Assembly: GCA_900315055.1 (NCBI GenBank)
Contig: OMXP01000005.1
Coordinates: 1 to 64,000 of the forward strand
DNA: 64,000 bases
Reading direction: 5' to 3'
DNA from: an uncultured Lachnospiraceae bacterium
GTDB taxonomy: Bacteria; Bacillota; Clostridia; Lachnospirales; Lachnospiraceae
This document shows, piece by piece, positions 1 to 64,000 of the stretch (its first letter is position 1; each line of letters starts with the position of its first letter). Both the position numbers and the translations under genes were made by a program. Under the pieces are notes generated by a model. That model made no database searches. It had not been told where the DNA came from and worked only from the letters and a program-made list of their open reading frames with translations.

Positions 1-185
1 TTTGTACGCCCTGTGCAGAGCGGGCAGCTTGGAATCACCGCCCGGTGCAGACGTATCATGGCTCTGCTCACTGACGCCGCGTCGCTTCCGGCGCAGAACT
101 GATCAGGCGTTCCCTTTTAAGGTTCCCCAGATCAATCCCCTGGGCTTGCCCAGGGGTCAGTGAAATTCATGGAACAGGAATCAGA
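1..185. other. Gene-free edge segment with RNA-like nested helices
   Basis: No convincing reading frame is seen here. The first 110 bases fold on paper into a closed multi-branched shape. ACGCC (6-10) can pair with GGCGT (106-110), GCAGAGC (15-21) with GCTCTGC (61-67), GGGC (22-25) with GCCC (40-43), and CGCCG (75-79) with CGGCG (89-93). I could not match this to any RNA family I know (tmRNA, RNase P, SRP, 6S or common riboswitches). A second perfect hairpin, CCCCTGGGC/GCCCAGGGG, lies at 137-156, downstream of the protease gene's stop, but no T run follows it on either strand, so it is not a standard terminator. Confidence 0.3.
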
Positions 186-2090
186 TTACCACTGATTCCA
201 GGGGAACTGGTTGTAACCGCCTGCATTCCCGGACTCGGAAGACTCCTCCGTGGATTCCTCAGAGGAACTCTCATCGGACTGCTCCGTGGACTCATCGGAA
301 GAGCTCTCATCGGAGCTGTCGCCCGATGCGCTTCCGTCCCCGGTCCTGCCGGACTGTCTGCTGCTGCCCTTCTGCGCGTTCTCGATCGTCGAGGAATCGC
401 CGAGGGTCACGTCAACCGACGTCTCCTTGTAGCCGCCGCTCGTCTGGCGCTCCACGGTCAGGGTGACCGTATCGCCTGCCGCATAGTAGGTCAGCTGCTT
501 CTGCAGATCCTCCATGCTGGTGACCGTCGTCTTGTCGATGGCCGTGATGATGTCGCCGGCACGCAGATCGGAGTCTGCCGCACCGCCGCCGTCAATGATC
601 TCGGAGACATACACGCCTTCCGGCATGTTGTAGGCACTTGCCACCTGGCTCGTGACGGAAACACCGCTGATGCCAAGATAACCTCTGTCAGCCTCGGCGA
701 CCTTGGTCTTCGTGGTCTCGTTCATCAGGTTCTCGATGATCGGGATCGCTCTGGAGATCGGGATCGCATAGCACATGCCCTCGACCTGGGTTGCGGAGAG
801 CTTACTGGAGTTGATGCCGACCACATAACCGTTCTCATCGCAGAGCGCACCGCCGGAGTTTCCGGGGTTGATGGCCGCATCGGTCTGGATATAGGTGTTT
901 GTGAGGCCATCCTCGGTCTCAAGCTCACGGTTCAGGGCACTGACTACACCGACCGTCACGGACTGGCCATAGCCCAGTGCATTGCCGATGGCGATGACGG
1001 ACTGGCCGACCAGCAGCTCATCGGAATCCCCAAGCTCTGCCACGGAAATCTTATCCAACGTATCCTTGTCGAGATCCTTGAGGGAGACGGCGATGACCGC
1101 AAGGTCATTGTCCGAATCGGTTCCCTTGATGTTTGCCTCTGCCGTCGTCTCATCGATGAACTGCACCTGCAGGGAATCCTCATCGGCGACGACGTGGTTG
1201 TTGGTCACGATCAGAAGCTCATCGGAGGTCTTGGCGATGATGATGCCGGACCCCGTTGCGGTCTCCTCGGAGGAATAGGTCTGTCCGAAGAAATCCTGGC
1301 TCTGCTGTGTGTAATTGTTGTAGACGGAGACGATCGAAGGAAGAACCTTTGCGGCGACCTTCGTGACGTTGCTCTCCTGCCCTGCCTCATGGTGCTGGGT
1401 AAGAGAGGTGCCGTCCGACTCATCGGAAGACTCCGTGCTGCCCTCGGTTGCCGCAGCCTCGGTGTCCTCATCGGTGGAATCGATCGTGGTCTCCTCTTCC
1501 TCGGTATCCTCGGAAGTCGTGTCGGAAGACTCTTCATCGCTGTGATCGTCTGTGATCTCCCGCGATGTGGACGCACCCTCATCGGCGCTTGCCTCGGTCT
1601 TCGTGTCCTTCGTCAGGCTGTTGGTCGACAGGCGGCTGATGCCGTATCCGCCAAAGCCCGCGCAGAAACCGAAGATCACGCACAGAAGGACGGCGAACCA
1701 TGCCTTCTTGTGTTTTCTCTTCTTTCCGCCGTTATGATTGCCGTTGTTTCCGTTGGTATTCCAGTTATTGTTTGTGTTCCAGCCGTTGTTGTTATTGCCG
1801 CCGTTGCCGTTCCAGCCGCCGTTGCCGGCGTTGTTGTTATTCCCGTTCCAGCTGCTGTTACTGCTGTTCGCATTACCGTTTCCGCTGTAGTTTCCGGCAT
1901 TACTGCTGCTGTTCTGGGCACCGGTATTGGCGTTGGCACTGTTCTGGGCACCGGCAGTATCGGAATTCGTCTGCTGCTGGTCATTTGCCGTGTACTGATA
2001 ATTGCCGTTTCCGGTCTGGCTTGTCGTACCGGATTCGGTGTTTTCTTTCGGCTCCTCGTTCATTCCGGAACCTGTGGTATTCTCATCCAT
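186..2090 (-). CDS. htrA: HtrA/DegP-like membrane-anchored serine protease with PDZ domain
   Basis: Trypsin-like quality-control protease of the cell surface, 634 aa. The ATG at 2090 is chosen because GGGAGGT precedes it; the frame stays open upstream without protein-like sequence. Residues 1-122 are a Gly/Asn/Ser-rich, low-complexity cytoplasmic region. They are followed by KKRKHKK and one membrane span at about 131-150, then an acidic Ser/Thr/Glu linker. The protease domain shows the triad His299 (TNNHV), Asp329 (DNDLAV) and Ser412 (PGNSGGAL). One PDZ domain follows at about 465-560. The C-terminus is a Ser/Glu-rich tail ending in an aromatic NQFPWNQW. The family degrades or refolds misfolded exported proteins; a role in the glycan locus is only suggested by position. 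Confidence 0.93.
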   Translation of the reverse strand: MDENTTGSGMNEEPKENTESGTTSQTGNGNYQYTANDQQQTNSDTAGAQNSANANTGAQNSSSNAGNYSGNGNANSSNSSWNGNNNNAGNGGWNGNGGNNNNGWNTNNNWNTNGNNGNHNGGKKRKHKKAWFAVLLCVIFGFCAGFGGYGISRLSTNSLTKDTKTEASADEGASTSREITDDHSDEESSDTTSEDTEEEETTIDSTDEDTEAAATEGSTESSDESDGTSLTQHHEAGQESNVTKVAAKVLPSIVSVYNNYTQQSQDFFGQTYSSEETATGSGIIIAKTSDELLIVTNNHVVADEDSLQVQFIDETTAEANIKGTDSDNDLAVIAVSLKDLDKDTLDKISVAELGDSDELLVGQSVIAIGNALGYGQSVTVGVVSALNRELETEDGLTNTYIQTDAAINPGNSGGALCDENGYVVGINSSKLSATQVEGMCYAIPISRAIPIIENLMNETTKTKVAEADRGYLGISGVSVTSQVASAYNMPEGVYVSEIIDGGGAADSDLRAGDIITAIDKTTVTSMEDLQKQLTYYAAGDTVTLTVERQTSGGYKETSVDVTLGDSSTIENAQKGSSRQSGRTGDGSASGDSSDESSSDESTEQSDESSSEESTEESSESGNAGGYNQFPWNQW

Positions 2091-2226
2091 CGTGGTACCT
2101 CCCTGAGATGTAAGGTCAAAATCAATGTCTGCGCACTTTTCTTTCTGCAGACACCATGAGTATACCTGCCATTTGTGTCCATTCTGTGATAAACCTGAAA
2201 TTTCTCCAAAGGTCCTGTCAAAGTTC

Positions 2227-2265
2227 AAAAAGAGCCGAAATCCCGCATCTGCAGGACTCCGGCTC
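2227..2265 (-). terminator. Rho-independent terminator after the tandem-domain lipoprotein gene
   Basis: Read on the minus strand, GAGCCG...CGGCTC forms the outer stem (2260-2265 with 2232-2237), with an inner TCC/GGA pairing, followed by TTTTT (2231-2227). It lies 30-60 bases past the stop at 2293 and before the protease start at 2090, so the two genes are probably separate transcription units. Confidence 0.7.
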
Positions 2266-2292
2266 AGGGGCAATCCGTCATAAACCTGAAGA

Positions 2293-3303
2293 CTATTTCG
2301 TACTGAAATCGATCTTGTCCGACTGCGTGATCGGCATGTACGTATCCGCATCCGAGATGTTGAACACCAGCTGCACGTCGTCGACGCTCGTGATGCCGTT
2401 CTCGTCGAGATCGCTCTGCAGGATCGTGATCTCGTCTACAGCCATCTTCCCGGCATAGACCGTGCTGGAAAAGTACGGCGTCACCATGTAGCCGTTGATG
2501 GACATGTCGTCGCACTGAATGACAACGTTTTTGTCCGTCTTGTTCTCCAGATAGAGCACGATACCGGTCCCCCAGATGTCATCCTCATCCACGTACCGGC
2601 CGACGATCCGGATGCCGTCCTGATTGTAGAGCTCCTGTCCGTCATCGTTCGGGCTGGTATCCATGTCGTCGAAGTGGTTGGTTTTGATCGTCACCTTGTC
2701 CGCGGTGTAGGTGGTCTCGTAGGTATCGGGATCATACAGATGGAAGTAGATCTCGATCTGTCCCACGTTCGAGATGCCGGCGGATTCGAGCTCGTTGCTG
2801 TAGAGATCGAGCGTCTCGTTGGACTTCTTTCCCGCAGCCACCTCTTCCGCGAAGAGGTCGCTGATCATGTAGTCGTTCACGATGAGCGCCGTGCAGCCGA
2901 CCCCGACGTCCTTGTCCGAATCGTTGTCAATCTCCAGTCTGATCCCGTCGCCGAAGACCGTATCGGTCACGTACTCCTTTGCGATGACCGTGACACCCTC
3001 TGCGGAAAACAGGGTCTGCTCCTCGATCGTGGTGTCGGAAGAAGCCGTTTCCTCCGCGGCAGTCTCCGCTGTCGTCTCCGCCGCCGTGCTATCCTCGGCC
3101 GGTGCCTGTGCACTCTCTGCAGTGCTCCCCACAGACTCCCCCGCTGTCGTCTCCGTCTGCTGCGTGATCTCCTTCGTCCCCCTCTCCTCATCCGAAGATG
3201 AGCTGCCGGACGAGAGTGCCGCACAGCCGATGAACAGGACGATCACAAGAATCAGAACGACAATGAGCCCCGTGTGCTTTTTCTTCTTTTTCGCATCCCC
3301 CAT
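2293..3303 (-). CDS. Exported lipoprotein-like protein with two tandem copies of an unknown domain
   Basis: 336 aa, with GGGAGGAG five bases before the ATG. The basic start KKKKK is followed by a hydrophobic segment (about 12-30) ending in LFIGCAAL, which could serve as a lipobox (Cys about 27) or as a signal anchor. A Ser/Thr/Glu-rich linker runs to about 95. Two homologous repeats of roughly 110 aa follow. Both carry a V/I-rich first strand, a 'G(D/T)GI.L.(I/L)(D/E)N.(S/T)DK(D/N)V' motif, a '(V/I)N(D/G)YM(I/V)' motif and a 'D.DTY' motif near the end. The predicted fold is all-beta and extracytoplasmic, similar in style to DUF4352/DUF5067-type domains, but I do not recognise the exact family. 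Function unknown. It has its own terminator downstream. Confidence 0.8.
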   Translation of the reverse strand: MGDAKKKKKHTGLIVVLILVIVLFIGCAALSSGSSSSDEERGTKEITQQTETTAGESVGSTAESAQAPAEDSTAAETTAETAAEETASSDTTIEEQTLFSAEGVTVIAKEYVTDTVFGDGIRLEIDNDSDKDVGVGCTALIVNDYMISDLFAEEVAAGKKSNETLDLYSNELESAGISNVGQIEIYFHLYDPDTYETTYTADKVTIKTNHFDDMDTSPNDDGQELYNQDGIRIVGRYVDEDDIWGTGIVLYLENKTDKNVVIQCDDMSINGYMVTPYFSSTVYAGKMAVDEITILQSDLDENGITSVDDVQLVFNISDADTYMPITQSDKIDFSTK

Positions 3304-3383
3304 GATGTCTCCTCCCTCTTTGTGTAAGGTTTAAGACAAGTATAGGGAATATCGCGGCATCATCGGTGTCCCCAAAGGACACC

Positions 3384-4421
3384 TCACCAGGGAAGAAGTT
3401 TTTCGAGACTTGCCACCGCTCCGACAAGAACGAACACCATCAGGAAAAACCAGAGGAACCTCGAGAGAATGCGCACCCACCGTCTCCTATCCTGACAGCC
3501 CGGAAAGTGCGGCGAAAGGAAGGGTCCGTCGAAGAAAAGGTCCACACCGCACAGGTACAGCGCGATAAATACGATGCGATCCAGTATCGCCGTCGAGAGC
3601 TTGTGATCCGCCGGGCTGTAGGTGACAAAGAACAGGACAAAGATGGCATCGGAAGCAATCGCCACGGTCATCTTCCAGTCAGTTCCCGACCGAAAGCCCG
3701 GAATTCCAGGCTTCCGGTGCTGTGGCAGAGAACCCAGGATCCTCAAAATCGCGGTCTTCATCTCCAGAGCGCTCTGATAGCGCTCATCGGGGTCGAGGCG
3801 GGTTGCCTTTGCGGCGGCCTTCTGCAGGGGATCGGTCTCCCGGAAAAGTTCCCGGATCAGAACCCCCATCGCATAGAGATCCGTCCTTGCATCGCTCTGT
3901 CCGAAGCCGTACTGCTCCGGCGCGGCGCTTCCCTGCGTACCGATGAGAACCGTATCCCTTGTCTTTCCCTCCTGCGGGGTCTTTGCCGCATTGTAATCGA
4001 CAAGCTTTACCAGTCCCTCGTCGGTTCGGATGATGTTCGCGGGCTTGATGTCCCGGTGAATGATCTGCGGCCTTGCCGCATGGAGAAAGATGAGGGCATC
4101 GAGGAGCTGCAGGATCACGTCCGCCCGCTGGTTCCGGTTAAGGAGATCGTTTGCAAGGATATAGTCGAGACCGCACCCGGAGACGTACTCCTCCACCACG
4201 GTGAGGACACCGTTCTCCTCCTGAAGGGCATAGATCGTCGGCACGTGGGGATTTGCATGGTCCTTCAGGTACTGATAGATCGCCGTGCTGTAGAACGACA
4301 GACGCTTGACCATGACCACCCGCCCGGAGACCTTGTCCATCGCAAGGCTGTTGCGGGCGGATTCGTATTGATATAATGGCGTCAGGAAGAGGTTCTCTTC
4401 CTGAAAAGAGGTATCTTCCAT
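3384..4421 (-). CDS. Membrane-anchored Ser/Thr protein kinase (Hanks-type, DYN variant)
   Basis: 345 aa when started at the ATG at 4421, which has GGAG seven bases upstream. Visible kinase features: the lysine of VMVKR (K39), the catalytic loop HRDIKPAN (122-129), APE at 167-169, and DLYAMGV of helix F (181-187). The metal-binding motif normally DFG reads DYN (142-144). The Gly-rich loop is poorly preserved and the N-lobe is short. After the kinase domain come three hydrophobic segments (about 253-268, 281-297, 320-337), so the kinase faces the cytoplasm and is anchored by its C-terminus, with no sensor ectodomain. It is divergent from, and overlaps by two bases at the start with, an HTH gene. 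The kinase assignment is firm; its substrate is unknown. Confidence 0.88.
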   Translation of the reverse strand: MEDTSFQEENLFLTPLYQYESARNSLAMDKVSGRVVMVKRLSFYSTAIYQYLKDHANPHVPTIYALQEENGVLTVVEEYVSGCGLDYILANDLLNRNQRADVILQLLDALIFLHAARPQIIHRDIKPANIIRTDEGLVKLVDYNAAKTPQEGKTRDTVLIGTQGSAAPEQYGFGQSDARTDLYAMGVLIRELFRETDPLQKAAAKATRLDPDERYQSALEMKTAILRILGSLPQHRKPGIPGFRSGTDWKMTVAIASDAIFVLFFVTYSPADHKLSTAILDRIVFIALYLCGVDLFFDGPFLSPHFPGCQDRRRWVRILSRFLWFFLMVFVLVGAVASLEKLLPW

Positions 4422-4860
4422 GAAAGACTCCGACAGCATGAAAACAACACGTACCCTCGAGAACACACTCCATACGGTCTCGGATCTCGAGGGCCTTCAA
4501 GGGTATCTCACCGATCTTCCGAAGAAGAATCTGTCCTTTTCCGAGCTCTTCTTTTCCCTCGACAAGGTGAAGGCGATCGCCCCCGCAAAGCTGCAGAAGG
4601 ACGCCGACATCGAGCGCTCCCTCTACTATCACATCAAATCCGGTGCGAAGACGCCGGGGCGGGACAAGATCCTGCGCCTGTGCCTTGCGGCCGGCCTTGA
4701 CCTTACCGAGACCAGGCGCTGCCTCGAGGCGGGAAAGGCACCGCTTCTCTATGCAAAGAACCGGCGGGACGCCGTCATCAGCTACGCGATTCAGCAGGGA
4801 AAAGACGTCCTTTCGACGAACCTGCTGCTTACTTCCTACTCACTTCCCCCGCTCGAGTGA
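4420..4860 (+). CDS. XRE-like helix-turn-helix protein paired with the kinase
   Basis: 146 aa. AGAGG lies eight bases before the ATG at 4420; a second ATG at 4438 lacks a ribosome site. The protein has a short N-terminal helix region, then a segment (about 55-105) that reads like an atypical XRE HTH: 'ADIERSLYYHIKSGAKTP' then 'GRDKILRLCLAAGLDLTET'. A C-terminal part ('KNRRDAVISYAIQQG') resembles a small HTH-type family I know from Lachnospiraceae, where such genes sit beside Ser/Thr kinases. It probably binds DNA or acts as a kinase partner or substrate. Its start codon overlaps the kinase start codon on the other strand, and its 3' end overlaps the convergent small gene at 4829-5101 by 32 bases. 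Confidence 0.72.
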   Translation: MKDSDSMKTTRTLENTLHTVSDLEGLQGYLTDLPKKNLSFSELFFSLDKVKAIAPAKLQKDADIERSLYYHIKSGAKTPGRDKILRLCLAAGLDLTETRRCLEAGKAPLLYAKNRRDAVISYAIQQGKDVLSTNLLLTSYSLPPLE

Positions 4861-5101
4861 TTTTATCCGTCTCATCAAAGGGAAGAAACAGGGACGGATC
4901 GCAGGTGCTGCCCTCGTCGAGAGCATGCCTTATCAGGAACTCGTCCGGGGCATGAACGATCTTCTCCTGTCCCTTACTGTCACGGAGAACCACCCGGTCC
5001 ATGTCCGCGGTCCGAAGGACCTTTCCCTGCACGACCTCATCGGGCACGCCCTCGCACCCGTAGTCCGGTTCCTCAATCCGCACAATCGTCCACGTTTCCA
5101 T
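4829..5101 (-). CDS. Small conserved-looking protein, 90 aa
   Basis: The ATG at 5101 is preceded by AAGAAGG at good spacing and starts just after the stop (5103) of the upstream transglutaminase-like gene, so the two are co-transcribed. The first 60 residues look like a compact beta domain with an 'RIEEPDYGCEGVPD' motif and 'VVLRDSKGQEKIV'. The C-terminus is polar. I know no function for it. Its 3' end overlaps the convergent HTH gene by 32 bases. Confidence 0.6.
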   Translation of the reverse strand: METWTIVRIEEPDYGCEGVPDEVVQGKVLRTADMDRVVLRDSKGQEKIVHAPDEFLIRHALDEGSTCDPSLFLPFDETDKITRAGEVSRK

Positions 5102-5102
5102 T

Positions 5103-6323
5103 TCAGCCTTCTTTCAGAAATACCACTATCGTGTTCAGATCCGCATTCGTCGAATACTGAATCGCATTCACTCCGCCAAGGTACGAGTAGATCTCCTGCC
5201 GGTCGATGAGGTGCTCCACCATGCTGTTATAAATATCGTCATCCGCCGCCCGAAGCCGGATCACCCCGGAGCCGTCGGAAAGTTCCCCTGCGATCATGGA
5301 TTCGACCTGTGCCCCATCCCAGTCTGTAAGGCAGAGTCCCTCGTACACGTAGTAGTTGAGGGCGGTTGCCGTGCACTCTGGCAGGGCAATACTGCTGTCC
5401 GCCTGATGGGTCGGTGCAAGATCGTCCGTGGTGATCATCAGGTAGTCATAGTCCACCCAGTTGTCCTGCATCTCAATCCCGGTAAAGGATCCGTCCCCGA
5501 AGGTCGGATCCGCATAGTAATAGTCCCCGCCGGCATACACAAGATCCCAGGCGTGCCCGTCTCCGTTTGCCTCTCCCGTGACCAGCGTGCAGGGAATCCC
5601 GAGCCGAAGGCAAAGATACTGCATTGCCTTCGCATACCCGTTGCAGACCGAGGCGCCGTTCAGGAAAACCGAGAGAATGTTCTGGTTGTCCGGGGCGGAC
5701 GTATCGTAGTCCGTGTGCTGCACGACATAGTCGTAGGCGGCGCGGACCTTCTCAAAGTCGGAAAGATCCGGGGAGAGGGAGGAGGCAAAAGTCTCCACGA
5801 TATCGTCCACCCGGCTCTGGTCCGCTTCCTGCGTCTCCTTGTTCACGCTGAAGTTTCCGGAGACGGTAAGACGCGTCACGACGCCGTTTGCCATGTAGGA
5901 GTTCCACACATAGCCGGTGAGATAGAACAGCTCCGGGTGATCGGCGATGACGGCGGAAAAGACGGGTCCGAGATCGTTCTGGTTCAGCGTTGAGACCGTC
6001 ACTTCCTGCCGGGTCACAAAGCTCTCCATCATCTGCCGGTACAGCACCTGCCCCGCATCGCTCAGCTGTTCATAGCCATAGCCCGGGGTCTTCAGATACG
6101 GGACGAGATAGGAGTCCGCCTGTCCGGTGCTTTCCTCTTCCTGCTCTGTCGTCCCCGCCGGCTGCTCCGTCGTTTCCGTCTCCTGCGTCGTCTCCTGCTG
6201 CGGGATCGGTTCGACAAAGTCCGGAACCGCGTCCCCGCAGCCCGCAAGAAGAAGGGCCGCGGCGGCAAGAAGCGCCACGCTCTCTTTCCATGTCCTGTTT
6301 GGTTTTCGCAGGTCTGTTTTCAT
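5103..6323 (-). CDS. Transglutaminase-like lipoprotein
   Basis: 406 aa from the ATG at 6323; an upstream GTG at 6377 has no ribosome site and would hide the signal peptide. The N-terminus is a clear lipoprotein signal: basic start, hydrophobic stretch, lipobox LLAGC. A Thr/Glu/Gln-rich linker follows, then a transglutaminase-like cysteine-protease fold. The triad is visible as Cys in ASVCNGYA, His in GDGHAWDLV and Asp in YYADPTFGD. In bacteria such surface proteins are thought to act as proteases or crosslinkers; which one applies here cannot be told. The small 90-aa gene follows directly. Confidence 0.85.
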   Translation of the reverse strand: MKTDLRKPNRTWKESVALLAAAALLLAGCGDAVPDFVEPIPQQETTQETETTEQPAGTTEQEEESTGQADSYLVPYLKTPGYGYEQLSDAGQVLYRQMMESFVTRQEVTVSTLNQNDLGPVFSAVIADHPELFYLTGYVWNSYMANGVVTRLTVSGNFSVNKETQEADQSRVDDIVETFASSLSPDLSDFEKVRAAYDYVVQHTDYDTSAPDNQNILSVFLNGASVCNGYAKAMQYLCLRLGIPCTLVTGEANGDGHAWDLVYAGGDYYYADPTFGDGSFTGIEMQDNWVDYDYLMITTDDLAPTHQADSSIALPECTATALNYYVYEGLCLTDWDGAQVESMIAGELSDGSGVIRLRAADDDIYNSMVEHLIDRQEIYSYLGGVNAIQYSTNADLNTIVVFLKEG

Positions 6324-6398
6324 ACACAAAAAAGCTCCACGGGGAAAAGTATACCCGTGAAGCAAAAAGAACGCCACTGTTCGATTGTCAGGACGCGG

Positions 6399-6668
6399 TC
6401 AGGGCTCGTCCTCCTTCAGGACGCGGAAGTCCAGAAAGTCAAACGGAATCTCCTCGACGAAGGAGTCCTGCGTGAAGCGGCATCTGCCGCGCTGCCGGAA
6501 GTCCTTCTCATTCTGCGAGAGCCAGATCGGAACCGCCAGATCCAGCTCATGGCAGACTTCCTGCAGACAGCGCAGAACCTTGTGGGTTCTGGTATCGTCC
6601 GTGACATCCTCCGCCACGGCATCCCGGATCACATGTCCGTCCTTCATTTCTCTGGCCCAGAGTTTCAT
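6399..6668 (-). CDS. Small conserved hypothetical protein, 89 aa
   Basis: It starts 7 bases after the galE stop and has no clear ribosome site, so translation is probably coupled to galE. The sequence has features of a small conserved Firmicute protein: an 'WAREMKDGHVIRDAV' start, a 'DDTRTHKVL' motif, 'LAVPIWL' and 'RFTQDSFVE'. Predicted soluble and mixed alpha/beta. The function is unknown; the position at the end of the galE operon is the only hint. Confidence 0.7.
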   Translation of the reverse strand: MKLWAREMKDGHVIRDAVAEDVTDDTRTHKVLRCLQEVCHELDLAVPIWLSQNEKDFRQRGRCRFTQDSFVEEIPFDFLDFRVLKEDEP

Positions 6669-6675
6669 AAATCAA

Positions 6676-7692
6676 TCAGTCGTCATACCCGTTCGGGTTC
6701 ATCTTCTGCCAGCGCCAGGAGTCCTCGCACATCTGACGGATGTCATACTGTGCCTCCCAGCCGAGCTCATCCTTTGCCTTCTTCGCACTGCAGTAGCAGG
6801 TCGCGATATCGCCCGCACGTCTCGGATCAATGACGTAGGGGATCTTGATGCCGGTTGCCGCCTCGAAGTTCTTCACGATATCGAGCACGCTGTAGCCGTG
6901 TCCGGTGCCGAGGTTGTAGATGTTGAGGCCGGAGCCGGGGGCAAGCTTCTTCAGGGCTGCGACATGTCCCTTTGCAAGGTCCACCACGTGGATGTAGTCG
7001 CGGACACCCGTTCCATCCGGCGTGTCATAGTCATTGCCGAAGACATGAAGCTTCTCGAGCTTTCCGACGGCCACCTGCGTGATGTAGGGCATCAGGTTGT
7101 TCGGGATGCCGTTCGGGTTCTCGCCGATGAGGCCGCTCTTGTGCGCGCCGATCGGGTTGAAGTAGCGAAGCAGCAGCACGTTCCAGGTCGGATCTGCGTG
7201 GTGCAGGTCCATGAGGATCTGCTCGATCATCCACTTCGTCCAGCCGTACGGATTGGTGCAGGTGCCCTTCGGGCACTCCTCGGTGATCGGGACAAATGCG
7301 GGATCGCCGTAGACCGTTGCGGAAGACGAGAAGATGATGTTCTTGCAGTCATGCTTTCTCATCACATCGACAAGGGTCAGGGTTCCCGTGATGTTGTTGT
7401 CGTAGTACTCCCACGGCTTCTTCACGGACTCGCCGACGGCCTTGAGTCCTGCAAAGTGAATCACGGCCTCGGGCTTCTCCGCCTCGAAGACCTTGTTCAG
7501 GCCCTCGCGGTCGCGGATATCGACCTCGTAGAATGCGGGTCTCTTTCCCGTGATCTTCTCGATGCGGTCGATGACCTTGGGATTTGCGTTGTAGAGGTTG
7601 TCCAGGATCACCGGCTCGTGACCTGCCTCAATCAGCTCCACCACGGTGTGGCTTCCGATAAAACCTGCTCCTCCGGTTACCAGAATCTTCAT
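6676..7692 (-). CDS. galE: UDP-glucose 4-epimerase GalE
   Basis: Interconverts UDP-glucose and UDP-galactose (some members also UDP-GlcNAc/GalNAc) in the cytoplasm. 338 aa, the usual length. The ATG at 7692 has AAGGAGG upstream. Short-chain dehydrogenase features: GGAGFIG NAD-binding motif at 7-13, SSSATVYG at about 122-129, and the catalytic pair Tyr149/Lys153 (YGWTK). The 'RYFNPIGAHKSG' and 'RDYIHVVDLA' motifs are typical of GalE. It lies just after a uridylyltransferase gene, so together they supply UDP-hexoses for the glycan clusters. Confidence 0.95.
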   Translation of the reverse strand: MKILVTGGAGFIGSHTVVELIEAGHEPVILDNLYNANPKVIDRIEKITGKRPAFYEVDIRDREGLNKVFEAEKPEAVIHFAGLKAVGESVKKPWEYYDNNITGTLTLVDVMRKHDCKNIIFSSSATVYGDPAFVPITEECPKGTCTNPYGWTKWMIEQILMDLHHADPTWNVLLLRYFNPIGAHKSGLIGENPNGIPNNLMPYITQVAVGKLEKLHVFGNDYDTPDGTGVRDYIHVVDLAKGHVAALKKLAPGSGLNIYNLGTGHGYSVLDIVKNFEAATGIKIPYVIDPRRAGDIATCYCSAKKAKDELGWEAQYDIRQMCEDSWRWQKMNPNGYDD

Positions 7693-7782
7693 GTCTGTTT
7701 CCTCCTTTTCACCCACTATCCTGCGCTTTTTAAGCTCCCTTTACAATCCACCTTTGTCCCGGCGGTTTGCACTTTTGATGCA

Positions 7783-9024
7783 TCAAAGAGAAATGCCGCA
7801 GCCTTTGCACAGCTCCCGTGCGCTTTCGACGGAATCGACGCCCGTCCTGTTCTTGATCGGGGCAAACTCCCTCTTCCGGTCCACCTCAAACGGCAGGCAG
7901 GAATCCATCTCGTGGATCATGTCGAGAATCAGCTGCTCGAACTTGTAGCCGTTCGGGCTCTCCGGCTTTATGTGATTTCCGAAGGGATCAAGGTACGGGA
8001 TCTTCTTCTCCACCACGTGGACCGTAAGCTTCTCGTTCATGATCTTCTCAAGGTCCTTCTCTGAGAAGAGATAGTTCAGGATCACGCCGAAGTTATAGGC
8101 GGGATCGCCCTTCCCGTTTTTCTCTTCCTTCAGCTCCGGCGTCATGTCGTAGTACTCGATGATCGAGGGCTTTCCGTCCTCGAGGCACATCGCGCCGACC
8201 TTCTCATCGGGGCTTACCTTGCGGACCACCTTGGAGGCGCAGGCGCACTTCTTCTCGATCATTGCGCCGACAAAGACCGGATCCGCAATGCGCTGCAGCA
8301 CGTTGTCGACGGCAAAGCAGTTGAGGTACTCGATGCCAAGCTCATGGCAGGTATCCACAAGGCCCGCCCTGTTCATCGAGGTAAACCAGCCGCCGTTTCC
8401 GTTCGGGCTTGTCGCGATGGTGTCCTTCTCCTCCATGTACACGCGCCCGTTGTAGTCACAGGCAGGCGCCATCTCCTGCTCGAAGAAGTACACGAACGAG
8501 GGATCATAGCCGAAGTAGTCGTGCTCCTTGAGAAATTCGCGGGTCACGGCGTCGTTCTTCTTGCTCGTCATGATAAAGAACGGGATCATGTGCCCGTCCG
8601 CTTCCCGGACAACATCCAGCGTGTTCTCGATGAGACGCTGCATGATGAAGACCGGGTGCGTGATGCCGATGTCATACATGCACTTCGGATTGTCGGAACC
8701 AAGGCGGGTTCCCATGCCGCCGGCAAGAAGCACCGCGCCGACCTTTCCCGCGCGGATGGCCTCAAGACCTGTTGCCTTAAAGTGCTCTTTGTTTTCTTCA
8801 ATCTCCGGAAGCTCCATCGCCGTAAGCGGGGTGATCTTTCCCCTCGCCGCGGTCGTCTTCCTTCTCACCTTCGGGTCTGCAAGCGCAAGGACCGAGAAGT
8901 CCAGCTCCTCGATCTGCTTTAACAGATGCTGCTTTCCGGCCTCGTCCAGTTCGTCGTAATACGCAAGGACATGCTCCTGCCCGTCCTGCTGCAGTTTTGC
9001 CATCGCTTCCTCATAGGTTATCAT
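7783..9024 (-). CDS. UDPGP-type UTP--sugar-1-phosphate uridylyltransferase
   Basis: 413 aa, ATG at 9024 with AAGGGG upstream. The nucleotide-binding loop AGGMGTRLG is at about 101-109, after a helical N-terminal region, as in the eukaryotic-type UDP-GlcNAc/UDP-sugar pyrophosphorylase family (UDPGP type 1). Further family marks are 'GNGGWF' and 'NYLFS'. It makes UDP-GlcNAc, UDP-GalNAc or UDP-glucose from UTP and the sugar 1-phosphate; sequence alone does not decide which. It is followed by galE, which fits a shared role in supplying UDP-sugars. Confidence 0.87.
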   Translation of the reverse strand: MITYEEAMAKLQQDGQEHVLAYYDELDEAGKQHLLKQIEELDFSVLALADPKVRRKTTAARGKITPLTAMELPEIEENKEHFKATGLEAIRAGKVGAVLLAGGMGTRLGSDNPKCMYDIGITHPVFIMQRLIENTLDVVREADGHMIPFFIMTSKKNDAVTREFLKEHDYFGYDPSFVYFFEQEMAPACDYNGRVYMEEKDTIATSPNGNGGWFTSMNRAGLVDTCHELGIEYLNCFAVDNVLQRIADPVFVGAMIEKKCACASKVVRKVSPDEKVGAMCLEDGKPSIIEYYDMTPELKEEKNGKGDPAYNFGVILNYLFSEKDLEKIMNEKLTVHVVEKKIPYLDPFGNHIKPESPNGYKFEQLILDMIHEMDSCLPFEVDRKREFAPIKNRTGVDSVESARELCKGCGISL

Positions 9025-9069
9025 GGTTCTTCCCCTTCCGCCCTGTGCGGTCCCCTTCCCTGTAAAGTA

Positions 9070-10185
9070 CTATCTGTTGTTCCGGCCCTCTTTTGCGAGC
9101 TCCTCGTCGAACATCTTCTGCTGGTCCTCGATCAGCTGCTTATCCTCAAAGTAGTTGATCTTCATGTGATCTTTCACTTCGGAGAGCGTCTGCGCCGCCT
9201 TCTTCTCGCCGGCCTCGGTTCCCTGCTTCAGGATCTCGTAGACGTAGGCGATGTCCTTCTCGTACTCCTTGCGCTTGTTGCGGATGGGCTCGAGGGTCTC
9301 CTGCAGGACGTTGTTCAGGAACTTCTTCACCTTCACGTCGCCAAGGCCGCCTCTTCTGTAGTGGTCCTTGACCTCATCGAGGTTCTTGTACTCCGGCCAG
9401 AACTCCTCGAAGTGCTCCGGCTTTGCAAAGGCATCGAGGTAGGTGAACACGGTGTTCCCCTCGATCTTTCCGGGATCCTCGATGCGAAGATGCCCCGGAT
9501 CCGTATACATGCTCATGACCTTCTTCTTGATGTCCTTCGGCTCCTCGGACAGGTAGATGCAGTTGCCAAGGGACTTCGACATCTTCTCCTTGCCGTCCGT
9601 TCCGGGAAGGCGAAGGCAGGCCCGGTTCTCGGGAAGCGAGATCACGGGCTCCACAAGAGTCTCTCCGTAGATCGAGTTGAACTTCCGCACGATCTCTCTT
9701 GCCTGCTCGATCATCGGCTCCTGATCCTCGCCCGCGGGGACGGTCGTTGCCTTGAAGGCCGTGATGTCCGCCGCCTGGGAGATCGGGTAGGTGAAGAACC
9801 CGACCGGAATGGAATCCCCGAAGCCTCTCATGCCAAGCTCGGTCTTGACGGTGGGGTTGCGCTCCAGGCGTGCCACGGTCACCAGGTTTGCATAGTAGAA
9901 CGTCAGCTCCGTGAGCTCCGGCACCGCGCTCTGCACCACGAAGTGCACCCTGTTCGGATCAAGCCCGACTGCCAGGTAATCCAGTGCCACGTTGATGATG
10001 TTCTGGCGGACCTTCTCGGGGTTGTCCCAGTTGTCCGTCAGTGCCTGTGCATCCGCGATGAGGATGTAGATCTCGTCAAATTCGCCGGAGTTCTGCAGCT
10101 CCACCCTGCGGCGCAGGGATCCCACATAATGTCCGATATGGAGTTTGCCGGTCGGCCGGTCTCCGGTCAGAATAATTTTTCCCAT
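9070..10185 (-). CDS. trpS: Tryptophanyl-tRNA synthetase
   Basis: Class I aminoacyl-tRNA synthetase charging tRNA-Trp, 371 aa. The HIGH-type motif is KLHIGHYVG (14-22) and the KMSKS loop is intact (201-205). 'GDRPTGKLH' at the start and '[12 protein letters not shown]' in the middle are characteristic of TrpS. AGAGGT precedes the ATG at 10185. This core gene lies between UDP-sugar supply genes and the glycan cluster on the same strand, with short gaps and no visible terminator, so it may be read through from cluster A. Confidence 0.95.
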
Positions 10186-10229
10186 TTGTTTGAACCTCTA
10201 TCCATGATAAAAATGAATACAAAGCTATC

Positions 10230-11162
10230 TTAACGAATGCTCCCGTCCCGGTCAATGAGGACGTACCCGGGCCAGAGATCGTGCAGAACGGACGGCTCCG
10301 GGACCTGGTTGTTCCGGTGACGGAACGGGCGGATCCGAAGAGCGTTGTCTCTCGGGTTCAGGCGAGATCCCCAGAAGGAAAACGTCGAGTTTGCCGTGAT
10401 GTTTGCACGGCAGAAGGACTGCAGCTGCATGTCCAGCATGTTGTCGTCCCCCTGATTGAAGTCGCAGAAGAGAACCTCTTCTCCTTTGGTTCCGAAGGTG
10501 CAGCTTCTTGCATAGTCCATGTCGTCGGAGAAGACAAAAAAGAGAGGTGTCTTTCCTTCTTCTTCGGCCCTGTCTTCCGCATAGCGGCAGGCCGCATCGT
10601 AATACTGCCTCGTGCAGATCCCGCCAAGAATCGCCGCATTGGCGCTGTCGAGGTAGTCGCCGCGCCGAAGGTGCACGCTCACCGAGAAGACGTCCGGGTC
10701 CTGCATGCGCTGCCTTACCTCTTCATTCTTTTTCCTGACGGCAGGATCGGCACTTTCCGGGAACACGAAGTCTTTCCGCAGCTCTCCCATGATGTCCCAG
10801 TAATACTTGTTGCACGCAAAGTACCCGGACAGGTACACGTTGTCCATCGAGAAGATCTCCCCGTGGTACATCTTTGACTCGGTAAAGACACGGCTCTTTC
10901 CAAGCTTCTTCTTTACCCTGTCGAGGAACGACCCTGTCCCCGCAAGAGCATCCCGTTCCTTCTTTGTGGCGACATCCATCGGCAGGTTCACGAACCGGGA
11001 GAGCTCGAGGGATCTCGGGGCAAGGACCTTTTCCTGTGCCTTTTCGTCTAAAAACCAGGAGGTGTCGAGCTTTGCGTCTTTCCCGAGATCCTTCAGCTTC
11101 CGGTACAGGGCGTACTGCTGCATCTGATTGCCAAGGCCGCCCATCACACTGACAACAATCAT
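10230..11162 (-). CDS. GT11 alpha-1,2-fucosyltransferase-like glycosyltransferase
   Basis: 310 aa with GGAGAG upstream. It starts with the GT11 signature GGLGNQM (8-14) and has HLRRGDY at 164-170, the motif that contacts GDP-fucose, plus the late 'ANSTFSFWGSRL' motif. The family transfers L-fucose, usually alpha-1,2, to galactose or related sugars in surface glycans. The start overlaps the stop of the GH88/105-like gene by four bases (ATGA), so the two are translationally coupled. No GDP-fucose synthesis genes are in this window, so the donor must come from elsewhere. Confidence 0.88.
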   Translation of the reverse strand: MIVVSVMGGLGNQMQQYALYRKLKDLGKDAKLDTSWFLDEKAQEKVLAPRSLELSRFVNLPMDVATKKERDALAGTGSFLDRVKKKLGKSRVFTESKMYHGEIFSMDNVYLSGYFACNKYYWDIMGELRKDFVFPESADPAVRKKNEEVRQRMQDPDVFSVSVHLRRGDYLDSANAAILGGICTRQYYDAACRYAEDRAEEEGKTPLFFVFSDDMDYARSCTFGTKGEEVLFCDFNQGDDNMLDMQLQSFCRANITANSTFSFWGSRLNPRDNALRIRPFRHRNNQVPEPSVLHDLWPGYVLIDRDGSIR

Positions 11163-12205
11163 GACGTCTCTCCAAGACGGCAGGACAGAAAGGCGAGCAC
11201 CGCGCCCTGTCCCCAGGGGTAGGTGCCGTACTGCTGCCGGTACTCTCCAAAATCAATGCACTCCGCAGATGACTGCAGGACCCTGCCGCCAAAGATCTGC
11301 CGCGTCAGAGCCGATGCGACATCGGCGGCAGATCCGAGGAGCTCCCTGTCCAGGATCCCGGCATGGCACCCCTGCATCATGGCCCACCAGAGCATCCCGG
11401 TGGCCGAGGTGTCCGCAGGGCCCTCGAGGGCGGTGAGCTGCCAGGAGAAGAGGCCATCCTTTCTCCTGCACCTCGTGACATTCCCCGCAAACTGCCTGCA
11501 GTCGCTTAAAATCTTCGGATCCTTCGTGTGCACGGCAACCGCGGTCAGGCCCATGAACAGCCAGGCGGCGGCGCGTCCCCAGCCGATGATGCCGTACTTC
11601 ACACCGCTCTTTGCGTCAAACCCGTGGTAGTTGAGGCCCGTCGTCGCGTCCATCCCCTGCTGCAGGAAGTTCTCCACCTGGACTTTTGCCAGAGACATCG
11701 CCTTCTCATCGGAGAAGGCCGCGCCGTAGGATGCGAGAAACAGACTGCTCTGTCCCGCGCCGTCCGCAAAGATATACGCATTCCCGCGGCCCGCGTTGTA
11801 GATGATGCTCCCCCTCTCATCGACGGGGAGGGCAAGAAGAAAGTCGCGGATCTTTGCGGCCGCCGTTTTCCACTCCTCCTTTCCGGTGAGCTGAAAGAGC
11901 CGGACCAGCACGTACCCCGTGAGGGCATCGTCGACGAAGTGGAGGGGACTTCCGGATTGGATCCAGGCCTCCAGATAGTTCTGTGCGGCAGAGAGTGCTT
12001 CCTCCTGCCCGGATTCCACAAGCCCCAGGAGCAGGAGCCCTGCCGGCCAGAACACCGGATCCTTCGGGTCCTGACGGCGTCCGATCATTCTCTTTGCCAG
12101 TTTTTTGAGCTTCTCTTTCGTGCTCTCCTCAAAGAGGCCGACAAGCTGCCGCCCGGCCTCTTCGCACAGCTGCTGGATCAGCTCCTCTTCCGCCAGTTGT
12201 TCCAT
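11159..12205 (-). CDS. GH88/GH105-like unsaturated uronyl hydrolase-type protein
   Basis: 348 aa; AAAGGGGGAG before the ATG. An (alpha/alpha)6-barrel pattern is suggested by repeated helical pairs. The motif 'FADGAGQSSLFLASYG' carries the Asp expected of the GH105 acid/base residue. 'GWGRAAAWLFMGL' matches the GWGR..G/A W motif, and 'DTSATGMLWWAM' the late helix. No signal peptide is visible, so it should be cytoplasmic. The family releases unsaturated uronic acids made by polysaccharide lyases. Inside a biosynthetic operon, coupled to a fucosyltransferase, it may trim or recycle the organism's own glycan. Substrate unknown. Confidence 0.75.
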   Translation of the reverse strand: MEQLAEEELIQQLCEEAGRQLVGLFEESTKEKLKKLAKRMIGRRQDPKDPVFWPAGLLLLGLVESGQEEALSAAQNYLEAWIQSGSPLHFVDDALTGYVLVRLFQLTGKEEWKTAAAKIRDFLLALPVDERGSIIYNAGRGNAYIFADGAGQSSLFLASYGAAFSDEKAMSLAKVQVENFLQQGMDATTGLNYHGFDAKSGVKYGIIGWGRAAAWLFMGLTAVAVHTKDPKILSDCRQFAGNVTRCRRKDGLFSWQLTALEGPADTSATGMLWWAMMQGCHAGILDRELLGSAADVASALTRQIFGGRVLQSSAECIDFGEYRQQYGTYPWGQGAVLAFLSCRLGETS

Positions 12206-12215
12206 GTCTCCCCCT

Positions 12216-13736
12216 TTATCCCTTTTTCAGTCTCTGCCGGACCAGACCGAACAGGTACTGCGCCTCCCCGGATCGTCCGAACAGAACAAGAAAGATGCCG
12301 TTGTAGATCAGCGTGATGAGAATGACCATCAGAAGGAAGGTTCCGATGGACAGGTTCGCGATCACATGATTTGCGATCACCTGGCAGAGCCCCGTGCACA
12401 GCACCACGACGGCAAGGTATTTCACCGAGTCGATGAAGTACCCGGAAGCCTTCCTGTCAAAGCAGACGCGGTAGATGATGAACGGCTTTGTCACGTTTGC
12501 GATAAGACCCGAGATGACGGTTCCGACGTAGATCCCGGCAAGGCCGATCACCTGCACAAGCCAGATGGAGAGCACGAGGTTCACGACGCCCTGGATGATC
12601 GCAAGATACCGGTCCGGCTCGAAGACGCCGGCCGCGGTCTTGTAGTTCGAGAGCACCGTCCGCTCTCCCTTAAAGTACAGGTCCGTCAGGATAAGCCCGA
12701 TGACCGACATCGGAAGCACCCAGGAATCTCCGAGCCAGAGCCGGATCAGCGGAGTCAGGAGCACGAAAAAGCCCGTCACGATGAACCCGTAGAGCCAGAC
12801 CGCAAAGAAGCGGTAAACCTTGAAGAGCTGAAACTGCTTGTCCCGGCTCTCCGTCGCGATGAGATTTCCGAAGCCCGAGATCACGTTGTTGAAGATCACG
12901 TTCACGAAGTTCGCGACCGCGTTGATGATGAGGTTGTAGTTGTCGACAAAGCCCGCAACGGAGACCTCGATGAACGAGGAGATGATGAGGCTGTCGGTCT
13001 GCAGTCTTGCGACGTCGCCGACCTTGTGGAGAACAAGGGCCTTCGTCTTCGTCCAGATCTGTCCGGACTCCTCCTTCGAGAGGGGCTTTACGTTCTTTTC
13101 CTTCAGGTACGGATAAAGTTTGTTCAGATACCAGGAGACGAAGATCTTCTGGGCAAGCTCGATGATCATGTCCGTGACGAGGTAGAACAGGAAGTTCTTC
13201 GTCACGATGATGACCACGATCTGCGCCACATCGACGATGATCTTCGTCACCGTGTTGATGTTCGTCTGGATATAGTTCTTCTGCTGCGCATTGCACAGAC
13301 TGTACTTGTAGGCGACGAAGTAGGAGCTGACGGTGTTGAACAGAAAGATCAGATAGAACAGATCCAGCTGAAAGACGGAAACGCCGGGGTTCTTGACAAG
13401 GCGCGGCAGAAACGGCACGAGAACCAGGCCGATCGCCGCGACGACGCAGGCGATCACGCGGTAGCAGATCTTGTACATCTGCATGTACGACTTGATCTTC
13501 TCCGTGTCGTTCTCCGCGACCGGCTTGTAGAGCGCAAAGTTCAGCGCCGTGCCGATGCCGAGCTCTGCCATGGACAGGATCGAGAGCACGTTCGAATACG
13601 TACTGTTGATGCCAAGCAGCGACTCCGACAGGTTCCGGATGAAAATGGTGCGCAGGACAAAGGACATCAGGGACGTTGCAGCCTGACCGATGTAGCCGAA
13701 CGCGATGTTCTTTTCCGCAAGTCTGACTCTACCCAT
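12216..13736 (-). CDS. wzx: Wzx-type polysaccharide flippase (MOP superfamily)
   Basis: 506 aa, about 12-14 hydrophobic segments across the length. The N-terminal 'KNIAFGYIGQAATSLMSFVLRTIFIRNL' region (written here in part) and 'GINSTYSNVLSILSMAELG' are typical of polysaccharide-biosynthesis members of the MATE/MOP superfamily. It flips undecaprenyl-diphosphate-linked repeat units across the membrane for polymerisation by Wzy. It lies downstream of the pyruvyltransferase gene with a 9-base gap. There is no strong ribosome site, so translation may be coupled. Confidence 0.9.
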   Translation of the reverse strand: MGRVRLAEKNIAFGYIGQAATSLMSFVLRTIFIRNLSESLLGINSTYSNVLSILSMAELGIGTALNFALYKPVAENDTEKIKSYMQMYKICYRVIACVVAAIGLVLVPFLPRLVKNPGVSVFQLDLFYLIFLFNTVSSYFVAYKYSLCNAQQKNYIQTNINTVTKIIVDVAQIVVIIVTKNFLFYLVTDMIIELAQKIFVSWYLNKLYPYLKEKNVKPLSKEESGQIWTKTKALVLHKVGDVARLQTDSLIISSFIEVSVAGFVDNYNLIINAVANFVNVIFNNVISGFGNLIATESRDKQFQLFKVYRFFAVWLYGFIVTGFFVLLTPLIRLWLGDSWVLPMSVIGLILTDLYFKGERTVLSNYKTAAGVFEPDRYLAIIQGVVNLVLSIWLVQVIGLAGIYVGTVISGLIANVTKPFIIYRVCFDRKASGYFIDSVKYLAVVVLCTGLCQVIANHVIANLSIGTFLLMVILITLIYNGIFLVLFGRSGEAQYLFGLVRQRLKKG

Positions 13737-13745
13737 ACAAAGTAC

Positions 13746-14927
13746 TCAATCTTTCAGGAGGGAGAGGATCTCCTCCCCGTTTTCTCTGGCACGGTTCATG
13801 AACAGCGGGATGGCCCCCGCAAGGTCGAAGTGGATGGCATCCTCACAGGCCATCAGGTGGTCGAAGGCTTCGATCACCTGAGAGGGATCCCGGATCGCCT
13901 GCACCGGGAGCACGAAGGACTCCCCGCCCCGAAACAGATCCTTTGCGATGCCGCGGGCCTTTACGGAGTAGCCGATGACAAGCGTCGGCACAAGGGAGGA
14001 ATAGGCCGCAATCGTCGCATGGGTCCTTGCCCCGACAAAGAAGGCGCAGTTTGCGATGATCCCCTTGAGATCCTGCGCCGGCATGTCGTCAATGAGGCGG
14101 ACTCTCTTCTCGTCCGAAAAGACCGTGGCAAGCTTCCTTAACGGCACAAGGTCGCAGCTTCTCTCCCACACGACATGCGGAATGAGGGCAACGTCCATGT
14201 CCGTTTTCTCGAGAATATGCCGGATCAGCTGCACATACCCGTTAAAGGCAGCCTCCCTGTCGGTTGCATAGTCAAGCGCCATCGGCGAGAGATTGATGCC
14301 GACGGTGTTTCCGCTCTTGAAGTCCGCAGGGAGCCGGTCCTCCGACTTTGGAAGGCAGAATGCGGGGTCCGGGACGAGGCGCACTTTCTCCTTCGGAATG
14401 CCGCAGTGTACCAGGGCCTCATACGTGATGCTCTCCCGTGCGAGGATCCTGTCATAGCGGGCAAGATCCTCCCGGATCTTCGCGTCCTTCTTTAATAGCT
14501 CCGGCTCGATGGAGCAGCCAAGGAGCATCGTCCTCGTCCCCTGACGCTGAAACATCGAATTGGCGAGCATCAGATCGCCAACCATCTCCGGATAGCAGTA
14601 ATTGTCTCCCCCGATGGAGACCGCAAGGCGCGGCTTTTCCTTCGTGAGAGGGCTGTAGCGGTAGCGAAGGAAGGACTCCTGATCCCCCGTGGCCTTCCGG
14701 TAGGCGTAGTAGGCGGCATGGGTGAGGAAGTGGTCATTCATGTGCTTCTCCTCGATAATGTCCGCCTGTTTTTTTACGTTCTCCGGAAAGTAGGAAAGAT
14801 CCTCCTGTCTGCTGTTGGTCATCAGGGTGAACCGCTGTCCCTTCAGCATACCCGCAAGGCTCTCCACGATCGCCTCACAGCCGTGGTTTCCGCTCCCCGC
14901 ATGCATATAGAACGCAAGATCTTCCAT
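13746..14927 (-). CDS. Polysaccharide pyruvyl transferase family protein
   Basis: 393 aa, GAGGAAG before the ATG at 14927. The N-terminal 'GSGNHGCEAIV' and the C-terminal 'GARTHATIAAYSSLVP' followed by 'GYSVKARGIAKDL' match the pyruvyltransferase family (CsaB/WcaK, PF04230). Predicted GT-B-like fold and cytoplasmic. Members use phosphoenolpyruvate to place a ketal pyruvate on a glycan, adding negative charge; some family members act differently. The wzx gene follows directly, which fits modification of the lipid-linked repeat before export. Confidence 0.85.
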   Translation of the reverse strand: MEDLAFYMHAGSGNHGCEAIVESLAGMLKGQRFTLMTNSRQEDLSYFPENVKKQADIIEEKHMNDHFLTHAAYYAYRKATGDQESFLRYRYSPLTKEKPRLAVSIGGDNYCYPEMVGDLMLANSMFQRQGTRTMLLGCSIEPELLKKDAKIREDLARYDRILARESITYEALVHCGIPKEKVRLVPDPAFCLPKSEDRLPADFKSGNTVGINLSPMALDYATDREAAFNGYVQLIRHILEKTDMDVALIPHVVWERSCDLVPLRKLATVFSDEKRVRLIDDMPAQDLKGIIANCAFFVGARTHATIAAYSSLVPTLVIGYSVKARGIAKDLFRGGESFVLPVQAIRDPSQVIEAFDHLMACEDAIHFDLAGAIPLFMNRARENGEEILSLLKD

Positions 14928-14998
14928 CGCTCTTCCTCAGACTTTCCTTTCCGGTCACAATGAGAGTAGTTTAGTCTCGTCCTCTTTGTCTGTCAAAA

Positions 14999-16573
14999 TT
15001 ACTGCCCGATCCGGACCACCCAGATGCCGTCGATCTGTCTGATGCTCCCTTCTGCCGGGAAGATCGCCATCTCCTGATAGTCACTGCTCTCCTCGAACGC
15101 TTCCCTGTCAAATCCCTCCGGGTAGGACTCCGCAGATACCCCGAGAAACAGCTCGATATAGCGGGAGCGGTTGTCGGGAAGAAGGTACCCGTCCTCCGTC
15201 GCCATGCCCTCCATGTCGGCAAACTCAATGCTCTCAAGATCCCTGGCATCGATCGGATTCGTCCCCTCTGTGATCGAGACATCCCCCGCGACAAGGATCG
15301 GATCCCCGTAGGTATAGCCGTCCTGCTGCTCGAGACTTGCAAGGATCCTCGTTACAAACGACTGCATCCTCCGGTCTGCAAGGTACATGCGGTAGTAGGC
15401 CTGCCCCGCAAGCCGCACCTGGAAGAAGGAGGCCGCAGAAAGGACGACCACAAGAACAAAAGACAGCACGGAGACGGCCTTCTGTCTGCTCCGCTTTCCC
15501 GGGACGGCAAGGTTCGTCAGAAGAACCACCGGGAGAAGATAGAAGCCGATGTAGCCGTAGACCATGACGGTGGTCGCCTTCTGCGTCTGAATGCTCATCA
15601 CATAGACGAGTCCTGCGGACAGCGGAACGAGCACGAGAAGGAGCAGATACAGGACAAGATAGACGGGCTTTCGATAAAGTCTCTTCTGTACCAAGACAAG
15701 GATCGCAAGGACAGCGGTCAGCACAAGAACCAGAACGCTTACAGCGGTTGCCCCGCCCTTCATGTAGCTGTCCGGGGACGTGGAAAAGTACTCGAAATAG
15801 CGGTGAATCGCCCGAAGCGCCGCCACAAGATAGGACCCCGGGGAGTTCTGCCCGATGCTCCCCATGCCCTTGTAGTCCGCAAGGCTGTAGCCGGAAAGGA
15901 CGATGGAGAAGAGATAAAGCACCATCCCGAGGGCAAGGCAGAGGATCTCCCGAAGACCCGTGCGGAGGATTTTTGCAGGCTTTTGCTCCTTCAGGACATC
16001 ATCCAGGGAGCCAAGCACCAGAAGCACCACCGCAACCGGAAAATAGGCCTGATAGAGGGCCATGGAGAGGACAAGGAATCCCGCGCCGAAAAGAAACCCG
16101 AAGCGAAAGCGCCTTGTAACATACGCCGCAAGGCAGGCAAAGAGCATCGCCATCATGAACATGGGCACGAGGTCCATATAGAACATCGCGCTTGTCAGAG
16201 GCGGAAACGTCGTCATGAGAATCCCGACAAGAACCGCAAGGGAAAGGCTCTGCACCTCAAGCAATGCCACTACAAAGCAGGCGGCAAGGGAGGCGAACAG
16301 AACTGCAGCCACCCCGTTCAGAGCCGGCGCACCCCACTTCGAGAACACCTCATGAAGAGGAAGCTGAAGCCAGCGCCCGAAATACGGCCCGCCGCCGACG
16401 TCCGGCTGGGTCATGAGATCGTCCCAGTTGATCATCTTGTTTGTGATCATAAACAGGTGGCACAGGATTCCCGCACAGAAGGCGGAAAGAAAGCAGGCCT
16501 TCAGAATCTTCGGCACCCGGTGCCAGATGGAGCGGATCGGGTCCTGCAAGGTTGTAAGTGATGATTGTTCCAT
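14999..16573 (-). CDS. GtrII-like polytopic glucosyltransferase (GT-C)
   Basis: 524 aa with about ten membrane spans. The first extracytoplasmic loop holds 'NWDDL' (Asp51/Asp52) and 'GGGPYFGRW' (60-68), matching the GtrII glucosyltransferase family (PF14264). A soluble segment of about 80 aa follows the last span. Family members move a sugar from a polyprenyl-phosphate donor to a surface glycan on the outer face of the membrane. The donor would be made by a GtrB-like enzyme, and the only one seen in this window is at 47529-48533, in cluster B. A gap of 71 bases separates it from the pyruvyltransferase gene. Confidence 0.78.
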   Translation of the reverse strand: MEQSSLTTLQDPIRSIWHRVPKILKACFLSAFCAGILCHLFMITNKMINWDDLMTQPDVGGGPYFGRWLQLPLHEVFSKWGAPALNGVAAVLFASLAACFVVALLEVQSLSLAVLVGILMTTFPPLTSAMFYMDLVPMFMMAMLFACLAAYVTRRFRFGFLFGAGFLVLSMALYQAYFPVAVVLLVLGSLDDVLKEQKPAKILRTGLREILCLALGMVLYLFSIVLSGYSLADYKGMGSIGQNSPGSYLVAALRAIHRYFEYFSTSPDSYMKGGATAVSVLVLVLTAVLAILVLVQKRLYRKPVYLVLYLLLLVLVPLSAGLVYVMSIQTQKATTVMVYGYIGFYLLPVVLLTNLAVPGKRSRQKAVSVLSFVLVVVLSAASFFQVRLAGQAYYRMYLADRRMQSFVTRILASLEQQDGYTYGDPILVAGDVSITEGTNPIDARDLESIEFADMEGMATEDGYLLPDNRSRYIELFLGVSAESYPEGFDREAFEESSDYQEMAIFPAEGSIRQIDGIWVVRIGQ

Positions 16574-16583
16574 TCGATTGATC

Positions 16584-17543
16584 TTATCTTCCAGAATACA
16601 GTTTCCGGTACAGGGACGGCATGGACAGGAGCAGGGACGATTTCACCTTGTAATCCCGCGGCAGAAAGGACAGTGCCTCCTTTGTCCGGTTCTTTCTTAC
16701 ATAGTCCCTGCAGCGCTCAAACTCTGCCGAGTAGTGCCTTGCCTCATCGGACGGCAGCTTTGCGATCTTCATCGCGGTCAGCGTCCCCGAGACGACTTTC
16801 TTTGCAAGAAGCCGTCCCCGGATCTCGCCTGAAAAGGCACCCGGCATATTTTCCTCCACCGTTTTCTCCGCCATGTCCCAGCAGGTCAGCTGATCCATGA
16901 AGGACGGGGTGAAAGGCTTTTCCATCGCACCCTCCGGGTTTACCGTGTAGTGGTAGAGGGGGCTGTCCACCAGAGCATACCTGGTTCCTGCAAGGACAAG
17001 AGAAAAGAAGAAGAGCATGTCCTCGCCGATGGTAAGTCCCCCGGCAAATCGACGCTCCCCAACCGTTTCTCTTGTAATCAGCTTGCTCCAGATCCTGGTA
17101 TCGTTTCTTTGGAGTGCCTCGAGACAGATGTCCTTTCCCGTAAAGATCTCCGTCTTCCCGGTACCGGTTCTCTCTCCCGTCGTTGTAAACGTGCACCCCG
17201 TGATCCCGGCACCGGTCTTTTGCTGCAGATGATACAGCGTTTCCACAAGCTCTGGATCCATCGCATCGTCCGCATCAAGGAAGGTCACGTACTCCCCTCT
17301 CATCGCCGAAAGGCCGGTGTTTCTCGCATCCGAGACGCCCTTCCCCTCACAGGAAAGCACACGGATCCTCGGATCGGCCCTGGCAAGAGCCTCTGCCCTC
17401 TTTCTGGTCCCGTCGGTGGAGCCATCGTCGATCACGAGGATCTCGAGGTCCGGATACGTCTGCGCAAGACAGCTTCTGAGCGCCCTTTGAATCGTCCCCT
17501 CCGCATTTTTACAGGGGATGATCACACTGATGTTCGGTTCCAT
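16584..17543 (-). CDS. GT2 family glycosyltransferase
   Basis: 319 aa; AAGGAAAGG before the ATG. GT-A fold start 'ISVIIPCKNAEGTIQRAL', first acidic motif 'VIDDGSTDG' near 38-46 and the metal-binding 'FLDADDAMD' near 90-98. The C-terminal third is helical without clear membrane spans. Transfers a sugar from an NDP donor with inversion; donor and acceptor are not deducible. It follows another GT2 gene by one base, so they probably add neighbouring sugars of the cluster A repeat unit. Confidence 0.9.
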   Translation of the reverse strand: MEPNISVIIPCKNAEGTIQRALRSCLAQTYPDLEILVIDDGSTDGTRKRAEALARADPRIRVLSCEGKGVSDARNTGLSAMRGEYVTFLDADDAMDPELVETLYHLQQKTGAGITGCTFTTTGERTGTGKTEIFTGKDICLEALQRNDTRIWSKLITRETVGERRFAGGLTIGEDMLFFFSLVLAGTRYALVDSPLYHYTVNPEGAMEKPFTPSFMDQLTCWDMAEKTVEENMPGAFSGEIRGRLLAKKVVSGTLTAMKIAKLPSDEARHYSAEFERCRDYVRKNRTKEALSFLPRDYKVKSSLLLSMPSLYRKLYSGR

Positions 17544-17544
17544 T

Positions 17545-18591
17545 TCAGCCTTTCCTTAAGAAGAGCTTTCTCGCAGCAAGGATCACAAACGGCTCCGGAA
17601 AGCGAAGGACAACTTCCAGAATCTTGTTCGCGGGATCCCTGGGGCTCCTCTTCTGCAGGGAAAGAAGGCGCCTTCCGTTCTGCTCGTGGCAGATCTGCTG
17701 CACTCGCCGGGTGACCTCCCTGTCCCCGCACTCCGTTCGCCGAAGCTCGTTTTTGAGAACAAGAAAGAGAAGGTAGAGGCTCTCGCGCTTTACCATCTCC
17801 TCACCGCCTTGCACGCCCTTATCCCGGACAATGCCGGACAGAGTGCCGACAAGCAGCTTTACGTTCTCATAGAGCCCCGCATCATAGTGATGCACCATCG
17901 AGCCCTCGACAAAGCGGTAGTGGTAGAACGCATCGGGAAGGAGCACCACGCGCTTTGCATCGAGAAGCACCGGCACCGTGATGTTCACGTCCTCTGCCAT
18001 GCGGATCTTCGGGTTGCAGTAAGGAAGGTTTGAGATAAGAAGCTTCCTTGAAAAGAGCTTCATGCAGCGGGAGAGGATCACGGTCCGCTGCTCGTTCCCG
18101 AGAAGGTCCTCTTTGATCTGCCTCTCCAGATAGAGTCCCGTATAGTCCCCGGGAAGTGCCCTCGAGGCCTGGACCTCGCCCCGAACGGTCCCGTCCTGCC
18201 CCGTTCTCTCAATCACGAAGTTCGACGAAATCACCTCGGCTTCTTCCACCGACGGGTCCGCGGGATAGGGAAGGTGGGATTCCATGGAAGAGAGGGTTTT
18301 TGGCGATAGGAAATCGTCGCAGTCAAGAAACATGACATACGGCTCTTTGGTCTCCTTCAGCCCCCGCATCCAGGTTGCCATGAGGCCCTCGTTCTTCTTG
18401 TGGATGACGCGAAACCTCGGATCCTTCTGTACTGCCGCATCGAGCAGGGCAGGCGACCCGTCCGTCGAGCCATCGTCGACAAAAAGAACGGAGAAGTCCC
18501 TGCAGTCCTGTGATGTCAGGCTGTCGATGCACGCGGAAAGGTATTTCTCCCCGTTGTAGACGGGGACGATCACTGCAATCCTTTGTTCCAT
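17545..18591 (-). CDS. GT2 family glycosyltransferase
   Basis: 348 aa. 'IAVIVPVYNGEKYLSACI' at the start, 'FVDDGSTDGSP' and 'MFLDCDDFLSPK' show an intact GT-A/GT2 catalytic core. An 'MAEDVNITVP' motif around 220 is the usual acceptor-site (ED) signature. The basic C-terminus may lie on the membrane surface. It follows the GT4 gene at 18593 by one base. Donor sugar unknown. Confidence 0.9.
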   Translation of the reverse strand: MEQRIAVIVPVYNGEKYLSACIDSLTSQDCRDFSVLFVDDGSTDGSPALLDAAVQKDPRFRVIHKKNEGLMATWMRGLKETKEPYVMFLDCDDFLSPKTLSSMESHLPYPADPSVEEAEVISSNFVIERTGQDGTVRGEVQASRALPGDYTGLYLERQIKEDLLGNEQRTVILSRCMKLFSRKLLISNLPYCNPKIRMAEDVNITVPVLLDAKRVVLLPDAFYHYRFVEGSMVHHYDAGLYENVKLLVGTLSGIVRDKGVQGGEEMVKRESLYLLFLVLKNELRRTECGDREVTRRVQQICHEQNGRRLLSLQKRSPRDPANKILEVVLRFPEPFVILAARKLFLRKG

Positions 18592-18592
18592 T

Positions 18593-19741
18593 TCACACCC
18601 AGTAGCGCTTTAACGTTTCGTAGATTTCCTTCCCGACCACCCGGTAGGAGTAGGAGGCCGCATGCTCATGAGCAGCCTTTGCATAAGTTTCATAGGATCC
18701 CTGAATCATCCGGACCCCTGCCGCGATGGAGGCCGCCGATCCATCGGATTTTTCCGCATCCTTTCCGAATGCCACCGTCTCCGGGATGCCGCCGACCGGG
18801 GTGGAGATGACGGGAAGGCCGTTTGCAAGGGCCTCGAGGATCACCATCGGGACTCCCTCAAAGTCCGAATTCATGAGGAGGATGTCCGACTGCTGCATGA
18901 TCTCCTGCACCCTCTCCGGCGTCACCGCGCCGGTAAACTCGACCCGGTCTGTCAAAGAAAGTTTCCGCACCATCTGCTCGAAGGTTCCTCTCTCCTCGCC
19001 GTCTCCCACAATGGAAAGATGACAGTCCGGAAGTTCCGTCATTGCCCGGATAATCCCGGCAAGTCCCTTGTCATTCGAAAGGCGTCCCGCAAAGAGGAGG
19101 CGTCCCGCAAAGGCGTGGGGTGTCCAGGACTCATACCCTTCCGGCAGGACGACCGAGTTGGTCACCTTCTCCAGCCGGTCCGTATAGGGCAGATAGTCGT
19201 CAAAGCTCTTCTGATCGAGGACAAAGATGAAGTCCGCATAGCGAAGGACCTGCTTCAGGTACTGCACAAAGCCTGTCTTGACGAGGGGGTTGTGTTTGTA
19301 GAAGCGAAAGCCCCGGGCCATGTTGGCGTAGGAGCCGTGGGAGAAGAGAACGACTTTGGTGGGCGGGCAGAGGACCCGAATCGCCATGACAGCCTCCGGG
19401 GTCTGGACATAGCAGCAGTCGATCCGTTGAAGGTGCAGCTTCCTCCCATAGTGAAGAAGCCCCTTCACATAGGCCGCGCGAAGAGAGTGTGCCGTGTGCG
19501 CAAGATCGGTCTCTACGGAGGCGACCGGAAGAAACGCGAGTTTCCTTCCCGCCTTCTCAACGCTTCCCCACTCTCCGACCCTGTCTTTGTCCTTTGTCAC
19601 GCCGACAAGCAGGATGTCCTTCGTGCGCTCTTCAGGCAGGCTCTCACACAGAAAGGTCAGAAAGTTCCCGACCGATGTCAGCTGACCTCCGATCGGGAAA
19701 CTCACAAAGTCCGATGTATCAAAAACAATCAGTCTAGCCAA
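18593..19741 (-). CDS. GT4 family glycosyltransferase with a TTG start
   Basis: 382 aa. No in-frame ATG fits; the TTG at 19741 is preceded by AGGAG at six bases, so it is the likely start. The N-terminal domain begins 'ARLIVFDTSDFVSFPIGGQ'. The C-terminal donor-binding domain shows 'FAGRLSNDKGLAGII', 'VGDGEERGTFEQ' and the GT4 glutamate motif 'DFEGVPMVILEALANGLPVIST'. It is a retaining GT-B enzyme working on the cytoplasmic face. Specificity is unknown. Confidence 0.88.
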   Translation of the reverse strand: MARLIVFDTSDFVSFPIGGQLTSVGNFLTFLCESLPEERTKDILLVGVTKDKDRVGEWGSVEKAGRKLAFLPVASVETDLAHTAHSLRAAYVKGLLHYGRKLHLQRIDCCYVQTPEAVMAIRVLCPPTKVVLFSHGSYANMARGFRFYKHNPLVKTGFVQYLKQVLRYADFIFVLDQKSFDDYLPYTDRLEKVTNSVVLPEGYESWTPHAFAGRLLFAGRLSNDKGLAGIIRAMTELPDCHLSIVGDGEERGTFEQMVRKLSLTDRVEFTGAVTPERVQEIMQQSDILLMNSDFEGVPMVILEALANGLPVISTPVGGIPETVAFGKDAEKSDGSAASIAAGVRMIQGSYETYAKAAHEHAASYSYRVVGKEIYETLKRYWV

Positions 19742-19750
19742 GACATACTC

Positions 19751-20896
19751 CTATCGAAACAGCTCATTCCAGTACAGCGGAACTCTGCTGTCCCAGCCAA
19801 AGCGGGTGATGTTTTTCTCTCCCTTTTGAACAAGCTCTGCGCAAAGCTTTTCATGCGTCTGCAGATACAGGAGCTTATCCGCAACGTCCGGGCAGTTGTC
19901 CGGATCGACGAGAAGACCCGCATCGCCGATCACTTCCTTCAGGGACGTCCGGTCCGAGGAGACAACCGGCGTATCGAGCTGCATCGCCTCTAGCGGCGGA
20001 AAGCCAAAGCCCTCGATGTAGGAAAGAAACAGGAAGATCTTTGCGTTTTTTATCAGGACGCAGAGCTCACTGTGTTCCTTCACAAATCCCTTCAGGATTA
20101 CATGGGAGGCTGCCTCGGAAGAAAGTCCCGCCTGTTCCCGGTAGGGAGCAAGGTCATCGATGCCGATGACAAGAAGGGAGAGCGGCGTTACGCCTTCCTT
20201 TTTTGCCCGCTCATAGTAGATCCCGTAGGATTTCAGGATCCCCGCGGCGTTTTTGTGCGGAAGAGAGCTTGTCACCGCCGCGATATAGCCCTCCTGCAGC
20301 GCCGGATCGTGCACCGCGGTATCCTCCGGCAGCACGACGTCATTCAGGCCGTTGTAAATCCGGACCGTCTTCTTCTTGCTTCCCGGAACCCGTCTCTCGA
20401 TGTCGTCCCTCGAATAGTCCGAGATCGTGATCACCCGGTCCGCGCCTTTAATGGAGGCAAGGAGCCGGTTTGTGATGTAGAAATTTTCCGGCTTCGACAC
20501 CCAGTCCGGGTGATGCTCCCTGTACCAGAGGGGGATCAGGTCGTGGATCAGGATCGTATCCTTCCCGTGATAGACAAGCGGCCGGTATCCCCGGGGAAAC
20601 AGCACCCTGTCGGGATCAAGGTCCTTTAATACCTTCGTCACCCCGAAGAGTTCCCACAGCGTGTATGTCTTCCGGTCGAGGGGATCCCCTGAGCACCGGT
20701 GAAACTGCACGCCCGGCACCTCGAAATCACTCCGGTTGTAGTCGTTTCCGAGGACGATGATCTCGTTTTCCATGCCCCGTGCGCAGTTCTCCGCACCGAG
20801 GTACTCGACAAGACTGTAGGTGAGGTTGTAGATGCCGATGCTCTTTCCCTTGCCCTTGACCAGCTTGAAGGCATCGATCACAAGCCGTTTGCTCAT
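19751..20896 (-). CDS. GT4 family glycosyltransferase
   Basis: 381 aa. 'GKSIGIYNLTYSLVEYL' near the N-terminus, 'LIHDLIPLWYREHHPDWV' and 'RVITISDYSRDD' are typical of mannosyl/rhamnosyl-type GT4 enzymes. The C-terminal domain has 'SYIEGFGFPPLEAMQLDTPVV' with the catalytic-domain Glu pair, then 'GDAGLLVDPDN'. It starts just after the stop of the initiating sugar phosphotransferase gene (20900), suggesting it adds the second sugar, but this is inference. Confidence 0.9.
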   Translation of the reverse strand: MSKRLVIDAFKLVKGKGKSIGIYNLTYSLVEYLGAENCARGMENEIIVLGNDYNRSDFEVPGVQFHRCSGDPLDRKTYTLWELFGVTKVLKDLDPDRVLFPRGYRPLVYHGKDTILIHDLIPLWYREHHPDWVSKPENFYITNRLLASIKGADRVITISDYSRDDIERRVPGSKKKTVRIYNGLNDVVLPEDTAVHDPALQEGYIAAVTSSLPHKNAAGILKSYGIYYERAKKEGVTPLSLLVIGIDDLAPYREQAGLSSEAASHVILKGFVKEHSELCVLIKNAKIFLFLSYIEGFGFPPLEAMQLDTPVVSSDRTSLKEVIGDAGLLVDPDNCPDVADKLLYLQTHEKLCAELVQKGEKNITRFGWDSRVPLYWNELFR

Positions 20897-20899
20897 TCC

Positions 20900-22285
20900 T
20901 TACTTGGCTCCCTTGTGCCGGAACACCACCGCGACCGTCTTCAGAAGAATCTTGAAATCCAGAGACAGGCTCCAGTGGTCAATATAGCTGAGGTCCAGCT
21001 TTACCACCTCGTCGAAGTCCGTGATGTCGGACCGCCCGGACACCTGCCACATGCCGGTAAGTCCCGGCGTCATGGACAGTCTTCTGCGGTAATGCTCGTT
21101 ATACTGTTCAAATTCCTTCTCGGTCGGCGGGCGCGTGCCGACAAGACTCATATCGCCCTTCAAAACGTTCAGAAACTGCGGGAACTCATCAAGACTCGTC
21201 TTGCGGATGAACTTGCCGACCTTCGTAACTCTCGGGTCGTCGTCCATCTTGAACATGAGGCCGCTCACCTCGTTCTTGCTCTCGAGATCCTTGAGACGTG
21301 CCTCCGCGTCCTTATACATGGACCGGAACTTGTAGATCTTGAAGCGTCTTCCGTTCTTTCCGACTCTCGTCTGGGAGAAGAACACGGGCCCCGGAGAGTC
21401 GATCTTAATCGCCGGGGCAAGGAAGATCGTGATGATCCCGGTCAGGATAAGGCCCACGATGCCGCCGATGATGTCAAACAGGCGCTTCACCATGAGCTTC
21501 TTGACGCTTGCCTTGAAGCGGGAGTAGGTGATCACCGTGTAGTCCCCCGCAAAGGTCTCGACCCGGGTCACGGCTCCCTCTTCCTCGAGACCGATGTTGT
21601 AGTGGGTCGTGACGCCCATCTCCAGGAAGCCGTCGATGAGAGGACGCAGATCCTGCTGTGCCATGCCGGGGGTGTTGATGAATACCTCGTCAAAGGGCAC
21701 CTGCACCAGCTTCTCGATGACGTTCTTGAAATCGTCCTTTGTCTTCAGGTCATCCACCGTGATCGAGCCGACGACCTGATAGGCCTCGTCGCTTCTCTTG
21801 TGGAAGGCGGCGATCGTCTCCTCCTGCTTGTCGCGCCGTGTCACGATGACGATCTTGCTCGTCACCTTGTCATCGGACAGATACCGCTTCAGGAGCTTCT
21901 TCACGATCAGGTGTGCCACGTACATCATGCACACGTTGATCCAGACAAAGTTCGCGATCACGATGCGCGAGAGGATATACGCCCACTGGGCAAAGAAGAC
22001 AATGACCAGGGTGGACACCACAAGGATCAGGTTGAACTTCAGGATGGCAACGAGCTCGCGCCCGTAGCCGCGCTTCAGGATTGTGCTGTTCCAGTCCTGA
22101 AAGAAGTTGACGACCGTGCAGACCATGAGCATGACAACCATGACCAGGTAGTGAAAAGTCCGGTTGCCATAGTCTCTTGCCACCGCATACCGCCACTGCG
22201 TGGCGATCAGATACGAGGCGATGATGCAGAGCATGTCAACGATCCACAGTACATACGTCTTGACGATCTTGGATTTCGGATTCAT
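20900..22285 (-). CDS. Polyprenyl glycosylphosphotransferase (initiating enzyme)
   Basis: 461 aa from the ATG at 22285, with GGGGGAG about 12 bases upstream; a GTG at 22312 lacks a ribosome site. It has four to five N-terminal spans, a CoA-binding-like central domain and a C-terminal bacterial sugar transferase domain. That domain shows '[10 protein letters not shown]', '[18 protein letters not shown]' and '[14 protein letters not shown]'. The layout is that of WbaP/WcaJ/CpsE. It moves a sugar 1-phosphate from a UDP-sugar to undecaprenyl phosphate, the first committed step. Its start lies 50 bases inside the upstream GT2-polymerase gene, suggesting translational coupling. Confidence 0.93.
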
Positions 22286-24311
22286 CGTGTTCGGTTTCTC
22301 CCCCGTTTTCACTCAAAATGATTCGAAAATACGCTGCAAAAACAAACAGCAGTACATCCCTACCAATATACACCGAAACTAGGTGTGCCTCAAATAAAGT
22401 ATAGAGAATCAGTACACCAAAGAAAACAAGCGTACGGACATCGCGCTTTTTCCGTACCGCATGGAAGATCTCGAAGATAAGCCACACCATGGCAGTTCCC
22501 GGAATCAGGCCGTACCAGTAGAACAGGCGGACGAATCCGAGATCAAAGAAATAGCTGCTTGCCGGCGATGAAAACAGGCTCCAGGTCGCGATCGTCCCCT
22601 CATCGTAGATCGTATCCCAGAGGGCGGAGATCCGCCCGGTCATGATGCTGTCTGCCCGATGCAGAAGCGCGTGCTCTGCGGGATTCCAGACAGCCCCCGC
22701 AAGGCAGATGCAAAGACCTGCCGCAAAGAGCGCCTCGAGGACGATGTACGGTGCGTTTTTCTTCCAGACCGGCGCCTTTTTCGTCAAAGCAAGGACAAGC
22801 GCCGCAAGAAGCACCAGAAATGGCATGGCCGCCCGGGCCGTCGCGTACAGGGCGCCGTTCAGCAAAAGAAGCAGGACAAGCTGCCAGGGTCTTACCTGAT
22901 CCCACCAGATATAGAGCCCGAGGAGGATCACCACCATGTACATGCAGTACATCGAGTTCGGGTGGCCCATGCCAAGGCAGAGGCGCGTGACCGGGCTGGT
23001 CCCGTCGATGACCTCCGTCACCGTGACCGTGCCGAGGACCCCGAAGATCGAGAGAAGAGCAAGAAGAACGCACCCTCCAAGAGTTCCGAAAAAGGAGATC
23101 TTCTCCACCTTTCGAAGATCCATGCCAAGAAGAGCCATGGCAAACACGGTATAGCGGAGGATCTCATTCCGGCCGCTTGCCCGGTAGGAGATCACGGACA
23201 GCACAAGGGCCGCAAAAAAGAAAATCCGCTCTTTTCTTGTGTACCTCGTTCCGAAAACAGCCTTGGCACCAAAGAGCAGGAACGTCAGCCGGAAGAGGTA
23301 GCTCTCATACGGATTCAGGATCGCGCTCTTGTCGATGATGACGATCGAAAGCTCGATGAGAAACGCCAGAACAAAGAGCCCGTCCCAGAGGCGGGACAGG
23401 AACCCGCGGTTCGTAACGGAAAGGAGTTTTCCGTAGAGATACTCATTCGTATCAAAGCGCCGCTGCAGCTTTCTTTTCCTCTCTTCCCTCTTTGCCTCCC
23501 GGAAGACATTTTCCTCCAGGTGAAAGGCAGCGGCTGTATCTCCCCGTTCGGGATTTTCCGCAAGGACAGACGCAAGCTTTGCCTTACAGGAAGGCACCTT
23601 CCAGAGCTCAAACTTCTCATACACGTGGAGGTACTCCCGGCGAAGGATCTTCGGATCCGTTCCGACCGACTCGGTGAGCTGCCCTTTCGATAGATGAATC
23701 GTAACAAGCGGCTTTTCCGAGAAGGCAAAGTGCGGGTTCTGCCGCAAAATCTGCATGTAGTAGTCGGAATCCACAAGCCAGGTGAGCGTCTCATCATAGG
23801 TGATCTGATGGGATAACAGAGCGCTTCGCCGGACCATCACCGCTGACGGGGCGCCGATGGTGTTTCCGGTGTACAGAAGGCGGTAGTCTCTCCGGAATCT
23901 CTCAATATCTTCCTCCGGCGTGCACCGGTCTCTCTCCACGACACCGTCCCGCATCTGTCTCGATCCCGAGAAGGCAAGATCCGCCTCCGGGTTTTCATCG
24001 AGAAGATCGACGAACGTCTGCAGACAGTCCCTGTCCGTAAAGGAATCGTCCCCGTGCATGATCTTGACATAGTCTCCCTTTGCCAGGGCGATCGCCGCAT
24101 TCCAGTTCTTCGGAGCTCCGAGTGGTGTTTTGTTGTGCACGTAGGTGATCCGTCCCGCAAAGGGCGAAAGGACAGAGGGGTCACAGGGCTCTTTCGAGTC
24201 ATCGGTAAGGATGACCTCGAAGTCCTGAAAAGTCTGCATGGAAATCGATGCAAGAAGGTTCTTCAGCCCCTCCGGATTCTCATAGACCGGAATACAGATG
24301 GATACTTTCAT
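22236..24311 (-). CDS. Fusion of GT2 glycosyltransferase and Wzy-like polymerase
   Basis: 691 aa. Residues 1 to about 230 are a GT2 domain: 'VSICIPVYENPEGLKNLL', 'ILTDDSKEP', 'YVKIMHGDDSFTD' (metal site), 'YDETLTWLVDSDYYMQ'. After a basic linker (about 265-295), the rest has about ten membrane spans. These carry an external 'GMGHPNSMYCMYMVV' motif seen in Firmicute Wzy proteins and a later 'GFVRLFYWYGLIPG'. No separate polymerase gene is seen in cluster A, so this protein is the likely one. The four-base ATGA overlap with the upstream gene supports one transcript. The frame is continuous with no internal ribosome site noticed, so the fusion looks real. Confidence 0.82.
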   Translation of the reverse strand: MKVSICIPVYENPEGLKNLLASISMQTFQDFEVILTDDSKEPCDPSVLSPFAGRITYVHNKTPLGAPKNWNAAIALAKGDYVKIMHGDDSFTDRDCLQTFVDLLDENPEADLAFSGSRQMRDGVVERDRCTPEEDIERFRRDYRLLYTGNTIGAPSAVMVRRSALLSHQITYDETLTWLVDSDYYMQILRQNPHFAFSEKPLVTIHLSKGQLTESVGTDPKILRREYLHVYEKFELWKVPSCKAKLASVLAENPERGDTAAAFHLEENVFREAKREERKRKLQRRFDTNEYLYGKLLSVTNRGFLSRLWDGLFVLAFLIELSIVIIDKSAILNPYESYLFRLTFLLFGAKAVFGTRYTRKERIFFFAALVLSVISYRASGRNEILRYTVFAMALLGMDLRKVEKISFFGTLGGCVLLALLSIFGVLGTVTVTEVIDGTSPVTRLCLGMGHPNSMYCMYMVVILLGLYIWWDQVRPWQLVLLLLLNGALYATARAAMPFLVLLAALVLALTKKAPVWKKNAPYIVLEALFAAGLCICLAGAVWNPAEHALLHRADSIMTGRISALWDTIYDEGTIATWSLFSSPASSYFFDLGFVRLFYWYGLIPGTAMVWLIFEIFHAVRKKRDVRTLVFFGVLILYTLFEAHLVSVYIGRDVLLFVFAAYFRIILSENGGETEHDESEIQDRQDVCTVDR

Positions 24312-25321
24312 GAGCGGCGCAGCATCCTTTCCGCCTTGTGCAGGGCCTTGTTCATCAGGTTTTTCCGCTCGTTTCTCTTCTTCACCCGAAGCACCTCCGG
24401 ATCATCCTCCGCGCGTTTTTTTGTCTCCGGCACCTTATAGGCGCGAAGTTCCTGCCTGCACTCGTCCGCCGTAAAGAGTCTTCCCTTCCGGTCGAGGTAG
24501 GTGAAGATGGAATAGATGTTCTGGGCGGTGCACCAGTAGCCGTCGGAGACGTTGTGGCGTGCCCAGTATTTCGGCGCGATTACCTTCCGGACGTTCTTCG
24601 AGGTATACACCGGGAAAAACGCGAAAGACGAGTTGGAGACAATAAGATACCTTGCAAGATGGAGCGCCGCATAGTCCTCTTCCGGCCTCCCGTGGTGCAC
24701 CGGAATCCCGGGAAGGAGCTTTTTTGCAGCCTCCACGTCCTCGGTGATGATACAGAAGCGCATCGAGGGATTCTCCCGCCGCATCAGAGCCATGGCGTTT
24801 GTCCAGTACCGCTTCTCGAGAAAGAGTTCCGGGCTGTCCGCATACTCGCTGCCGCGGACGTTCAGGAGGCACAGGTCCTCCGCCCCATAAGAGGGGTCAG
24901 CCAGGTTTTCATCGACAGAAAGCCAGGAGCAGATCTCTTCCCTTAAGGCTCCAAAGTACGCCTCTGCCTGCAGATTTCCGGAGAGAAGGATCTTCTCCTG
25001 TCTGTGACTCCTTAACAGATCCAGCATCGTCCCGTCCGTCCCCCGGATATCGATGCCCCGGGTGAGGTCCGAAGCGGCAGTCGGAAGATAAAGCCGTTTG
25101 TCCTTCTCCTCAAAGGAGAGATACGAAGTCTCCTCTTCGACAGGAGCCCCCAGGTCAAGTTGCAGGAAGTCCGCGTTCAGGAACTGCCTTCCGCCGGTGG
25201 CAAAGGTATAGCCGTACGTCTTGGCAAGGGCACGCGTCGAGACATAGCAGAACAGCCGGTTGCCAAGTCCCTGGCCTTTCCGGAACACGGTTCCCAGTAC
25301 GTTTTTTGCCTCTTCTGCCAT
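24308..25321 (-). CDS. GT11-like (fucosyltransferase-fold) glycosyltransferase
   Basis: 337 aa from the ATG at 25321, which overlaps the stop of the GT17 gene by one base (TGATG). The longer open frame upstream is not protein-like. The start 'GQGLGNRLFCYVSTRAL' parallels the GT11 GGLGNQ motif. 'LLNVRGSEYADSPE' sits where HxRRGDY normally lies, and 'LARYLIVSNSSFAFFPVY' resembles the late GT11 motif. It is a divergent member of the fucosyltransferase superfamily. Fucose as donor is likely but not proven, since the arginine-rich motif is altered. Confidence 0.7.
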   Translation of the reverse strand: MAEEAKNVLGTVFRKGQGLGNRLFCYVSTRALAKTYGYTFATGGRQFLNADFLQLDLGAPVEEETSYLSFEEKDKRLYLPTAASDLTRGIDIRGTDGTMLDLLRSHRQEKILLSGNLQAEAYFGALREEICSWLSVDENLADPSYGAEDLCLLNVRGSEYADSPELFLEKRYWTNAMALMRRENPSMRFCIITEDVEAAKKLLPGIPVHHGRPEEDYAALHLARYLIVSNSSFAFFPVYTSKNVRKVIAPKYWARHNVSDGYWCTAQNIYSIFTYLDRKGRLFTADECRQELRAYKVPETKKRAEDDPEVLRVKKRNERKNLMNKALHKAERMLRRS

Positions 25322-26244
25322 CAGCTGTTTTTCTGCCCTTTCAGCCTTGCCCTGACCTTCAGTGCCCACTCCAGGAGCGCATCGGCAATCTTCCGGTACC
25401 AGGCAGGCTCCCGGTACAGGAGATAGTCGTACTCCTTCAGATGCTCCCTTAAGTATGCGGGATAGGAATCGTCGATCTTTGCAACGACAAGTTCCGCGTC
25501 CCGGCCGAGGAAGTCCTGCTTCGAGCGAAGCTTTGCCCCCACCTCTGCGAGCACGTGCCTCGAGTTGTACTCCTGGTGTGCTGCGCTTTTGATCTTGTAG
25601 CGGATCCTCTCCTCCACGGACTCGTTCTTTCCGCCGCCCATGTAGGAAAAATGCCAGCCGCCGTTGTCCACGCGAACACCGATCTTCTTCTGCTGTGCAT
25701 TCCGGAGCTCCTCGGTGGTATAGGTGGAGAGCAGGCTGTAACGGCAGATCTTCGTTCCGAGCCACTTCTTCCTCTCCACGCCGTCGAACTCCCCCGTCAC
25801 GGAGAGGTTCTTTCCCGAGATGTCCTCGAGGTTCAGATACCCGTAGAAAAGCCGCTGCGCAAGCATGTAAATCTTCCCGTCTTCCACCTTCGGCAGAAGC
25901 TCTTTTAAGACCTCCGGATTCGGAATCTCGTCGACATCGGAGAAGATGACGATATCTTCCGGCTTGCATCCGACAAGTCCTCTTGCCACCGCGCACTTCT
26001 GGTGATGGTCCCGGTCAAAGGCGGTGCCCGTCATCGGTGTGTCGTCTACCACGACGTGGATGATCCGGTCCTCAAACTCCCGGAACTCATCCTTGTTCTC
26101 CTCATAGAACAGCGGCTTCTTTTCGCCGGAGAACGTCACGGTCGACTCGCTGATCACGAACTTATCGACCACATCCGAGAGGATGTGAAGTCTCATCTTC
26201 AGGATATCCAGCTCATTGAAGAACTGAAAGCAGTCGTAGACCAT
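25321..26244 (-). CDS. GT17-like glycosyltransferase
   Basis: 307 aa, AAGGAAAGGG before the ATG. The start 'VYDCFQFFNELDILKMRLHIL' and 'KFVISESTVTFSG' are hallmarks of GT17, the family of the eukaryotic bisecting N-acetylglucosaminyltransferase. 'IVIFSDVDEIPNPEVL' is the metal-binding acidic motif. Bacterial members occur in polysaccharide loci. It probably transfers a beta-linked GlcNAc or related sugar on the cytoplasmic side. It lies between the DUF5672 gene and the GT11-like gene with almost no spacing. Confidence 0.86.
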   Translation of the reverse strand: MVYDCFQFFNELDILKMRLHILSDVVDKFVISESTVTFSGEKKPLFYEENKDEFREFEDRIIHVVVDDTPMTGTAFDRDHHQKCAVARGLVGCKPEDIVIFSDVDEIPNPEVLKELLPKVEDGKIYMLAQRLFYGYLNLEDISGKNLSVTGEFDGVERKKWLGTKICRYSLLSTYTTEELRNAQQKKIGVRVDNGGWHFSYMGGGKNESVEERIRYKIKSAAHQEYNSRHVLAEVGAKLRSKQDFLGRDAELVVAKIDDSYPAYLREHLKEYDYLLYREPAWYRKIADALLEWALKVRARLKGQKNS

Positions 26245-26247
26245 TCG

Positions 26248-26994
26248 CTACCCTTTCCTTTTCATGGCATCGAGCTTTTTTCTCACCCGGCCGATCGTCC
26301 CGTCATAATCCATGCGAAAGCGGGGATACTGCGCGTTGTCCCCCTCCCACTTGTGGAAGAGAAACGGCGTTGTCCCCTTCTCCTCGGGGATCGGCTTCTC
26401 GTGTCCGAAGTGCACCGCCACCTCGAGCGGCGCATAGGTCATGCCGGCCTCGAGGAACCTGTGGCGCATCTTCACGCAGATGAACCCGTCCTCGTTGAAC
26501 CACCCGTGGTCCGCCTCGAATGGCATATGGACCTTGTCGGGGTACTCGAGGAGCCGGTACGAGCGGATTCCGACGCTGTTGCCGACCCGGATCAGGTTTC
26601 CGTTGATGTCGCGATAGGTGAAATCATCGTGCGGATCCGGCCAGGGGGATCCGATATAGTCGTAGGAGAGGAAATCGTCGCGCCAGACTTCCGGATGAAC
26701 GACAAAGCCGTCCGCGTGCACGGTCAGGCAGAAATCCCTGTGCACGTACTTGTACAGGGAGTAGACCATGTTGTAGTTGAAGCTGTTGATATCCGTCAGG
26801 GGATCGATATGCTCATAGGTAATCCCATCCGGCAGGTGGAGCGGCTTTTTGTCCGAGATGAAGACCACCTCGCCAAAGTCGATTCCCCGCATCGAGTACT
26901 CCAGTGCCTTCAGCGTCGCCTGCCGGTTGACGCTCGTCATCGCGGCAAGCGTCACGTTCGGAAGCTGCAGTTTTCCGTTTTTAATCTCTGCCAT
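26248..26994 (-). CDS. DUF5672 family protein, probable glycosyltransferase
   Basis: 248 aa; AAAGGT before the ATG. The order 'VTLAAMTSVNRQATLKALEYS', 'VVFISDKKP', 'LTVHADGFVVHPEVW', 'YDYIGSPWPDP' and 'VGNSVGIRSYRLLEY' matches DUF5672, a GT-A-like family found in glycan loci. The 'HADG' acidic motif would hold the metal and nucleotide sugar. It overlaps the end of the upstream GT11-GT2 fusion gene by 14 bases. Activity has not been assigned to the family as far as I know. Confidence 0.8.
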   Translation of the reverse strand: MAEIKNGKLQLPNVTLAAMTSVNRQATLKALEYSMRGIDFGEVVFISDKKPLHLPDGITYEHIDPLTDINSFNYNMVYSLYKYVHRDFCLTVHADGFVVHPEVWRDDFLSYDYIGSPWPDPHDDFTYRDINGNLIRVGNSVGIRSYRLLEYPDKVHMPFEADHGWFNEDGFICVKMRHRFLEAGMTYAPLEVAVHFGHEKPIPEEKGTTPFLFHKWEGDNAQYPRFRMDYDGTIGRVRKKLDAMKRKG

Positions 26995-28987
26995 GTTTTA
27001 CCTTTACAACGGTCTTTGTATAGAGAGCATCGAGGTCATCGAGTGCCTTCGGCGACTTCAGAAACAGGCGCATCCGCGCAAGATCCCCCTTCGTGGCACA
27101 GGGAGCCTGTTCCATGACCGCAAGAATCCGCTCTTTTTTTGCCTGCATCTTCTCCTCGAGGCGCCTTGCATACGCTTCACACCCGGCACTTCTTCGAAAA
27201 TCCAGATCGTAAAAGAGAAGACGACGATAGTAGTAGTACTCGGCCTTCAGAGAGATCTCCGGATACCCGGACGTCCGAAGGAGAAAAATCTGCTCCTCAA
27301 AGAAGGGGAACTCGTCGCGGAATCGCCGCTCCCCCGCCTTCTCATTCATGATGCTGCCGGACCGGTTCGTGACATAGTTGTAGAAGGGCTTTGTGCCGAC
27401 CGCCACCGACTCAGCAGACAGCAGTGCCCTCGTCGTGTAGAGGATATCCTCTGAGTTATGTCCCTTCGGGAAGGTCAGCCCCTCCACCGCTTCTCTCCGG
27501 AACAGCTTGCTCCAGACGCTGTTGTAGATGATGACGGGCGCCGCGTTTCCGGTAAGGCTCATGGAAACGAAGTTATCCAGGGCTTTTTCCCGGCCCAATA
27601 ATACGCTTGCAGAAAGTGCATCGTCAACGCGGCCGGTTCCCGGTATCTTTGACAGAGGAGCATTCTCGTCTGCCTCCCGGTAGCGGACCGTAGCGATGTC
27701 CGCGCCGGTTCTTTGAATGGCCTTCACCAGGTATTCGATCATGTCGGGATCGTAAAAGTCATCCCCGTCAAGATACCCGATGTACGCTCCGCCTGCGATT
27801 TTGAGTCCCGCATTTCTCGCATCGGAGAGGCCACCGTTCTCCTTGTGGATCACGCGGACTCGATTGTCTTTTTTGGCATACGCATCGAGGATCTGTCCCG
27901 TAGCGTCCGTGGAGCCGTCATCGACGGCGATGATCTCGAGGTTTTCATAGGTCTGCAAAAGGCACGAGTCCATCGCCCGGCGGACGAAGGCGTCCACGTT
28001 GCAGCAGGCAACGATGACGGAGACGAGAGGTTCTTTCCTCTCCTTTCCCGTAACGATCTCTCCCCGGGGACTTACGAGGGTCATGTCCTTCGTGTAGATA
28101 TCCCTTGCGGAGAGTTCCCGCCCGTTCCGCCTGTGAATCCAGAGGGACGGTGCAAGGACGATCTTATCCTTCGCCTTCCCAAGCCAGGCTCCCCACCAGG
28201 AAAAGCTGCTGTTTGCGATGATGAAGTGATCGCACAGCTGCATGAGATACAGGTCAAGATCCCCGTTCTCCTCGTTGTTCCCGGTAAGGAGCGTAAAGTC
28301 CTCTGCCTGATCCTGCTGCCGGATAAAATCTCCTGCCTTCTCTTCATCATTGGAAAAGACAAAGAAGTGAACGCCCGGCACATGGGAGCGCATATACGCG
28401 ATCGCAGCATCGTAGTACTCTCCCGTCGTAATCCCGCCGTAGACGTCCGCCTTTGCGACATAGTCCCCGAAGCGAAGATGAATCGCACAGGAGGGCGAGC
28501 TGCCAAGAATCCGATCCCCCGCCGCAAGAGTTTCCGGTGATTGTTCCACCCGCTCCTTCCGGAAGGTGAATGCCTGCCGGACGTCCTTCTCCACCGCATC
28601 AAAGTATTTCTCACTCTGAAAACAGCCGGTAAAATACCCCGTCTCATCGGTCAGGAACGAGGGATCAAACGTCATCTCCTCTTCTCTTTTTTCGAGGGAG
28701 TGCCGGCCGGTGAGCTTCCTCCGGATGCGGGAGGAAAGATGCAGATCCCCGTCAGTAAGCCGGATCAGATCCTCCCTTGAAGCCTTCGGGTACGTGATCC
28801 CGAAAGCCTTCTCCAGCATGGGCTTTCGCTGCACATAGCGGGAGTCCGTGTCCTTTTCGCGAAGAGCGTATTCCGTGAAGTCATCGATTGTGACGTCCCG
28901 GTGCAGCGCCTTCAGGTGAAGGAACAGGGCATACTGGAACATCTGGTTGCCGAGTCCCCCCGACAGCTGAAGAATGATAGTACTCAT
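26981..28987 (-). CDS. Fusion of GT11 fucosyltransferase-like and GT2 glycosyltransferase
   Basis: 668 aa. Residues 1 to about 300 form a GT11 domain: 'LSGGLGNQMFQYALFLHL' at 8-25, 'HLRFGDY' at 170-176 (Phe for the second Arg of HxRRGDY) and 'ANSSFSWWGAWLG' at 258-270. Residues from about 320 form a GT2 domain: 'LVSVIVACCNVDAFVRRAM', 'AVDDGSTDATG' (DDGS 356-359), 'YLDGDDFYDPDM' and a late 'SEDILYT' acceptor motif. A basic linker of about 20 aa joins them. The frame is unbroken and each half looks intact, so one protein may add two successive sugars. The ATGA overlap with asnB couples translation. Confidence 0.88.
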   Translation of the reverse strand: MSTIILQLSGGLGNQMFQYALFLHLKALHRDVTIDDFTEYALREKDTDSRYVQRKPMLEKAFGITYPKASREDLIRLTDGDLHLSSRIRRKLTGRHSLEKREEEMTFDPSFLTDETGYFTGCFQSEKYFDAVEKDVRQAFTFRKERVEQSPETLAAGDRILGSSPSCAIHLRFGDYVAKADVYGGITTGEYYDAAIAYMRSHVPGVHFFVFSNDEEKAGDFIRQQDQAEDFTLLTGNNEENGDLDLYLMQLCDHFIIANSSFSWWGAWLGKAKDKIVLAPSLWIHRRNGRELSARDIYTKDMTLVSPRGEIVTGKERKEPLVSVIVACCNVDAFVRRAMDSCLLQTYENLEIIAVDDGSTDATGQILDAYAKKDNRVRVIHKENGGLSDARNAGLKIAGGAYIGYLDGDDFYDPDMIEYLVKAIQRTGADIATVRYREADENAPLSKIPGTGRVDDALSASVLLGREKALDNFVSMSLTGNAAPVIIYNSVWSKLFRREAVEGLTFPKGHNSEDILYTTRALLSAESVAVGTKPFYNYVTNRSGSIMNEKAGERRFRDEFPFFEEQIFLLRTSGYPEISLKAEYYYYRRLLFYDLDFRRSAGCEAYARRLEEKMQAKKERILAVMEQAPCATKGDLARMRLFLKSPKALDDLDALYTKTVVKVKHGRD

Positions 28988-30897
28988 CGTCCTAAATAGT
29001 GCTCATACCACTGCTGGAAGACAAAAAAGCTCCAGCAAAGCTTTGAATAATTGCGTCCTGTCGCCGGCCCCGCATCTCCGGTATCCATAAATGCCCGCAC
29101 AAGGTCCTGTGTGTATTCCGGATCAAAGAGTCCCTGCTTTCTCAAATATGCGGGGTCCGCATAGGACAGAAGCTGCTCCTTCAACGGTCCCCGAAGCCAT
29201 TTCGAGAGCGGTACGGAAAAGCCTTTCTTCGGGCGATCGAGCAGGTCTTTCGGGATGTAATCATAGGCGATGTCCTTGAGGATGTACTTCTTGATACCGT
29301 TGTGGTACTTGAAACTGTGATCGATCCGGAAGGAATATTCCATGACATCCCGGTCGAGGATCGGGCAGCGGCACTCCAGGGAGTACTTCATCGAGGCCCG
29401 GTCCACCTTGGCGAGAATGTCCCCCGGCAGGTAGGTATCCATGTCAAGGAGCATGCGTCGGATCTGCCAGTTTGAGACCCCATAGCCCGTCTCCTGCGGA
29501 TAAAGTACCGGGACGGAGCGCCTCTCCCCGTCGATGACCATCTTCCTTGCCGCGCTCACATAGGAAGAGCCTGCGAACTGCGTCTGAATCTCCGGGATCC
29601 GGTTTTTCGAGATGACCTGCACCTTGAAGGGATAATGATCCTCCAGACGGGTCTCTCCCAGCGGGATCTGTCCGACAAGATGGGCAAGGGATCCGAGTGT
29701 GTCAAAGCGCTGTGCGCGTGCTACATAATCATAGATGCTGTAGCCGCAGAAGAATTCATCCCCGGCATCCCCGGAGAGGGCCACCGTCACGTGTTCCCGC
29801 GCAAGCTTTGAGACCAGCATCGTCGGGATCTGGGACGAGTCCGCCATGGGCTCGTCAAAGTACTGCGGCAGGCTCTCCACAAGGTCGAACATGTCCTTCT
29901 CGCCGATGTAAAGCTCCGTGTGATCGCAGCCAAGGTGATCTGCGACCTTCTTGGCATACTCTGCCTCGTTGTATTCCTTCTCGGAAAATCCGATCGAAAA
30001 CGTATGCAGCGGTGTGGATCCCAGGTGCTCCTGCGCAAGGGCGGAGACAAGGGACGAGTCATAGCCGCCCGAGAGGAAGGCTCCGAGGGGCACATCAGAG
30101 ATCATGCGGTAGGCGGTTGCCTTCTGCAGAAGGGCTTTGAGCTGTGCCTTCGCCTCCTGATAATCCGTCACCGGATTCTTCTGCATCTCATGGTAGACGT
30201 CCGCCACTGTCCAGTAGCGCTCCTGCGTAAACTTCGTCCGGTGCTCCGTCGTCTCGACGGTCAGGATACAGCCGGGCTCGAGCTTGTAGACGTTCGTGAA
30301 GATCGTGTCGATCGCATTGATGTACTGATGGTAAAGAAACCGCGGCAGAACCTCCCGCCGGATGCTCTCGGAAAAGCCCGGGCAGGCAATGAGAGGTTTC
30401 AACTCACTGGCAAATACAATTCCGTGGCTCGGCCTGTCGTCCCAGTAGTAGAGGGGCTTTACGCCCATGCGGTCCCGGACCAGATAGAACTTTTCCGTCT
30501 GCCGGTCATAGAGGGCGAAGGCAAACATTCCGTTGAACTTCTCCACGGCCTTCCGGATGCCCCACTTCAGATACGCGGCGATGATCACCTCGGTGTCACA
30601 GTTTGACCGGAAGGGGTACTCCGGCAGTTCCTTTTTGATCTCCTGATAATTGTAGATCTCCCCGTTGTAGACAAGACTGACTCTCCCGTCCGGGGAGTGC
30701 ATCGGCTGATGGCCAAGCGGCGAGAGATCGAGAATCGAGAGCCTTCTCTGTGCCATGCCGATCGTATAGCCCGCAGGGCCCTCGAACACCTCTGCTCCGG
30801 AATCATTCGGCCCTCGTTTGATCATGGTGTCGTTCATGGCGCGAAGATTTTCCAGAGGAATGACACGCTGTTCCATGTAGCCGCAGATTCCGCACAT
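28984..30897 (-). CDS. asnB: AsnB-type glutamine-dependent amidotransferase
   Basis: 637 aa from the ATG at 30897 with AAAGGAG upstream. Cys2 of 'MCGICGYMEQ' is the glutaminase nucleophile after Met removal. The class II amidotransferase domain continues with 'SLVYNGEIYNY' and 'SNCDTEV'. The C-terminal synthetase domain has 'LSGGYDSSLVSALA' (ATP-pyrophosphatase loop) and 'LSGDAGDEFFCGY'. Either asparagine synthetase or, as known for WbpS-like enzymes of O-antigen loci, an amidating enzyme for uronic acids. Its place inside cluster A favours glycan amidation; the sequence does not prove it. Confidence 0.88.
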   Translation of the reverse strand: MCGICGYMEQRVIPLENLRAMNDTMIKRGPNDSGAEVFEGPAGYTIGMAQRRLSILDLSPLGHQPMHSPDGRVSLVYNGEIYNYQEIKKELPEYPFRSNCDTEVIIAAYLKWGIRKAVEKFNGMFAFALYDRQTEKFYLVRDRMGVKPLYYWDDRPSHGIVFASELKPLIACPGFSESIRREVLPRFLYHQYINAIDTIFTNVYKLEPGCILTVETTEHRTKFTQERYWTVADVYHEMQKNPVTDYQEAKAQLKALLQKATAYRMISDVPLGAFLSGGYDSSLVSALAQEHLGSTPLHTFSIGFSEKEYNEAEYAKKVADHLGCDHTELYIGEKDMFDLVESLPQYFDEPMADSSQIPTMLVSKLAREHVTVALSGDAGDEFFCGYSIYDYVARAQRFDTLGSLAHLVGQIPLGETRLEDHYPFKVQVISKNRIPEIQTQFAGSSYVSAARKMVIDGERRSVPVLYPQETGYGVSNWQIRRMLLDMDTYLPGDILAKVDRASMKYSLECRCPILDRDVMEYSFRIDHSFKYHNGIKKYILKDIAYDYIPKDLLDRPKKGFSVPLSKWLRGPLKEQLLSYADPAYLRKQGLFDPEYTQDLVRAFMDTGDAGPATGRNYSKLCWSFFVFQQWYEHYLGR

Positions 30898-30914
30898 TGC
30901 CCGCTCCTTTCTCG

Positions 30915-32177
30915 TTATACCAGATAGTAATGATCTGCATCCTGTGTGGCAGCAAGGTACCACTTCTCCATGCAGGGAGCTGCCGTCTCGATATCAAAGC
31001 CTGCTCTCTGAAGGGAGGTCAGTGCCTCGTCCGAGCACTCCTTCCGATCCCCCGGCTTCTCAATGACCTCCCGGATCCTGTCGACCCATTGGGATGGATC
31101 CGAAAGCGGAACCCGCATCACCCTCTTCGTCACACAGACCTCGTCGGTGATGGCATCGGAGATCACGCAGGACAGGCCGGAGGCCTGCGCCTCCACCACC
31201 GTTCCGGGAAGTCCCTCGTAGAGAGACGGAAACACAAAGGCATCAAAGGCCTGATACATCTTCCTTGTTCTCTCCCTGTCGCACAGTCCCGCATAGATCA
31301 CCTGATCCGTGAGATGACGCTCCGCAAAGGCTTCCTTTGTCTTTGTCTGATCTCCCCGTCCCACAAAGAGGATAACGATTCTCCTGCCCGGAAATTTCTC
31401 CTTCAAATCGGATAAGACCGGCGCCAGATACGCCTGGTTCTTAACCGGGTCAAAGCGTCCCACATGGCCGAGGACAATGTCGTCCTCTCCGATCCCGAAC
31501 TCTCCCCGGATCGCAGCTCTTGCAGCAGAATCAAAGGCAAAGCTTCTGACATCGAGCGCATTCGGCACAACCTGCACGGCGCCGAGGCGCTTTGCAATCG
31601 AGGCCGTATTGACTGCCTCTAGAGGCTTCGCCTCACAGGCCTTTTTCCCGAAGACCGAGAGGGCGGCAGGGCGTGAGCACGAGAGCATGTAGCCGCACTT
31701 TTTGAAGAGCGATGCGCGGAACAGTCTTGTCGCAACGCCGCGGATTCCCGCATCGACCCCGGCAGACCTTGCATGGGCGATCGTCACCGGAACGCCCGCC
31801 TTCTTTGCCGCGGGCAGATAGATCGAAGCCGTACTTGTCATATGCCCCTCCACGGCGGCAAAGTCGTGATGGGACGCAAAGAAGGCCGACACCGCCCTCT
31901 CATAGGCCGGAAGGTTCGTCCCGGTAAATCTTGGCAGCACAAAAATCCGACCCCCGAGGGATCGGATCTTCGCATCAAAGTCCTCTGCCGGGCGGACTTT
32001 GCTGAGTTCCTCTGACGAAGTTCCGTGGATCTTTGCAAGGTCCTCCTTCGTCGGCGCATAGTGGCAGAGAAAATCAAACTGAACCTTCGTCCTGTCGATG
32101 TGCTCGTACAGATCCATGGTTCTCGTCTCTGCCCCGCCCATGTTCAGTTTTCCGAAGACATGAAGAATACGGATCAT
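30915..32177 (-). CDS. GT4 family glycosyltransferase
   Basis: 420 aa. 'HVFGKLNMGGAETRTMDLY' at the N-terminus, 'GHVGRFDPVKNQAYL', 'FVGRGDQTK' and 'FPSLYEGLPGTVVEAQASGL' show a standard GT4/GT-B enzyme of the capsule type. It overlaps the upstream DUF2334 gene by four bases and is followed by asnB. The donor sugar cannot be read from sequence. Confidence 0.9.
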   Translation of the reverse strand: MIRILHVFGKLNMGGAETRTMDLYEHIDRTKVQFDFLCHYAPTKEDLAKIHGTSSEELSKVRPAEDFDAKIRSLGGRIFVLPRFTGTNLPAYERAVSAFFASHHDFAAVEGHMTSTASIYLPAAKKAGVPVTIAHARSAGVDAGIRGVATRLFRASLFKKCGYMLSCSRPAALSVFGKKACEAKPLEAVNTASIAKRLGAVQVVPNALDVRSFAFDSAARAAIRGEFGIGEDDIVLGHVGRFDPVKNQAYLAPVLSDLKEKFPGRRIVILFVGRGDQTKTKEAFAERHLTDQVIYAGLCDRERTRKMYQAFDAFVFPSLYEGLPGTVVEAQASGLSCVISDAITDEVCVTKRVMRVPLSDPSQWVDRIREVIEKPGDRKECSDEALTSLQRAGFDIETAAPCMEKWYLAATQDADHYYLV

Positions 32178-32914
32178 CGTTTTGCCATCACCTGTACCAG
32201 CGTGCGCTTTGAGAGAGCCTGCAGATGCTCCAGAAAAGCCCCTGCCGCTGTCCGCTCCACGGGTTCCATGGAGAGGTAGTCCCTGTAGTTTAACAGGTTT
32301 CCTCTCCTGAACAGATCCCTGTAGAAGGACAGTTCCCCTTCTGTCATCGTGTTCGGATGGATCACAAACGTCGTCGGATCATCGGATGTATCTTTCAGGC
32401 ACTGTCCCCGGTCAAACGAAATCGGATAGAACGTCATCCCCCTGTACCGGTACGGTCTTCTCCCGTAGCCATCGGTCATGCGGGTAAAGCCGTTTGCAAG
32501 AAGCGCCTGCAGCGTATTCTCATCGTAGGCATGCGCCGGGGCCATGAAGAGGTCCGTGTAAATGCCATGCCCCGCAAGGATCTGCTTTCCCTCCCGGATC
32601 ATCGAAGTCTGCACTTCAAGGGGGAGAGAAGCATATTCCGACTGGCGGTTTAAGGGAAACAGGCCGCCGTCCTTTGTCGTGTAGACATGGTGGAGCCCAT
32701 GCATCGCGATGGTCCATCCCTTCTCCTGCAGCTGCTTTACATAAGACCAGAAATCCGTGCGTTCCGGGTCAATGGCAAGCTTCGGATCCTTGCAGTCCGG
32801 CACCACGCCGATCAGTGGCAGGACATCTGCCTCATCGAGGAGACCCTTGATCTTCCCGAACTTTTCCCAGTCCATGCCGGGCGTGATGTCGTCCATTCGG
32901 ATGGCGATGCGCAT
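32174..32914 (-). CDS. DUF2334 polysaccharide deacetylase-like protein
   Basis: 246 aa. The catalytic-type motifs of the deacetylase (NodB-like) fold are visible: 'RMDDIT' (Asp pair, 6-11) and 'MHGLHHVY' (His residues of the metal site, about 78-85), plus 'FMAPAHAYD'. No signal peptide is seen, so it should act in the cytoplasm on a sugar nucleotide or lipid-linked sugar. It may remove an N-acetyl group during repeat-unit assembly. The start overlaps the epimerase stop by one base (TGATG). Confidence 0.78.
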   Translation of the reverse strand: MRIAIRMDDITPGMDWEKFGKIKGLLDEADVLPLIGVVPDCKDPKLAIDPERTDFWSYVKQLQEKGWTIAMHGLHHVYTTKDGGLFPLNRQSEYASLPLEVQTSMIREGKQILAGHGIYTDLFMAPAHAYDENTLQALLANGFTRMTDGYGRRPYRYRGMTFYPISFDRGQCLKDTSDDPTTFVIHPNTMTEGELSFYRDLFRRGNLLNYRDYLSMEPVERTAAGAFLEHLQALSKRTLVQVMAKR

Positions 32915-33888
32915 CAGAGGTTTTCCCGGTACCAGTCGATCGCAAGTGCGATGCCGGCCTTGAAATCATAGGAGGGATCGTAGCCAAGGTTCTTTCTTGC
33001 CTTCGAGATGTCCGCATTGGAGTCGCGGATATCTCCTGCTCTCGGCGGCCCGAAGACAGGCTCCACATCAACGCCCAGAGCATCACACAGGTCATGGTAG
33101 ACGTCGATCAGGTACTCGCGTCCGCCCGCGCCGATGTTGTAGGCCATGCCTGCCGCCTCGGAGGGTGCAAGGCAAGCCCTGAGGTTCCCCTCGATGACGT
33201 TGTCGATGTAGGTAAAGTCTCTGCTCTGTCTGCCGTCGCCGTTGATCGTCGGCCGCTCGCCGTGCATCAGCTGGCGCAGGAACTTCGGGATGACGGCCGC
33301 ATAGGCGCCGTTCGGATCCTGGCGTCTTCCGAAGACGTTGAAATAGCGAAGGCCGTAGGTATCCAGGCCGTACAGCTTCTTGTAGAGCTTTCCGTACTCC
33401 TCGTCGGTTCTCTTGGTCAGGGCATAGGGGGAGAGAAGCTCGCCCTCATTCCCCTCCTGCTTCGGGAGCTTTACGGAATCGCCGTAGACGGAGGAGCTCG
33501 ACGCATAGACGAACTTCTTTACCCCGTTCTCGCGGGATGCCTCCATCATGTTCAGGGTGCCGCGGATATTGATCTCCTCGTAGAGAAGCGGCATCTCGAT
33601 GCTGCGGGGAACCGAGCCCCAGGCGGCCTCGTTCATGACATAGTCCACGCCCTCGGTGGCCTTCTTGCAGGCATCAAGGTCGCGGATATCCTCCTTCAGG
33701 AACGTGAACCTGGGATTGTCCATGTGCTGCTGGATGTTTTCGATATGACCGGTGGAGAGGTTGTCCAGAACCCGGACCGTGTAGCCCATATTCAGGAGTG
33801 CCTCTGCGATGTTCGAGCCGATAAAGCCCGCACCGCCGGTGACAAGAAAGACCGAATCCTTCGGAAATGTCAGCTGTTCAAAACTCAT
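32914..33888 (-). CDS. NDP-sugar 4-epimerase (UDP-GlcNAc/UDP-glucose type)
   Basis: 324 aa from the ATG at 33888 with AAAGGAGAG upstream. NAD-binding 'TGGAGFIGSNIAEALL', 'YASSSSVYGDS' and the catalytic 'YALTKRTDEEYG' Tyr-x3-Lys are present. 'NVFGRRQDPNGAYAAVIPKF' is typical of the Gne/WbpP group acting on UDP-N-acetylhexosamines or their uronic acids. First gene of the tightly coupled run that extends to 10230. A 15-base inverted repeat precedes it at 33911-33925. Substrate choice is an inference. Confidence 0.88.
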   Translation of the reverse strand: MSFEQLTFPKDSVFLVTGGAGFIGSNIAEALLNMGYTVRVLDNLSTGHIENIQQHMDNPRFTFLKEDIRDLDACKKATEGVDYVMNEAAWGSVPRSIEMPLLYEEINIRGTLNMMEASRENGVKKFVYASSSSVYGDSVKLPKQEGNEGELLSPYALTKRTDEEYGKLYKKLYGLDTYGLRYFNVFGRRQDPNGAYAAVIPKFLRQLMHGERPTINGDGRQSRDFTYIDNVIEGNLRACLAPSEAAGMAYNIGAGGREYLIDVYHDLCDALGVDVEPVFGPPRAGDIRDSNADISKARKNLGYDPSYDFKAGIALAIDWYRENL

Positions 33889-33910
33889 AGTACTCTCCTT
33901 TTCAGATGCC

Positions 33911-33925
33911 GGAGAGCTGCTCTCC
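33911..33925. repeat. Perfect 15-base inverted repeat in the epimerase leader
   Basis: GGAGAGC (33911-33917), one spacer base, GCTCTCC (33919-33925). It lies 23 bases upstream of the epimerase start at 33888 and 28 bases past the DUF1934 stop. It could be an operator, a leader hairpin or part of a weak terminator. No T run follows it on the minus strand. Confidence 0.45.
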
Positions 33926-33952
33926 CCGGGCACCGCCTATTCTATCAGATTT

Positions 33953-34378
33953 TCAGACGATCGGATACGGAACGCAGGAGATCGTGACATGGCTCTCCTG
34001 CACCTTCTGCTCCCCCGCAAAAAGATCATAGAAGACCTCGAGCTCGATCTGCCGGTCATCGGAGGTGCCGACCAGTGCGATTTCCTTTGTCTCCACGGCA
34101 AAGTCCAGGGTCCCGGCCTCCGTCACACAGGGGAATTCAAAGTGACGCCCGACCTCAAAGTACATGTCCGAGTAGAGACCTCCCTTCCGGTGCATGGAAA
34201 GGCTCTTCTCGTCGAACTTTGCAAGGCAGGACTCCCCGCTCTTTTCATCGGTGTATCGAAGGAAGTGCTTTCCGTTCCGGAAACAGTAGCTTCCCCTCGT
34301 CTTCAGAATCACCGGCTCGTCCGTCACGCCTTCCTGCGTGTGCTCTCCCCGGATGATGATATAGACATCCTGTGTCAT
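33953..34378 (-). CDS. DUF1934 (YwiB-like) beta-barrel protein
   Basis: 141 aa with AAAGGAG upstream. The pattern of short beta strands ('VYIIIRGEHT', 'GSYCFRNGKHFLRYTDE', 'FEFPCVTEAGTLDF') and the length fit DUF1934, a calycin-like barrel common in Firmicutes, cytoplasmic and of unknown function. It follows the SGNH-like gene after 3 bases, so it belongs to the acyltransferase operon by position; any link to acylation is unproven. Confidence 0.8.
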   Translation of the reverse strand: MTQDVYIIIRGEHTQEGVTDEPVILKTRGSYCFRNGKHFLRYTDEKSGESCLAKFDEKSLSMHRKGGLYSDMYFEVGRHFEFPCVTEAGTLDFAVETKEIALVGTSDDRQIELEVFYDLFAGEQKVQESHVTISCVPYPIV

Positions 34379-34381
34379 GAA

Positions 34382-35464
34382 TTACTGCTCCTTTGCCTGC
34401 TCATACAGGCTGCTGTAGTCAAAGTTCTCGTAGAAGCCGATCTGCGCCTTTGCGTAGGAATCGACGTTGTCCTTCGTGATCTCGTCGTTTCCCGCTTTGA
34501 ACTGCGAGAGCATCCACGAGTTGATCTTAGGGCTGTAATGGCCGGCGTCCATGTAATTGGAAAGATCCGTTATGATCTCCGTTTCCATGTTAAAGGAAAA
34601 CACGCGGATGTTTCCGACCTCCAGCATCAGCTTTGTCGCAATCCTCTCCGCCTCCACCTGCTTTTCCAGTGTTCCCTCGCACAGAAGATTTCCCCACCAG
34701 ATGGCGGAGTAGGGCGTAAAGAAGCAGTAAAACGTGGTATCCGGATTCTCCTTTGCGATCTCGACGATGTTCTGTTCGACATTGTCCGTCAGGGTCTGAA
34801 TCTCCTCATCGGTCAATGCCTTCTGCTCTGCCTTCTGTCCCATGTCCGGACTGGCATCGCCAAGGGCTGCCGCAGCACTGTAATTTTCCCCGTAGGTTGC
34901 GCTGTAGTCGTCAAAGCTCGTGATGCCCCCGCTCTCTCCTCTGAGGTACCGAAGGAGTGTCGGCAGCGCATAGACCCCGAGTGCCGTGTTGTTGAACAGG
35001 TACTTGACGTCATTGAAGAGGTTATTGTCGTACAGATACGTCGGGAACGTCCCCATGTCGGTGCGCATCGCGTCCTTGTCCTCGACAAGGTGACTGTAGT
35101 CCAGTCCCCGCACGACGATCTGTATGTCGTCGTGCGTTGCAAAGGCAGTTTTCAGGTTGTCGCCGATCTCCTTATACGTTCCGCCGGGATATGGCACCTT
35201 GATGGACTGCGTGCCGAGGAGCAAATCCAGCTCCGAGGTCTTGAAGTTCTCCGTCATGCTGGTGCCGGTAATAACCGCGTTGTAGGAAAAGTGCTTTGTA
35301 ATGCCGTCGTTCTGGGACCTCTGCTCCCCAAGCTCATAGTAGAGCCCCTGGAGAGGTGCATGATAGTGAAAGAACGGATCGATCACGACCATCAGGGCGC
35401 CCACCGCCACAAGGAACATCAGAATCAGGATCAGGAACGTTTTCAGCCATTTCTTTGCTCTCAT
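34382..35464 (-). CDS. SGNH-like partner of the MBOAT acyltransferase
   Basis: 360 aa from the ATG at 35464, with GAGGGAG upstream; the longer frame would hide the signal anchor. Residues about 9-27 form one N-terminal span, and the rest is outside the membrane. 'ITGTSMTENFKTSEL' resembles block I of SGNH hydrolases (GxSxxxN), and 'YMDAGHYSPKI' near the C-terminus gives the Asp-x2-His pair. Such proteins (AlgJ/AlgX- or DltD-like in role) accept an acyl group passed by an MBOAT protein and transfer it to a glycan. The MBOAT gene is directly upstream with a 10-base gap. Confidence 0.75.
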   Translation of the reverse strand: MRAKKWLKTFLILILMFLVAVGALMVVIDPFFHYHAPLQGLYYELGEQRSQNDGITKHFSYNAVITGTSMTENFKTSELDLLLGTQSIKVPYPGGTYKEIGDNLKTAFATHDDIQIVVRGLDYSHLVEDKDAMRTDMGTFPTYLYDNNLFNDVKYLFNNTALGVYALPTLLRYLRGESGGITSFDDYSATYGENYSAAAALGDASPDMGQKAEQKALTDEEIQTLTDNVEQNIVEIAKENPDTTFYCFFTPYSAIWWGNLLCEGTLEKQVEAERIATKLMLEVGNIRVFSFNMETEIITDLSNYMDAGHYSPKINSWMLSQFKAGNDEITKDNVDSYAKAQIGFYENFDYSSLYEQAKEQ

Positions 35465-35474
35465 ATCCGCTCCC

Positions 35475-36923
35475 TCAGAAATTGTTGTAGATAAAACTCG
35501 ACACACTGCTGAGCGACAGGATCGATGCTGCAAACAGCACAAGGGTCAGAAGAAGACTTCCCGCAGTCGTCGGATACTGCCGCTTTTCGGCATTCTCCGG
35601 GACAAAAACAAGGAACAGAGAAAAGCCAAACATCAGAACCGTGGAAAGAATTCCTGCGCTGTAGTCGGTAAAGGGAAGATGCAGAATGGAGAGCACCGAA
35701 CGAAGACCCGGGATACTCAAACTCTGGGCGAGTTCGGACCTCAGTCCCCAGTGCCAGGTCTTTGCCCCGAGAAGATGCATCACCCAGGTAAAATCGGAGA
35801 AACTCTCACACCGGAACACCATCCACAGAATGCTGACCGACACAAACATGAGGACCTGACGGATAAGGCGCGGGATCTTAAAGTACCACTTCCGGTTTGC
35901 CCGCTCGAAGACCTGCAGAAGGCCGTGGACAATGCCCCAGACGATGAAGGTCCAGTTTGCCCCGTGCCAGAAGCCGGAGACCAGGAACACGATGAGGATG
36001 TTGACATAGGTCCGGACGGTCCCCTTCCTGCTCCCGCCAAGGGGGAAGTAGATGTATTCCCGGAGGAAATCCGTCAGCGAGATGTGCCAGCGGCGCCAGA
36101 AATCCGTGACGGAGTCCGCCTTGTAGGGGGAATTGAAGTTTGCGGGCAGGTCAAAGCCCAGCATCTTCGCGGCTCCGAGAGCCATGTCGGAGTAGCCGGA
36201 GAAGTCAAAATAGATCTGCAGGGAATAGGCAAGAATCGCGACCGCCGCCTCCAACGAATTGCTGCTGCCCTTCAGTTCAAAGAAGGTCGTAAGGTAGTTT
36301 CCGAACGTGTCCGCAAGAAAGACCTTCTTGGCAAGCCCCAGGGTAAACATCTGCAGTCCCGATGCGACGCCGTCCGCGTCAAAAATCCTGGACTTCTGAT
36401 CCTGAAACTGCGGGATCAGGTCCTTCTGCCGTGTGATCGGGCCCTGGGTGATCTTCGGGAAGAACGCACTGTAGAGCGCAAATTCAAGGAAGGAGATCTC
36501 CTCTGTCTCTCCCTGGTACGTATCCACGAGAAAGCTAATCTGGGTAAACGCAATAAAGCTGATGCCGAGGGGCAGCACGATGTTCCTAAGCGTGAAGTTA
36601 GTCTTCAGCAGCGTGTTCAGGTTTTCGAGAAAGAAATTCGTGTACTTGAAGTACAGAAGAAGACCTGCATTGACACAGATCCCGAGAACCAGGGGAAGCT
36701 TCTTTCCCGGTCGTTTCCGTATGGCAAGGCACAGGGTCCAGTTCACGAGAATGAGAGCCGCAAGGAACAGGGGAAGGTACCAGCCGCCGGCAAAGTAGAA
36801 CAGGAAGGAGGCCGCGAGAAGAAACACATCCGCCGCCTTGCCGCTCTTTTTGTTCAGCAGGTACCAGCCGAGCATGACGGCCGGCAGAAAATACAGAATA
36901 AAATAGAGGGAATTAAACTGCAT
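35475..36923 (-). CDS. MBOAT (AlgI-like) membrane O-acyltransferase
   Basis: 482 aa, about ten to eleven spans. The family motif 'VSGFWHGANWTFIVWGIVHG' (given in part) holds the conserved His. 'FPKITQGPITRQKDLIPQ' and 'YFDFSGYSDMALG' are AlgI signatures. It moves acetyl groups from acetyl-CoA through the membrane for O-acetylation of a surface polysaccharide, handing them to the SGNH-like protein encoded next. It appears to start a transcription unit, because the upstream dehydrogenase gene ends in a terminator. Confidence 0.92.
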   Translation of the reverse strand: MQFNSLYFILYFLPAVMLGWYLLNKKSGKAADVFLLAASFLFYFAGGWYLPLFLAALILVNWTLCLAIRKRPGKKLPLVLGICVNAGLLLYFKYTNFFLENLNTLLKTNFTLRNIVLPLGISFIAFTQISFLVDTYQGETEEISFLEFALYSAFFPKITQGPITRQKDLIPQFQDQKSRIFDADGVASGLQMFTLGLAKKVFLADTFGNYLTTFFELKGSSNSLEAAVAILAYSLQIYFDFSGYSDMALGAAKMLGFDLPANFNSPYKADSVTDFWRRWHISLTDFLREYIYFPLGGSRKGTVRTYVNILIVFLVSGFWHGANWTFIVWGIVHGLLQVFERANRKWYFKIPRLIRQVLMFVSVSILWMVFRCESFSDFTWVMHLLGAKTWHWGLRSELAQSLSIPGLRSVLSILHLPFTDYSAGILSTVLMFGFSLFLVFVPENAEKRQYPTTAGSLLLTLVLFAASILSLSSVSSFIYNNF

Positions 36924-36995
36924 AGATGCCTCTGCCTGTTCCTTGGAATCAACAACTCAATAATGAATCCGAAAGCAAACAAAAATCAATACGCG

Positions 36996-37019
36996 AAAAG
37001 GGGCATCGCTGCCCCTTTT
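36996..37019 (-). terminator. Terminator after the UDP-sugar dehydrogenase gene
   Basis: Ten-base perfect stem AAAAGGGGCA / TGCCCCTTTT with loop TCGC (plus-strand reading), 30 bases past the stop at 37050. On the minus strand the stem ends in CCCCTTTT then CGCG. It separates the dehydrogenase transcript from the MBOAT operon. Confidence 0.7.
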
Positions 37020-37049
37020 CCATAACCTGTCAACAAATCCGATGCGGGA

Positions 37050-38363
37050 TCAGAGTCTCCAGTAATCCCAGCCGTCCTGATAGCTGTCTTTGTTGTACAT
37101 GCCCTTGAGGTCGATGAAGACCTTCGTCTTATGGGCCGGATCGTAGAACTTCGCGATGTCCTCCGGCTTGAAGTCGACGAACTCTCTGTGCTTGACCGCA
37201 ATGAGGACCGCGTCCATGTCCTTCACATCGTCCAGCGTCTTGAACGTGATGCCGTAGAGCTTCTTTGCCTCCTCGGCGTCCGCTTCCGGATCCACGACGA
37301 TCGGGGTGATCCCGTACTCGCCGAGTTCGTTATAAATGTCGATGACCTTCGTATTTCTGGTATCCGGGCAGTTCTCCTTGAAGGTAAAGCCAAGGATTGC
37401 AACTCTCGCATTCTTGACCGGCACATCGTTGCGGATCAGGAGCTTGACGAGGCTCTCTGCCACGTACTTGCCCATGTCGTCGTTGATCCGGCGGCCGGAA
37501 AGAATGATCTGGGAATGATAGCCGAACTGCTCTGCACGGTAGGTCAGGTAGTACGGATCAATGCCGATGCAGTGACCGCCGACAAGACCCGGCTGGAACT
37601 TCAGGAAGTTCCACTTGGTGCCTGCCGCCTCGAGCACGGACTTCGTGTCGATGCCCATCTTGTGGAAGATGATCGAGAGCTCGTTCATGAACGCGATGTT
37701 GATGTCGCGCTGGCTGTTCTCGATGACCTTTGCGGCCTCGGCGACCTGAATGGACTCGGCGCGGTAGACGCCTGCCTTGACCACCAGCTCATAGACCTTT
37801 GCCACGGTGTCGAGAGTCTCCTGATCCATGCCGGAGACGATCTTCGTGATGGTCTCGAGGCGATGAACCTTGTCACCGGGGTTGATGCGCTCCGGAGAGT
37901 AACCGATCTTCCAGTCGACGCCGCACTTCAGGCCCGACTCTTTCTCGATGATCGGCACGCAGGTCTCCTCCGTGACGCCCGGATAAACCGTGGACTCGAA
38001 GACCACGACGGTGCCCTTCTGGATGTTCTGACCGACGAAATGGCTTGCGCCCTCCACCGGCGTAAGATCCGGGGTATGATCCGGATTGACCGGGGTCGGA
38101 ACCGCAACGATGATGAAACTTGCCTCGCGAAGACGTGTGGGATCCGCCGTAAAATCCACGGTAGTCTCTTTGATCGCCTCATCGCCAACCTCGTTGGTGG
38201 GGTCAATGCCGCTCTTGTACTTTGCGATCTTTTCCTTGTTGAAATCAAAGCCGATGACGTCAATCTGCTTTGCAAAGGCCACCGCGATCGGCATGCCGAC
38301 ATAGCCAAGACCAACGAGCGCGAGCTTTGCCTTGTGGTCTACAAGTCTCTCATAAACGTCCAT
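37050..38363 (-). CDS. UDP-sugar 6-dehydrogenase (UDP-HexNAc/UDP-Glc type)
   Basis: 437 aa from the ATG at 38363 with CGGAGGA upstream. Rossmann motif 'ALVGLGYVGMPIAVAF' at 15-30, 'AVPTPVNPDHTPDL', 'VVFESTVYPGVTEE' and catalytic Cys265 in 'GLVGGHCIGIDPYYL'. The sequence resembles the TviB/WbpO/CapL group that oxidises UDP-GlcNAc or UDP-GalNAc to uronic acids, more than classical UDP-glucose dehydrogenase. It uses NAD+ twice in the cytoplasm. It has its own transcript, with a long upstream intergenic region and its own terminator. The product would feed both glycan clusters. Confidence 0.9.
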   Translation of the reverse strand: MDVYERLVDHKAKLALVGLGYVGMPIAVAFAKQIDVIGFDFNKEKIAKYKSGIDPTNEVGDEAIKETTVDFTADPTRLREASFIIVAVPTPVNPDHTPDLTPVEGASHFVGQNIQKGTVVVFESTVYPGVTEETCVPIIEKESGLKCGVDWKIGYSPERINPGDKVHRLETITKIVSGMDQETLDTVAKVYELVVKAGVYRAESIQVAEAAKVIENSQRDINIAFMNELSIIFHKMGIDTKSVLEAAGTKWNFLKFQPGLVGGHCIGIDPYYLTYRAEQFGYHSQIILSGRRINDDMGKYVAESLVKLLIRNDVPVKNARVAILGFTFKENCPDTRNTKVIDIYNELGEYGITPIVVDPEADAEEAKKLYGITFKTLDDVKDMDAVLIAVKHREFVDFKPEDIAKFYDPAHKTKVFIDLKGMYNKDSYQDGWDYWRL

Positions 38364-38523
38364 GAAAAATTCCTCCGTTATCCAAAACCAGACGCAGCGC
38401 AGGTCAGACTTCCCCTGTACCGCGCTTTTCCAACTATAACACAAATCCCGGCAAATTCCACCGGTTAATGACGGGTCTGTCCGATAAAGGACACTGCTCC
38501 GGGGCTCCTGAGCCTTTCCATGC

Positions 38524-38561
38524 TCCGTGCAGGCTGCACGGAAAATCCCGCATTGCGGGAT
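38524..38561. repeat. Two adjacent perfect hairpins
   Basis: TCCGTGCA/TGCACGGA (38524-38531 with 38535-38542) and ATCCCGC/GCGGGAT (38545-38551 with 38555-38561), separated by AA. Neither is followed by a T run on either strand, so they are not standard terminators. Confidence 0.5.
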
Positions 38562-38639
38562 CCTGCCCTCCTGATGGTCCGGAACCGGAAAGATGCGCCT
38601 GCAGGCAAAATATGGGAATCTGCGGAAAATCGGCTTTTC

Positions 38640-38694
38640 AAAACTTGCAGATATGCGTAATTTCTGATTTTAAAAACTTGCAGATCTGCGGAAT
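38640..38694. promoter_or_regulatory. Direct repeat with 33-base spacing upstream of the ATPase gene
   Basis: AAAACTTGCAGATATGCGTAAT (38640-38661) and AAAACTTGCAGATCTGCGGAAT (38673-38694) differ at two of 22 positions. A partial copy, ATCTGCGGAA, lies at 38618-38627. The repeat ends 54 bases before the proposed TTG start, where operator sites would be expected; three helical turns of spacing suggests a protein binding on one face. Confidence 0.5.
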
Positions 38695-38748
38695 CTTCCA
38701 TACACTGAAGCTGCAGGCCGCTGTTTTACTGAATGGGAGGTGTCCGCA

Positions 38749-40092
38749 TTGGTTTTCAGGCGCAAAATTTATGACCGGCTGCTTTCGTGGAAGAAAGAAA
38801 GGCAGGGGAAAACAGCTCTGCTGATCGAGGGGGCAGGGCGGGTCGGAAAGTCTACCATTGTGGAAGAATTTGCCAGAAAGGAATACCGGTCCTATATCCT
38901 GATTGATTTCTCTCTGGTGTCCAGCCAGGTGACCGATCTGTTCGATGATCTGACGAACCTGGATTTCCTGTTTCTTGGCCTGCAGGCAATCTTTCAAGTT
39001 GACCTCCACGAAAGAGAATCTCTGATCATTTTCGACGAAGTCGAGTTCTGTCCGAGAGCCAGACAGGCCATTAAGGCACTGGTGAAAGATCATCGCTATG
39101 ATTACATCGAGACCGGGTCTTTTGTCTCCATCCGGAAAAATGTCCGGGACATTCTCATTCCCAGTGAAGAAGAGCGGATCCGGATGTATCCGATGGATTT
39201 CGAGGAATTTTCCCTCGCCGTGAACGGAAACGACTGCAGCATGCTGAGAAAGTTTTATGATCTGAAGGTGGCACTGGGGCTGGCTCATCGAAATGTAATG
39301 CGTGAATTCCAGCTGTACATGCTGGTCGGCGGCATGCCGCAGGCCGTGCAGGAGTACCTGGATTCCAATAATTTCCGCATGGTGGACGAGGTGAAACGGG
39401 AAATCATTCGTCTGTATGAGTCAGACCTGAACAGGATTGATCCGAGCGGAAGCATCTCCCGGCTTTATGATCAGATCCCGGCGCAGCTTTCTGGAAAGAA
39501 AACCCGCTATCAGATTTCTTCCGTTCTGCCGACAAGGAGAGCCTCAGATCCCTAAACCGCTAAACTGATCGCCGAACTGGAAGATTCCAAAACGGTTCTG
39601 ATTGCCCATCAGGTCGATGATCCGAAAGTCGGTCTTTCCTATACGGAAGATCCGAATTATTACAAGATCTACTGCGCGGACACCGGCCTGTTCACAACAC
39701 TGATGTTCAGGGACAAATCCTACACGGATAATGTCATCTACCGGTAGCTCCTGTCTGACAGGCTGCCGGCAAATCTGGGATTTTTGTTTGAGAATGTGGT
39801 CGCACAGACATTTGCATCCTGCGGACACAGGCTGTACTACCATACCTGGAAAGACGGGCAGAGCAGCACTGCATATGAAGTCGATTTCCTGCTGGCAGAG
39901 GGGAAGAAAATCTGCCCCGTGGAAGTAAAGTCGTCCGCCTACAGGACTCATGCATCGATTGACGCCTTCGCAAAACGCTACTCCTCAAGAACCGGCAGCA
40001 GGTATCTCATTTATACGAAAGATTATGCCAAAGGACAGGATCTGATCTGCCTTCCGGTCTGCATGGTCCAGTTTCTTGCAGAGGATCTCTGA
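38749..40092 (+). pseudogene. AAA ATPase with DUF4143-type C-terminus, interrupted by two in-frame stops
   Basis: The likely start is TTG at 38749, because GGGAGG (38735-38740) overlaps the nearby GTG at 38740 and sits eight bases before the TTG; related proteins I know also start MVF.RK. The Walker A motif GAGRVGKST is at 28-36 and the Walker B stretch SLIIFDE at about 91-97. TAA at 39553 (codon 269) and TAG at 39745 (codon 333) interrupt the frame. Coding sequence continues in the same frame between and after them: 'ELEDSKTVLIAHQVDDP', 'YYKIYCADTGLFTTL', then 'NLGFLFENVVAQTF' and the nuclease-like 'EVDFLLAEGKKICPVEVKS', ending at 40092. Without the stops it would be about 447 aa. Family function is poorly known. 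Confidence 0.85.
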
Positions 40093-40199
40093 CGGCAGGG
40101 TCCGGCAGCCGATCTGCCTTGCCGGACATTGCAATCTGGCGTTTCTGCCCTTATCATGACTAATGCTGTGTGTTTGTAAAACCACAAGGAGATGGATGA

Positions 40200-41294
40200 A
40201 TGATTACCAGGATTTCTCTTGATCACAAACGGATTCTGATTACCGGTGCCGCAGGCTTTATCGGCGGAGCCCTGGCGGAAAGGCTTCTGTCCCTGCATCT
40301 TTCCGTATCAGTCCTTGGCATCGACAACATGAATTCCTACTACGATGTCAGGCTCAAGGAATGGCGCCTGAAAAAGATCGAGGAAGCCGCGGCAAAGGAT
40401 CCCGACTCCTCCTGGACCTTTATCAAGGGCGACATCTCAAATCCCGATACGGTAAGGAGTGCCTTTGCCTCCTTCCACCCGGATCTTGTGGTGAATCTCG
40501 CCGCACAGGCGGGCGTCCGCTACTCCATCACCCACCCGGACGATTACATTCAGAGTAACCTCATCGGTTTCTACAACGTCCTCGAGGCCTGCCGTCATTC
40601 CTGTGATGACGGTGCTTTAGGTGTGCAGCACTTTGTCTATGCCTCTTCCTCTTCCGTCTACGGCGCCAATCAGAAGGTCCCCTTCAGCACGGACGACAAG
40701 GTCGATGACCCGGTCTCTCTCTATGCTGCAACCAAGAAGTCCGATGAGCTCATGGCCCACGCCTACAGCAAGCTCTACAACATCCCTTCCACCGGCCTTC
40801 GCTTCTTTACGGTCTACGGCCCCGCAGGCCGCCCGGACATGGCCTACTTCGGCTTTACGAACAAGCTCCTCAAAGGAGAAACGATAAAGATCTTCAACTA
40901 CGGCAACTGCTCGAGGGATTTCACCTACATCGATGACATCATCGAGGGGATTCTGCGTGTCCTCCAGGGCGCACCGGCAAAAAAAACGGGGGAAGACGGT
41001 CTTCCCGTTCCCCCGTATGCTCTCTATAACATTGCCGGCGGTCGGCCGGTCAATCTCCTGACCTTCGTCGACACGCTGCAGCAGGAGCTCGTCCGCGCAG
41101 ATGTCCTGCCAAAGGACTTTGATTTTGCGTCCCACCGGGAGCTCGTCCCGATGCAGCCGGGCGATGTGCCCGTGACCTTCGCGGACACCACGGCCCTCGA
41201 GCGGGACTTCTCCTATCGCCCGGGAATCGAGCTGCGTGACGGCCTTCGCCGTTTTGCCGTCTGGTACCACGACTTCTATCAGTCAAGACTCTGA
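40200..41294 (+). CDS. UDP-glucuronate 4-epimerase-like NAD-dependent epimerase
   Basis: 364 aa, AAGGAG eight bases before the ATG. NAD-binding GAAGFIG at 16-22, 'GIDNMNSYYDVRLKEWRL' (the UDP-uronate epimerase signature region), 'NLAAQAGVRYSITHP', 'YASSSSVYG' and catalytic 'YAATKKSDELM'. 'RFFTVYGPAGRPDMAYFGF' is typical of CapI/GlaE-type enzymes. It makes UDP-galacturonate from UDP-glucuronate in the cytoplasm. It stands alone on the plus strand, and its end overlaps the convergent GT4 gene by 16 bases. Confidence 0.9.
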   Translation: MITRISLDHKRILITGAAGFIGGALAERLLSLHLSVSVLGIDNMNSYYDVRLKEWRLKKIEEAAAKDPDSSWTFIKGDISNPDTVRSAFASFHPDLVVNLAAQAGVRYSITHPDDYIQSNLIGFYNVLEACRHSCDDGALGVQHFVYASSSSVYGANQKVPFSTDDKVDDPVSLYAATKKSDELMAHAYSKLYNIPSTGLRFFTVYGPAGRPDMAYFGFTNKLLKGETIKIFNYGNCSRDFTYIDDIIEGILRVLQGAPAKKTGEDGLPVPPYALYNIAGGRPVNLLTFVDTLQQELVRADVLPKDFDFASHRELVPMQPGDVPVTFADTTALERDFSYRPGIELRDGLRRFAVWYHDFYQSRL

Positions 41295-42457
41295 AGGATC
41301 TGCATCAGATTCCCCGCATAGCTTTCCGGGGAGTAGGTCTGCACTCTTTTCAGACTCTGCGCCGCGTAGTGCTCCCGCTTTTCCGGATTCTCCAGCATGG
41401 AAGTCAGCGCCCCCGCAAGGACTCTGTCGTCCTCCGTAAGGTTCCCGGCATCAAAGTCCGGGCGGTTGTCCATGTCCGGGATCAGGACGCCGTAGGCCTC
41501 GTCCTTTACCTCCCTCACATGGCCTTCCTGCATTGTTTCGCATAAAATCTCCGAGGGGCCGGTCCTGCAGTCGGTCGAGATGACAGGAAGTCCCAGCGCC
41601 ATCGCCTCAAGCAGGGCGTTCGGAAATCCCTCGATGTTGGAGGTCGTGACATACACACCGCACCGCGCAAGGTACGGGAACGGATTCTTCCGGACACCGG
41701 GGAAGGACACCGCATCCAAGATGCCAAGGTCCTGTGCAAGCTTTTGGTACGGCGCAAAGGTCCCCTCACCGACAATGAGAAGCCTCGTTTCTCTGTCCTT
41801 TTCGTGCACCAACGAAAATGCCTTGATCAGGTGCCAGTATCCCTTGAAATCATCCTCCCGCCCGAGACTTACAAAGATCTTCTCTACTGGCGTCTCCGGG
41901 AACGGGAAATCCGTGATCTTATCTTTTGCCTTCTCCCGAATTTTTGTATCAGAAATCGGATTGTAGAGAAGACTCGTGTTGGTGATTCCGTACCTCTCCT
42001 TCAGCTGCCTTTTGATCTCCCCGGAGCAGCAGACCACCTTGTCCGCACGCCCTGCAAAGAAGCGGATCTGCTTCTTATTTGCAAGATCGATCTGGCTCCT
42101 CAGTCCCACAAGGGTCTTTCCCTGTCCCCTCGTCAGTGCATTGATGAGGTTTGCGGTGGAGCCGAAGCTGTAGCAGTAATCATACCCGTGCGACTTCTTC
42201 AGTTTCCGCACTGCTCTGACTCTTGCAAGGACGTTTTTTGCCTTTGCGATCTTCCCGTCCCGTGCCGGGATGTTCAGGTTGATGACGGTAAGTCCTTTGA
42301 TGTCATAGTTGATGTCTTCATCCGAAAAAAGGGAGATCTCGACATCGATCTGATCTCCCCTTCTCTCCTTCAGGATCCGTGCGGTCTCCACACAGACCCT
42401 CTCAAATCCCCCCTGGTGCAGCATCGGCACCATGAGGAGCAGTTTTTTCTTCTCCAT
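41279..42457 (-). CDS. GT4 family glycosyltransferase
   Basis: 392 aa from the ATG at 42457, with GAGGT at six bases; a GTG one codon earlier is less likely. 'MLHQGGFERVCVETARIL' at the N-terminus, 'VSLGREDDFKGYWHLIKAF', 'IVGEGTFAPYQKLAQDLG' and 'SNIEGFPNALLEAMALGLPVIS' show an intact GT4 enzyme. It is the last gene of cluster B and converges on the epimerase gene. Donor unknown. Confidence 0.9.
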   Translation of the reverse strand: MEKKKLLLMVPMLHQGGFERVCVETARILKERRGDQIDVEISLFSDEDINYDIKGLTVINLNIPARDGKIAKAKNVLARVRAVRKLKKSHGYDYCYSFGSTANLINALTRGQGKTLVGLRSQIDLANKKQIRFFAGRADKVVCCSGEIKRQLKERYGITNTSLLYNPISDTKIREKAKDKITDFPFPETPVEKIFVSLGREDDFKGYWHLIKAFSLVHEKDRETRLLIVGEGTFAPYQKLAQDLGILDAVSFPGVRKNPFPYLARCGVYVTTSNIEGFPNALLEAMALGLPVISTDCRTGPSEILCETMQEGHVREVKDEAYGVLIPDMDNRPDFDAGNLTEDDRVLAGALTSMLENPEKREHYAAQSLKRVQTYSPESYAGNLMQILQSLD

Positions 42458-42461
42458 CACA

Positions 42462-43625
42462 TTACCTCAGGATCGAGCGAAGCGCCTTCTCCCAAAGCGC
42501 ATTGACCCTTCCGGGATTCTGACTCTCCTGAATCCGGATCGCTTCTTTCCCCAGTTTTTCGCACTTGTCGGGGTCTGTCATCAGATCCTCCAGGGCATCT
42601 GCCATCGCCTTCTCATCGTCTACCGGTACCAGAATCCCGTTTTCTCCGTTTCGGATCAGGTCTCTTGGCGCGCCGGGCGTGGAATCCGTGGAGATGCAGG
42701 CAAGCCCGAGGCTCATCGCCTCGATGAGTGCATTCGGCATGCCCTCCCGCTTCGAGGCAATGACAAACACCCCGGCATCCTGAATCTTTTCCGCAATCCC
42801 CTCCTGCACGCCCTCAAAGAGGACATGATCCGAAAGGGAAAGCTCCTTTGTCAGATCCTCACAGTCCTTTCTTGCCGGTCCGTCTCCGTAGAGATCCAGC
42901 ACCCACGAAGAAAGAGTCTCATTTCTTTTCAGTACGTCTGCAAACGCCCGGATGACAAGTCCCTGCGACTTGTTCTCATCAAAGCGTCCCACCATGACGA
43001 CGCGCTTCGTGCGGGTGCCGGCAAATCTTGGCCGAATGAAGTCCGGCTGAATGCTGTTTGGCAGAATGATCGACTTTTCCTGCACAGCCTTCGGAAAGTA
43101 AGCCTTCGCGCCATTGGTCTGCAGGATCACAAGATCCGCCCTGGAAAAGAGCAGCATCGCCGGGATTCTCGTCTTTGCCTGTACATACTCCTCGGCAGGG
43201 TCCGCCCGGACCGAGATGGCAACGGGGATATTGAGCCCTCTTGTCGTGAGGATCGACATCACGTTGTTGCTGCCGATAAAGGACAGGATGACGTCCGGCT
43301 TTTCGTCCTTCCAGATCTGCCGTAAGGTATCCGCCCGGACACGGAAATTGTGGAAGCGGGATCCGTTAAGGTTCTCCGGTGCGGGATCCGAGTAGATCCG
43401 GTGCACATGCCGTCCCGGGAGATTTGTCTGAACTATCCCTGTTTCCGGGTCCCAGTCTCCCTCTTCCATGGTATACTCCGGTAATTTGAAATAGGTGGTG
43501 ACAAGACTCACATCCCATCCACGATGAAAAAAATAATCCGCAAGGTTTACAATGACGTGTTCTGCCCCTCCCTTGTGGAGAGAACCTATGTACAGGCACA
43601 GCTTCGGGTGTTCTTTGTTTTTCAT
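42462..43625 (-). CDS. GT4 family glycosyltransferase (PglJ/PglH-like group)
   Basis: 387 aa. 'YIGSLHKGGAEHVIVNLADYF' at the start, 'SFIGSNNVMSILTTRGL', 'VGRFDENKSQGLVIRAF' and 'ASKREGMPNALIEAMSLGLACISTD' with the Glu pair of GT4. The N-terminal pattern is like GalNAc-adding transferases that build undecaprenyl-linked oligosaccharides. Overlaps the upstream GT4 by four bases (ATGA), so three GT4 genes act as one translated set. Confidence 0.88.
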   Translation of the reverse strand: MKNKEHPKLCLYIGSLHKGGAEHVIVNLADYFFHRGWDVSLVTTYFKLPEYTMEEGDWDPETGIVQTNLPGRHVHRIYSDPAPENLNGSRFHNFRVRADTLRQIWKDEKPDVILSFIGSNNVMSILTTRGLNIPVAISVRADPAEEYVQAKTRIPAMLLFSRADLVILQTNGAKAYFPKAVQEKSIILPNSIQPDFIRPRFAGTRTKRVVMVGRFDENKSQGLVIRAFADVLKRNETLSSWVLDLYGDGPARKDCEDLTKELSLSDHVLFEGVQEGIAEKIQDAGVFVIASKREGMPNALIEAMSLGLACISTDSTPGAPRDLIRNGENGILVPVDDEKAMADALEDLMTDPDKCEKLGKEAIRIQESQNPGRVNALWEKALRSILR

Positions 43626-44710
43626 GACTCCCCCAAGGCGCGGTGCACCTCTTCCAGATAGTCCCTGGTTACCTTCCGGCGGTCAAACTCGCGCTCCATC
43701 TTCTCCCGGCCGGAAAGTCCCATGGCTTTTCGCGCGCTCTGTGGCAGACTCAGAAACTTCTTCAGCGCATCGATCAACGCTTCTGAGGATTTCGGCGCAA
43801 AACCGACCCCCGTCACCTTGTCCTCGAAGATCTCCCGGCAACCGCTGATGTTCGTCGCAATGACCGGTCGTCCGCAGGCGGAGGCCTCCATGAGGACATT
43901 GCTCATCCCTTCATGATAAGTGGGCAGGACGACCGCGCTCGCCTTTTCATAAAACTCATGCATGTCCGTATGGAAACCGAGATAGAGGATGCTGCCCTCC
44001 TGCTCCTTCTCATGCAACGTCTCTTCCCAGTCCTCGTCGCAGTAGCCGGCGATCGCAAAGGTCACTTTTTCACCGTGGAGGGCATCCGCGGCGTCAAAGA
44101 GTTCCCGGATTCCCTTCTCCTTCATGATACGTCCGGCATACAGGAAGTATGTCATGTCTGTCTCCGGATAGGGCAGAACCTTCCATTTGTCGAGATCCAC
44201 ACCGGAGCCCGCAACCAGCCGGTCCCTGCCCGTCACAAGACCGTTTTCATGGAAAATCTCCATGTTTTCGCGGTTCTGAAAGAAAACACAGGAAGCCCCG
44301 GCTAGTCCTCTCCGGTACAGGACCTTCACTACTTCAAGGAGCGGTCCCGATTTCTCAAACGCACTGCCAAGGCCCGTCACCGTGGACAGATACGGGATGT
44401 GGAGCTTTGTCGCCGCATAGCCTCCGTAGCAGTTGGGTTTGATCGTATAGGTCAGCACCAGATCCGGCTTTACTTTTTTCATCAGCTTCTCGTAGCTTCC
44501 GATGAGCGCAAGATCCTGTGCCGGGTTCACGCCACGCCGGTTGATCTGGGTATGGACCAGCTCACACCCCTCCTGAGAGAGCAGATCATTTTTTACATCA
44601 TCGGGGAGCGAGACCACCACCCGGTACTCTTTCAGGAGTTCCCGGACCAGTTCGTTTCGAAAGTCATAAAGACCTGCGGACGAATTGCCCAGTATCAGCA
44701 CTGTCTTCAT
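43622..44710 (-). CDS. GT4 family glycosyltransferase (PglA/CapM-like)
   Basis: 362 aa with GGAGGAG upstream. 'ILGNSSAGLYDFRNELVREL' and 'DLVLTYTIKPNCYGGYAA' followed by 'VTGLGSAFE' are marks of the PglA/WbpT/CapM group. These add GalNAc or a related N-acetyl sugar to an undecaprenyl-diphosphate-linked first sugar. 'YAGRIMKEKGIRELFDAA' and 'SYHEG-like' PTYHEGMSNVLMEASACG form the donor site. It is probably an early step in cluster B assembly. Confidence 0.88.
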   Translation of the reverse strand: MKTVLILGNSSAGLYDFRNELVRELLKEYRVVVSLPDDVKNDLLSQEGCELVHTQINRRGVNPAQDLALIGSYEKLMKKVKPDLVLTYTIKPNCYGGYAATKLHIPYLSTVTGLGSAFEKSGPLLEVVKVLYRRGLAGASCVFFQNRENMEIFHENGLVTGRDRLVAGSGVDLDKWKVLPYPETDMTYFLYAGRIMKEKGIRELFDAADALHGEKVTFAIAGYCDEDWEETLHEKEQEGSILYLGFHTDMHEFYEKASAVVLPTYHEGMSNVLMEASACGRPVIATNISGCREIFEDKVTGVGFAPKSSEALIDALKKFLSLPQSARKAMGLSGREKMEREFDRRKVTRDYLEEVHRALGES

Positions 44711-46746
44711 TCCTGTCTCCTCCTGACCCGGACCATCGTCACGTTCTCAAACATCAAAGACGGCACCGTGAACATCAACGTCAGCGTGTAGGGGTTGCAC
44801 AGCTGAAACATCCACTCGACCGAGCCGACCACAAGAAAGCCCACTATCATGAGCAGCGGGAAAAATGCGCGGGACTTCAGGCTGTGGTATCGTCTGCGGT
44901 ACCGGATCGCAAGGACAAGGCAGGCAAGAAGAAACAGCCCAAAGACCACACCGGTCGGAATCCCGCAGTCCCACATCATCTGCAAAACGTTGTTGTGCGC
45001 ATGCGGAGCAAGCTGGCCGTCCGGAAGTTCTGCCCCCATGATGTCATGACCGGTCATGCCGATTCCTGCAAGATAGGCCTTCCAGATCGTCCCTCTGCCG
45101 TTGGAATAGTCCCCGTTGTCGAGGCTCTGTTCCTCGCCGTTTTCATCAACGACCACCGTGAGAAGCATCGGCACGCCGTCTGAATCATAGGTTACGCCAA
45201 AGCTGTCAAGGGAGTCCGCAATCTTTGCAAGAAGCGTATCGCCATCGTCTGACGTCTTCACGTCCGTTTCGTCAGCGCTTGCCGTGGAGTTTGACTGCAG
45301 GACATTGAAATCATGCCCGTAATACCAGTTGGAACCGACATCACCGCCGATGATCCGGTCGCCCACATCGCGGACAAAGACCTCGATGTTCATGAAACGC
45401 GTCGAATTCCACTTCACGTTTCTGCGAACCACATCCGGGACGTCTGCGCCCTCGACGTCCTCAAAAATCACAGGTCTCCCATTGACCGTAGAGATCAGCC
45501 GCTGTCCCGTAAAGATCATTGGGAAGCAGATGGCAAGTGCGAGAATCATGCACCCGATCGTGCGGAAAAAATACCGGAACTGTCCGTGAAACTCGATTAG
45601 AAGTGCAAGAAAAATATTAACTGCAAGGGCAAGATATCCGGTTCGTGTGATTGTCATCACCATGTAGGCAGTAGCGATGCCGAAGAGCAGCCACTCCTTC
45701 CAGAGATATGCAAGCCGTACGGCAAATTTCTCGTCCCGCACCCGTCGGCTCTTTTCAAAGAGCAGTGTCAGAATCGCTCCCTCCACCATGACGAGATAGT
45801 AACCGGTTACCGTCACCGTGAAGAACTGCAGACCGAACCGGCTGAGCCGGTAGGCCAGATAGTATCGCCGAAACATCGCCCAGAAAACAGATGCGATGAA
45901 ATTTACGCAGATGCCCGTGCAAACATCACGAAGCCACAGATGCTTGTCCTTCCAGAAGGCAAATCGAACCAGCAGTACTCCCCAGAGGACGCCCATGACA
46001 ACAACCCAGGTCCTTCCGGTTCGATTCCAGATAAACAGCAGAAAAAAGATCCCCGTCAGAATGAGGAACCACCATGAAACCTTGATTTTGACCTTCGGCT
46101 TTGTCGGATCCTTCGGTGTGCCATTGTGATTGAGCATCAGCCCAATCAGAATCCCGGAAAAGATCAGGATCCAGCGCTCGCCGATCGTATGCATCACCTC
46201 ATAGGTCGCATTCATATAGTAGGAAGAGAACCCGAGAATAATTGCGATGCAGGCGACGATCCCGTAGTGGTTCCATTCCTTGCGAAGAGGTCCGTAGATC
46301 TGGACATGAAGATGTTCGATTCCCTTTCTGGAATGCCAGAGTCCGTACAGGGCGATCACTACAGCGATCACGATGCCGCACTCATAGATGAGGACGTCCC
46401 GCCAGCGGGAGTCAAAGAGGCGCAGCGGATAGACCGCGATCATCGCGATGGCAGCACCTATGAGAATGACAGGGGTCAGGATATACCGCATCGCCGAAAG
46501 AACTGTGGTCGTTGATGGATCCGAATGCTCTGTTCTCTCCCTGTTCTGCACCCTGCCCTGTACCTTTTCTTCCGAAGCTGGTTTGCGTGCTGTCTTCCCG
46601 TGCTGATATCGTTCGCCGGAGACGTAGGCGAGATTCTTCTCCCTTGCAACCTGACCGCTTTCCCGCGCCTTCGGCATGCGCTTTTCCGGCAACTGCAGCG
46701 TTTCATATTCCAGATCCGGGTAGAAATTTTCGTCCTGCTTATTCAT
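44707..46746 (-). CDS. Wzy/WaaL-type O-antigen polymerase or ligase
   Basis: 679 aa from the ATG at 46746, with AGGAGGG upstream. A cytoplasmic, charged N-terminal region of about 90 aa precedes twelve or so spans. A large extracytoplasmic loop (about 430-590) contains 'NGRGTIWKAYLAGIGMTGH' and 'HAHNNVLQMMWDCGIPTG'; the latter is the PF04932 family signature. It should join repeat units or move a glycan to its final acceptor outside the membrane. Together with the fusion protein at 22236 it is the second polymerase candidate. Overlaps the gene before it by eight bases. Confidence 0.85.
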   Translation of the reverse strand: MNKQDENFYPDLEYETLQLPEKRMPKARESGQVAREKNLAYVSGERYQHGKTARKPASEEKVQGRVQNRERTEHSDPSTTTVLSAMRYILTPVILIGAAIAMIAVYPLRLFDSRWRDVLIYECGIVIAVVIALYGLWHSRKGIEHLHVQIYGPLRKEWNHYGIVACIAIILGFSSYYMNATYEVMHTIGERWILIFSGILIGLMLNHNGTPKDPTKPKVKIKVSWWFLILTGIFFLLFIWNRTGRTWVVVMGVLWGVLLVRFAFWKDKHLWLRDVCTGICVNFIASVFWAMFRRYYLAYRLSRFGLQFFTVTVTGYYLVMVEGAILTLLFEKSRRVRDEKFAVRLAYLWKEWLLFGIATAYMVMTITRTGYLALAVNIFLALLIEFHGQFRYFFRTIGCMILALAICFPMIFTGQRLISTVNGRPVIFEDVEGADVPDVVRRNVKWNSTRFMNIEVFVRDVGDRIIGGDVGSNWYYGHDFNVLQSNSTASADETDVKTSDDGDTLLAKIADSLDSFGVTYDSDGVPMLLTVVVDENGEEQSLDNGDYSNGRGTIWKAYLAGIGMTGHDIMGAELPDGQLAPHAHNNVLQMMWDCGIPTGVVFGLFLLACLVLAIRYRRRYHSLKSRAFFPLLMIVGFLVVGSVEWMFQLCNPYTLTLMFTVPSLMFENVTMVRVRRRQE

Positions 46747-47548
46747 GCGCCGCCCTCCTGCTAAGACGTGTTCCACCGCCCCTGCCGTATTTCAGACGGC
46801 AGATGATCAGTACCAACAGTACTGCCGCCGTTGCTGCAAACAGCACAATCAGCGCCAGGAAAATCGATCCGCTCTTTCGAAGCGGTACCCGGTATACGAA
46901 ATCCGTACAGACCGTCTGCCCGTTTTCAAGACTTGTATCCTGCCAGAACCCGTTGAGATACGCCGGGGAATTCCCGGTGGCAAGGGCGCTCACAAGGTCG
47001 GTCATGCCGAGCCGGAACGAGGAATTCTCCCCGCGGACGATGAGGACATACTGCTCCCCCGGAGTTAAGTCCACGTCGAGGGAGACCGTGACGCTGATAT
47101 CCTCGTCCGATCTGGTCCCCGTCGGTCCCTCTCCGGTCCAGCCGGGGATCGTCTCCCAGTCGGCGACGCTGATGCCACCCGACTTTGTGATGTTGTGAAA
47201 GACGATATCCCTCTGCGAGTCATCGACGAGGGGTGCATACTCATAGGCATCACACTGGAAGACGTCATACTTGTCCTTGTGGAAGAGCTGAACCAGAAGA
47301 TAGGACCCGCTCTCCACGGACGTGACATGCACGGTCACGGTCTGCAGATGATCGTACTGGGCCGTAAAGTAGAAGCCGGCATCGTGATCATAGTCGACAA
47401 GCTCGCTTTCCGCGATCACTTCACCGCCGTCAAAGGCAATGTCTTCATTAAAGTATCGGATCGGCCAGATGAGAACAAGGGCCAGTACGGTGAAGATACC
47501 GATGGTCCATAAAGCTGCGGTCTGTTTTCTAATTCTTCTGTTCAGCAT
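46739..47548 (-). CDS. Unknown membrane protein with large ectodomain
   Basis: 269 aa from the ATG at 47548; a TTG one codon upstream has better spacing to GGAGG and is an alternative. One span at about 12-30, an ectodomain of about 185 residues, a second span at about 220-245 and a short basic tail (KYGRGGGTRLSRRAAHE region). The ectodomain is rich in beta-type patterns: 'HLQTVTVHVTSVESGSYLLV', 'DISVTVSLDVDLTPGEQYVL', then 'SFRLGM'. This looks like a carbohydrate- or protein-binding beta sandwich. I do not recognise the family. It sits between the GtrB-like and polymerase genes, overlapping both, so it may act with them outside the membrane. Confidence 0.75.
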   Translation of the reverse strand: MLNRRIRKQTAALWTIGIFTVLALVLIWPIRYFNEDIAFDGGEVIAESELVDYDHDAGFYFTAQYDHLQTVTVHVTSVESGSYLLVQLFHKDKYDVFQCDAYEYAPLVDDSQRDIVFHNITKSGGISVADWETIPGWTGEGPTGTRSDEDISVTVSLDVDLTPGEQYVLIVRGENSSFRLGMTDLVSALATGNSPAYLNGFWQDTSLENGQTVCTDFVYRVPLRKSGSIFLALIVLFAATAAVLLVLIICRLKYGRGGGTRLSRRAAHE

Positions 47549-48533
47549 CAATGATCCCGGCCTCCGTGCGATGGATTTCGAGGTTGGCTGTCGTATCCCG
47601 GATTACAAACTGCGGCGCACTGTTGGAGGAGATGAAGGTCCTCCCGACGTACTCGCCGACCATTCCCACCATCAGCATCAGCATGCCGCCGAAAAAGATG
47701 ATGGCGCACATCATGGCAGAAAATCCGACCGGGACATCAGGATTTACCAGCTTCTTGATGATCGTATAGATTCCGTAGAGAAAGCCTGCTCCTGCAAAGA
47801 TGGCGCCGAGCATCGTCGCAAGGCGAAGGGGCTTCACCGAAAACGAGGTAAACCCGTTGAGCCAGAGGTTCAGGAGCTTTTTAAATGAATAGCCGCTCTG
47901 TCCGATCTTGCGGGCACGATGGTTGACGTCGACGTTTACGATGTTCTTTGTCGAGCGAAGCACCAGCCCCGGCAGATAGGCATAGGAGTTGTTATAGCGA
48001 CAGACCTCGTCGGCCACAAACCGGCGCATCGCAAAGTAGCTCGAAAGGTAGAGGTCCTTTGGCTTTTCGAGAAGCCACTGGGCCATCTTTTCATTGACGA
48101 AGCTTCCGAAGTTTCGAAAGGACGAGTGCTGCTTGTGCTCATACCGCGCATAGCAGACATCGGCTCCGTCCTTGACGGCAGAAAGGAGCTTTCCCACCTC
48201 ATCGGCAGGCGTCTGCCCGTCGTCGTCGAGGCAGACGACAACGTCTCCCTTTGCCGCGCGGATGCCCGCCATCAGGGCTGCATGCTGGCCGAAGTTTCTG
48301 GCAAACGTGATACCGAACCGCTGTGCATGGTCTCTGCAAAGGTCCCGGATTGTCTGCCAGGTGCCGTCTTTCGAACAGTCGTTCACCATGATGATCTCAT
48401 GGCGGTACGGGAGCCTTTCCATCGCCGCGTCAATCTCCGCCACGACGCCGGGAAGCGTTTTCTCGGAGCAGTAGCAGGGAAGGACAAAGGACACCAGCTT
48501 CATTTGATTGTCGTTGCTGTTTATGGATTCCAT
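47529..48533 (-). CDS. GtrB/ArnC-like polyprenyl-phosphate glycosyltransferase
   Basis: 334 aa; GT2 domain with 'SFVLPCYCSEKTLPGVVAEI', 'IIMVNDCSKDGTW', 'VCLDDDGQTPADE' and a 'GYSFKKLLNLWLNGFTSFS' membrane-facing helix. Two C-terminal spans follow (about 240-260 and 275-298). This layout is that of bactoprenol glucosyltransferase GtrB, ArnC and DPM-like enzymes. It makes a polyprenyl-phosphate-sugar used by GT-C enzymes on the outer face. The window encodes three such candidates (14999, 49078, 52083). The start could be residue 1 or 11. Confidence 0.88.
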   Translation of the reverse strand: MESINSNDNQMKLVSFVLPCYCSEKTLPGVVAEIDAAMERLPYRHEIIMVNDCSKDGTWQTIRDLCRDHAQRFGITFARNFGQHAALMAGIRAAKGDVVVCLDDDGQTPADEVGKLLSAVKDGADVCYARYEHKQHSSFRNFGSFVNEKMAQWLLEKPKDLYLSSYFAMRRFVADEVCRYNNSYAYLPGLVLRSTKNIVNVDVNHRARKIGQSGYSFKKLLNLWLNGFTSFSVKPLRLATMLGAIFAGAGFLYGIYTIIKKLVNPDVPVGFSAMMCAIIFFGGMLMLMVGMVGEYVGRTFISSNSAPQFVIRDTTANLEIHRTEAGIIDAEQKN

Positions 48534-49081
48534 TGAACATCTCTTACGGCGGCAAGGAACGTGTCCCTGTGCGCCTCGTGAAGGACCATGTCGTGGGGCT
48601 GCCCCTTCGAGTCCAGGACCCCTGGCAGATCCCGGACGTAGGGAAGGCCGGTACGCTCTGTCATCTTCCGGCTTGCGATGTTGTCCTTAAAGATCCTGGA
48701 GTACACCGTATCGACCGGGCGGGTCTGAAAGACATAGAAGGCCAGGGCGCGCATGCCATGGGATGCGAGGTGCTTTCCCGGCGCCGCGTGATCCCCCATG
48801 AAGACGCCGATCTCGGCGGTGCGCTTTTCCTCATTGATCTCACTTGCCACCGTGCAGCCGATGGCCTCATCGGTTGCAGGATCGCAGATCATGAGCTGCA
48901 CGACCTTTCCGGTCTCCACCATGCGGTGAAAGTATGCCTCCTGCCCCTCAAGCGTAAAGGTCTCGCGGTAGAGGTAAAACTTCCGGACCCGCTCCTCATT
49001 TCGCCATTTCACAATGAGCATTGAATCCTCAATCGTCATCGGGCGAAGCACCACGTTGTCACAGGTCAGAAGATACTTCAC
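48521..49081 (-). CDS. GNAT family acetyltransferase with a GTG start
   Basis: 186 aa. GTG at 49081 with GAGGTAA at seven bases; it overlaps the upstream stop by four bases (GTGA). 'LRPMTIEDSMLIVKWRNEERVRKFY' (given in part) and 'AEIGVFMGDHAAPGKHLASHGM' with the acetyl-CoA-binding loop, then 'YSRIFKDNIASRKMTERTG' resemble sugar-modifying GNAT enzymes (PseH/WecD-like). With the WecE-type aminotransferase nearby, acetylation of a 4-amino sugar nucleotide is the likely reaction; ribosomal-protein acetyltransferases share parts of this pattern. Confidence 0.82.
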   Translation of the reverse strand: MKYLLTCDNVVLRPMTIEDSMLIVKWRNEERVRKFYLYRETFTLEGQEAYFHRMVETGKVVQLMICDPATDEAIGCTVASEINEEKRTAEIGVFMGDHAAPGKHLASHGMRALAFYVFQTRPVDTVYSRIFKDNIASRKMTERTGLPYVRDLPGVLDSKGQPHDMVLHEAHRDTFLAAVRDVQWNP

Positions 49082-50907
49082 TTCAACGTTACCTCATACA
49101 GATCAAAGTACGTCATGCTGCCACTGTCTGCCGTCTTCGTGCAGGTGATGCTCTTTCCCTTCGAGGCATAGTAGTCCGGAAGGAACGACACATCTCCCCC
49201 CTTTCTGATCACAAAGACCGCATGGTCTCCCGTAAGCCCGGATTCCAGATCTGTCATCTGAAACAGGGAAAGCTTCTTCTCCTGGAGCGGGCTTTTGACC
49301 ACCCAGCCCCCGGCAAGGTCCCAGTTGCACACATGATTCTTTTCATTATCAAATATTTTCTCCGAAAAATCCACTGTGGAGTAGACGTCGGTCACGTACA
49401 GGGTATCCGGATGGGCCTCTGCGGCAGAGAGCAGCTCCTCATAGGGAGCATTCGCTTCCGCTCTGGATGCTGCTTCCTCTCCTGCTCCCTTCACCTGGAA
49501 CACGAGCGAGAGCGCAAAGACACCGATGCAGCAGGCGGCGACAAGGCCCCGCATCAGCTGCATCGCCATGCGAAGCGCTGCATCGTTCGTTCCTTTTGTC
49601 GCTTCCGTACCCTCTTCCCTGGAGAAGAGAACAAAGAACAGCATCAGGCTCTCGAGAAGATAGATGCAGTGGGTCAGGCGCTCCACGGGGCGGTTGTTGT
49701 AGAGAAGGTAGAGGTAGAGGCCGGATCGGATGCAAAGAAGCAGGAACACGTACAGGAAGGTTCCTGCCGCGCGCCCTGTGATCTCCTTCTTTTTCTCCGG
49801 ATGTGCCCCGGTCAGCGCCCCGGACTGCATGAGTCCCGTCATGAGACGCCGGTAGGTGTCGATGAGCACCATGCCGTAGAGGACAATCGAGATGAGGTTC
49901 CAGGGAAGCTGATCCTTTGCAAGGATCACCTGATGAAAGTACACCCAGACGGCAGTGGAAAGCCTCTCCTTTGCCGGCTTCTGGAGCGTTGCCGCATAGT
50001 CCGCGACCTTCTGCACCAGAGCCGCATCGATGGAATCATCGAGGGCAAAGTTGTAGTTCTGAAGGAGCATCACCTGTTCCTTCGTGATCCCGTTTGCATC
50101 ATAGAAGGCCTCGTTCCCCTCATAGGGCGGGATCTGCTCGAAGTCATAGAGCTGTGTCCTCGCATCGAAGAAGGCGCGGAAGCTCTTCCAGGAAGAGGAG
50201 GCCGTCGCTGCCCGGTCGATTCCGGTAAGAACCCCGAAGCAAAGAAGCAGGACAAGAAGAAACGAAAACCCGCGGGACAGAAGCATTTTCACCCGGTGCC
50301 CGTCGGAGAGCATCACCACCCGCCCTGCAAAGGCAAGTGCCGCAAAGGGCAGGCAGAACAGCGTCATCTCGGTGCGAAGGCAGAAGGCAAGGGACAAAAG
50401 AACAAGCGGCACGATGCAGGAAGAAAGCAGCGACCGGATCGATGCGATCTCGTCCTTTTCGAGTGTCAGAAACCAGGTGATGCAGACCGCGACGAGAATC
50501 CCCACGGTCACCGAGTACTGCACGAAGATGAGGTGCACGTAAAGAAGGGCTGCGCAAAGGAGGGCGGAAAGCACCGTCACGAGGTGATCCCTGGTCCTTT
50601 TCTCCACCCGGCAGAGCAGCAGGAAGATCCCGCCGAACTGACAGATGAGAAGAAAGATCCCGTACCAGGGGATGGCATCTAAGAGATGGTACAGGCCTCC
50701 CAGGATCGCCGTCAGGGGGAACAGGCTCTGGATGTTATAGAGCTCTGCACTTCCGGTGTACGTCCCGTCGAGAAGATGCGCCATCATGAAGTCATCATTC
50801 AGATCGTAGTAAAAATCAAAGGGGAGGGCTGACAGCAAAACCAGCGCTGCGGTCAGCAGCGCCGGCAGTATCAGGCTCCGGATTGTATTCTTCGTTCGTC
50901 CTTCCAT
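49078..50907 (-). CDS. Polytopic membrane protein, GT-C-like glycosyltransferase
   Basis: 609 aa. The first loop contains 'YYDLNDDFMMAHLLDG' with an Asp-Asp pair at 38-39, as GT-C enzymes carry in the first external loop. About nine to eleven spans follow, with a soluble region between (about 230-330). The C-terminal 120 aa is extracytoplasmic, with alternating beta patterns. It probably moves a sugar from the polyprenyl-phosphate donor made by the GtrB-like enzyme two genes downstream. No specific family is recognised. Confidence 0.7.
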   Translation of the reverse strand: MEGRTKNTIRSLILPALLTAALVLLSALPFDFYYDLNDDFMMAHLLDGTYTGSAELYNIQSLFPLTAILGGLYHLLDAIPWYGIFLLICQFGGIFLLLCRVEKRTRDHLVTVLSALLCAALLYVHLIFVQYSVTVGILVAVCITWFLTLEKDEIASIRSLLSSCIVPLVLLSLAFCLRTEMTLFCLPFAALAFAGRVVMLSDGHRVKMLLSRGFSFLLVLLLCFGVLTGIDRAATASSSWKSFRAFFDARTQLYDFEQIPPYEGNEAFYDANGITKEQVMLLQNYNFALDDSIDAALVQKVADYAATLQKPAKERLSTAVWVYFHQVILAKDQLPWNLISIVLYGMVLIDTYRRLMTGLMQSGALTGAHPEKKKEITGRAAGTFLYVFLLLCIRSGLYLYLLYNNRPVERLTHCIYLLESLMLFFVLFSREEGTEATKGTNDAALRMAMQLMRGLVAACCIGVFALSLVFQVKGAGEEAASRAEANAPYEELLSAAEAHPDTLYVTDVYSTVDFSEKIFDNEKNHVCNWDLAGGWVVKSPLQEKKLSLFQMTDLESGLTGDHAVFVIRKGGDVSFLPDYYASKGKSITCTKTADSGSMTYFDLYEVTLK

Positions 50908-50923
50908 CCAGGATGTACCCGCT

Positions 50924-52072
50924 TTACTTTCTTGTCTCGTAGAAGGCCTTCACGGCCTGCGTCACTGTGTGGACCTGATCCGGGGTCAGGGAATAATACA
51001 TGGGAAGGCGCACCAGGCGATCGCTCTCCTTCGTCGTGTACTCGTCCTTTCCGTGGAAACGGCCGAACTTCCGTCCTGCAGGGGATGTGTGGAGCGGCAC
51101 GTAGTGGAACGCCGCATAGATCTTCCGCTCCTTCAAAAAGCTGATGAGCGCCGTTCTCTCCTCGAGATCCTTCGTCTTGATGTAAAACATGTGCGCGTTG
51201 TGCTCGCAGTAGGAGGGAATGTACGGCAGCTCGATCGTGCCATCCCCTGCAAGCTCCGAGAGCTCTTCCCTGTACTGCTCCCAGCGCGCAAGTCTCGTGT
51301 TGTTGATGAGGTCCGCGTTGTCGAGCTGTGCCGCAAGGTAGGCGCAGTTGAGCTCACTGGGCAGGTAGGACGATCCGAAATTCACCCAGGTGTACTTGTC
51401 GATCTGTCCGCGGAAGAACTGGGAGCGGTTCGTTCCCTTCTCCCTAAGGATCTCCGCCTCTTCCACCTTCTCGGGATCGCGGATGAGCACCGCGCCGCCC
51501 TCTCCCATGCTGTAGTTCTTGGTCTCATGGAAGGAATAGCAGCCGAAATCCCCGAACGTTCCGAGGGCCTTTCCCTTGTAGGATGCATGGACCGCCTGGG
51601 CCGCATCTTCCACCACCATCAGGTGATGGCGCTTTGCGATGTCCATGATCGCGTCCATCTCACAGCCGACGCCCGCGTAGTGCATGGCGACGATGACCTT
51701 CGTCCTGTCCGTGATCGCGTCCTCGATCTTGTTCTCATCGATGTTCATCGTGTCCGGACGGATATCGACAAACACCGGCACCGCGCGGCGAAGAACAAAT
51801 GCGTCCGCCGTCGAGCAGAACGTGTAGCTTGGCATGATGACCTCATCGCCGGGCTCGACGCCGGTCAGGTGAGAAGCCATCTCCAGAGCGTCCGTCCCGG
51901 ATGTCGTGAACAGGCAGCAGGACGTGCCGGTCTTCTCCTCGACCCATTTCTTGCAGTACTTCGTAAACGGACCATCACCCGAGATCTTGTGGTTCACCTC
52001 GCAGGCGGTCTTCAGATTTTCCATCTCCGTTCCGACGAACGGGGGAACATTAAACGGGATTGCATATTCCAT
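50924..52072 (-). CDS. wecE: dTDP-4-amino-4,6-dideoxygalactose transaminase (WecE/RffA)
   Basis: 382 aa, AAGGAG before the ATG. DegT/DnrJ/EryC1/StrS fold: 'FNVPPFVGTEMENLKTA' start, 'MPSYTFCSTADAFVL', the cofactor-binding 'VVEDAAQAVHASYKGKALG' and Lys185 in 'FHETKNYSMGEGGA' for the PLP link. These details match WecE, which converts dTDP-4-keto-6-deoxyglucose to dTDP-Fuc4N using glutamate. The rmlA/rmlB genes needed for its substrate are not in the window. With the GNAT it would make dTDP-Fuc4NAc. Confidence 0.92.
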   Translation of the reverse strand: MEYAIPFNVPPFVGTEMENLKTACEVNHKISGDGPFTKYCKKWVEEKTGTSCCLFTTSGTDALEMASHLTGVEPGDEVIMPSYTFCSTADAFVLRRAVPVFVDIRPDTMNIDENKIEDAITDRTKVIVAMHYAGVGCEMDAIMDIAKRHHLMVVEDAAQAVHASYKGKALGTFGDFGCYSFHETKNYSMGEGGAVLIRDPEKVEEAEILREKGTNRSQFFRGQIDKYTWVNFGSSYLPSELNCAYLAAQLDNADLINNTRLARWEQYREELSELAGDGTIELPYIPSYCEHNAHMFYIKTKDLEERTALISFLKERKIYAAFHYVPLHTSPAGRKFGRFHGKDEYTTKESDRLVRLPMYYSLTPDQVHTVTQAVKAFYETRK

Positions 52073-52082
52073 GGTAAGCTCC

Positions 52083-54059
52083 TTACTGCGCGCTCTCTAT
52101 CGTCTCTTCAGTCTGGACCCGGAGCACGTTGCAGCCGTTTTTATTATATACGCTAAGATACCCTTTTTCAGTGAGAAATGCGCGGAGGATCTCCTCCTTC
52201 TCATCGGCGCTCTCCGACTGCGCATCCGACTCATGCAGGATGACAAGCGGTGTTGTCGTAAGCGCATTCAGTTCCTTTTCAAACTGCCCGGTCGGATAGC
52301 TGTCAAGATCCACCCAGGTTGTTGAAAGAGCAGGTGGCAGGGAATACAGGTAGTGGAATCCCGGCGCATTGCCGAAAACAATGGTCTCCTGCCCGGTGAG
52401 GTTTGCGGCTTTGAGGTACATCGCAAGAGAATCCAGCATTTCCTCATTTTCCGGCGTGGTTTCCATGCCGGCCGCCGCTCCCGCCACGGAGACCTGTGCG
52501 GTCCTCTTTTCCCCGTCCGTTCCGTCGCGGAATGCAAACTGCACATGGAAGGCACTGCCGATCACCACACAGGCACCGACAATGAGGGCAAGGCCGAGGA
52601 AATACGGCATCGAGAAGAAGGAAAGCCTTGCCTGTCTTTTCTGCTTCTTCTCTTCTTCCTTCTCACGCCCGGCAGAGTTCTTCATGCCCGCTGTCATCGC
52701 GGAAATGCTCTGATTTCTCTTCTTCCCGCTGCGCCTCTTCCCCTGAGGGGCGTTCTTCTTTGCCTCTTCTTCTCTTCTCTTTTCCGCAAGTTCCGTGTGC
52801 TTCTTCCAGATAAGACCCAGGGATACCGGCGCGATGACGAACAGGCAGTCGAGGATCGGGAACGTGTAGTTGTTCGACCCGAGCGGAAGGATCAGGATCA
52901 GAATGAGGCAGGCTGCGGCAAGAAAGCGGATATCCGCCTCTTTGTCCATCACCCCGAAAAGCTCGAGGACAAGGACAATCACGCAGACAAGAAGCAGCAT
53001 CATCGCCCACTGAAACATGCACCAGTAGTCCTGGAAGTTCACCGTAAACATACCCCTGCGGTAGTAGAACAGGACAAGGGATGCGAGAAACAGCGCATAG
53101 ACAAGGCCCATGTAGACGTTCCAGTGCTTTGGCTTCTCACTCTTCTTCGGGGTCAGGAAAAAGACAAAGTACGAGACCACAAGGAGCATGACAACAAGCA
53201 TCAGGAACCAGGACAGCGCTGTCTTATAGGCAGAGAGAGTCGACAGGATCATGGAGCCCGCAGAATACGACGAGGCACTACTGGTCCCTGCAAACATCTC
53301 CCCGATCTTTTCGATGTAGGCCGAAGGGCCATACGCGATCACGGTTGCAAGGAAGGGAACGCCAAAGCCGATGACATAGCCGAGAATACAGGAGAGCGTC
53401 CGCCGGAGCGCTCCCTGCACCTTCTTTCCGGTAAGACCGCACCAGAACCAGAGGGCAAGAATAAGGCCAGCCTGTGTGAGGTTCGAGAAGCGGACCATGA
53501 CGTTCAGCCCGAGGAACAGCCCTGCAACGACGTAGTATTTCCCGGCCTTTGACCGGATCGCATACACCCCCGCCTTGTCCTCTCGAATCGCAAGGAACAG
53601 GAGCACCACGCCGATTGTGAGAAATAAGTTCGTCAGGGTGTTGTAGAGAATCACTGACGGGCACCAGTAGAGGCTGATCGCAATCCACTCACTGACAAAG
53701 ACGAGAAGTGCCGGATAGTACCGCCGGAACACCTGATAGCAGACAAGAGCCGCGATGCTGATAAAAAGGGAGCATGTAAGGTTCATCGTGATCATGTACC
53801 GGCCGACCGGCAGGGCGTTCAGGAACCTTCCGACCATATTGGCAAGGAAGGTTGCAAAGTACCACATCGAATCCGGGCCAAGGTAGCGGTAGTTCCCGAG
53901 GCTGTAGGTCGTATCCATGACGGAGACGCCCTGGGTGATGTTCACGAGCGGCCAGAAGATTAATAGCACCGGAAAGATCCGGTCCTCAAAGCGTCTGATC
54001 CGCTCCTCCTTTTCCTTCGGATCTGCCTGCACCGCCGGCAGAGGTCTTTTTGTACTCAT
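52083..54059 (-). CDS. Large polytopic membrane protein, GT-C/GT39-like
   Basis: 658 aa from the ATG at 54059 with GAAGGA upstream; the upstream extension is not protein-like. About eleven spans. The first outer loop has 'SLGNYRYLGPDSMWYFATF' with an acidic residue. A strongly basic cytoplasmic insert (about 405-455, KRREEEAKK...KRRSGKKRN) is unusual. After a last span, a soluble external domain of about 140 aa ends the protein ('ETIVFGNAPGFHYLYSLPPA'). The overall shape fits a lipid-sugar-dependent GT-C enzyme; family not certain. It overlaps the acyltransferase gene by four bases. Confidence 0.72.
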   Translation of the reverse strand: MSTKRPLPAVQADPKEKEERIRRFEDRIFPVLLIFWPLVNITQGVSVMDTTYSLGNYRYLGPDSMWYFATFLANMVGRFLNALPVGRYMITMNLTCSLFISIAALVCYQVFRRYYPALLVFVSEWIAISLYWCPSVILYNTLTNLFLTIGVVLLFLAIREDKAGVYAIRSKAGKYYVVAGLFLGLNVMVRFSNLTQAGLILALWFWCGLTGKKVQGALRRTLSCILGYVIGFGVPFLATVIAYGPSAYIEKIGEMFAGTSSASSYSAGSMILSTLSAYKTALSWFLMLVVMLLVVSYFVFFLTPKKSEKPKHWNVYMGLVYALFLASLVLFYYRRGMFTVNFQDYWCMFQWAMMLLLVCVIVLVLELFGVMDKEADIRFLAAACLILILILPLGSNNYTFPILDCLFVIAPVSLGLIWKKHTELAEKRREEEAKKNAPQGKRRSGKKRNQSISAMTAGMKNSAGREKEEEKKQKRQARLSFFSMPYFLGLALIVGACVVIGSAFHVQFAFRDGTDGEKRTAQVSVAGAAAGMETTPENEEMLDSLAMYLKAANLTGQETIVFGNAPGFHYLYSLPPALSTTWVDLDSYPTGQFEKELNALTTTPLVILHESDAQSESADEKEEILRAFLTEKGYLSVYNKNGCNVLRVQTEETIESAQ

Positions 54060-55132
54060 GCATTTTCCTTCTTTCGAACAAGCCCTTCCACACCGGAAAA
54101 GAGCGCCTTCCGCACGCCGTCCAGTGCCGCACAGACCGCAAAGGTCAGAACACAGGCAAGAAGCGCCCGAAGCAGAAATCCCAGAGGATCGGAGTCCTTT
54201 GCTGTCCCGAAAAGATCCCCAAGCCCTGTAATCCAGAGGTTTCGAAGATCCACATGGTTGTGGATCAGGTACACACCAAAGGTGAGGGGGGATACCGCGC
54301 AGATAACGTCCGCTCCCTTCCCCTCCCGGATCTTCAGGCAACGGACAAACTCAAAGAGTCCGATGGCACCCGTCAGGGTAAAGACGAAGTTGTAGTGGAA
54401 CATCACCGTCTGGAAATAGGCAAGTCCCCCGGTCCTCTCTCCTACAAGGTGCAGAACCAGATACAGCAGGAAGATCATAAAGCAGCTGCCAAGATAGACG
54501 AGAAGCGATGCCCTCTTCTTCCCAGTGATCCGCACGGGATAGCGCCGAAGATACGCCGCGATGAGGTACAGGACAAGAAACCAGCCAAAGTCATAGCCCT
54601 TCCCGTCCGTCACAAGCTCCACCGGGCTGATGCTCTTCAGGAAACAAAAGAACACAAGAAGCAGCAGGATCAGACCCTTCAGCTGCTTTCGGGGCAGGGC
54701 ATCGACTCCGTGATTGAGCAGAGGCGAAAACAGCACCATGAAGAAGTACGCGGTGGCAAACCAGTACAGGTTCATGGAGATCGGGAGGCAGTAGGAGGCA
54801 AAGGTCCAGACATCGGTCCCCTGAATCGGAAACCCCAAAGCCTTCAGGATCAGCGGGATCAGGAGCGCATAGAAGAAGATCTCGAACCAGAGACAGACAA
54901 TCCTCGACAGGCGGAAGGTCGTCTTTGAGAGGAAGTATCCGGAGATCAGGACATAGACGTTGACCGCGACGATGCTAAGCGACTCCAGAAATCCCCCCAT
55001 GACCCGCACCGGTGTCATGGCATTTCCCGGCAGGGCAAGGCTTCCCGACAGAGAGATGTAGTGGAGCATCACGACCATCAGCATGCCGAGAATCCGGAGC
55101 AGTTCGAAGTTTGCCTCTCTTTTTGCCCCCAT
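54056..55132 (-). CDS. Acyltransferase 3 family membrane protein
   Basis: 358 aa from the ATG at 55132, overlapping the ABC transporter stop by one base (TGATG). GAGGGAG lies upstream. Ten spans, with 'FELLRILGMLMVVMLHYISL' as the first, holding the family's Arg/His signature. 'GVYLIHNHVDLRN' near the end is the usual late motif. The family (OafA/WecH-like) adds acetyl or other acyl groups to surface sugars. It is a second acylation system beside the MBOAT pair. Confidence 0.88.
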   Translation of the reverse strand: MGAKREANFELLRILGMLMVVMLHYISLSGSLALPGNAMTPVRVMGGFLESLSIVAVNVYVLISGYFLSKTTFRLSRIVCLWFEIFFYALLIPLILKALGFPIQGTDVWTFASYCLPISMNLYWFATAYFFMVLFSPLLNHGVDALPRKQLKGLILLLLVFFCFLKSISPVELVTDGKGYDFGWFLVLYLIAAYLRRYPVRITGKKRASLLVYLGSCFMIFLLYLVLHLVGERTGGLAYFQTVMFHYNFVFTLTGAIGLFEFVRCLKIREGKGADVICAVSPLTFGVYLIHNHVDLRNLWITGLGDLFGTAKDSDPLGFLLRALLACVLTFAVCAALDGVRKALFSGVEGLVRKKENA

Positions 55133-56889
55133 CAGCGCTCCCTCACAACGCCCTGATCCTGTACGCGGTAGACGATGTCGCACTTCTCGATGGTCTCCAG
55201 CCGGTGGGCGATGATGATCAGGGTCTTCCTGCCGTGCAGCCGGTTCACCGACTCCATGATCGCGGCTTCGGTCTCGTTGTCGAGGGCAGAGGTCGCCTCA
55301 TCGAGGACCAGAACCTCCGGATCCTCGAACAGGGCTCTTGCGATGCCGATGCGCTGGCGCTGTCCGCCGGAGAAGCGGATGCCGTGCTGTCCGATCTGCG
55401 TGTCCAGTCCCTCCGGAAGGGAGCGCACGTGCTCGTCGAGCTGTGCCTCCTTCAGGGCCCGCCAGACCTTCTCGTCGTCAATCTCCTCGTCCGGCACACC
55501 GAAGGCCACGTTCCGGCGAATCGTCGTGTCGAGCATGTAGATGGACTGCGGAATGTAGCCGATGTTCTTGAGCCACCCCGGATAGTTGGTCCTGACATCG
55601 ACGCCGTCGGCGAGGATCTCGCCGCTCTCGGGCTTTAAGAGTCCCAGCATGATGTCGATGAGGGTCGTCTTGCCGCCGCCGGAGGATCCCACGATGCCGA
55701 TGGACTTTCCGACCGGGAAGGTAACATTCGCTCCCCTGAAGATAAGAACGTCGGAGTTCGGATAGTGATAGGTGATGTCCTTCATCTCGATCGTCTTCGT
55801 GACCGGGAGCTTCTCCACGTCCTCGCTTGCGGGGTAATCCTCGAGCCTGTAGGAGATGTCCTTGTCGTGGATCTCCTCCTGCAGGTTGTCGGAGACGTTG
55901 TCGAGGAAGGGCGTGAAGTACGAGATGTTCGTCAGATAGTTGTTGATGCGGTTTGCCGACGGCAGGAGACGCGCCGCCGCAAGACCGAAGACCGAGATCT
56001 GCGGGATCATCGAGGTGAGGTCCGTCGTCCCGGAGAGAATCTCCGCGATCATGTACAGGACAAGGCCCGCGACGCAGATCCACTCGATGAGAAGGCGCGG
56101 CGTTCCGGAGTAGAGCGTGTACTTCTGCACCGCGTTGACGTAGCCGTTGCCGCACTTGCTGTACTCGTTGATGAAGTAGTTCTCCTTGTCCGCGATCTTG
56201 ATCTCCTTGATCGCATCGACCGACTCGGAGATCCACTTGAACAGACCCGCATAATAATCCTGGTTGTCCCTGCCGGCTTTCAGCATGACGGGCTTTAAGA
56301 ACTTCTTGATGAGAAAGAGCACGAGAAGAAGGAGCGCCGCGATGGTCAGGATCATCTTCGCATCGACCGTCACGAGGACGAGAACGAGGATGATGAAGAC
56401 GATGATCTCACTGGTCAGCTGCAGAATGTTCAGGATCAGCGCATAGACGTTGTTGATATCCGAGGTGATGTTGCGCTGAATGATGGAGGTGTTGGCGTTC
56501 AGATAGTACTCGTAGGGCCGCTTCATGAAGTTGATCATCATGCGGTTGCTGGTCTCGAACTGGTTCCGGTAGATGAAGCGAAGCAGGAGCTTCTGCTCGA
56601 TGTACAGGTAGATGTTCTTGATCGCAAAGACCACGACGATCGCCGCCATCATGACCACCGCGAACTGCTGCACGCTCTGCATGTGCAGCATGTTGTAGAA
56701 ATCTCCCATGTGGTAGAGATTCTGCGTGATGGAGTCCGGGTTGATGATCGCCTCGAGGATCGGGATGATCAGGGTGATGCCAAGGGCCTCCAGGCAGGCG
56801 CCGATGAGCATGATGAACACCAGGCCGACCATCTTCAGCTTCTGCGTCCTGTCGAGCAGCAGGTTGATTTTCCGGAACGTATTGAACAT
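55132..56889 (-). CDS. ABC-type lipid-linked oligosaccharide flippase (PglK-like)
   Basis: 585 aa half-transporter. Six spans in the first 320 residues, then an ATP-binding domain with Walker A 'GSSGGGKTT', signature 'FSGGQRQRIGIARAL' and Walker B 'VLVLDEATSALD'. The transmembrane part starts 'LDRTQKLKMVGLVFIMLIGA' and has the external-loop pattern of PglK/WlaB rather than of drug exporters. PglK flips undecaprenyl-diphosphate oligosaccharides using ATP. In cluster B it probably takes the place of a Wzx. Confidence 0.87.
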   Translation of the reverse strand: MFNTFRKINLLLDRTQKLKMVGLVFIMLIGACLEALGITLIIPILEAIINPDSITQNLYHMGDFYNMLHMQSVQQFAVVMMAAIVVVFAIKNIYLYIEQKLLLRFIYRNQFETSNRMMINFMKRPYEYYLNANTSIIQRNITSDINNVYALILNILQLTSEIIVFIILVLVLVTVDAKMILTIAALLLLVLFLIKKFLKPVMLKAGRDNQDYYAGLFKWISESVDAIKEIKIADKENYFINEYSKCGNGYVNAVQKYTLYSGTPRLLIEWICVAGLVLYMIAEILSGTTDLTSMIPQISVFGLAAARLLPSANRINNYLTNISYFTPFLDNVSDNLQEEIHDKDISYRLEDYPASEDVEKLPVTKTIEMKDITYHYPNSDVLIFRGANVTFPVGKSIGIVGSSGGGKTTLIDIMLGLLKPESGEILADGVDVRTNYPGWLKNIGYIPQSIYMLDTTIRRNVAFGVPDEEIDDEKVWRALKEAQLDEHVRSLPEGLDTQIGQHGIRFSGGQRQRIGIARALFEDPEVLVLDEATSALDNETEAAIMESVNRLHGRKTLIIIAHRLETIEKCDIVYRVQDQGVVRER

Positions 56890-56910
56890 GAAATTGAGAA
56901 ATCCTTTTCT

Positions 56911-58008
56911 TCAGCTGATTTTCTTTGCCGCGTTCGTCACATGAGCGTGATCTTTCGGATCCTCATACCGGTCCATGAACGCATTGCCAAGGTACACCTT
57001 CTGCTTTGCGCAGTGGATCGCGTTCGGCACCGTGTAGACCGTGACGACGCGGGCAAACTCTGCGCCGACAAAGTTCAGCACTTCCATCGGGAAGTGCGCA
57101 TCGAGAACGAGATACTCCGAAAACCGGGTTCTGTAATCGAGAAGGTCCCTTGGGTGCGGCTTGATGACAATGACGCCCTCTCGACCGTCGACGGTCCCGT
57201 ACTCCCGGATCATGTCCCGGACCAATCTCTCTCTCGTCTCCAGGCTCTTTGTCAGCGGCTCCGTGAGGATCAGAACAATCGGCTTCTTCTCCTCTTTCGC
57301 CTTTTTCAGGGTCGCGTCGAGCTCCGCCCGGTTCTCGATGAACATTGAGCAGAGTCTTTTCTTATCCTCGTCCGATAGTCCTGCGGCAAGCTTTTCCCTC
57401 GGCACCTCGACCATCTTCTTCATCGGGTGGTCAAGCACGGAAATGTCATTGACCTCCATGTCGATGCAGTACTTTCCGTAGCCGTTCTGGATGAAGATCA
57501 CACCGAGGGATGCCAGGAACGCCTTCAGCTTAAAGTGCCCCGCATTGTCCTCATGAGCGGTGTCCCGGTAGCGGATGCAGTCGAGCCCGTCCTCCACTGC
57601 GTGATAGCGGATCTTCTTATAGGAAAGGTAATACCCGATGGGATCCGAGTCGCAGAAGACATAGATGTCATCATACGCGGAAAAGTCCACCGGGACATAG
57701 GGCTCTTCGAGCTCTCCGAGCCTCTTGCAGAAGCGGATCCTCTGGCGCATGTTGGCGGGAAGAGAGCCGCGGTCTTTTTTGAGCTCCACAAGTTCCGGGA
57801 AGAACGTGAAGTCCTTCTCGTCAAACTCGATCGCCTTTGCAAAGATCCCGCTCTTTTCGGCACGGGAGGCCAGATCCCCGAAGCGGTTCGACATCTTCGA
57901 GAGGACAAGCGTTGCCCTGCCTCTTTCCTCTTCCGGCAGGTTCAGTTCCTTGAGGGCTGCCACATACACGTGGTAAAACGTGTGGCAGACATAGATCCGC
58001 TTTCTCAT
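56911..58008 (-). CDS. GT52-like glycosyltransferase
   Basis: 365 aa. The N-terminus 'IYVCHTFYHVYVAALKEL' and the C-terminal 'VIVIKPHPRDLLDY' and 'FPMEVLNF' resemble the GT52/lipooligosaccharide sialyltransferase family (GT-B with the KPHP motif). The middle has 'YVFCDSDPIGYYLS'. The donor is not known; CMP-sialic acid enzymes are not seen in the window. It overlaps the cytidine deaminase gene by four bases. Confidence 0.65.
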   Translation of the reverse strand: MRKRIYVCHTFYHVYVAALKELNLPEEERGRATLVLSKMSNRFGDLASRAEKSGIFAKAIEFDEKDFTFFPELVELKKDRGSLPANMRQRIRFCKRLGELEEPYVPVDFSAYDDIYVFCDSDPIGYYLSYKKIRYHAVEDGLDCIRYRDTAHEDNAGHFKLKAFLASLGVIFIQNGYGKYCIDMEVNDISVLDHPMKKMVEVPREKLAAGLSDEDKKRLCSMFIENRAELDATLKKAKEEKKPIVLILTEPLTKSLETRERLVRDMIREYGTVDGREGVIVIKPHPRDLLDYRTRFSEYLVLDAHFPMEVLNFVGAEFARVVTVYTVPNAIHCAKQKVYLGNAFMDRYEDPKDHAHVTNAAKKIS

Positions 58009-58463
58009 CTGGGCATGTTCTCGGGTCCGAAGCTCTCCGGCAGAAGGTCGGAAAGGCTCAGCACCTTATAATCGGTGATGCTCTTTGCAAGGATCACCCG
58101 GAAGGTATCCGGGTGAACAAATTCGCGAAGGGCCTGCCGGCAGATGCCGCAGGGCGTCGGATAATCCTTCACCCCTTCAAGCTCCTCCGCCGAATAATCG
58201 GCAGGGCCAGCCACGATCGCGATGGCATCAAACTCCCGGTGTCCCTGGGCGATCGCCGCAAAAAGCGCCGTCCGCTCCGCGCAGTTCGTAGCTCCGAAAC
58301 TTGCGTTCTCCACATTGCAGCCGCGCACCACGGAATCATCATCGATGCAGTGAATCGCCGCACCGACGCTGTAGCGGGAATACGGCGTATAGGCATTGTC
58401 CCTCGCCTCAAGTGCCGCCTCGATGAGGCGCATGGCAAGCTGATCTTCCTTCTTACTGTCCAT
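58005..58463 (-). CDS. cdd: Cytidine deaminase
   Basis: 152 aa from the ATG at 58463 with AAGGAG upstream. 'AYTPYSRYSVGAA' (substrate site), 'CNVENASFGATNCAERTA' with the Cys ligand and the CAE proton shuttle, and 'PCGICRQALREF' giving two zinc cysteines. It deaminates cytidine or deoxycytidine in pyrimidine salvage. Its place between two glycosyltransferase genes, with overlap on one side and 2 bases on the other, is unusual; it could recycle cytidine from CMP-sugar use, but this is speculation. Confidence 0.92.
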   Translation of the reverse strand: MDSKKEDQLAMRLIEAALEARDNAYTPYSRYSVGAAIHCIDDDSVVRGCNVENASFGATNCAERTALFAAIAQGHREFDAIAIVAGPADYSAEELEGVKDYPTPCGICRQALREFVHPDTFRVILAKSITDYKVLSLSDLLPESFGPENMPR

Positions 58464-58465
58464 TC

Positions 58466-59590
58466 CTACTCCTTCCTGTTTCTGTCTGCATAAGAGACAC
58501 AGACCTTCTCGAGATAATCGCGCCACTGCTGATAGATGAGATCCACCCGGCAGCGGGACTCAAGTTTTCTTGCTTCACTCCCGAGCTTTTCCGCAAAGTC
58601 CCGGTCCTCGATGAGACGGTTGATCCCGCCTGCAAGAGCGTCGGCGTCCTTAACCGGTACAAGAAGCCCGTTTACACCGTCCTGAATCAGCTCTGCCGGA
58701 CCGCCGCAGGGGCAGTCCGTCGAGACCACCGGCATGCCCATCACCATCGCCTCGATGAGGGAGTTCGGCATTCCCTCATAGTCGGAGCTGTAGGCATAGA
58801 CGCCGGCACGCGGAATGACCTTTTCCTGTTCATTTGTTCCGCCGCAAAGATGTATAAAATCCTCTGCATGATTGTCCCGGATCTTCTTCTCCAGGTTCTG
58901 CTTCGTCCCGTCAAGGCTGTCCGGTCCCCAGATCTCCAGCTCCCAGTCCGGGTGCTTTGCATGGACCTTCAGGAACGCATCGATCAGAAGTGCCTGATTC
59001 TTGAAGGCCGCAAGGCGCGCATGACTTACCACGATCTTCTCCCGCCTTTCCGGCTTCGGCACGTTCAGGAACCTGGGGTTTACGGGATTCAGGATTACGC
59101 ATGCGTTATCCTTCCAGTACTTCCGGAAAAAATCCCGCTGCTGACTGGTCTGGAACACGGCGCCGGCCGCCCTAGGAAGAAGTCGGGTCAGCACACACCG
59201 GTTTACAAAAGAATCATAATGTCCCACCGGATCGATCCGGACACAGAAGACCACCGGCACACCGGTTCCCCGCTCTGCCGAGAGAGCGCGGTACAGCGCC
59301 TTTCTTGCAAACGCGATAAGGACGTCCGGCTTCTCCTCCAGCATGAATGCACGAAGGTACTTTCTTCGAAGCAGGATCTTTGTAAGGCGTCCCTTGTTCT
59401 CGTCTTCCTTCTTCAGTCCGACGATCACCCGCCGGACTCTTGGATCCAGCGGGAACTCATTCTCCTTCTTCTCTTCCGTCGCGACAATGACCTCATATCC
59501 CTTTGCCGCAAACTGATTGGCAAGTGTCGAGACCACGCGCTCCGCGCCGCCCTGCTCAAGGTTGTTGAGATGAAATGCAATTTTGTGCAT
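58466..59590 (-). CDS. GT4 family glycosyltransferase
   Basis: 374 aa. 'FHLNNLEQGGAERVVSTLAN' at the start, 'VSHARLAAFKNQALLIDAF', 'EIWGPDSLDGTKQNLEKKI' and 'SSDYEGMPNSLIEAMVMGMPVVST' show a complete GT4 enzyme. AGAAGAG precedes the ATG. It ends 2 bases before the cdd start region. Donor and acceptor unknown. Confidence 0.9.
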   Translation of the reverse strand: MHKIAFHLNNLEQGGAERVVSTLANQFAAKGYEVIVATEEKKENEFPLDPRVRRVIVGLKKEDENKGRLTKILLRRKYLRAFMLEEKPDVLIAFARKALYRALSAERGTGVPVVFCVRIDPVGHYDSFVNRCVLTRLLPRAAGAVFQTSQQRDFFRKYWKDNACVILNPVNPRFLNVPKPERREKIVVSHARLAAFKNQALLIDAFLKVHAKHPDWELEIWGPDSLDGTKQNLEKKIRDNHAEDFIHLCGGTNEQEKVIPRAGVYAYSSDYEGMPNSLIEAMVMGMPVVSTDCPCGGPAELIQDGVNGLLVPVKDADALAGGINRLIEDRDFAEKLGSEARKLESRCRVDLIYQQWRDYLEKVCVSYADRNRKE

Positions 59591-59611
59591 GAAAACTCTT
59601 CTCTCCCCGTA

Positions 59612-60532
59612 CTACTGATCTGTCGGCAGGCTGATCCAGCTGCCCCACAGCTCGTCATTGCCCTCATAGATAAATTTCCGGAATCCGCCGCTTGGGAAGA
59701 AGGTCACCTCGCCGAAATAGACATGGCCCCGGACGCTGTAGAAATCGATGCGCACAAAATAGGTGTCCTTTGCCAGAATTTCCGCATCCCGGACCATCTG
59801 TGGCAGTGTGTCCGGGATCTCGAGCTTTCTGTCGAACACCGGAGGCAGCCCTGCCTCTCCGATTTTCAGAATATTCCCGTCCAGGTCGTAGTAATTGGCA
59901 TGGTGTCCGGTAAACCGGTCAAAGTCGATCTTGAAGCACTTTACCTTCCCGTTAAAGCAGAACAGCTTGTAGTCCCGAAGATCGTGATCCGGATCCTCCA
60001 GATATTTTTCGGCAAGGATACATTTTTTGACATCTTTATACGGCCACTCACGCGACGGCAGATAGGAGCTTCGCTGATACCGCTTGTTGAGAAAAGCAAT
60101 CGTCTGTTTCTCATCAAGATCGCTTTTGTTCTTGCAGATTACAAGCCCGCCGCTGTCATGGTTGCACTTGAGGACAAACTGCTCAGGGAGGCTCCCAAAG
60201 GTAATCTCGTCCGGCTTATCCCAGTGAGCGATGGTCGGCACGACAAGATCCGGCCCGAGTGTATCCGCAATATACTGCTTGACGGCATACTTGTCGACCA
60301 GTGTCGTGTACAGTGGTTTCCTGTCATGCAGCTTGATCCACTGCAGCTTTTCATTAAATGTCTTCGGATGGGAAAGATCCGGTTCCCTTCCGAACGCTGC
60401 ACGAAAGCGCATGCGGATAAATTCCTCGTCCGGCACTGAATCGTACTTTCCGAGGATTGTATTGATGTCCATGCGGAATGCGGGGTCTGACAGATACTGC
60501 GCTGCCATCTCCGCATAATGTTTGAGTCCCAT
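59612..60532 (-). CDS. TupA-like ATP-grasp protein
   Basis: 306 aa from the ATG at 60532 with AGGGG upstream. 'HPKTFNEKLQWIKLHDRKPLY' and 'FVLKCNHDSGGLVICKNKSD' are marks of the TupA-like ATP-grasp family. 'YFVRIDFYSVRGHVYFGEVTFFPSGG' (given in part) holds the acidic metal ligands near the end. TupA is known from Bacillus teichuronopeptide synthesis, where it is thought to link an amino acid or peptide by an ATP-driven ligation. It is the first gene of cluster B, so amino-acid decoration of the glycan is possible. Confidence 0.82.
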   Translation of the reverse strand: MGLKHYAEMAAQYLSDPAFRMDINTILGKYDSVPDEEFIRMRFRAAFGREPDLSHPKTFNEKLQWIKLHDRKPLYTTLVDKYAVKQYIADTLGPDLVVPTIAHWDKPDEITFGSLPEQFVLKCNHDSGGLVICKNKSDLDEKQTIAFLNKRYQRSSYLPSREWPYKDVKKCILAEKYLEDPDHDLRDYKLFCFNGKVKCFKIDFDRFTGHHANYYDLDGNILKIGEAGLPPVFDRKLEIPDTLPQMVRDAEILAKDTYFVRIDFYSVRGHVYFGEVTFFPSGGFRKFIYEGNDELWGSWISLPTDQ

Positions 60533-60650
60533 AGTTACCCCTGCAAATGATCTTCGCGAATACCGACTATGATAACAGTATCGCATAAAAATGGAAAGTC
60601 GACCGACAGGGTGAAGGCCTGACAGTCAGACACTTTCCGTGTTCTGTGAA

Positions 60651-60679
60651 TGTGAAAATACTCCCTCTGCATCTATAAT
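60651..60679 (+). promoter_or_regulatory. Possible promoter of the patatin-like gene
   Basis: TATAAT at 60674-60679 is a perfect -10 box, 51 bases before the ATG at 60730. The best -35 at 17-base spacing is TGTGAA (60651-60656), a weak match to TTGACA. The surrounding gap (60533-60729) separates divergent genes and also must hold the promoter of cluster B, for which no clear boxes were found. Confidence 0.5.
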
Positions 60680-60729
60680 AACGCCTTGTGGAACAGAAAT
60701 CTGAAAGCCTTGCAAAGGAGGGAGCTTAC

Positions 60730-61602
60730 ATGGGAAGAATCGGTCTTGTCGTCGAAGGTGGCGGTATGAAATGCGCCTACAGCGCAGGGATTCTGGATCG
60801 TTTTCTCGATGATCATGTAACCTTCGACTATGCGATCGGCGTCTCCGCCGGTGCATCGTCCACCGCCTCCTACCTGGCAGGACAGCGCGGCAGAAATCTT
60901 CGCTTCTACACGACGCACATCCACGAAAAGGGATACTTCGGTATCGGGTCCTTCTTAAAGACCGGCGACCTGTTCGGCCTCGACTACATCTACAAAACCC
61001 TGACCAATTCCAACGGTGCGGATCCTCTGGATTTTCCGGCTCTCATGAAAAATCCCGCCGACTATGAGGTCGTCGCGACAAACGCAAACACCGGAAAGCC
61101 CGCCTACTTCGACAAGTCCGTAATGCGACAGGACGACTATATCCAGATCATCGCTTCCTGCTGCCTTCCCGCCGCCTGCAGGCCCCGTATCATCGACAAC
61201 GTTCCCTACTACGACGGCGGTGTCTCCGATCCCCTCCCGGCAGACCGGGCGCTGACGCACGGAGGCTGTGATAAGGTCGTCGTCATCATGACAAAGCCCC
61301 GCGACTTTGAGAAGAAGCCGGAGGGCATGAAAGCGGTCTACCATCACCGCTGCAAAATGTATCCCGAGATTGTAAAGCTCCTCGACAACCGGCACATCAC
61401 CTACATGGAACATTTCCGCCACATCTTCGACCTGGAAAAACAGGGAAAGGCCTTCGTCCTGTGTCCTTCCGAGCACCTGAAGATGAGTACCTATGCGATG
61501 GACGCAGAGGCCAATCAGAAGCTCTATGATCTGGGCGTTTCGGATTACAATGAGAAGGCTGCCGCTCTGAAGGCGTTTCTTGCCGGGAAAGCAGAAGCAT
61601 AG
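60730..61602 (+). CDS. Patatin-like phospholipase
   Basis: 290 aa from the ATG at 60730, with AAGGAGGGAG upstream. 'LVVEGGGMKCAYSAGIL' gives the Gly-rich oxyanion motif, 'GVSAGASS' the nucleophile (GxSxG) and 'YYDGGVSDPLP' the catalytic Asp (DGG). All parts of the Ser-Asp dyad are present. No signal peptide, so it is cytoplasmic; RssA/YjjU-like members of unknown substrate are common in Firmicutes. It is monocistronic, divergent from tupA and followed by a strong terminator. Confidence 0.92.
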   Translation: MGRIGLVVEGGGMKCAYSAGILDRFLDDHVTFDYAIGVSAGASSTASYLAGQRGRNLRFYTTHIHEKGYFGIGSFLKTGDLFGLDYIYKTLTNSNGADPLDFPALMKNPADYEVVATNANTGKPAYFDKSVMRQDDYIQIIASCCLPAACRPRIIDNVPYYDGGVSDPLPADRALTHGGCDKVVVIMTKPRDFEKKPEGMKAVYHHRCKMYPEIVKLLDNRHITYMEHFRHIFDLEKQGKAFVLCPSEHLKMSTYAMDAEANQKLYDLGVSDYNEKAAALKAFLAGKAEA

Positions 61603-61671
61603 GACGGGAAGTCAAAGATCTGAAGACCTGCTGAATCGGTTGCCTGCTGAATCTGAATAAATCTGAAGTTA

Positions 61672-61701
61672 AAAAAAGTGCCGCTCACGCGGCACTTTTT
61701 T
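61672..61701. terminator. Bidirectional terminator between patatin and asnB-like genes
   Basis: AAAAAAGTGCCGC / GCGGCACTTTTTT (13-base perfect stem, 61672-61684 with 61689-61701) with loop TCAC. It is followed by T runs in both directions, so it can stop both convergent genes. Confidence 0.88.
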
Positions 61702-61768
61702 CTTGGGAGGATTTGAAAGAAAAAGAAATTCTGCTGTCGTTTTCTTATGTTCTGCCTACATCCTACCC

Positions 61769-61809
61769 CGGTTTCGTGAACAGGTTGTGAAGGTCCTGTA
61801 CCGAAACCG
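61769..61809. repeat. Two-part inverted repeat in the 3' region of the second asnB-like gene
   Basis: CGGTTTCG (61769-61776) pairs with CGAAACCG (61802-61809), and inside it ACAGG (61780-61784) pairs with CCTGT (61795-61799). It lies just past the asnB-like stop at 61842, before the terminator. There is no T run, so its role may be regulatory or as a protein site. Confidence 0.45.
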
Positions 61810-61841
61810 TGAATTCGCTGTTTACAATACCGTCACAACTG

Positions 61842-63869
61842 TTAACAGACGTGATTCTCCGAAAGCCACTGCTCGAACATGAGCACGTACCAGATCTGCG
61901 GAAGCCACGTACCCTTGGTCTTCAGATCCTGCCAGAGCTGCTGTACCAGATCCGCATTCAGGAATCCTTCCCGTTCCAGCTTATCTCTGTCCAGAAGGCC
62001 CTCTGCCCAGTCCTTCAGATCCTCTTCCAGAAGCCACTGATCAATCGGAATCGAGAAGCCCTTCTTCGGCCGGTCCATGAGTTCCTTCGGCACGTACCGG
62101 TAGAGGACGTTTCGAAGGACCTTCTTCCCGACGCTCTCATCCCGAAGGTACGAGGTCGGAAGGCTCCAGGCAAACTCAACGACATCGCGGTCGAGGAACG
62201 GAACACGCGTCTCGAGGGAGACGGCCATGGCAGTCCGGTCTACTTTCACAAGGATATCGTCCGGATGATACAGCAGAAGATCCATCAGCATGATGTCATG
62301 ATCCGGATCCAGTCCCAGATCCTGCTGTGTGTTTCCGGCAAAGAGGAATCCCCTCTCATACTGTGCCGGGAACGTCACGCCGCTGTTTTTCACCAGCCTT
62401 CCGCCGAGATTCCAGGGATCCTGTTCGATCATATGAAGCTGCCGGGGATTTTCCGCCTGAAGAAGCTTTGATTTCACTTCCAGAATCGGATTTCTCATTG
62501 CCGGTGTCCTGGAGAGTACAAGTCCTGCTGCGCGCCGAAGTCCCGCGGGGAACCGTCCCATCTTCCCCCAGATCCGCTCGATCGAGCGATAGGATGTATA
62601 GCCGCAGAAGAGCTCGTCCCCGGCATCGCCGGAAAGAGAAACCGTCACGTGGTCCCGCGTCATACGGCTCACCAGATACGTCGGGATCTGGGAGCTGTCC
62701 GCAAACGGCTCTCCGAACATCGTGGAGAGCTTCGGGATCACCGCCTTTGCATCGCTCTCGTCGATGTAGAGCTCCGTGTGCTCGGCACCGATGACGGAGG
62801 CGATTTCCTTTGCAATCTCCGCCTCGTTGTACCCCTTCTCGTGCATGCCGATCGTATAGGTCTTCACCCTGCCCGGAGCAACGGCCTGCATCAGGGCGAC
62901 AATCGTCGAGGAATCGATACCCGCCGAGAGGAAGGCACCAAGCGGCACATCGGAGATCATCTGACCCTGAATGGCACTTTTCAGGAGCCGTTCCAGTTCA
63001 TCAGCCGCTTCCTGTTCCGAGCCGGCAAACGGATTTTTCTGTCCCTTCGCCGCCGCTTCCTTCATCGACCAGAAGACCTCATAGCTGTGGGAGCGCCGGA
63101 CATCACCCTTTTCATAGCGGTCACGGCTGGTGCCATCTCCTGCCTTTGTCTGCGCATAGTACCAGGCAAGGTCTCCCTCCTCGACGGGGTGGAATTCATC
63201 ATAGGGCGGGCGAAGGGTCAGGATCGTACCGGGCTCTAGCTTGTACACGTCCTCATAGATCGTGTACGGCGCCGGGATGTAGCCGTGGGAAAAATACAGA
63301 GGAAGGATCTTTCGATTGACCGGGTTCTGAAAGCCCGGGATCTCCCGGAAGGCACCGACATCGGACGCGAAGGCAAAGGCCGGTTTTCCGTTTCCCCGGA
63401 CAAAGCCGTAGTAGAGGGGCTTTTCTCCGACGCGGTCTCTTGCAAGCTGCAGGGTTCCCGTCTTCTGGTCATAGAGTGCAATCGCAAACATGCCCTTCGA
63501 CTTCCTGAGAGTCTTCGAGAGTCCGTAGTGCTCCGCGTACTCGAGGAGCACCTCGGTATCCGAGGTCCCGCGAAAACTCTCCGGTGTGCAGATGCCGTTT
63601 GCAAGGAGCTCCTTCTTCAGCTCTGCCGCGTTGTAGATCTCGCCGTTGTAGACGATGACGCTTCGCCCGCTGTGGGACGTCATCGGCTGTTTTCCGTTCT
63701 CCGAAAGATCGAGAATCGCAAGGCGCACATGGCCAAGGGCCACGGCTTTGTCCGGGCTTACATAGACGCCGCGCGCATCCGGACCTCTGTCCTTCATGTG
63801 CTCGTTCATCGCCTCGATGGCGTGCCCTGCGTTTTCTCCGAAATTGATGAGTCCTGCGATACCGCACAT
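61842..63869 (-). CDS. asnB: Second AsnB-type glutamine-dependent amidotransferase
   Basis: 675 aa, longer than the copy at 28984. AAGAGGAA precedes the ATG. Cys2 of 'MCGIAGLINFG' is the glutaminase nucleophile. 'VIVYNGEIYNAAELKKEL' and 'FRGTSDTEVLLEYAEHYG' complete the amidotransferase half. The synthetase half shows 'LSAGIDSSTIVALM' (Ala replaces the second Gly of the usual LSGG loop) and 'LSGDAGDELFCGYTSYRS'. The two copies are clearly paralogous but differ throughout, so they are not a recent duplication. Asparagine synthesis or amidation of a uronic acid are both possible. Confidence 0.87.
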   Translation of the reverse strand: MCGIAGLINFGENAGHAIEAMNEHMKDRGPDARGVYVSPDKAVALGHVRLAILDLSENGKQPMTSHSGRSVIVYNGEIYNAAELKKELLANGICTPESFRGTSDTEVLLEYAEHYGLSKTLRKSKGMFAIALYDQKTGTLQLARDRVGEKPLYYGFVRGNGKPAFAFASDVGAFREIPGFQNPVNRKILPLYFSHGYIPAPYTIYEDVYKLEPGTILTLRPPYDEFHPVEEGDLAWYYAQTKAGDGTSRDRYEKGDVRRSHSYEVFWSMKEAAAKGQKNPFAGSEQEAADELERLLKSAIQGQMISDVPLGAFLSAGIDSSTIVALMQAVAPGRVKTYTIGMHEKGYNEAEIAKEIASVIGAEHTELYIDESDAKAVIPKLSTMFGEPFADSSQIPTYLVSRMTRDHVTVSLSGDAGDELFCGYTSYRSIERIWGKMGRFPAGLRRAAGLVLSRTPAMRNPILEVKSKLLQAENPRQLHMIEQDPWNLGGRLVKNSGVTFPAQYERGFLFAGNTQQDLGLDPDHDIMLMDLLLYHPDDILVKVDRTAMAVSLETRVPFLDRDVVEFAWSLPTSYLRDESVGKKVLRNVLYRYVPKELMDRPKKGFSIPIDQWLLEEDLKDWAEGLLDRDKLEREGFLNADLVQQLWQDLKTKGTWLPQIWYVLMFEQWLSENHVC

Positions 63870-63890
63870 GTTTTTGTTCCTCTTGATCGA

Positions 63891-64000
63891 TCAGTGAAAA
63901 AGGATCTCTGCCGCCAGTGCGAACTGCTCCCGCACAAAGAAGGTCGGAAGAAGAAGCCAGTAGGTTCCTGCGGGCACCGCGCCGGCCTCAAATCCCATCT
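63891..64000 (-). CDS. 3' end of a gene running off the window edge
   Basis: An open frame enters from the right edge and ends at TGA 63891-63893, 21 bases before the asnB-like start. The visible residues, 'GFEAGAVPAGTYWLLLPTFF' followed by 'VREQFALAAEILFH', look like a membrane-adjacent or helical protein end and not like antisense noise. An in-frame ATG at 63998 makes a 35-aa peptide possible, but a longer gene is more likely. Function not recognisable. Confidence 0.45.
   Translation of the reverse strand, partial: MGFEAGAVPAGTYWLLLPTFFVREQFALAAEILFH

Follow-up and report, generated by a model that had tools for sequence, protein, structure and literature searches.

A probable pseudogene of a PDC-S01-type ATPase-nuclease in a Lachnospiraceae genome, and the phased repeat arrays found upstream of its relatives

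Why should a gene that carries two in-frame stop codons remain open, and recognizable, on both sides of each? The question is raised by a locus of an uncultured Lachnospiraceae bacterium, which we examined within a window of 64,000 nucleotides (the whole stretch of DNA analysed, contig OMXP01000005.1). The original prediction, made from the sequence, offered three answers: that the gene was inactivated very recently, that sequencing introduced two errors, or that the stops are read through. We consider these, and a fourth in which the truncated product is retained for a purpose of its own, and then turn to a repeat array upstream of the gene and its relatives.

The interrupted frame and its protein family

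The frame comprises 447 codons on the plus strand (38749–40092), from a TTG start (ATG in most homologues) that follows the motif GGGAGG to a natural stop at 40090–40092. It holds exactly two internal stops, a TAA at codon 269 (39553–39555) and a TAG at codon 333 (39745–39747); both had been predicted to interrupt an AAA/DUF4143-type gene, and both are present in the assembly. The first 268 codons (38749–39552) are predicted to encode a STAND/AAA-like ATPase domain and the start of a winged helix, and the Pfam profile AAA_14 (71.9–74.2 bits against a cut-off of 27) matches 5' of the first stop. With stops read as X, DUF4143 scores 65.4 bits (cut-off 28.1) in a match that spans the second stop. 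The C-terminal part (39748–40089) retains, by frame translation, Pfam and homologue alignment, a nuclease-like EVDF...PVEVK motif, and DUF4143 matches lie on either side of the TAG, bearing out the earlier statement that the nuclease-like C-terminus is kept beyond the stops. NCBIfam profiles gave no match to the pseudogene, and a search of solved structures by sequence gave none either.

Read in the same way, the gene matches over its full length the PADLOC models of PDC-S01, a single-gene phage-defence candidate, from which it differs in being broken: PDLC04792 (E = 1.9e-88, residues 3–445 of 447 on model positions 2–435 of 452) and PDLC04786 (E = 6.9e-87). In the sections of the source consulted, PDC-S01 is described as joining an ATPase to a PD-(D/E)XK domain and as the fourth commonest defence across prokaryotes, and experiments are said to be pending for most PDCs, which are phage-defence candidates (PMC12988326). 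In the consulted part of a second source it is the top individual locus by frequency in rumen genomes (PMC13356809).

The intact homologue L127 was modelled with AlphaFold2 from its own and 59 other sequences (pLDDT 90.9). The model places a nucleotide-binding domain first, followed by helical and winged-helix parts and then by a nuclease-like domain that carries E-x-D and E-V-K motifs. Its top fold match is the archaeal Walker-type ATPase PABY2304 (2qen; Z 16.6, rmsd 4.0, 263 residues aligned), and it also matches SSO1545, another such ATPase (2fna; Z 14.8, rmsd 4.9, 269 aligned), CED-4 (Z 14.8, rmsd 5.1, 279 aligned), Avs5 (Z 12.1, rmsd 5.5, 258 aligned) and plant NLRs, with ORC/Cdc6 and AAA+ proteins at lower Z; fold families missing from these lists of matches may still apply. 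The likeness to STAND/NB-ARC proteins and the archaeal ATPases is one of fold, but sequence identity is just 8–18%, and the archaeal ATPase, CED-4, NLR and Avs5 matches scarcely cover the C-terminal nuclease part. We read the winged helix in the model as running from short helices at residues 236–249 through a hairpin at 282–308, with a helix at 266–278 between them. The TAA corresponds to residue 268, within that helix, so that translation would stop inside the winged helix and the nuclease half would not be made. In the ancestor of the gene, a nucleotide-binding domain of STAND-like type would have been followed by a winged helix and, at the C-terminus, by a nuclease domain resembling PD-(D/E)XK.

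Our comparison set consists of 113 distinct homologues, each of at least 430 residues. They align with the window gene over its full length, reaching the end of the frame rather than ending by codon 269, and carry sense codons in place of both stops. An internal stop occurs in one of them, a single gene present as two entries (L028 and L096), at codon 132; its four-copy 33-nt array, of the kind described below, is intact. A conserved programmed stop was considered and rejected, because the one-stop entries recorded for many matches proved, in those checked, to be natural end stops, that gene being the exception.

The closest homologues are about 60% identical and come from the same genus, the same family, other Firmicutes and Bacteroidales, a taxonomic scatter that suggests horizontal spread. 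A plasmid search returned 59 records with relatives, every one below 60% identity; thus the family is also plasmid-borne, with no close copy among them. A viral origin was rejected, IMG/VR having given three loci at only 28% identity. The source genome (3.12 Mb in 145 contigs) holds five further DUF4143 genes, none with internal stops. In 62 genomes of the genus, the genes that flank the window copy lie on separate contigs or far apart wherever both are present, and no empty site is definable. At about 60% identity to the closest homologue, moreover, strain-level comparison cannot date the lesions.

The pseudogene sits alone within an exopolysaccharide-type cluster, flanked by two exopolysaccharide genes, which from their sequences we take to be a UDP-sugar dehydrogenase-like gene and an epimerase-like gene. 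Much of the window from 12000 to 61000, mainly on the minus strand, belongs to this cluster, with a pyruvyl transferase, glycosyltransferases and an ABC transporter.

Damage beyond the two stops

The stops are not the only lesions. Between alignment anchors on either side of the first, the window gene has 28 residues (stop included), against 26 in 113 of 113 homologues. This private net insertion of 6 nt falls, by the homologue alignment, in a region (39547–39561, plus strand) that includes the TAA, though its exact borders cannot be placed. The claim that no frameshift or deletion is visible therefore stands insofar as the net frame is kept, but the insertion had been overlooked. Likewise, the proposal that each stop arose by one substitution fits the TAG, whose column is Lys in 93 of the 113 homologues; for the TAA it is open to doubt, since that codon, given its place at the indel, need not be a plain substitution.

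Conserved motifs had also been called intact. The Walker A GK(S/T), the Walker B D-E and the motifs 3' of the stops are indeed kept. The gene nevertheless departs from all 113 homologues at three positions where these are invariant: Arg-30 to Gly beside Walker A, Gln-99 to Glu beside Walker B, and Leu-125 to Phe. All three fall in the ATPase part. Among the other 113 sequences, 102 break no invariant column and 11 break one; none breaks more than one. The branch length of the window gene predicts 0.34 such breaks, against the three seen (Poisson P = 0.005, binomial P = 0.008). With less strict definitions the excess fades. Of columns at least 95% conserved, 6 of 87 are changed, the joint highest count among 114 sequences, against 2.7 expected (P = 0.053, borderline); at 90% or more, 10 are changed against 6.6 expected (P = 0.13, not significant). 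The conserved-column residual of the window gene is unmatched by any other leaf of 58. Taken together, these counts are good evidence for relaxed constraint beyond the stops, though it rests on few residues. The promoter is weak as well, its best sigma-70-like match being 7 of 12 positions, the lowest class, shared by only 2 of 79 arrays.

These lesions bear on the alternatives to inactivation. Two errors of sequencing or assembly, in a gene that is really intact and working, would agree with a frame that is otherwise open and with a draft assembly of 145 contigs; the 6-nt indel and the three changed invariant codons, however, would each need independent errors, and two isolated errors do not explain the promoter lesion either. 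We consider such errors very unlikely. Contamination by Illumina adapter at the first stop was examined separately and rejected, the adapter having no match there within three mismatches.

A second alternative is that the N-terminal product of 268 residues has been kept as a nuclease-free ATPase, for example as a dominant-negative regulator. The start region, the Shine-Dalgarno-like GGGAGG and the upstream array are all retained, as this would require, but the fragment carries all three lost invariant residues, including the neighbours of Walker A and Walker B, and its best match to a promoter ranks in the lowest class. This seems very unlikely. Thus, the indel, the changes in the ATPase part and the weak promoter together argue that neither two sequencing errors nor a useful N-terminal fragment explains the gene.

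Finally, programmed readthrough or stop suppression could yield the full protein, and the DUF4143 match does persist behind each stop. Against this, the two stops differ in type and are not conserved, the corresponding positions being ordinary sense codons in the 113 homologues, and a protein made in this way would still lack the invariant ATPase residues. Nor is there a stop-reading tRNA among the 45 tRNA genes of the genome: 44 were typed by ARAGORN, none with such an anticodon, and the last, cut by a contig end, is by manual reading a tRNA for Ser (anticodon GGA). Both TAA and TAG also terminate other long open reading frames; 44 frames of at least 250 amino acids in the window end in TGA (24), TAA (15) or TAG (5), in a mechanical, largely non-overlapping list that includes some antisense frames and the pseudogene's own first stop. 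Readthrough is thus disfavoured, and we think it extremely improbable.

It is therefore very probable, on the alignments described here, that the gene is a pseudogene of a PDC-S01-type defence-candidate ATPase, and that its decay has reached an early to intermediate stage. The original prediction was right to propose inactivation, but "very recent" was too strong for a gene with a 6-nt indel, three lost invariant residues and a promoter match of 7/12. A random substitution in this gene yields a stop in 3.4% of cases; two stops correspond to about 59 neutral substitutions (95% interval 7 to 214), and a single one, if the TAA arrived with the indel, to about 30. A dN/dS analysis by parts of the gene was uninformative, synonymous sites being saturated (pS 0.66–0.77 in pairs that include the window gene). 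We infer that the five other DUF4143 copies in the genome may have made the broken copy dispensable.

By itself, the broken gene, a pseudogene from a very common family of defence candidates, is ordinary, since defence genes are often gained and lost. The useful part of the locus is the array that precedes it.

Phased repeats upstream of the gene and its clade

A repeat search found three copies of a unit upstream of the pseudogene on the plus strand, each beginning 33 nt after the one before: a diverged first copy at 38612–38627 (16-nt core; 38607–38627 in a 21-nt form), a second at 38645–38660 (38640–38660) and a third at 38678–38693 (38673–38693). Successive units are 75% identical, which ranks 12 from the lowest among 79 arrays, and the window array may be decaying as well. 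Exact matches to the unit in the whole genome are confined to its own array; with two mismatches there are 11 elsewhere, against 4 for a reversed control. An Rfam search with the array gave no match. The descriptions of PDC-S01, in the portions consulted, mention no upstream phased array, whereas the window gene has one.

Similar arrays precede most of the relatives. In the 200 nt upstream of the start codon, the best lag of a direct repeat among 115 sequences, the window included, is 33 in 72, 34 in 11, 32 in 3 and 66 in 9, and the repeat reaches P ≤ 0.05 in 100 of the 115 (40 shuffles each). A score of at least 14 at lags of 32–34 was obtained for 82 of 115, versus 14 of 300 control upstream regions sampled from 372. 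By a strict test (a 16-nt unit, 70% identity, a period of 32–34), three or more copies are found in 75 of the 113 homologues, compared with 8 of 263 control reading frames (396 minus 133 family members). All eight control matches belong to opposite-strand frames that start 181–280 nt from the start of a family gene and face the same array. When periods from 20 to 50 were scanned, three-copy arrays in the homologues had periods of 33 (63 sequences), 34 (13), 23 (4) and 22 (1) and no others; periods of 23 and 33–34 are one helix turn apart.

Across 117 sequences, the arrays have three copies in 59, four in 19, five in 1 and two in 31, with no second copy in 7. In arrays of at least three copies, the last begins about 51 nt (median) 5' of the start codon. 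Successive units are 87% identical, compared with 47% for the spacers, a difference favoured by the choice of the best 16 nt as the unit. Clustered by unit, the 79 arrays form 24 groups, two of which contain 45 of the arrays, so the sequences are not independent. The relatives thus share the spacing seen in the window but have different units in each group. A sigma-70-like promoter matching at least 10 of 12 positions occurs in 34 of the 79 arrays, and in 28 of these 34, by manual count, the -10 box begins 14–24 nt past a unit start (modulo 33), that is, directly behind a unit, which then fills the spacer between -35 and -10. In some homologues several copies lie 3' of the likely -10 box and hence are transcribed.

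The other copies in the source genome have arrays of their own, at 33 nt (C85, with three copies; C98; and C83, weakly), 32 nt (C56) and 23 nt (C131), and the units are all different. As in the window copy, genome matches to the unit of the C85 paralogue are restricted to its own array. A significant repeat was found for 31 of 42 more distant or own copies (40 hand-picked at about 27–34% identity, plus C131 and C98), in 28 of these at 31–35, 64–68 or at least 97 nt. A broader distribution was rejected: in a phylum-wide sample of DUF4143 genes, three copies at 32–34 nt occur in 0 of 24 loci over the cut-off (four further loci below it being excluded), at 23 nt in 2 and at 40 nt in 1. The array therefore marks one clade of the family, not all DUF4143 genes. 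Three-copy arrays at 23 nt, one helix turn shorter than 33 nt, were seen in the source genome (C131:1517–2011, L002) and at L284 and L285.

Possible roles of the array

Two types of function could be served by such an array. First, it could act as an autoregulatory operator, with the gene's own protein or a tightly linked factor as its ligand. A spacing of 33 nt, about three helix turns, would place bound subunits on one face of the DNA. The gene-specific units, the lack of exact copies elsewhere for the two units searched, the helix phasing and the overlap with the promoter together make the gene's own winged-helix protein the favoured binding partner. Counted against an operator is the absence of the array from most DUF4143 genes of other families. 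When covariation of the protein with the unit was mapped by sliding window, no clear peak emerged, and the overall correlation (rho 0.37) is one that phylogeny alone could give. On balance, we hold the assignment as a putative operator with about even confidence.

Second, the array could be bound by a host factor, or could work at the RNA level as an element of the leader. This would suit those homologues in which several copies, lying past the likely -10 box, are transcribed. But a host factor would not readily account for units that vary between gene copies of one genome, or for the two searched units matching exactly only in their own arrays; helix-phased spacings of 33–34 and 23 nt fit DNA binding, and Rfam gave no match. 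We regard this second type of function as possible, though doubtful.

Returning to the operator, a more far-reaching proposal can be made, if only tentatively. The PDC-S01-type ATPase-nucleases of this clade might be self-contained DNA-recognizing defence proteins, each binding a private, diversifying array in the promoter of its own gene, with ~16-nt units set at intervals of three helix turns. The bound oligomer would repress the gene and stay on this "home" DNA until infection disturbs it, and the window copy would be such a pair in decay. If this is true, unit and protein would diversify together, allowing several copies per genome without cross-talk.

A partial analogy is offered by RptR of a type I restriction-modification island, where, according to the part of the source consulted, three promoter repeats are bound by the defence locus's own repressor (PMC12255303). 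The same part describes those repeats as 9 bp long (TTTAGCTAA), lying within 27 bp, with a single conserved motif and a small dedicated repressor (PMC12255303). The analogy is not exact: measured against that description, the arrays of the window clade have units of ~16 nt at a spacing of 33–34 nt that differ from gene to gene, and a separate gene for a small regulator was not seen. TAGCTA palindromes of the RptR type are also missing from the window units at 38612, 38645 and 38678.

In the open-licence literature searched, we found no description of repeats upstream of DUF4143 or PDC-S01 genes, which does not prove novelty, and no paper on the trigger or target of PDC-S01. As far as that search extends, the clade-wide phased array is undescribed, and it is testable. 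It offers a concrete DNA ligand for PDC-S01, among the commonest of defence candidates, and lets one ask whether PDC-S01 proteins regulate themselves and how co-resident copies avoid cross-talk.

Two short perfect inverted repeats with 1-nt loops (38524–38542 and 38545–38561) lie between the array and the minus-strand dehydrogenase-like gene.
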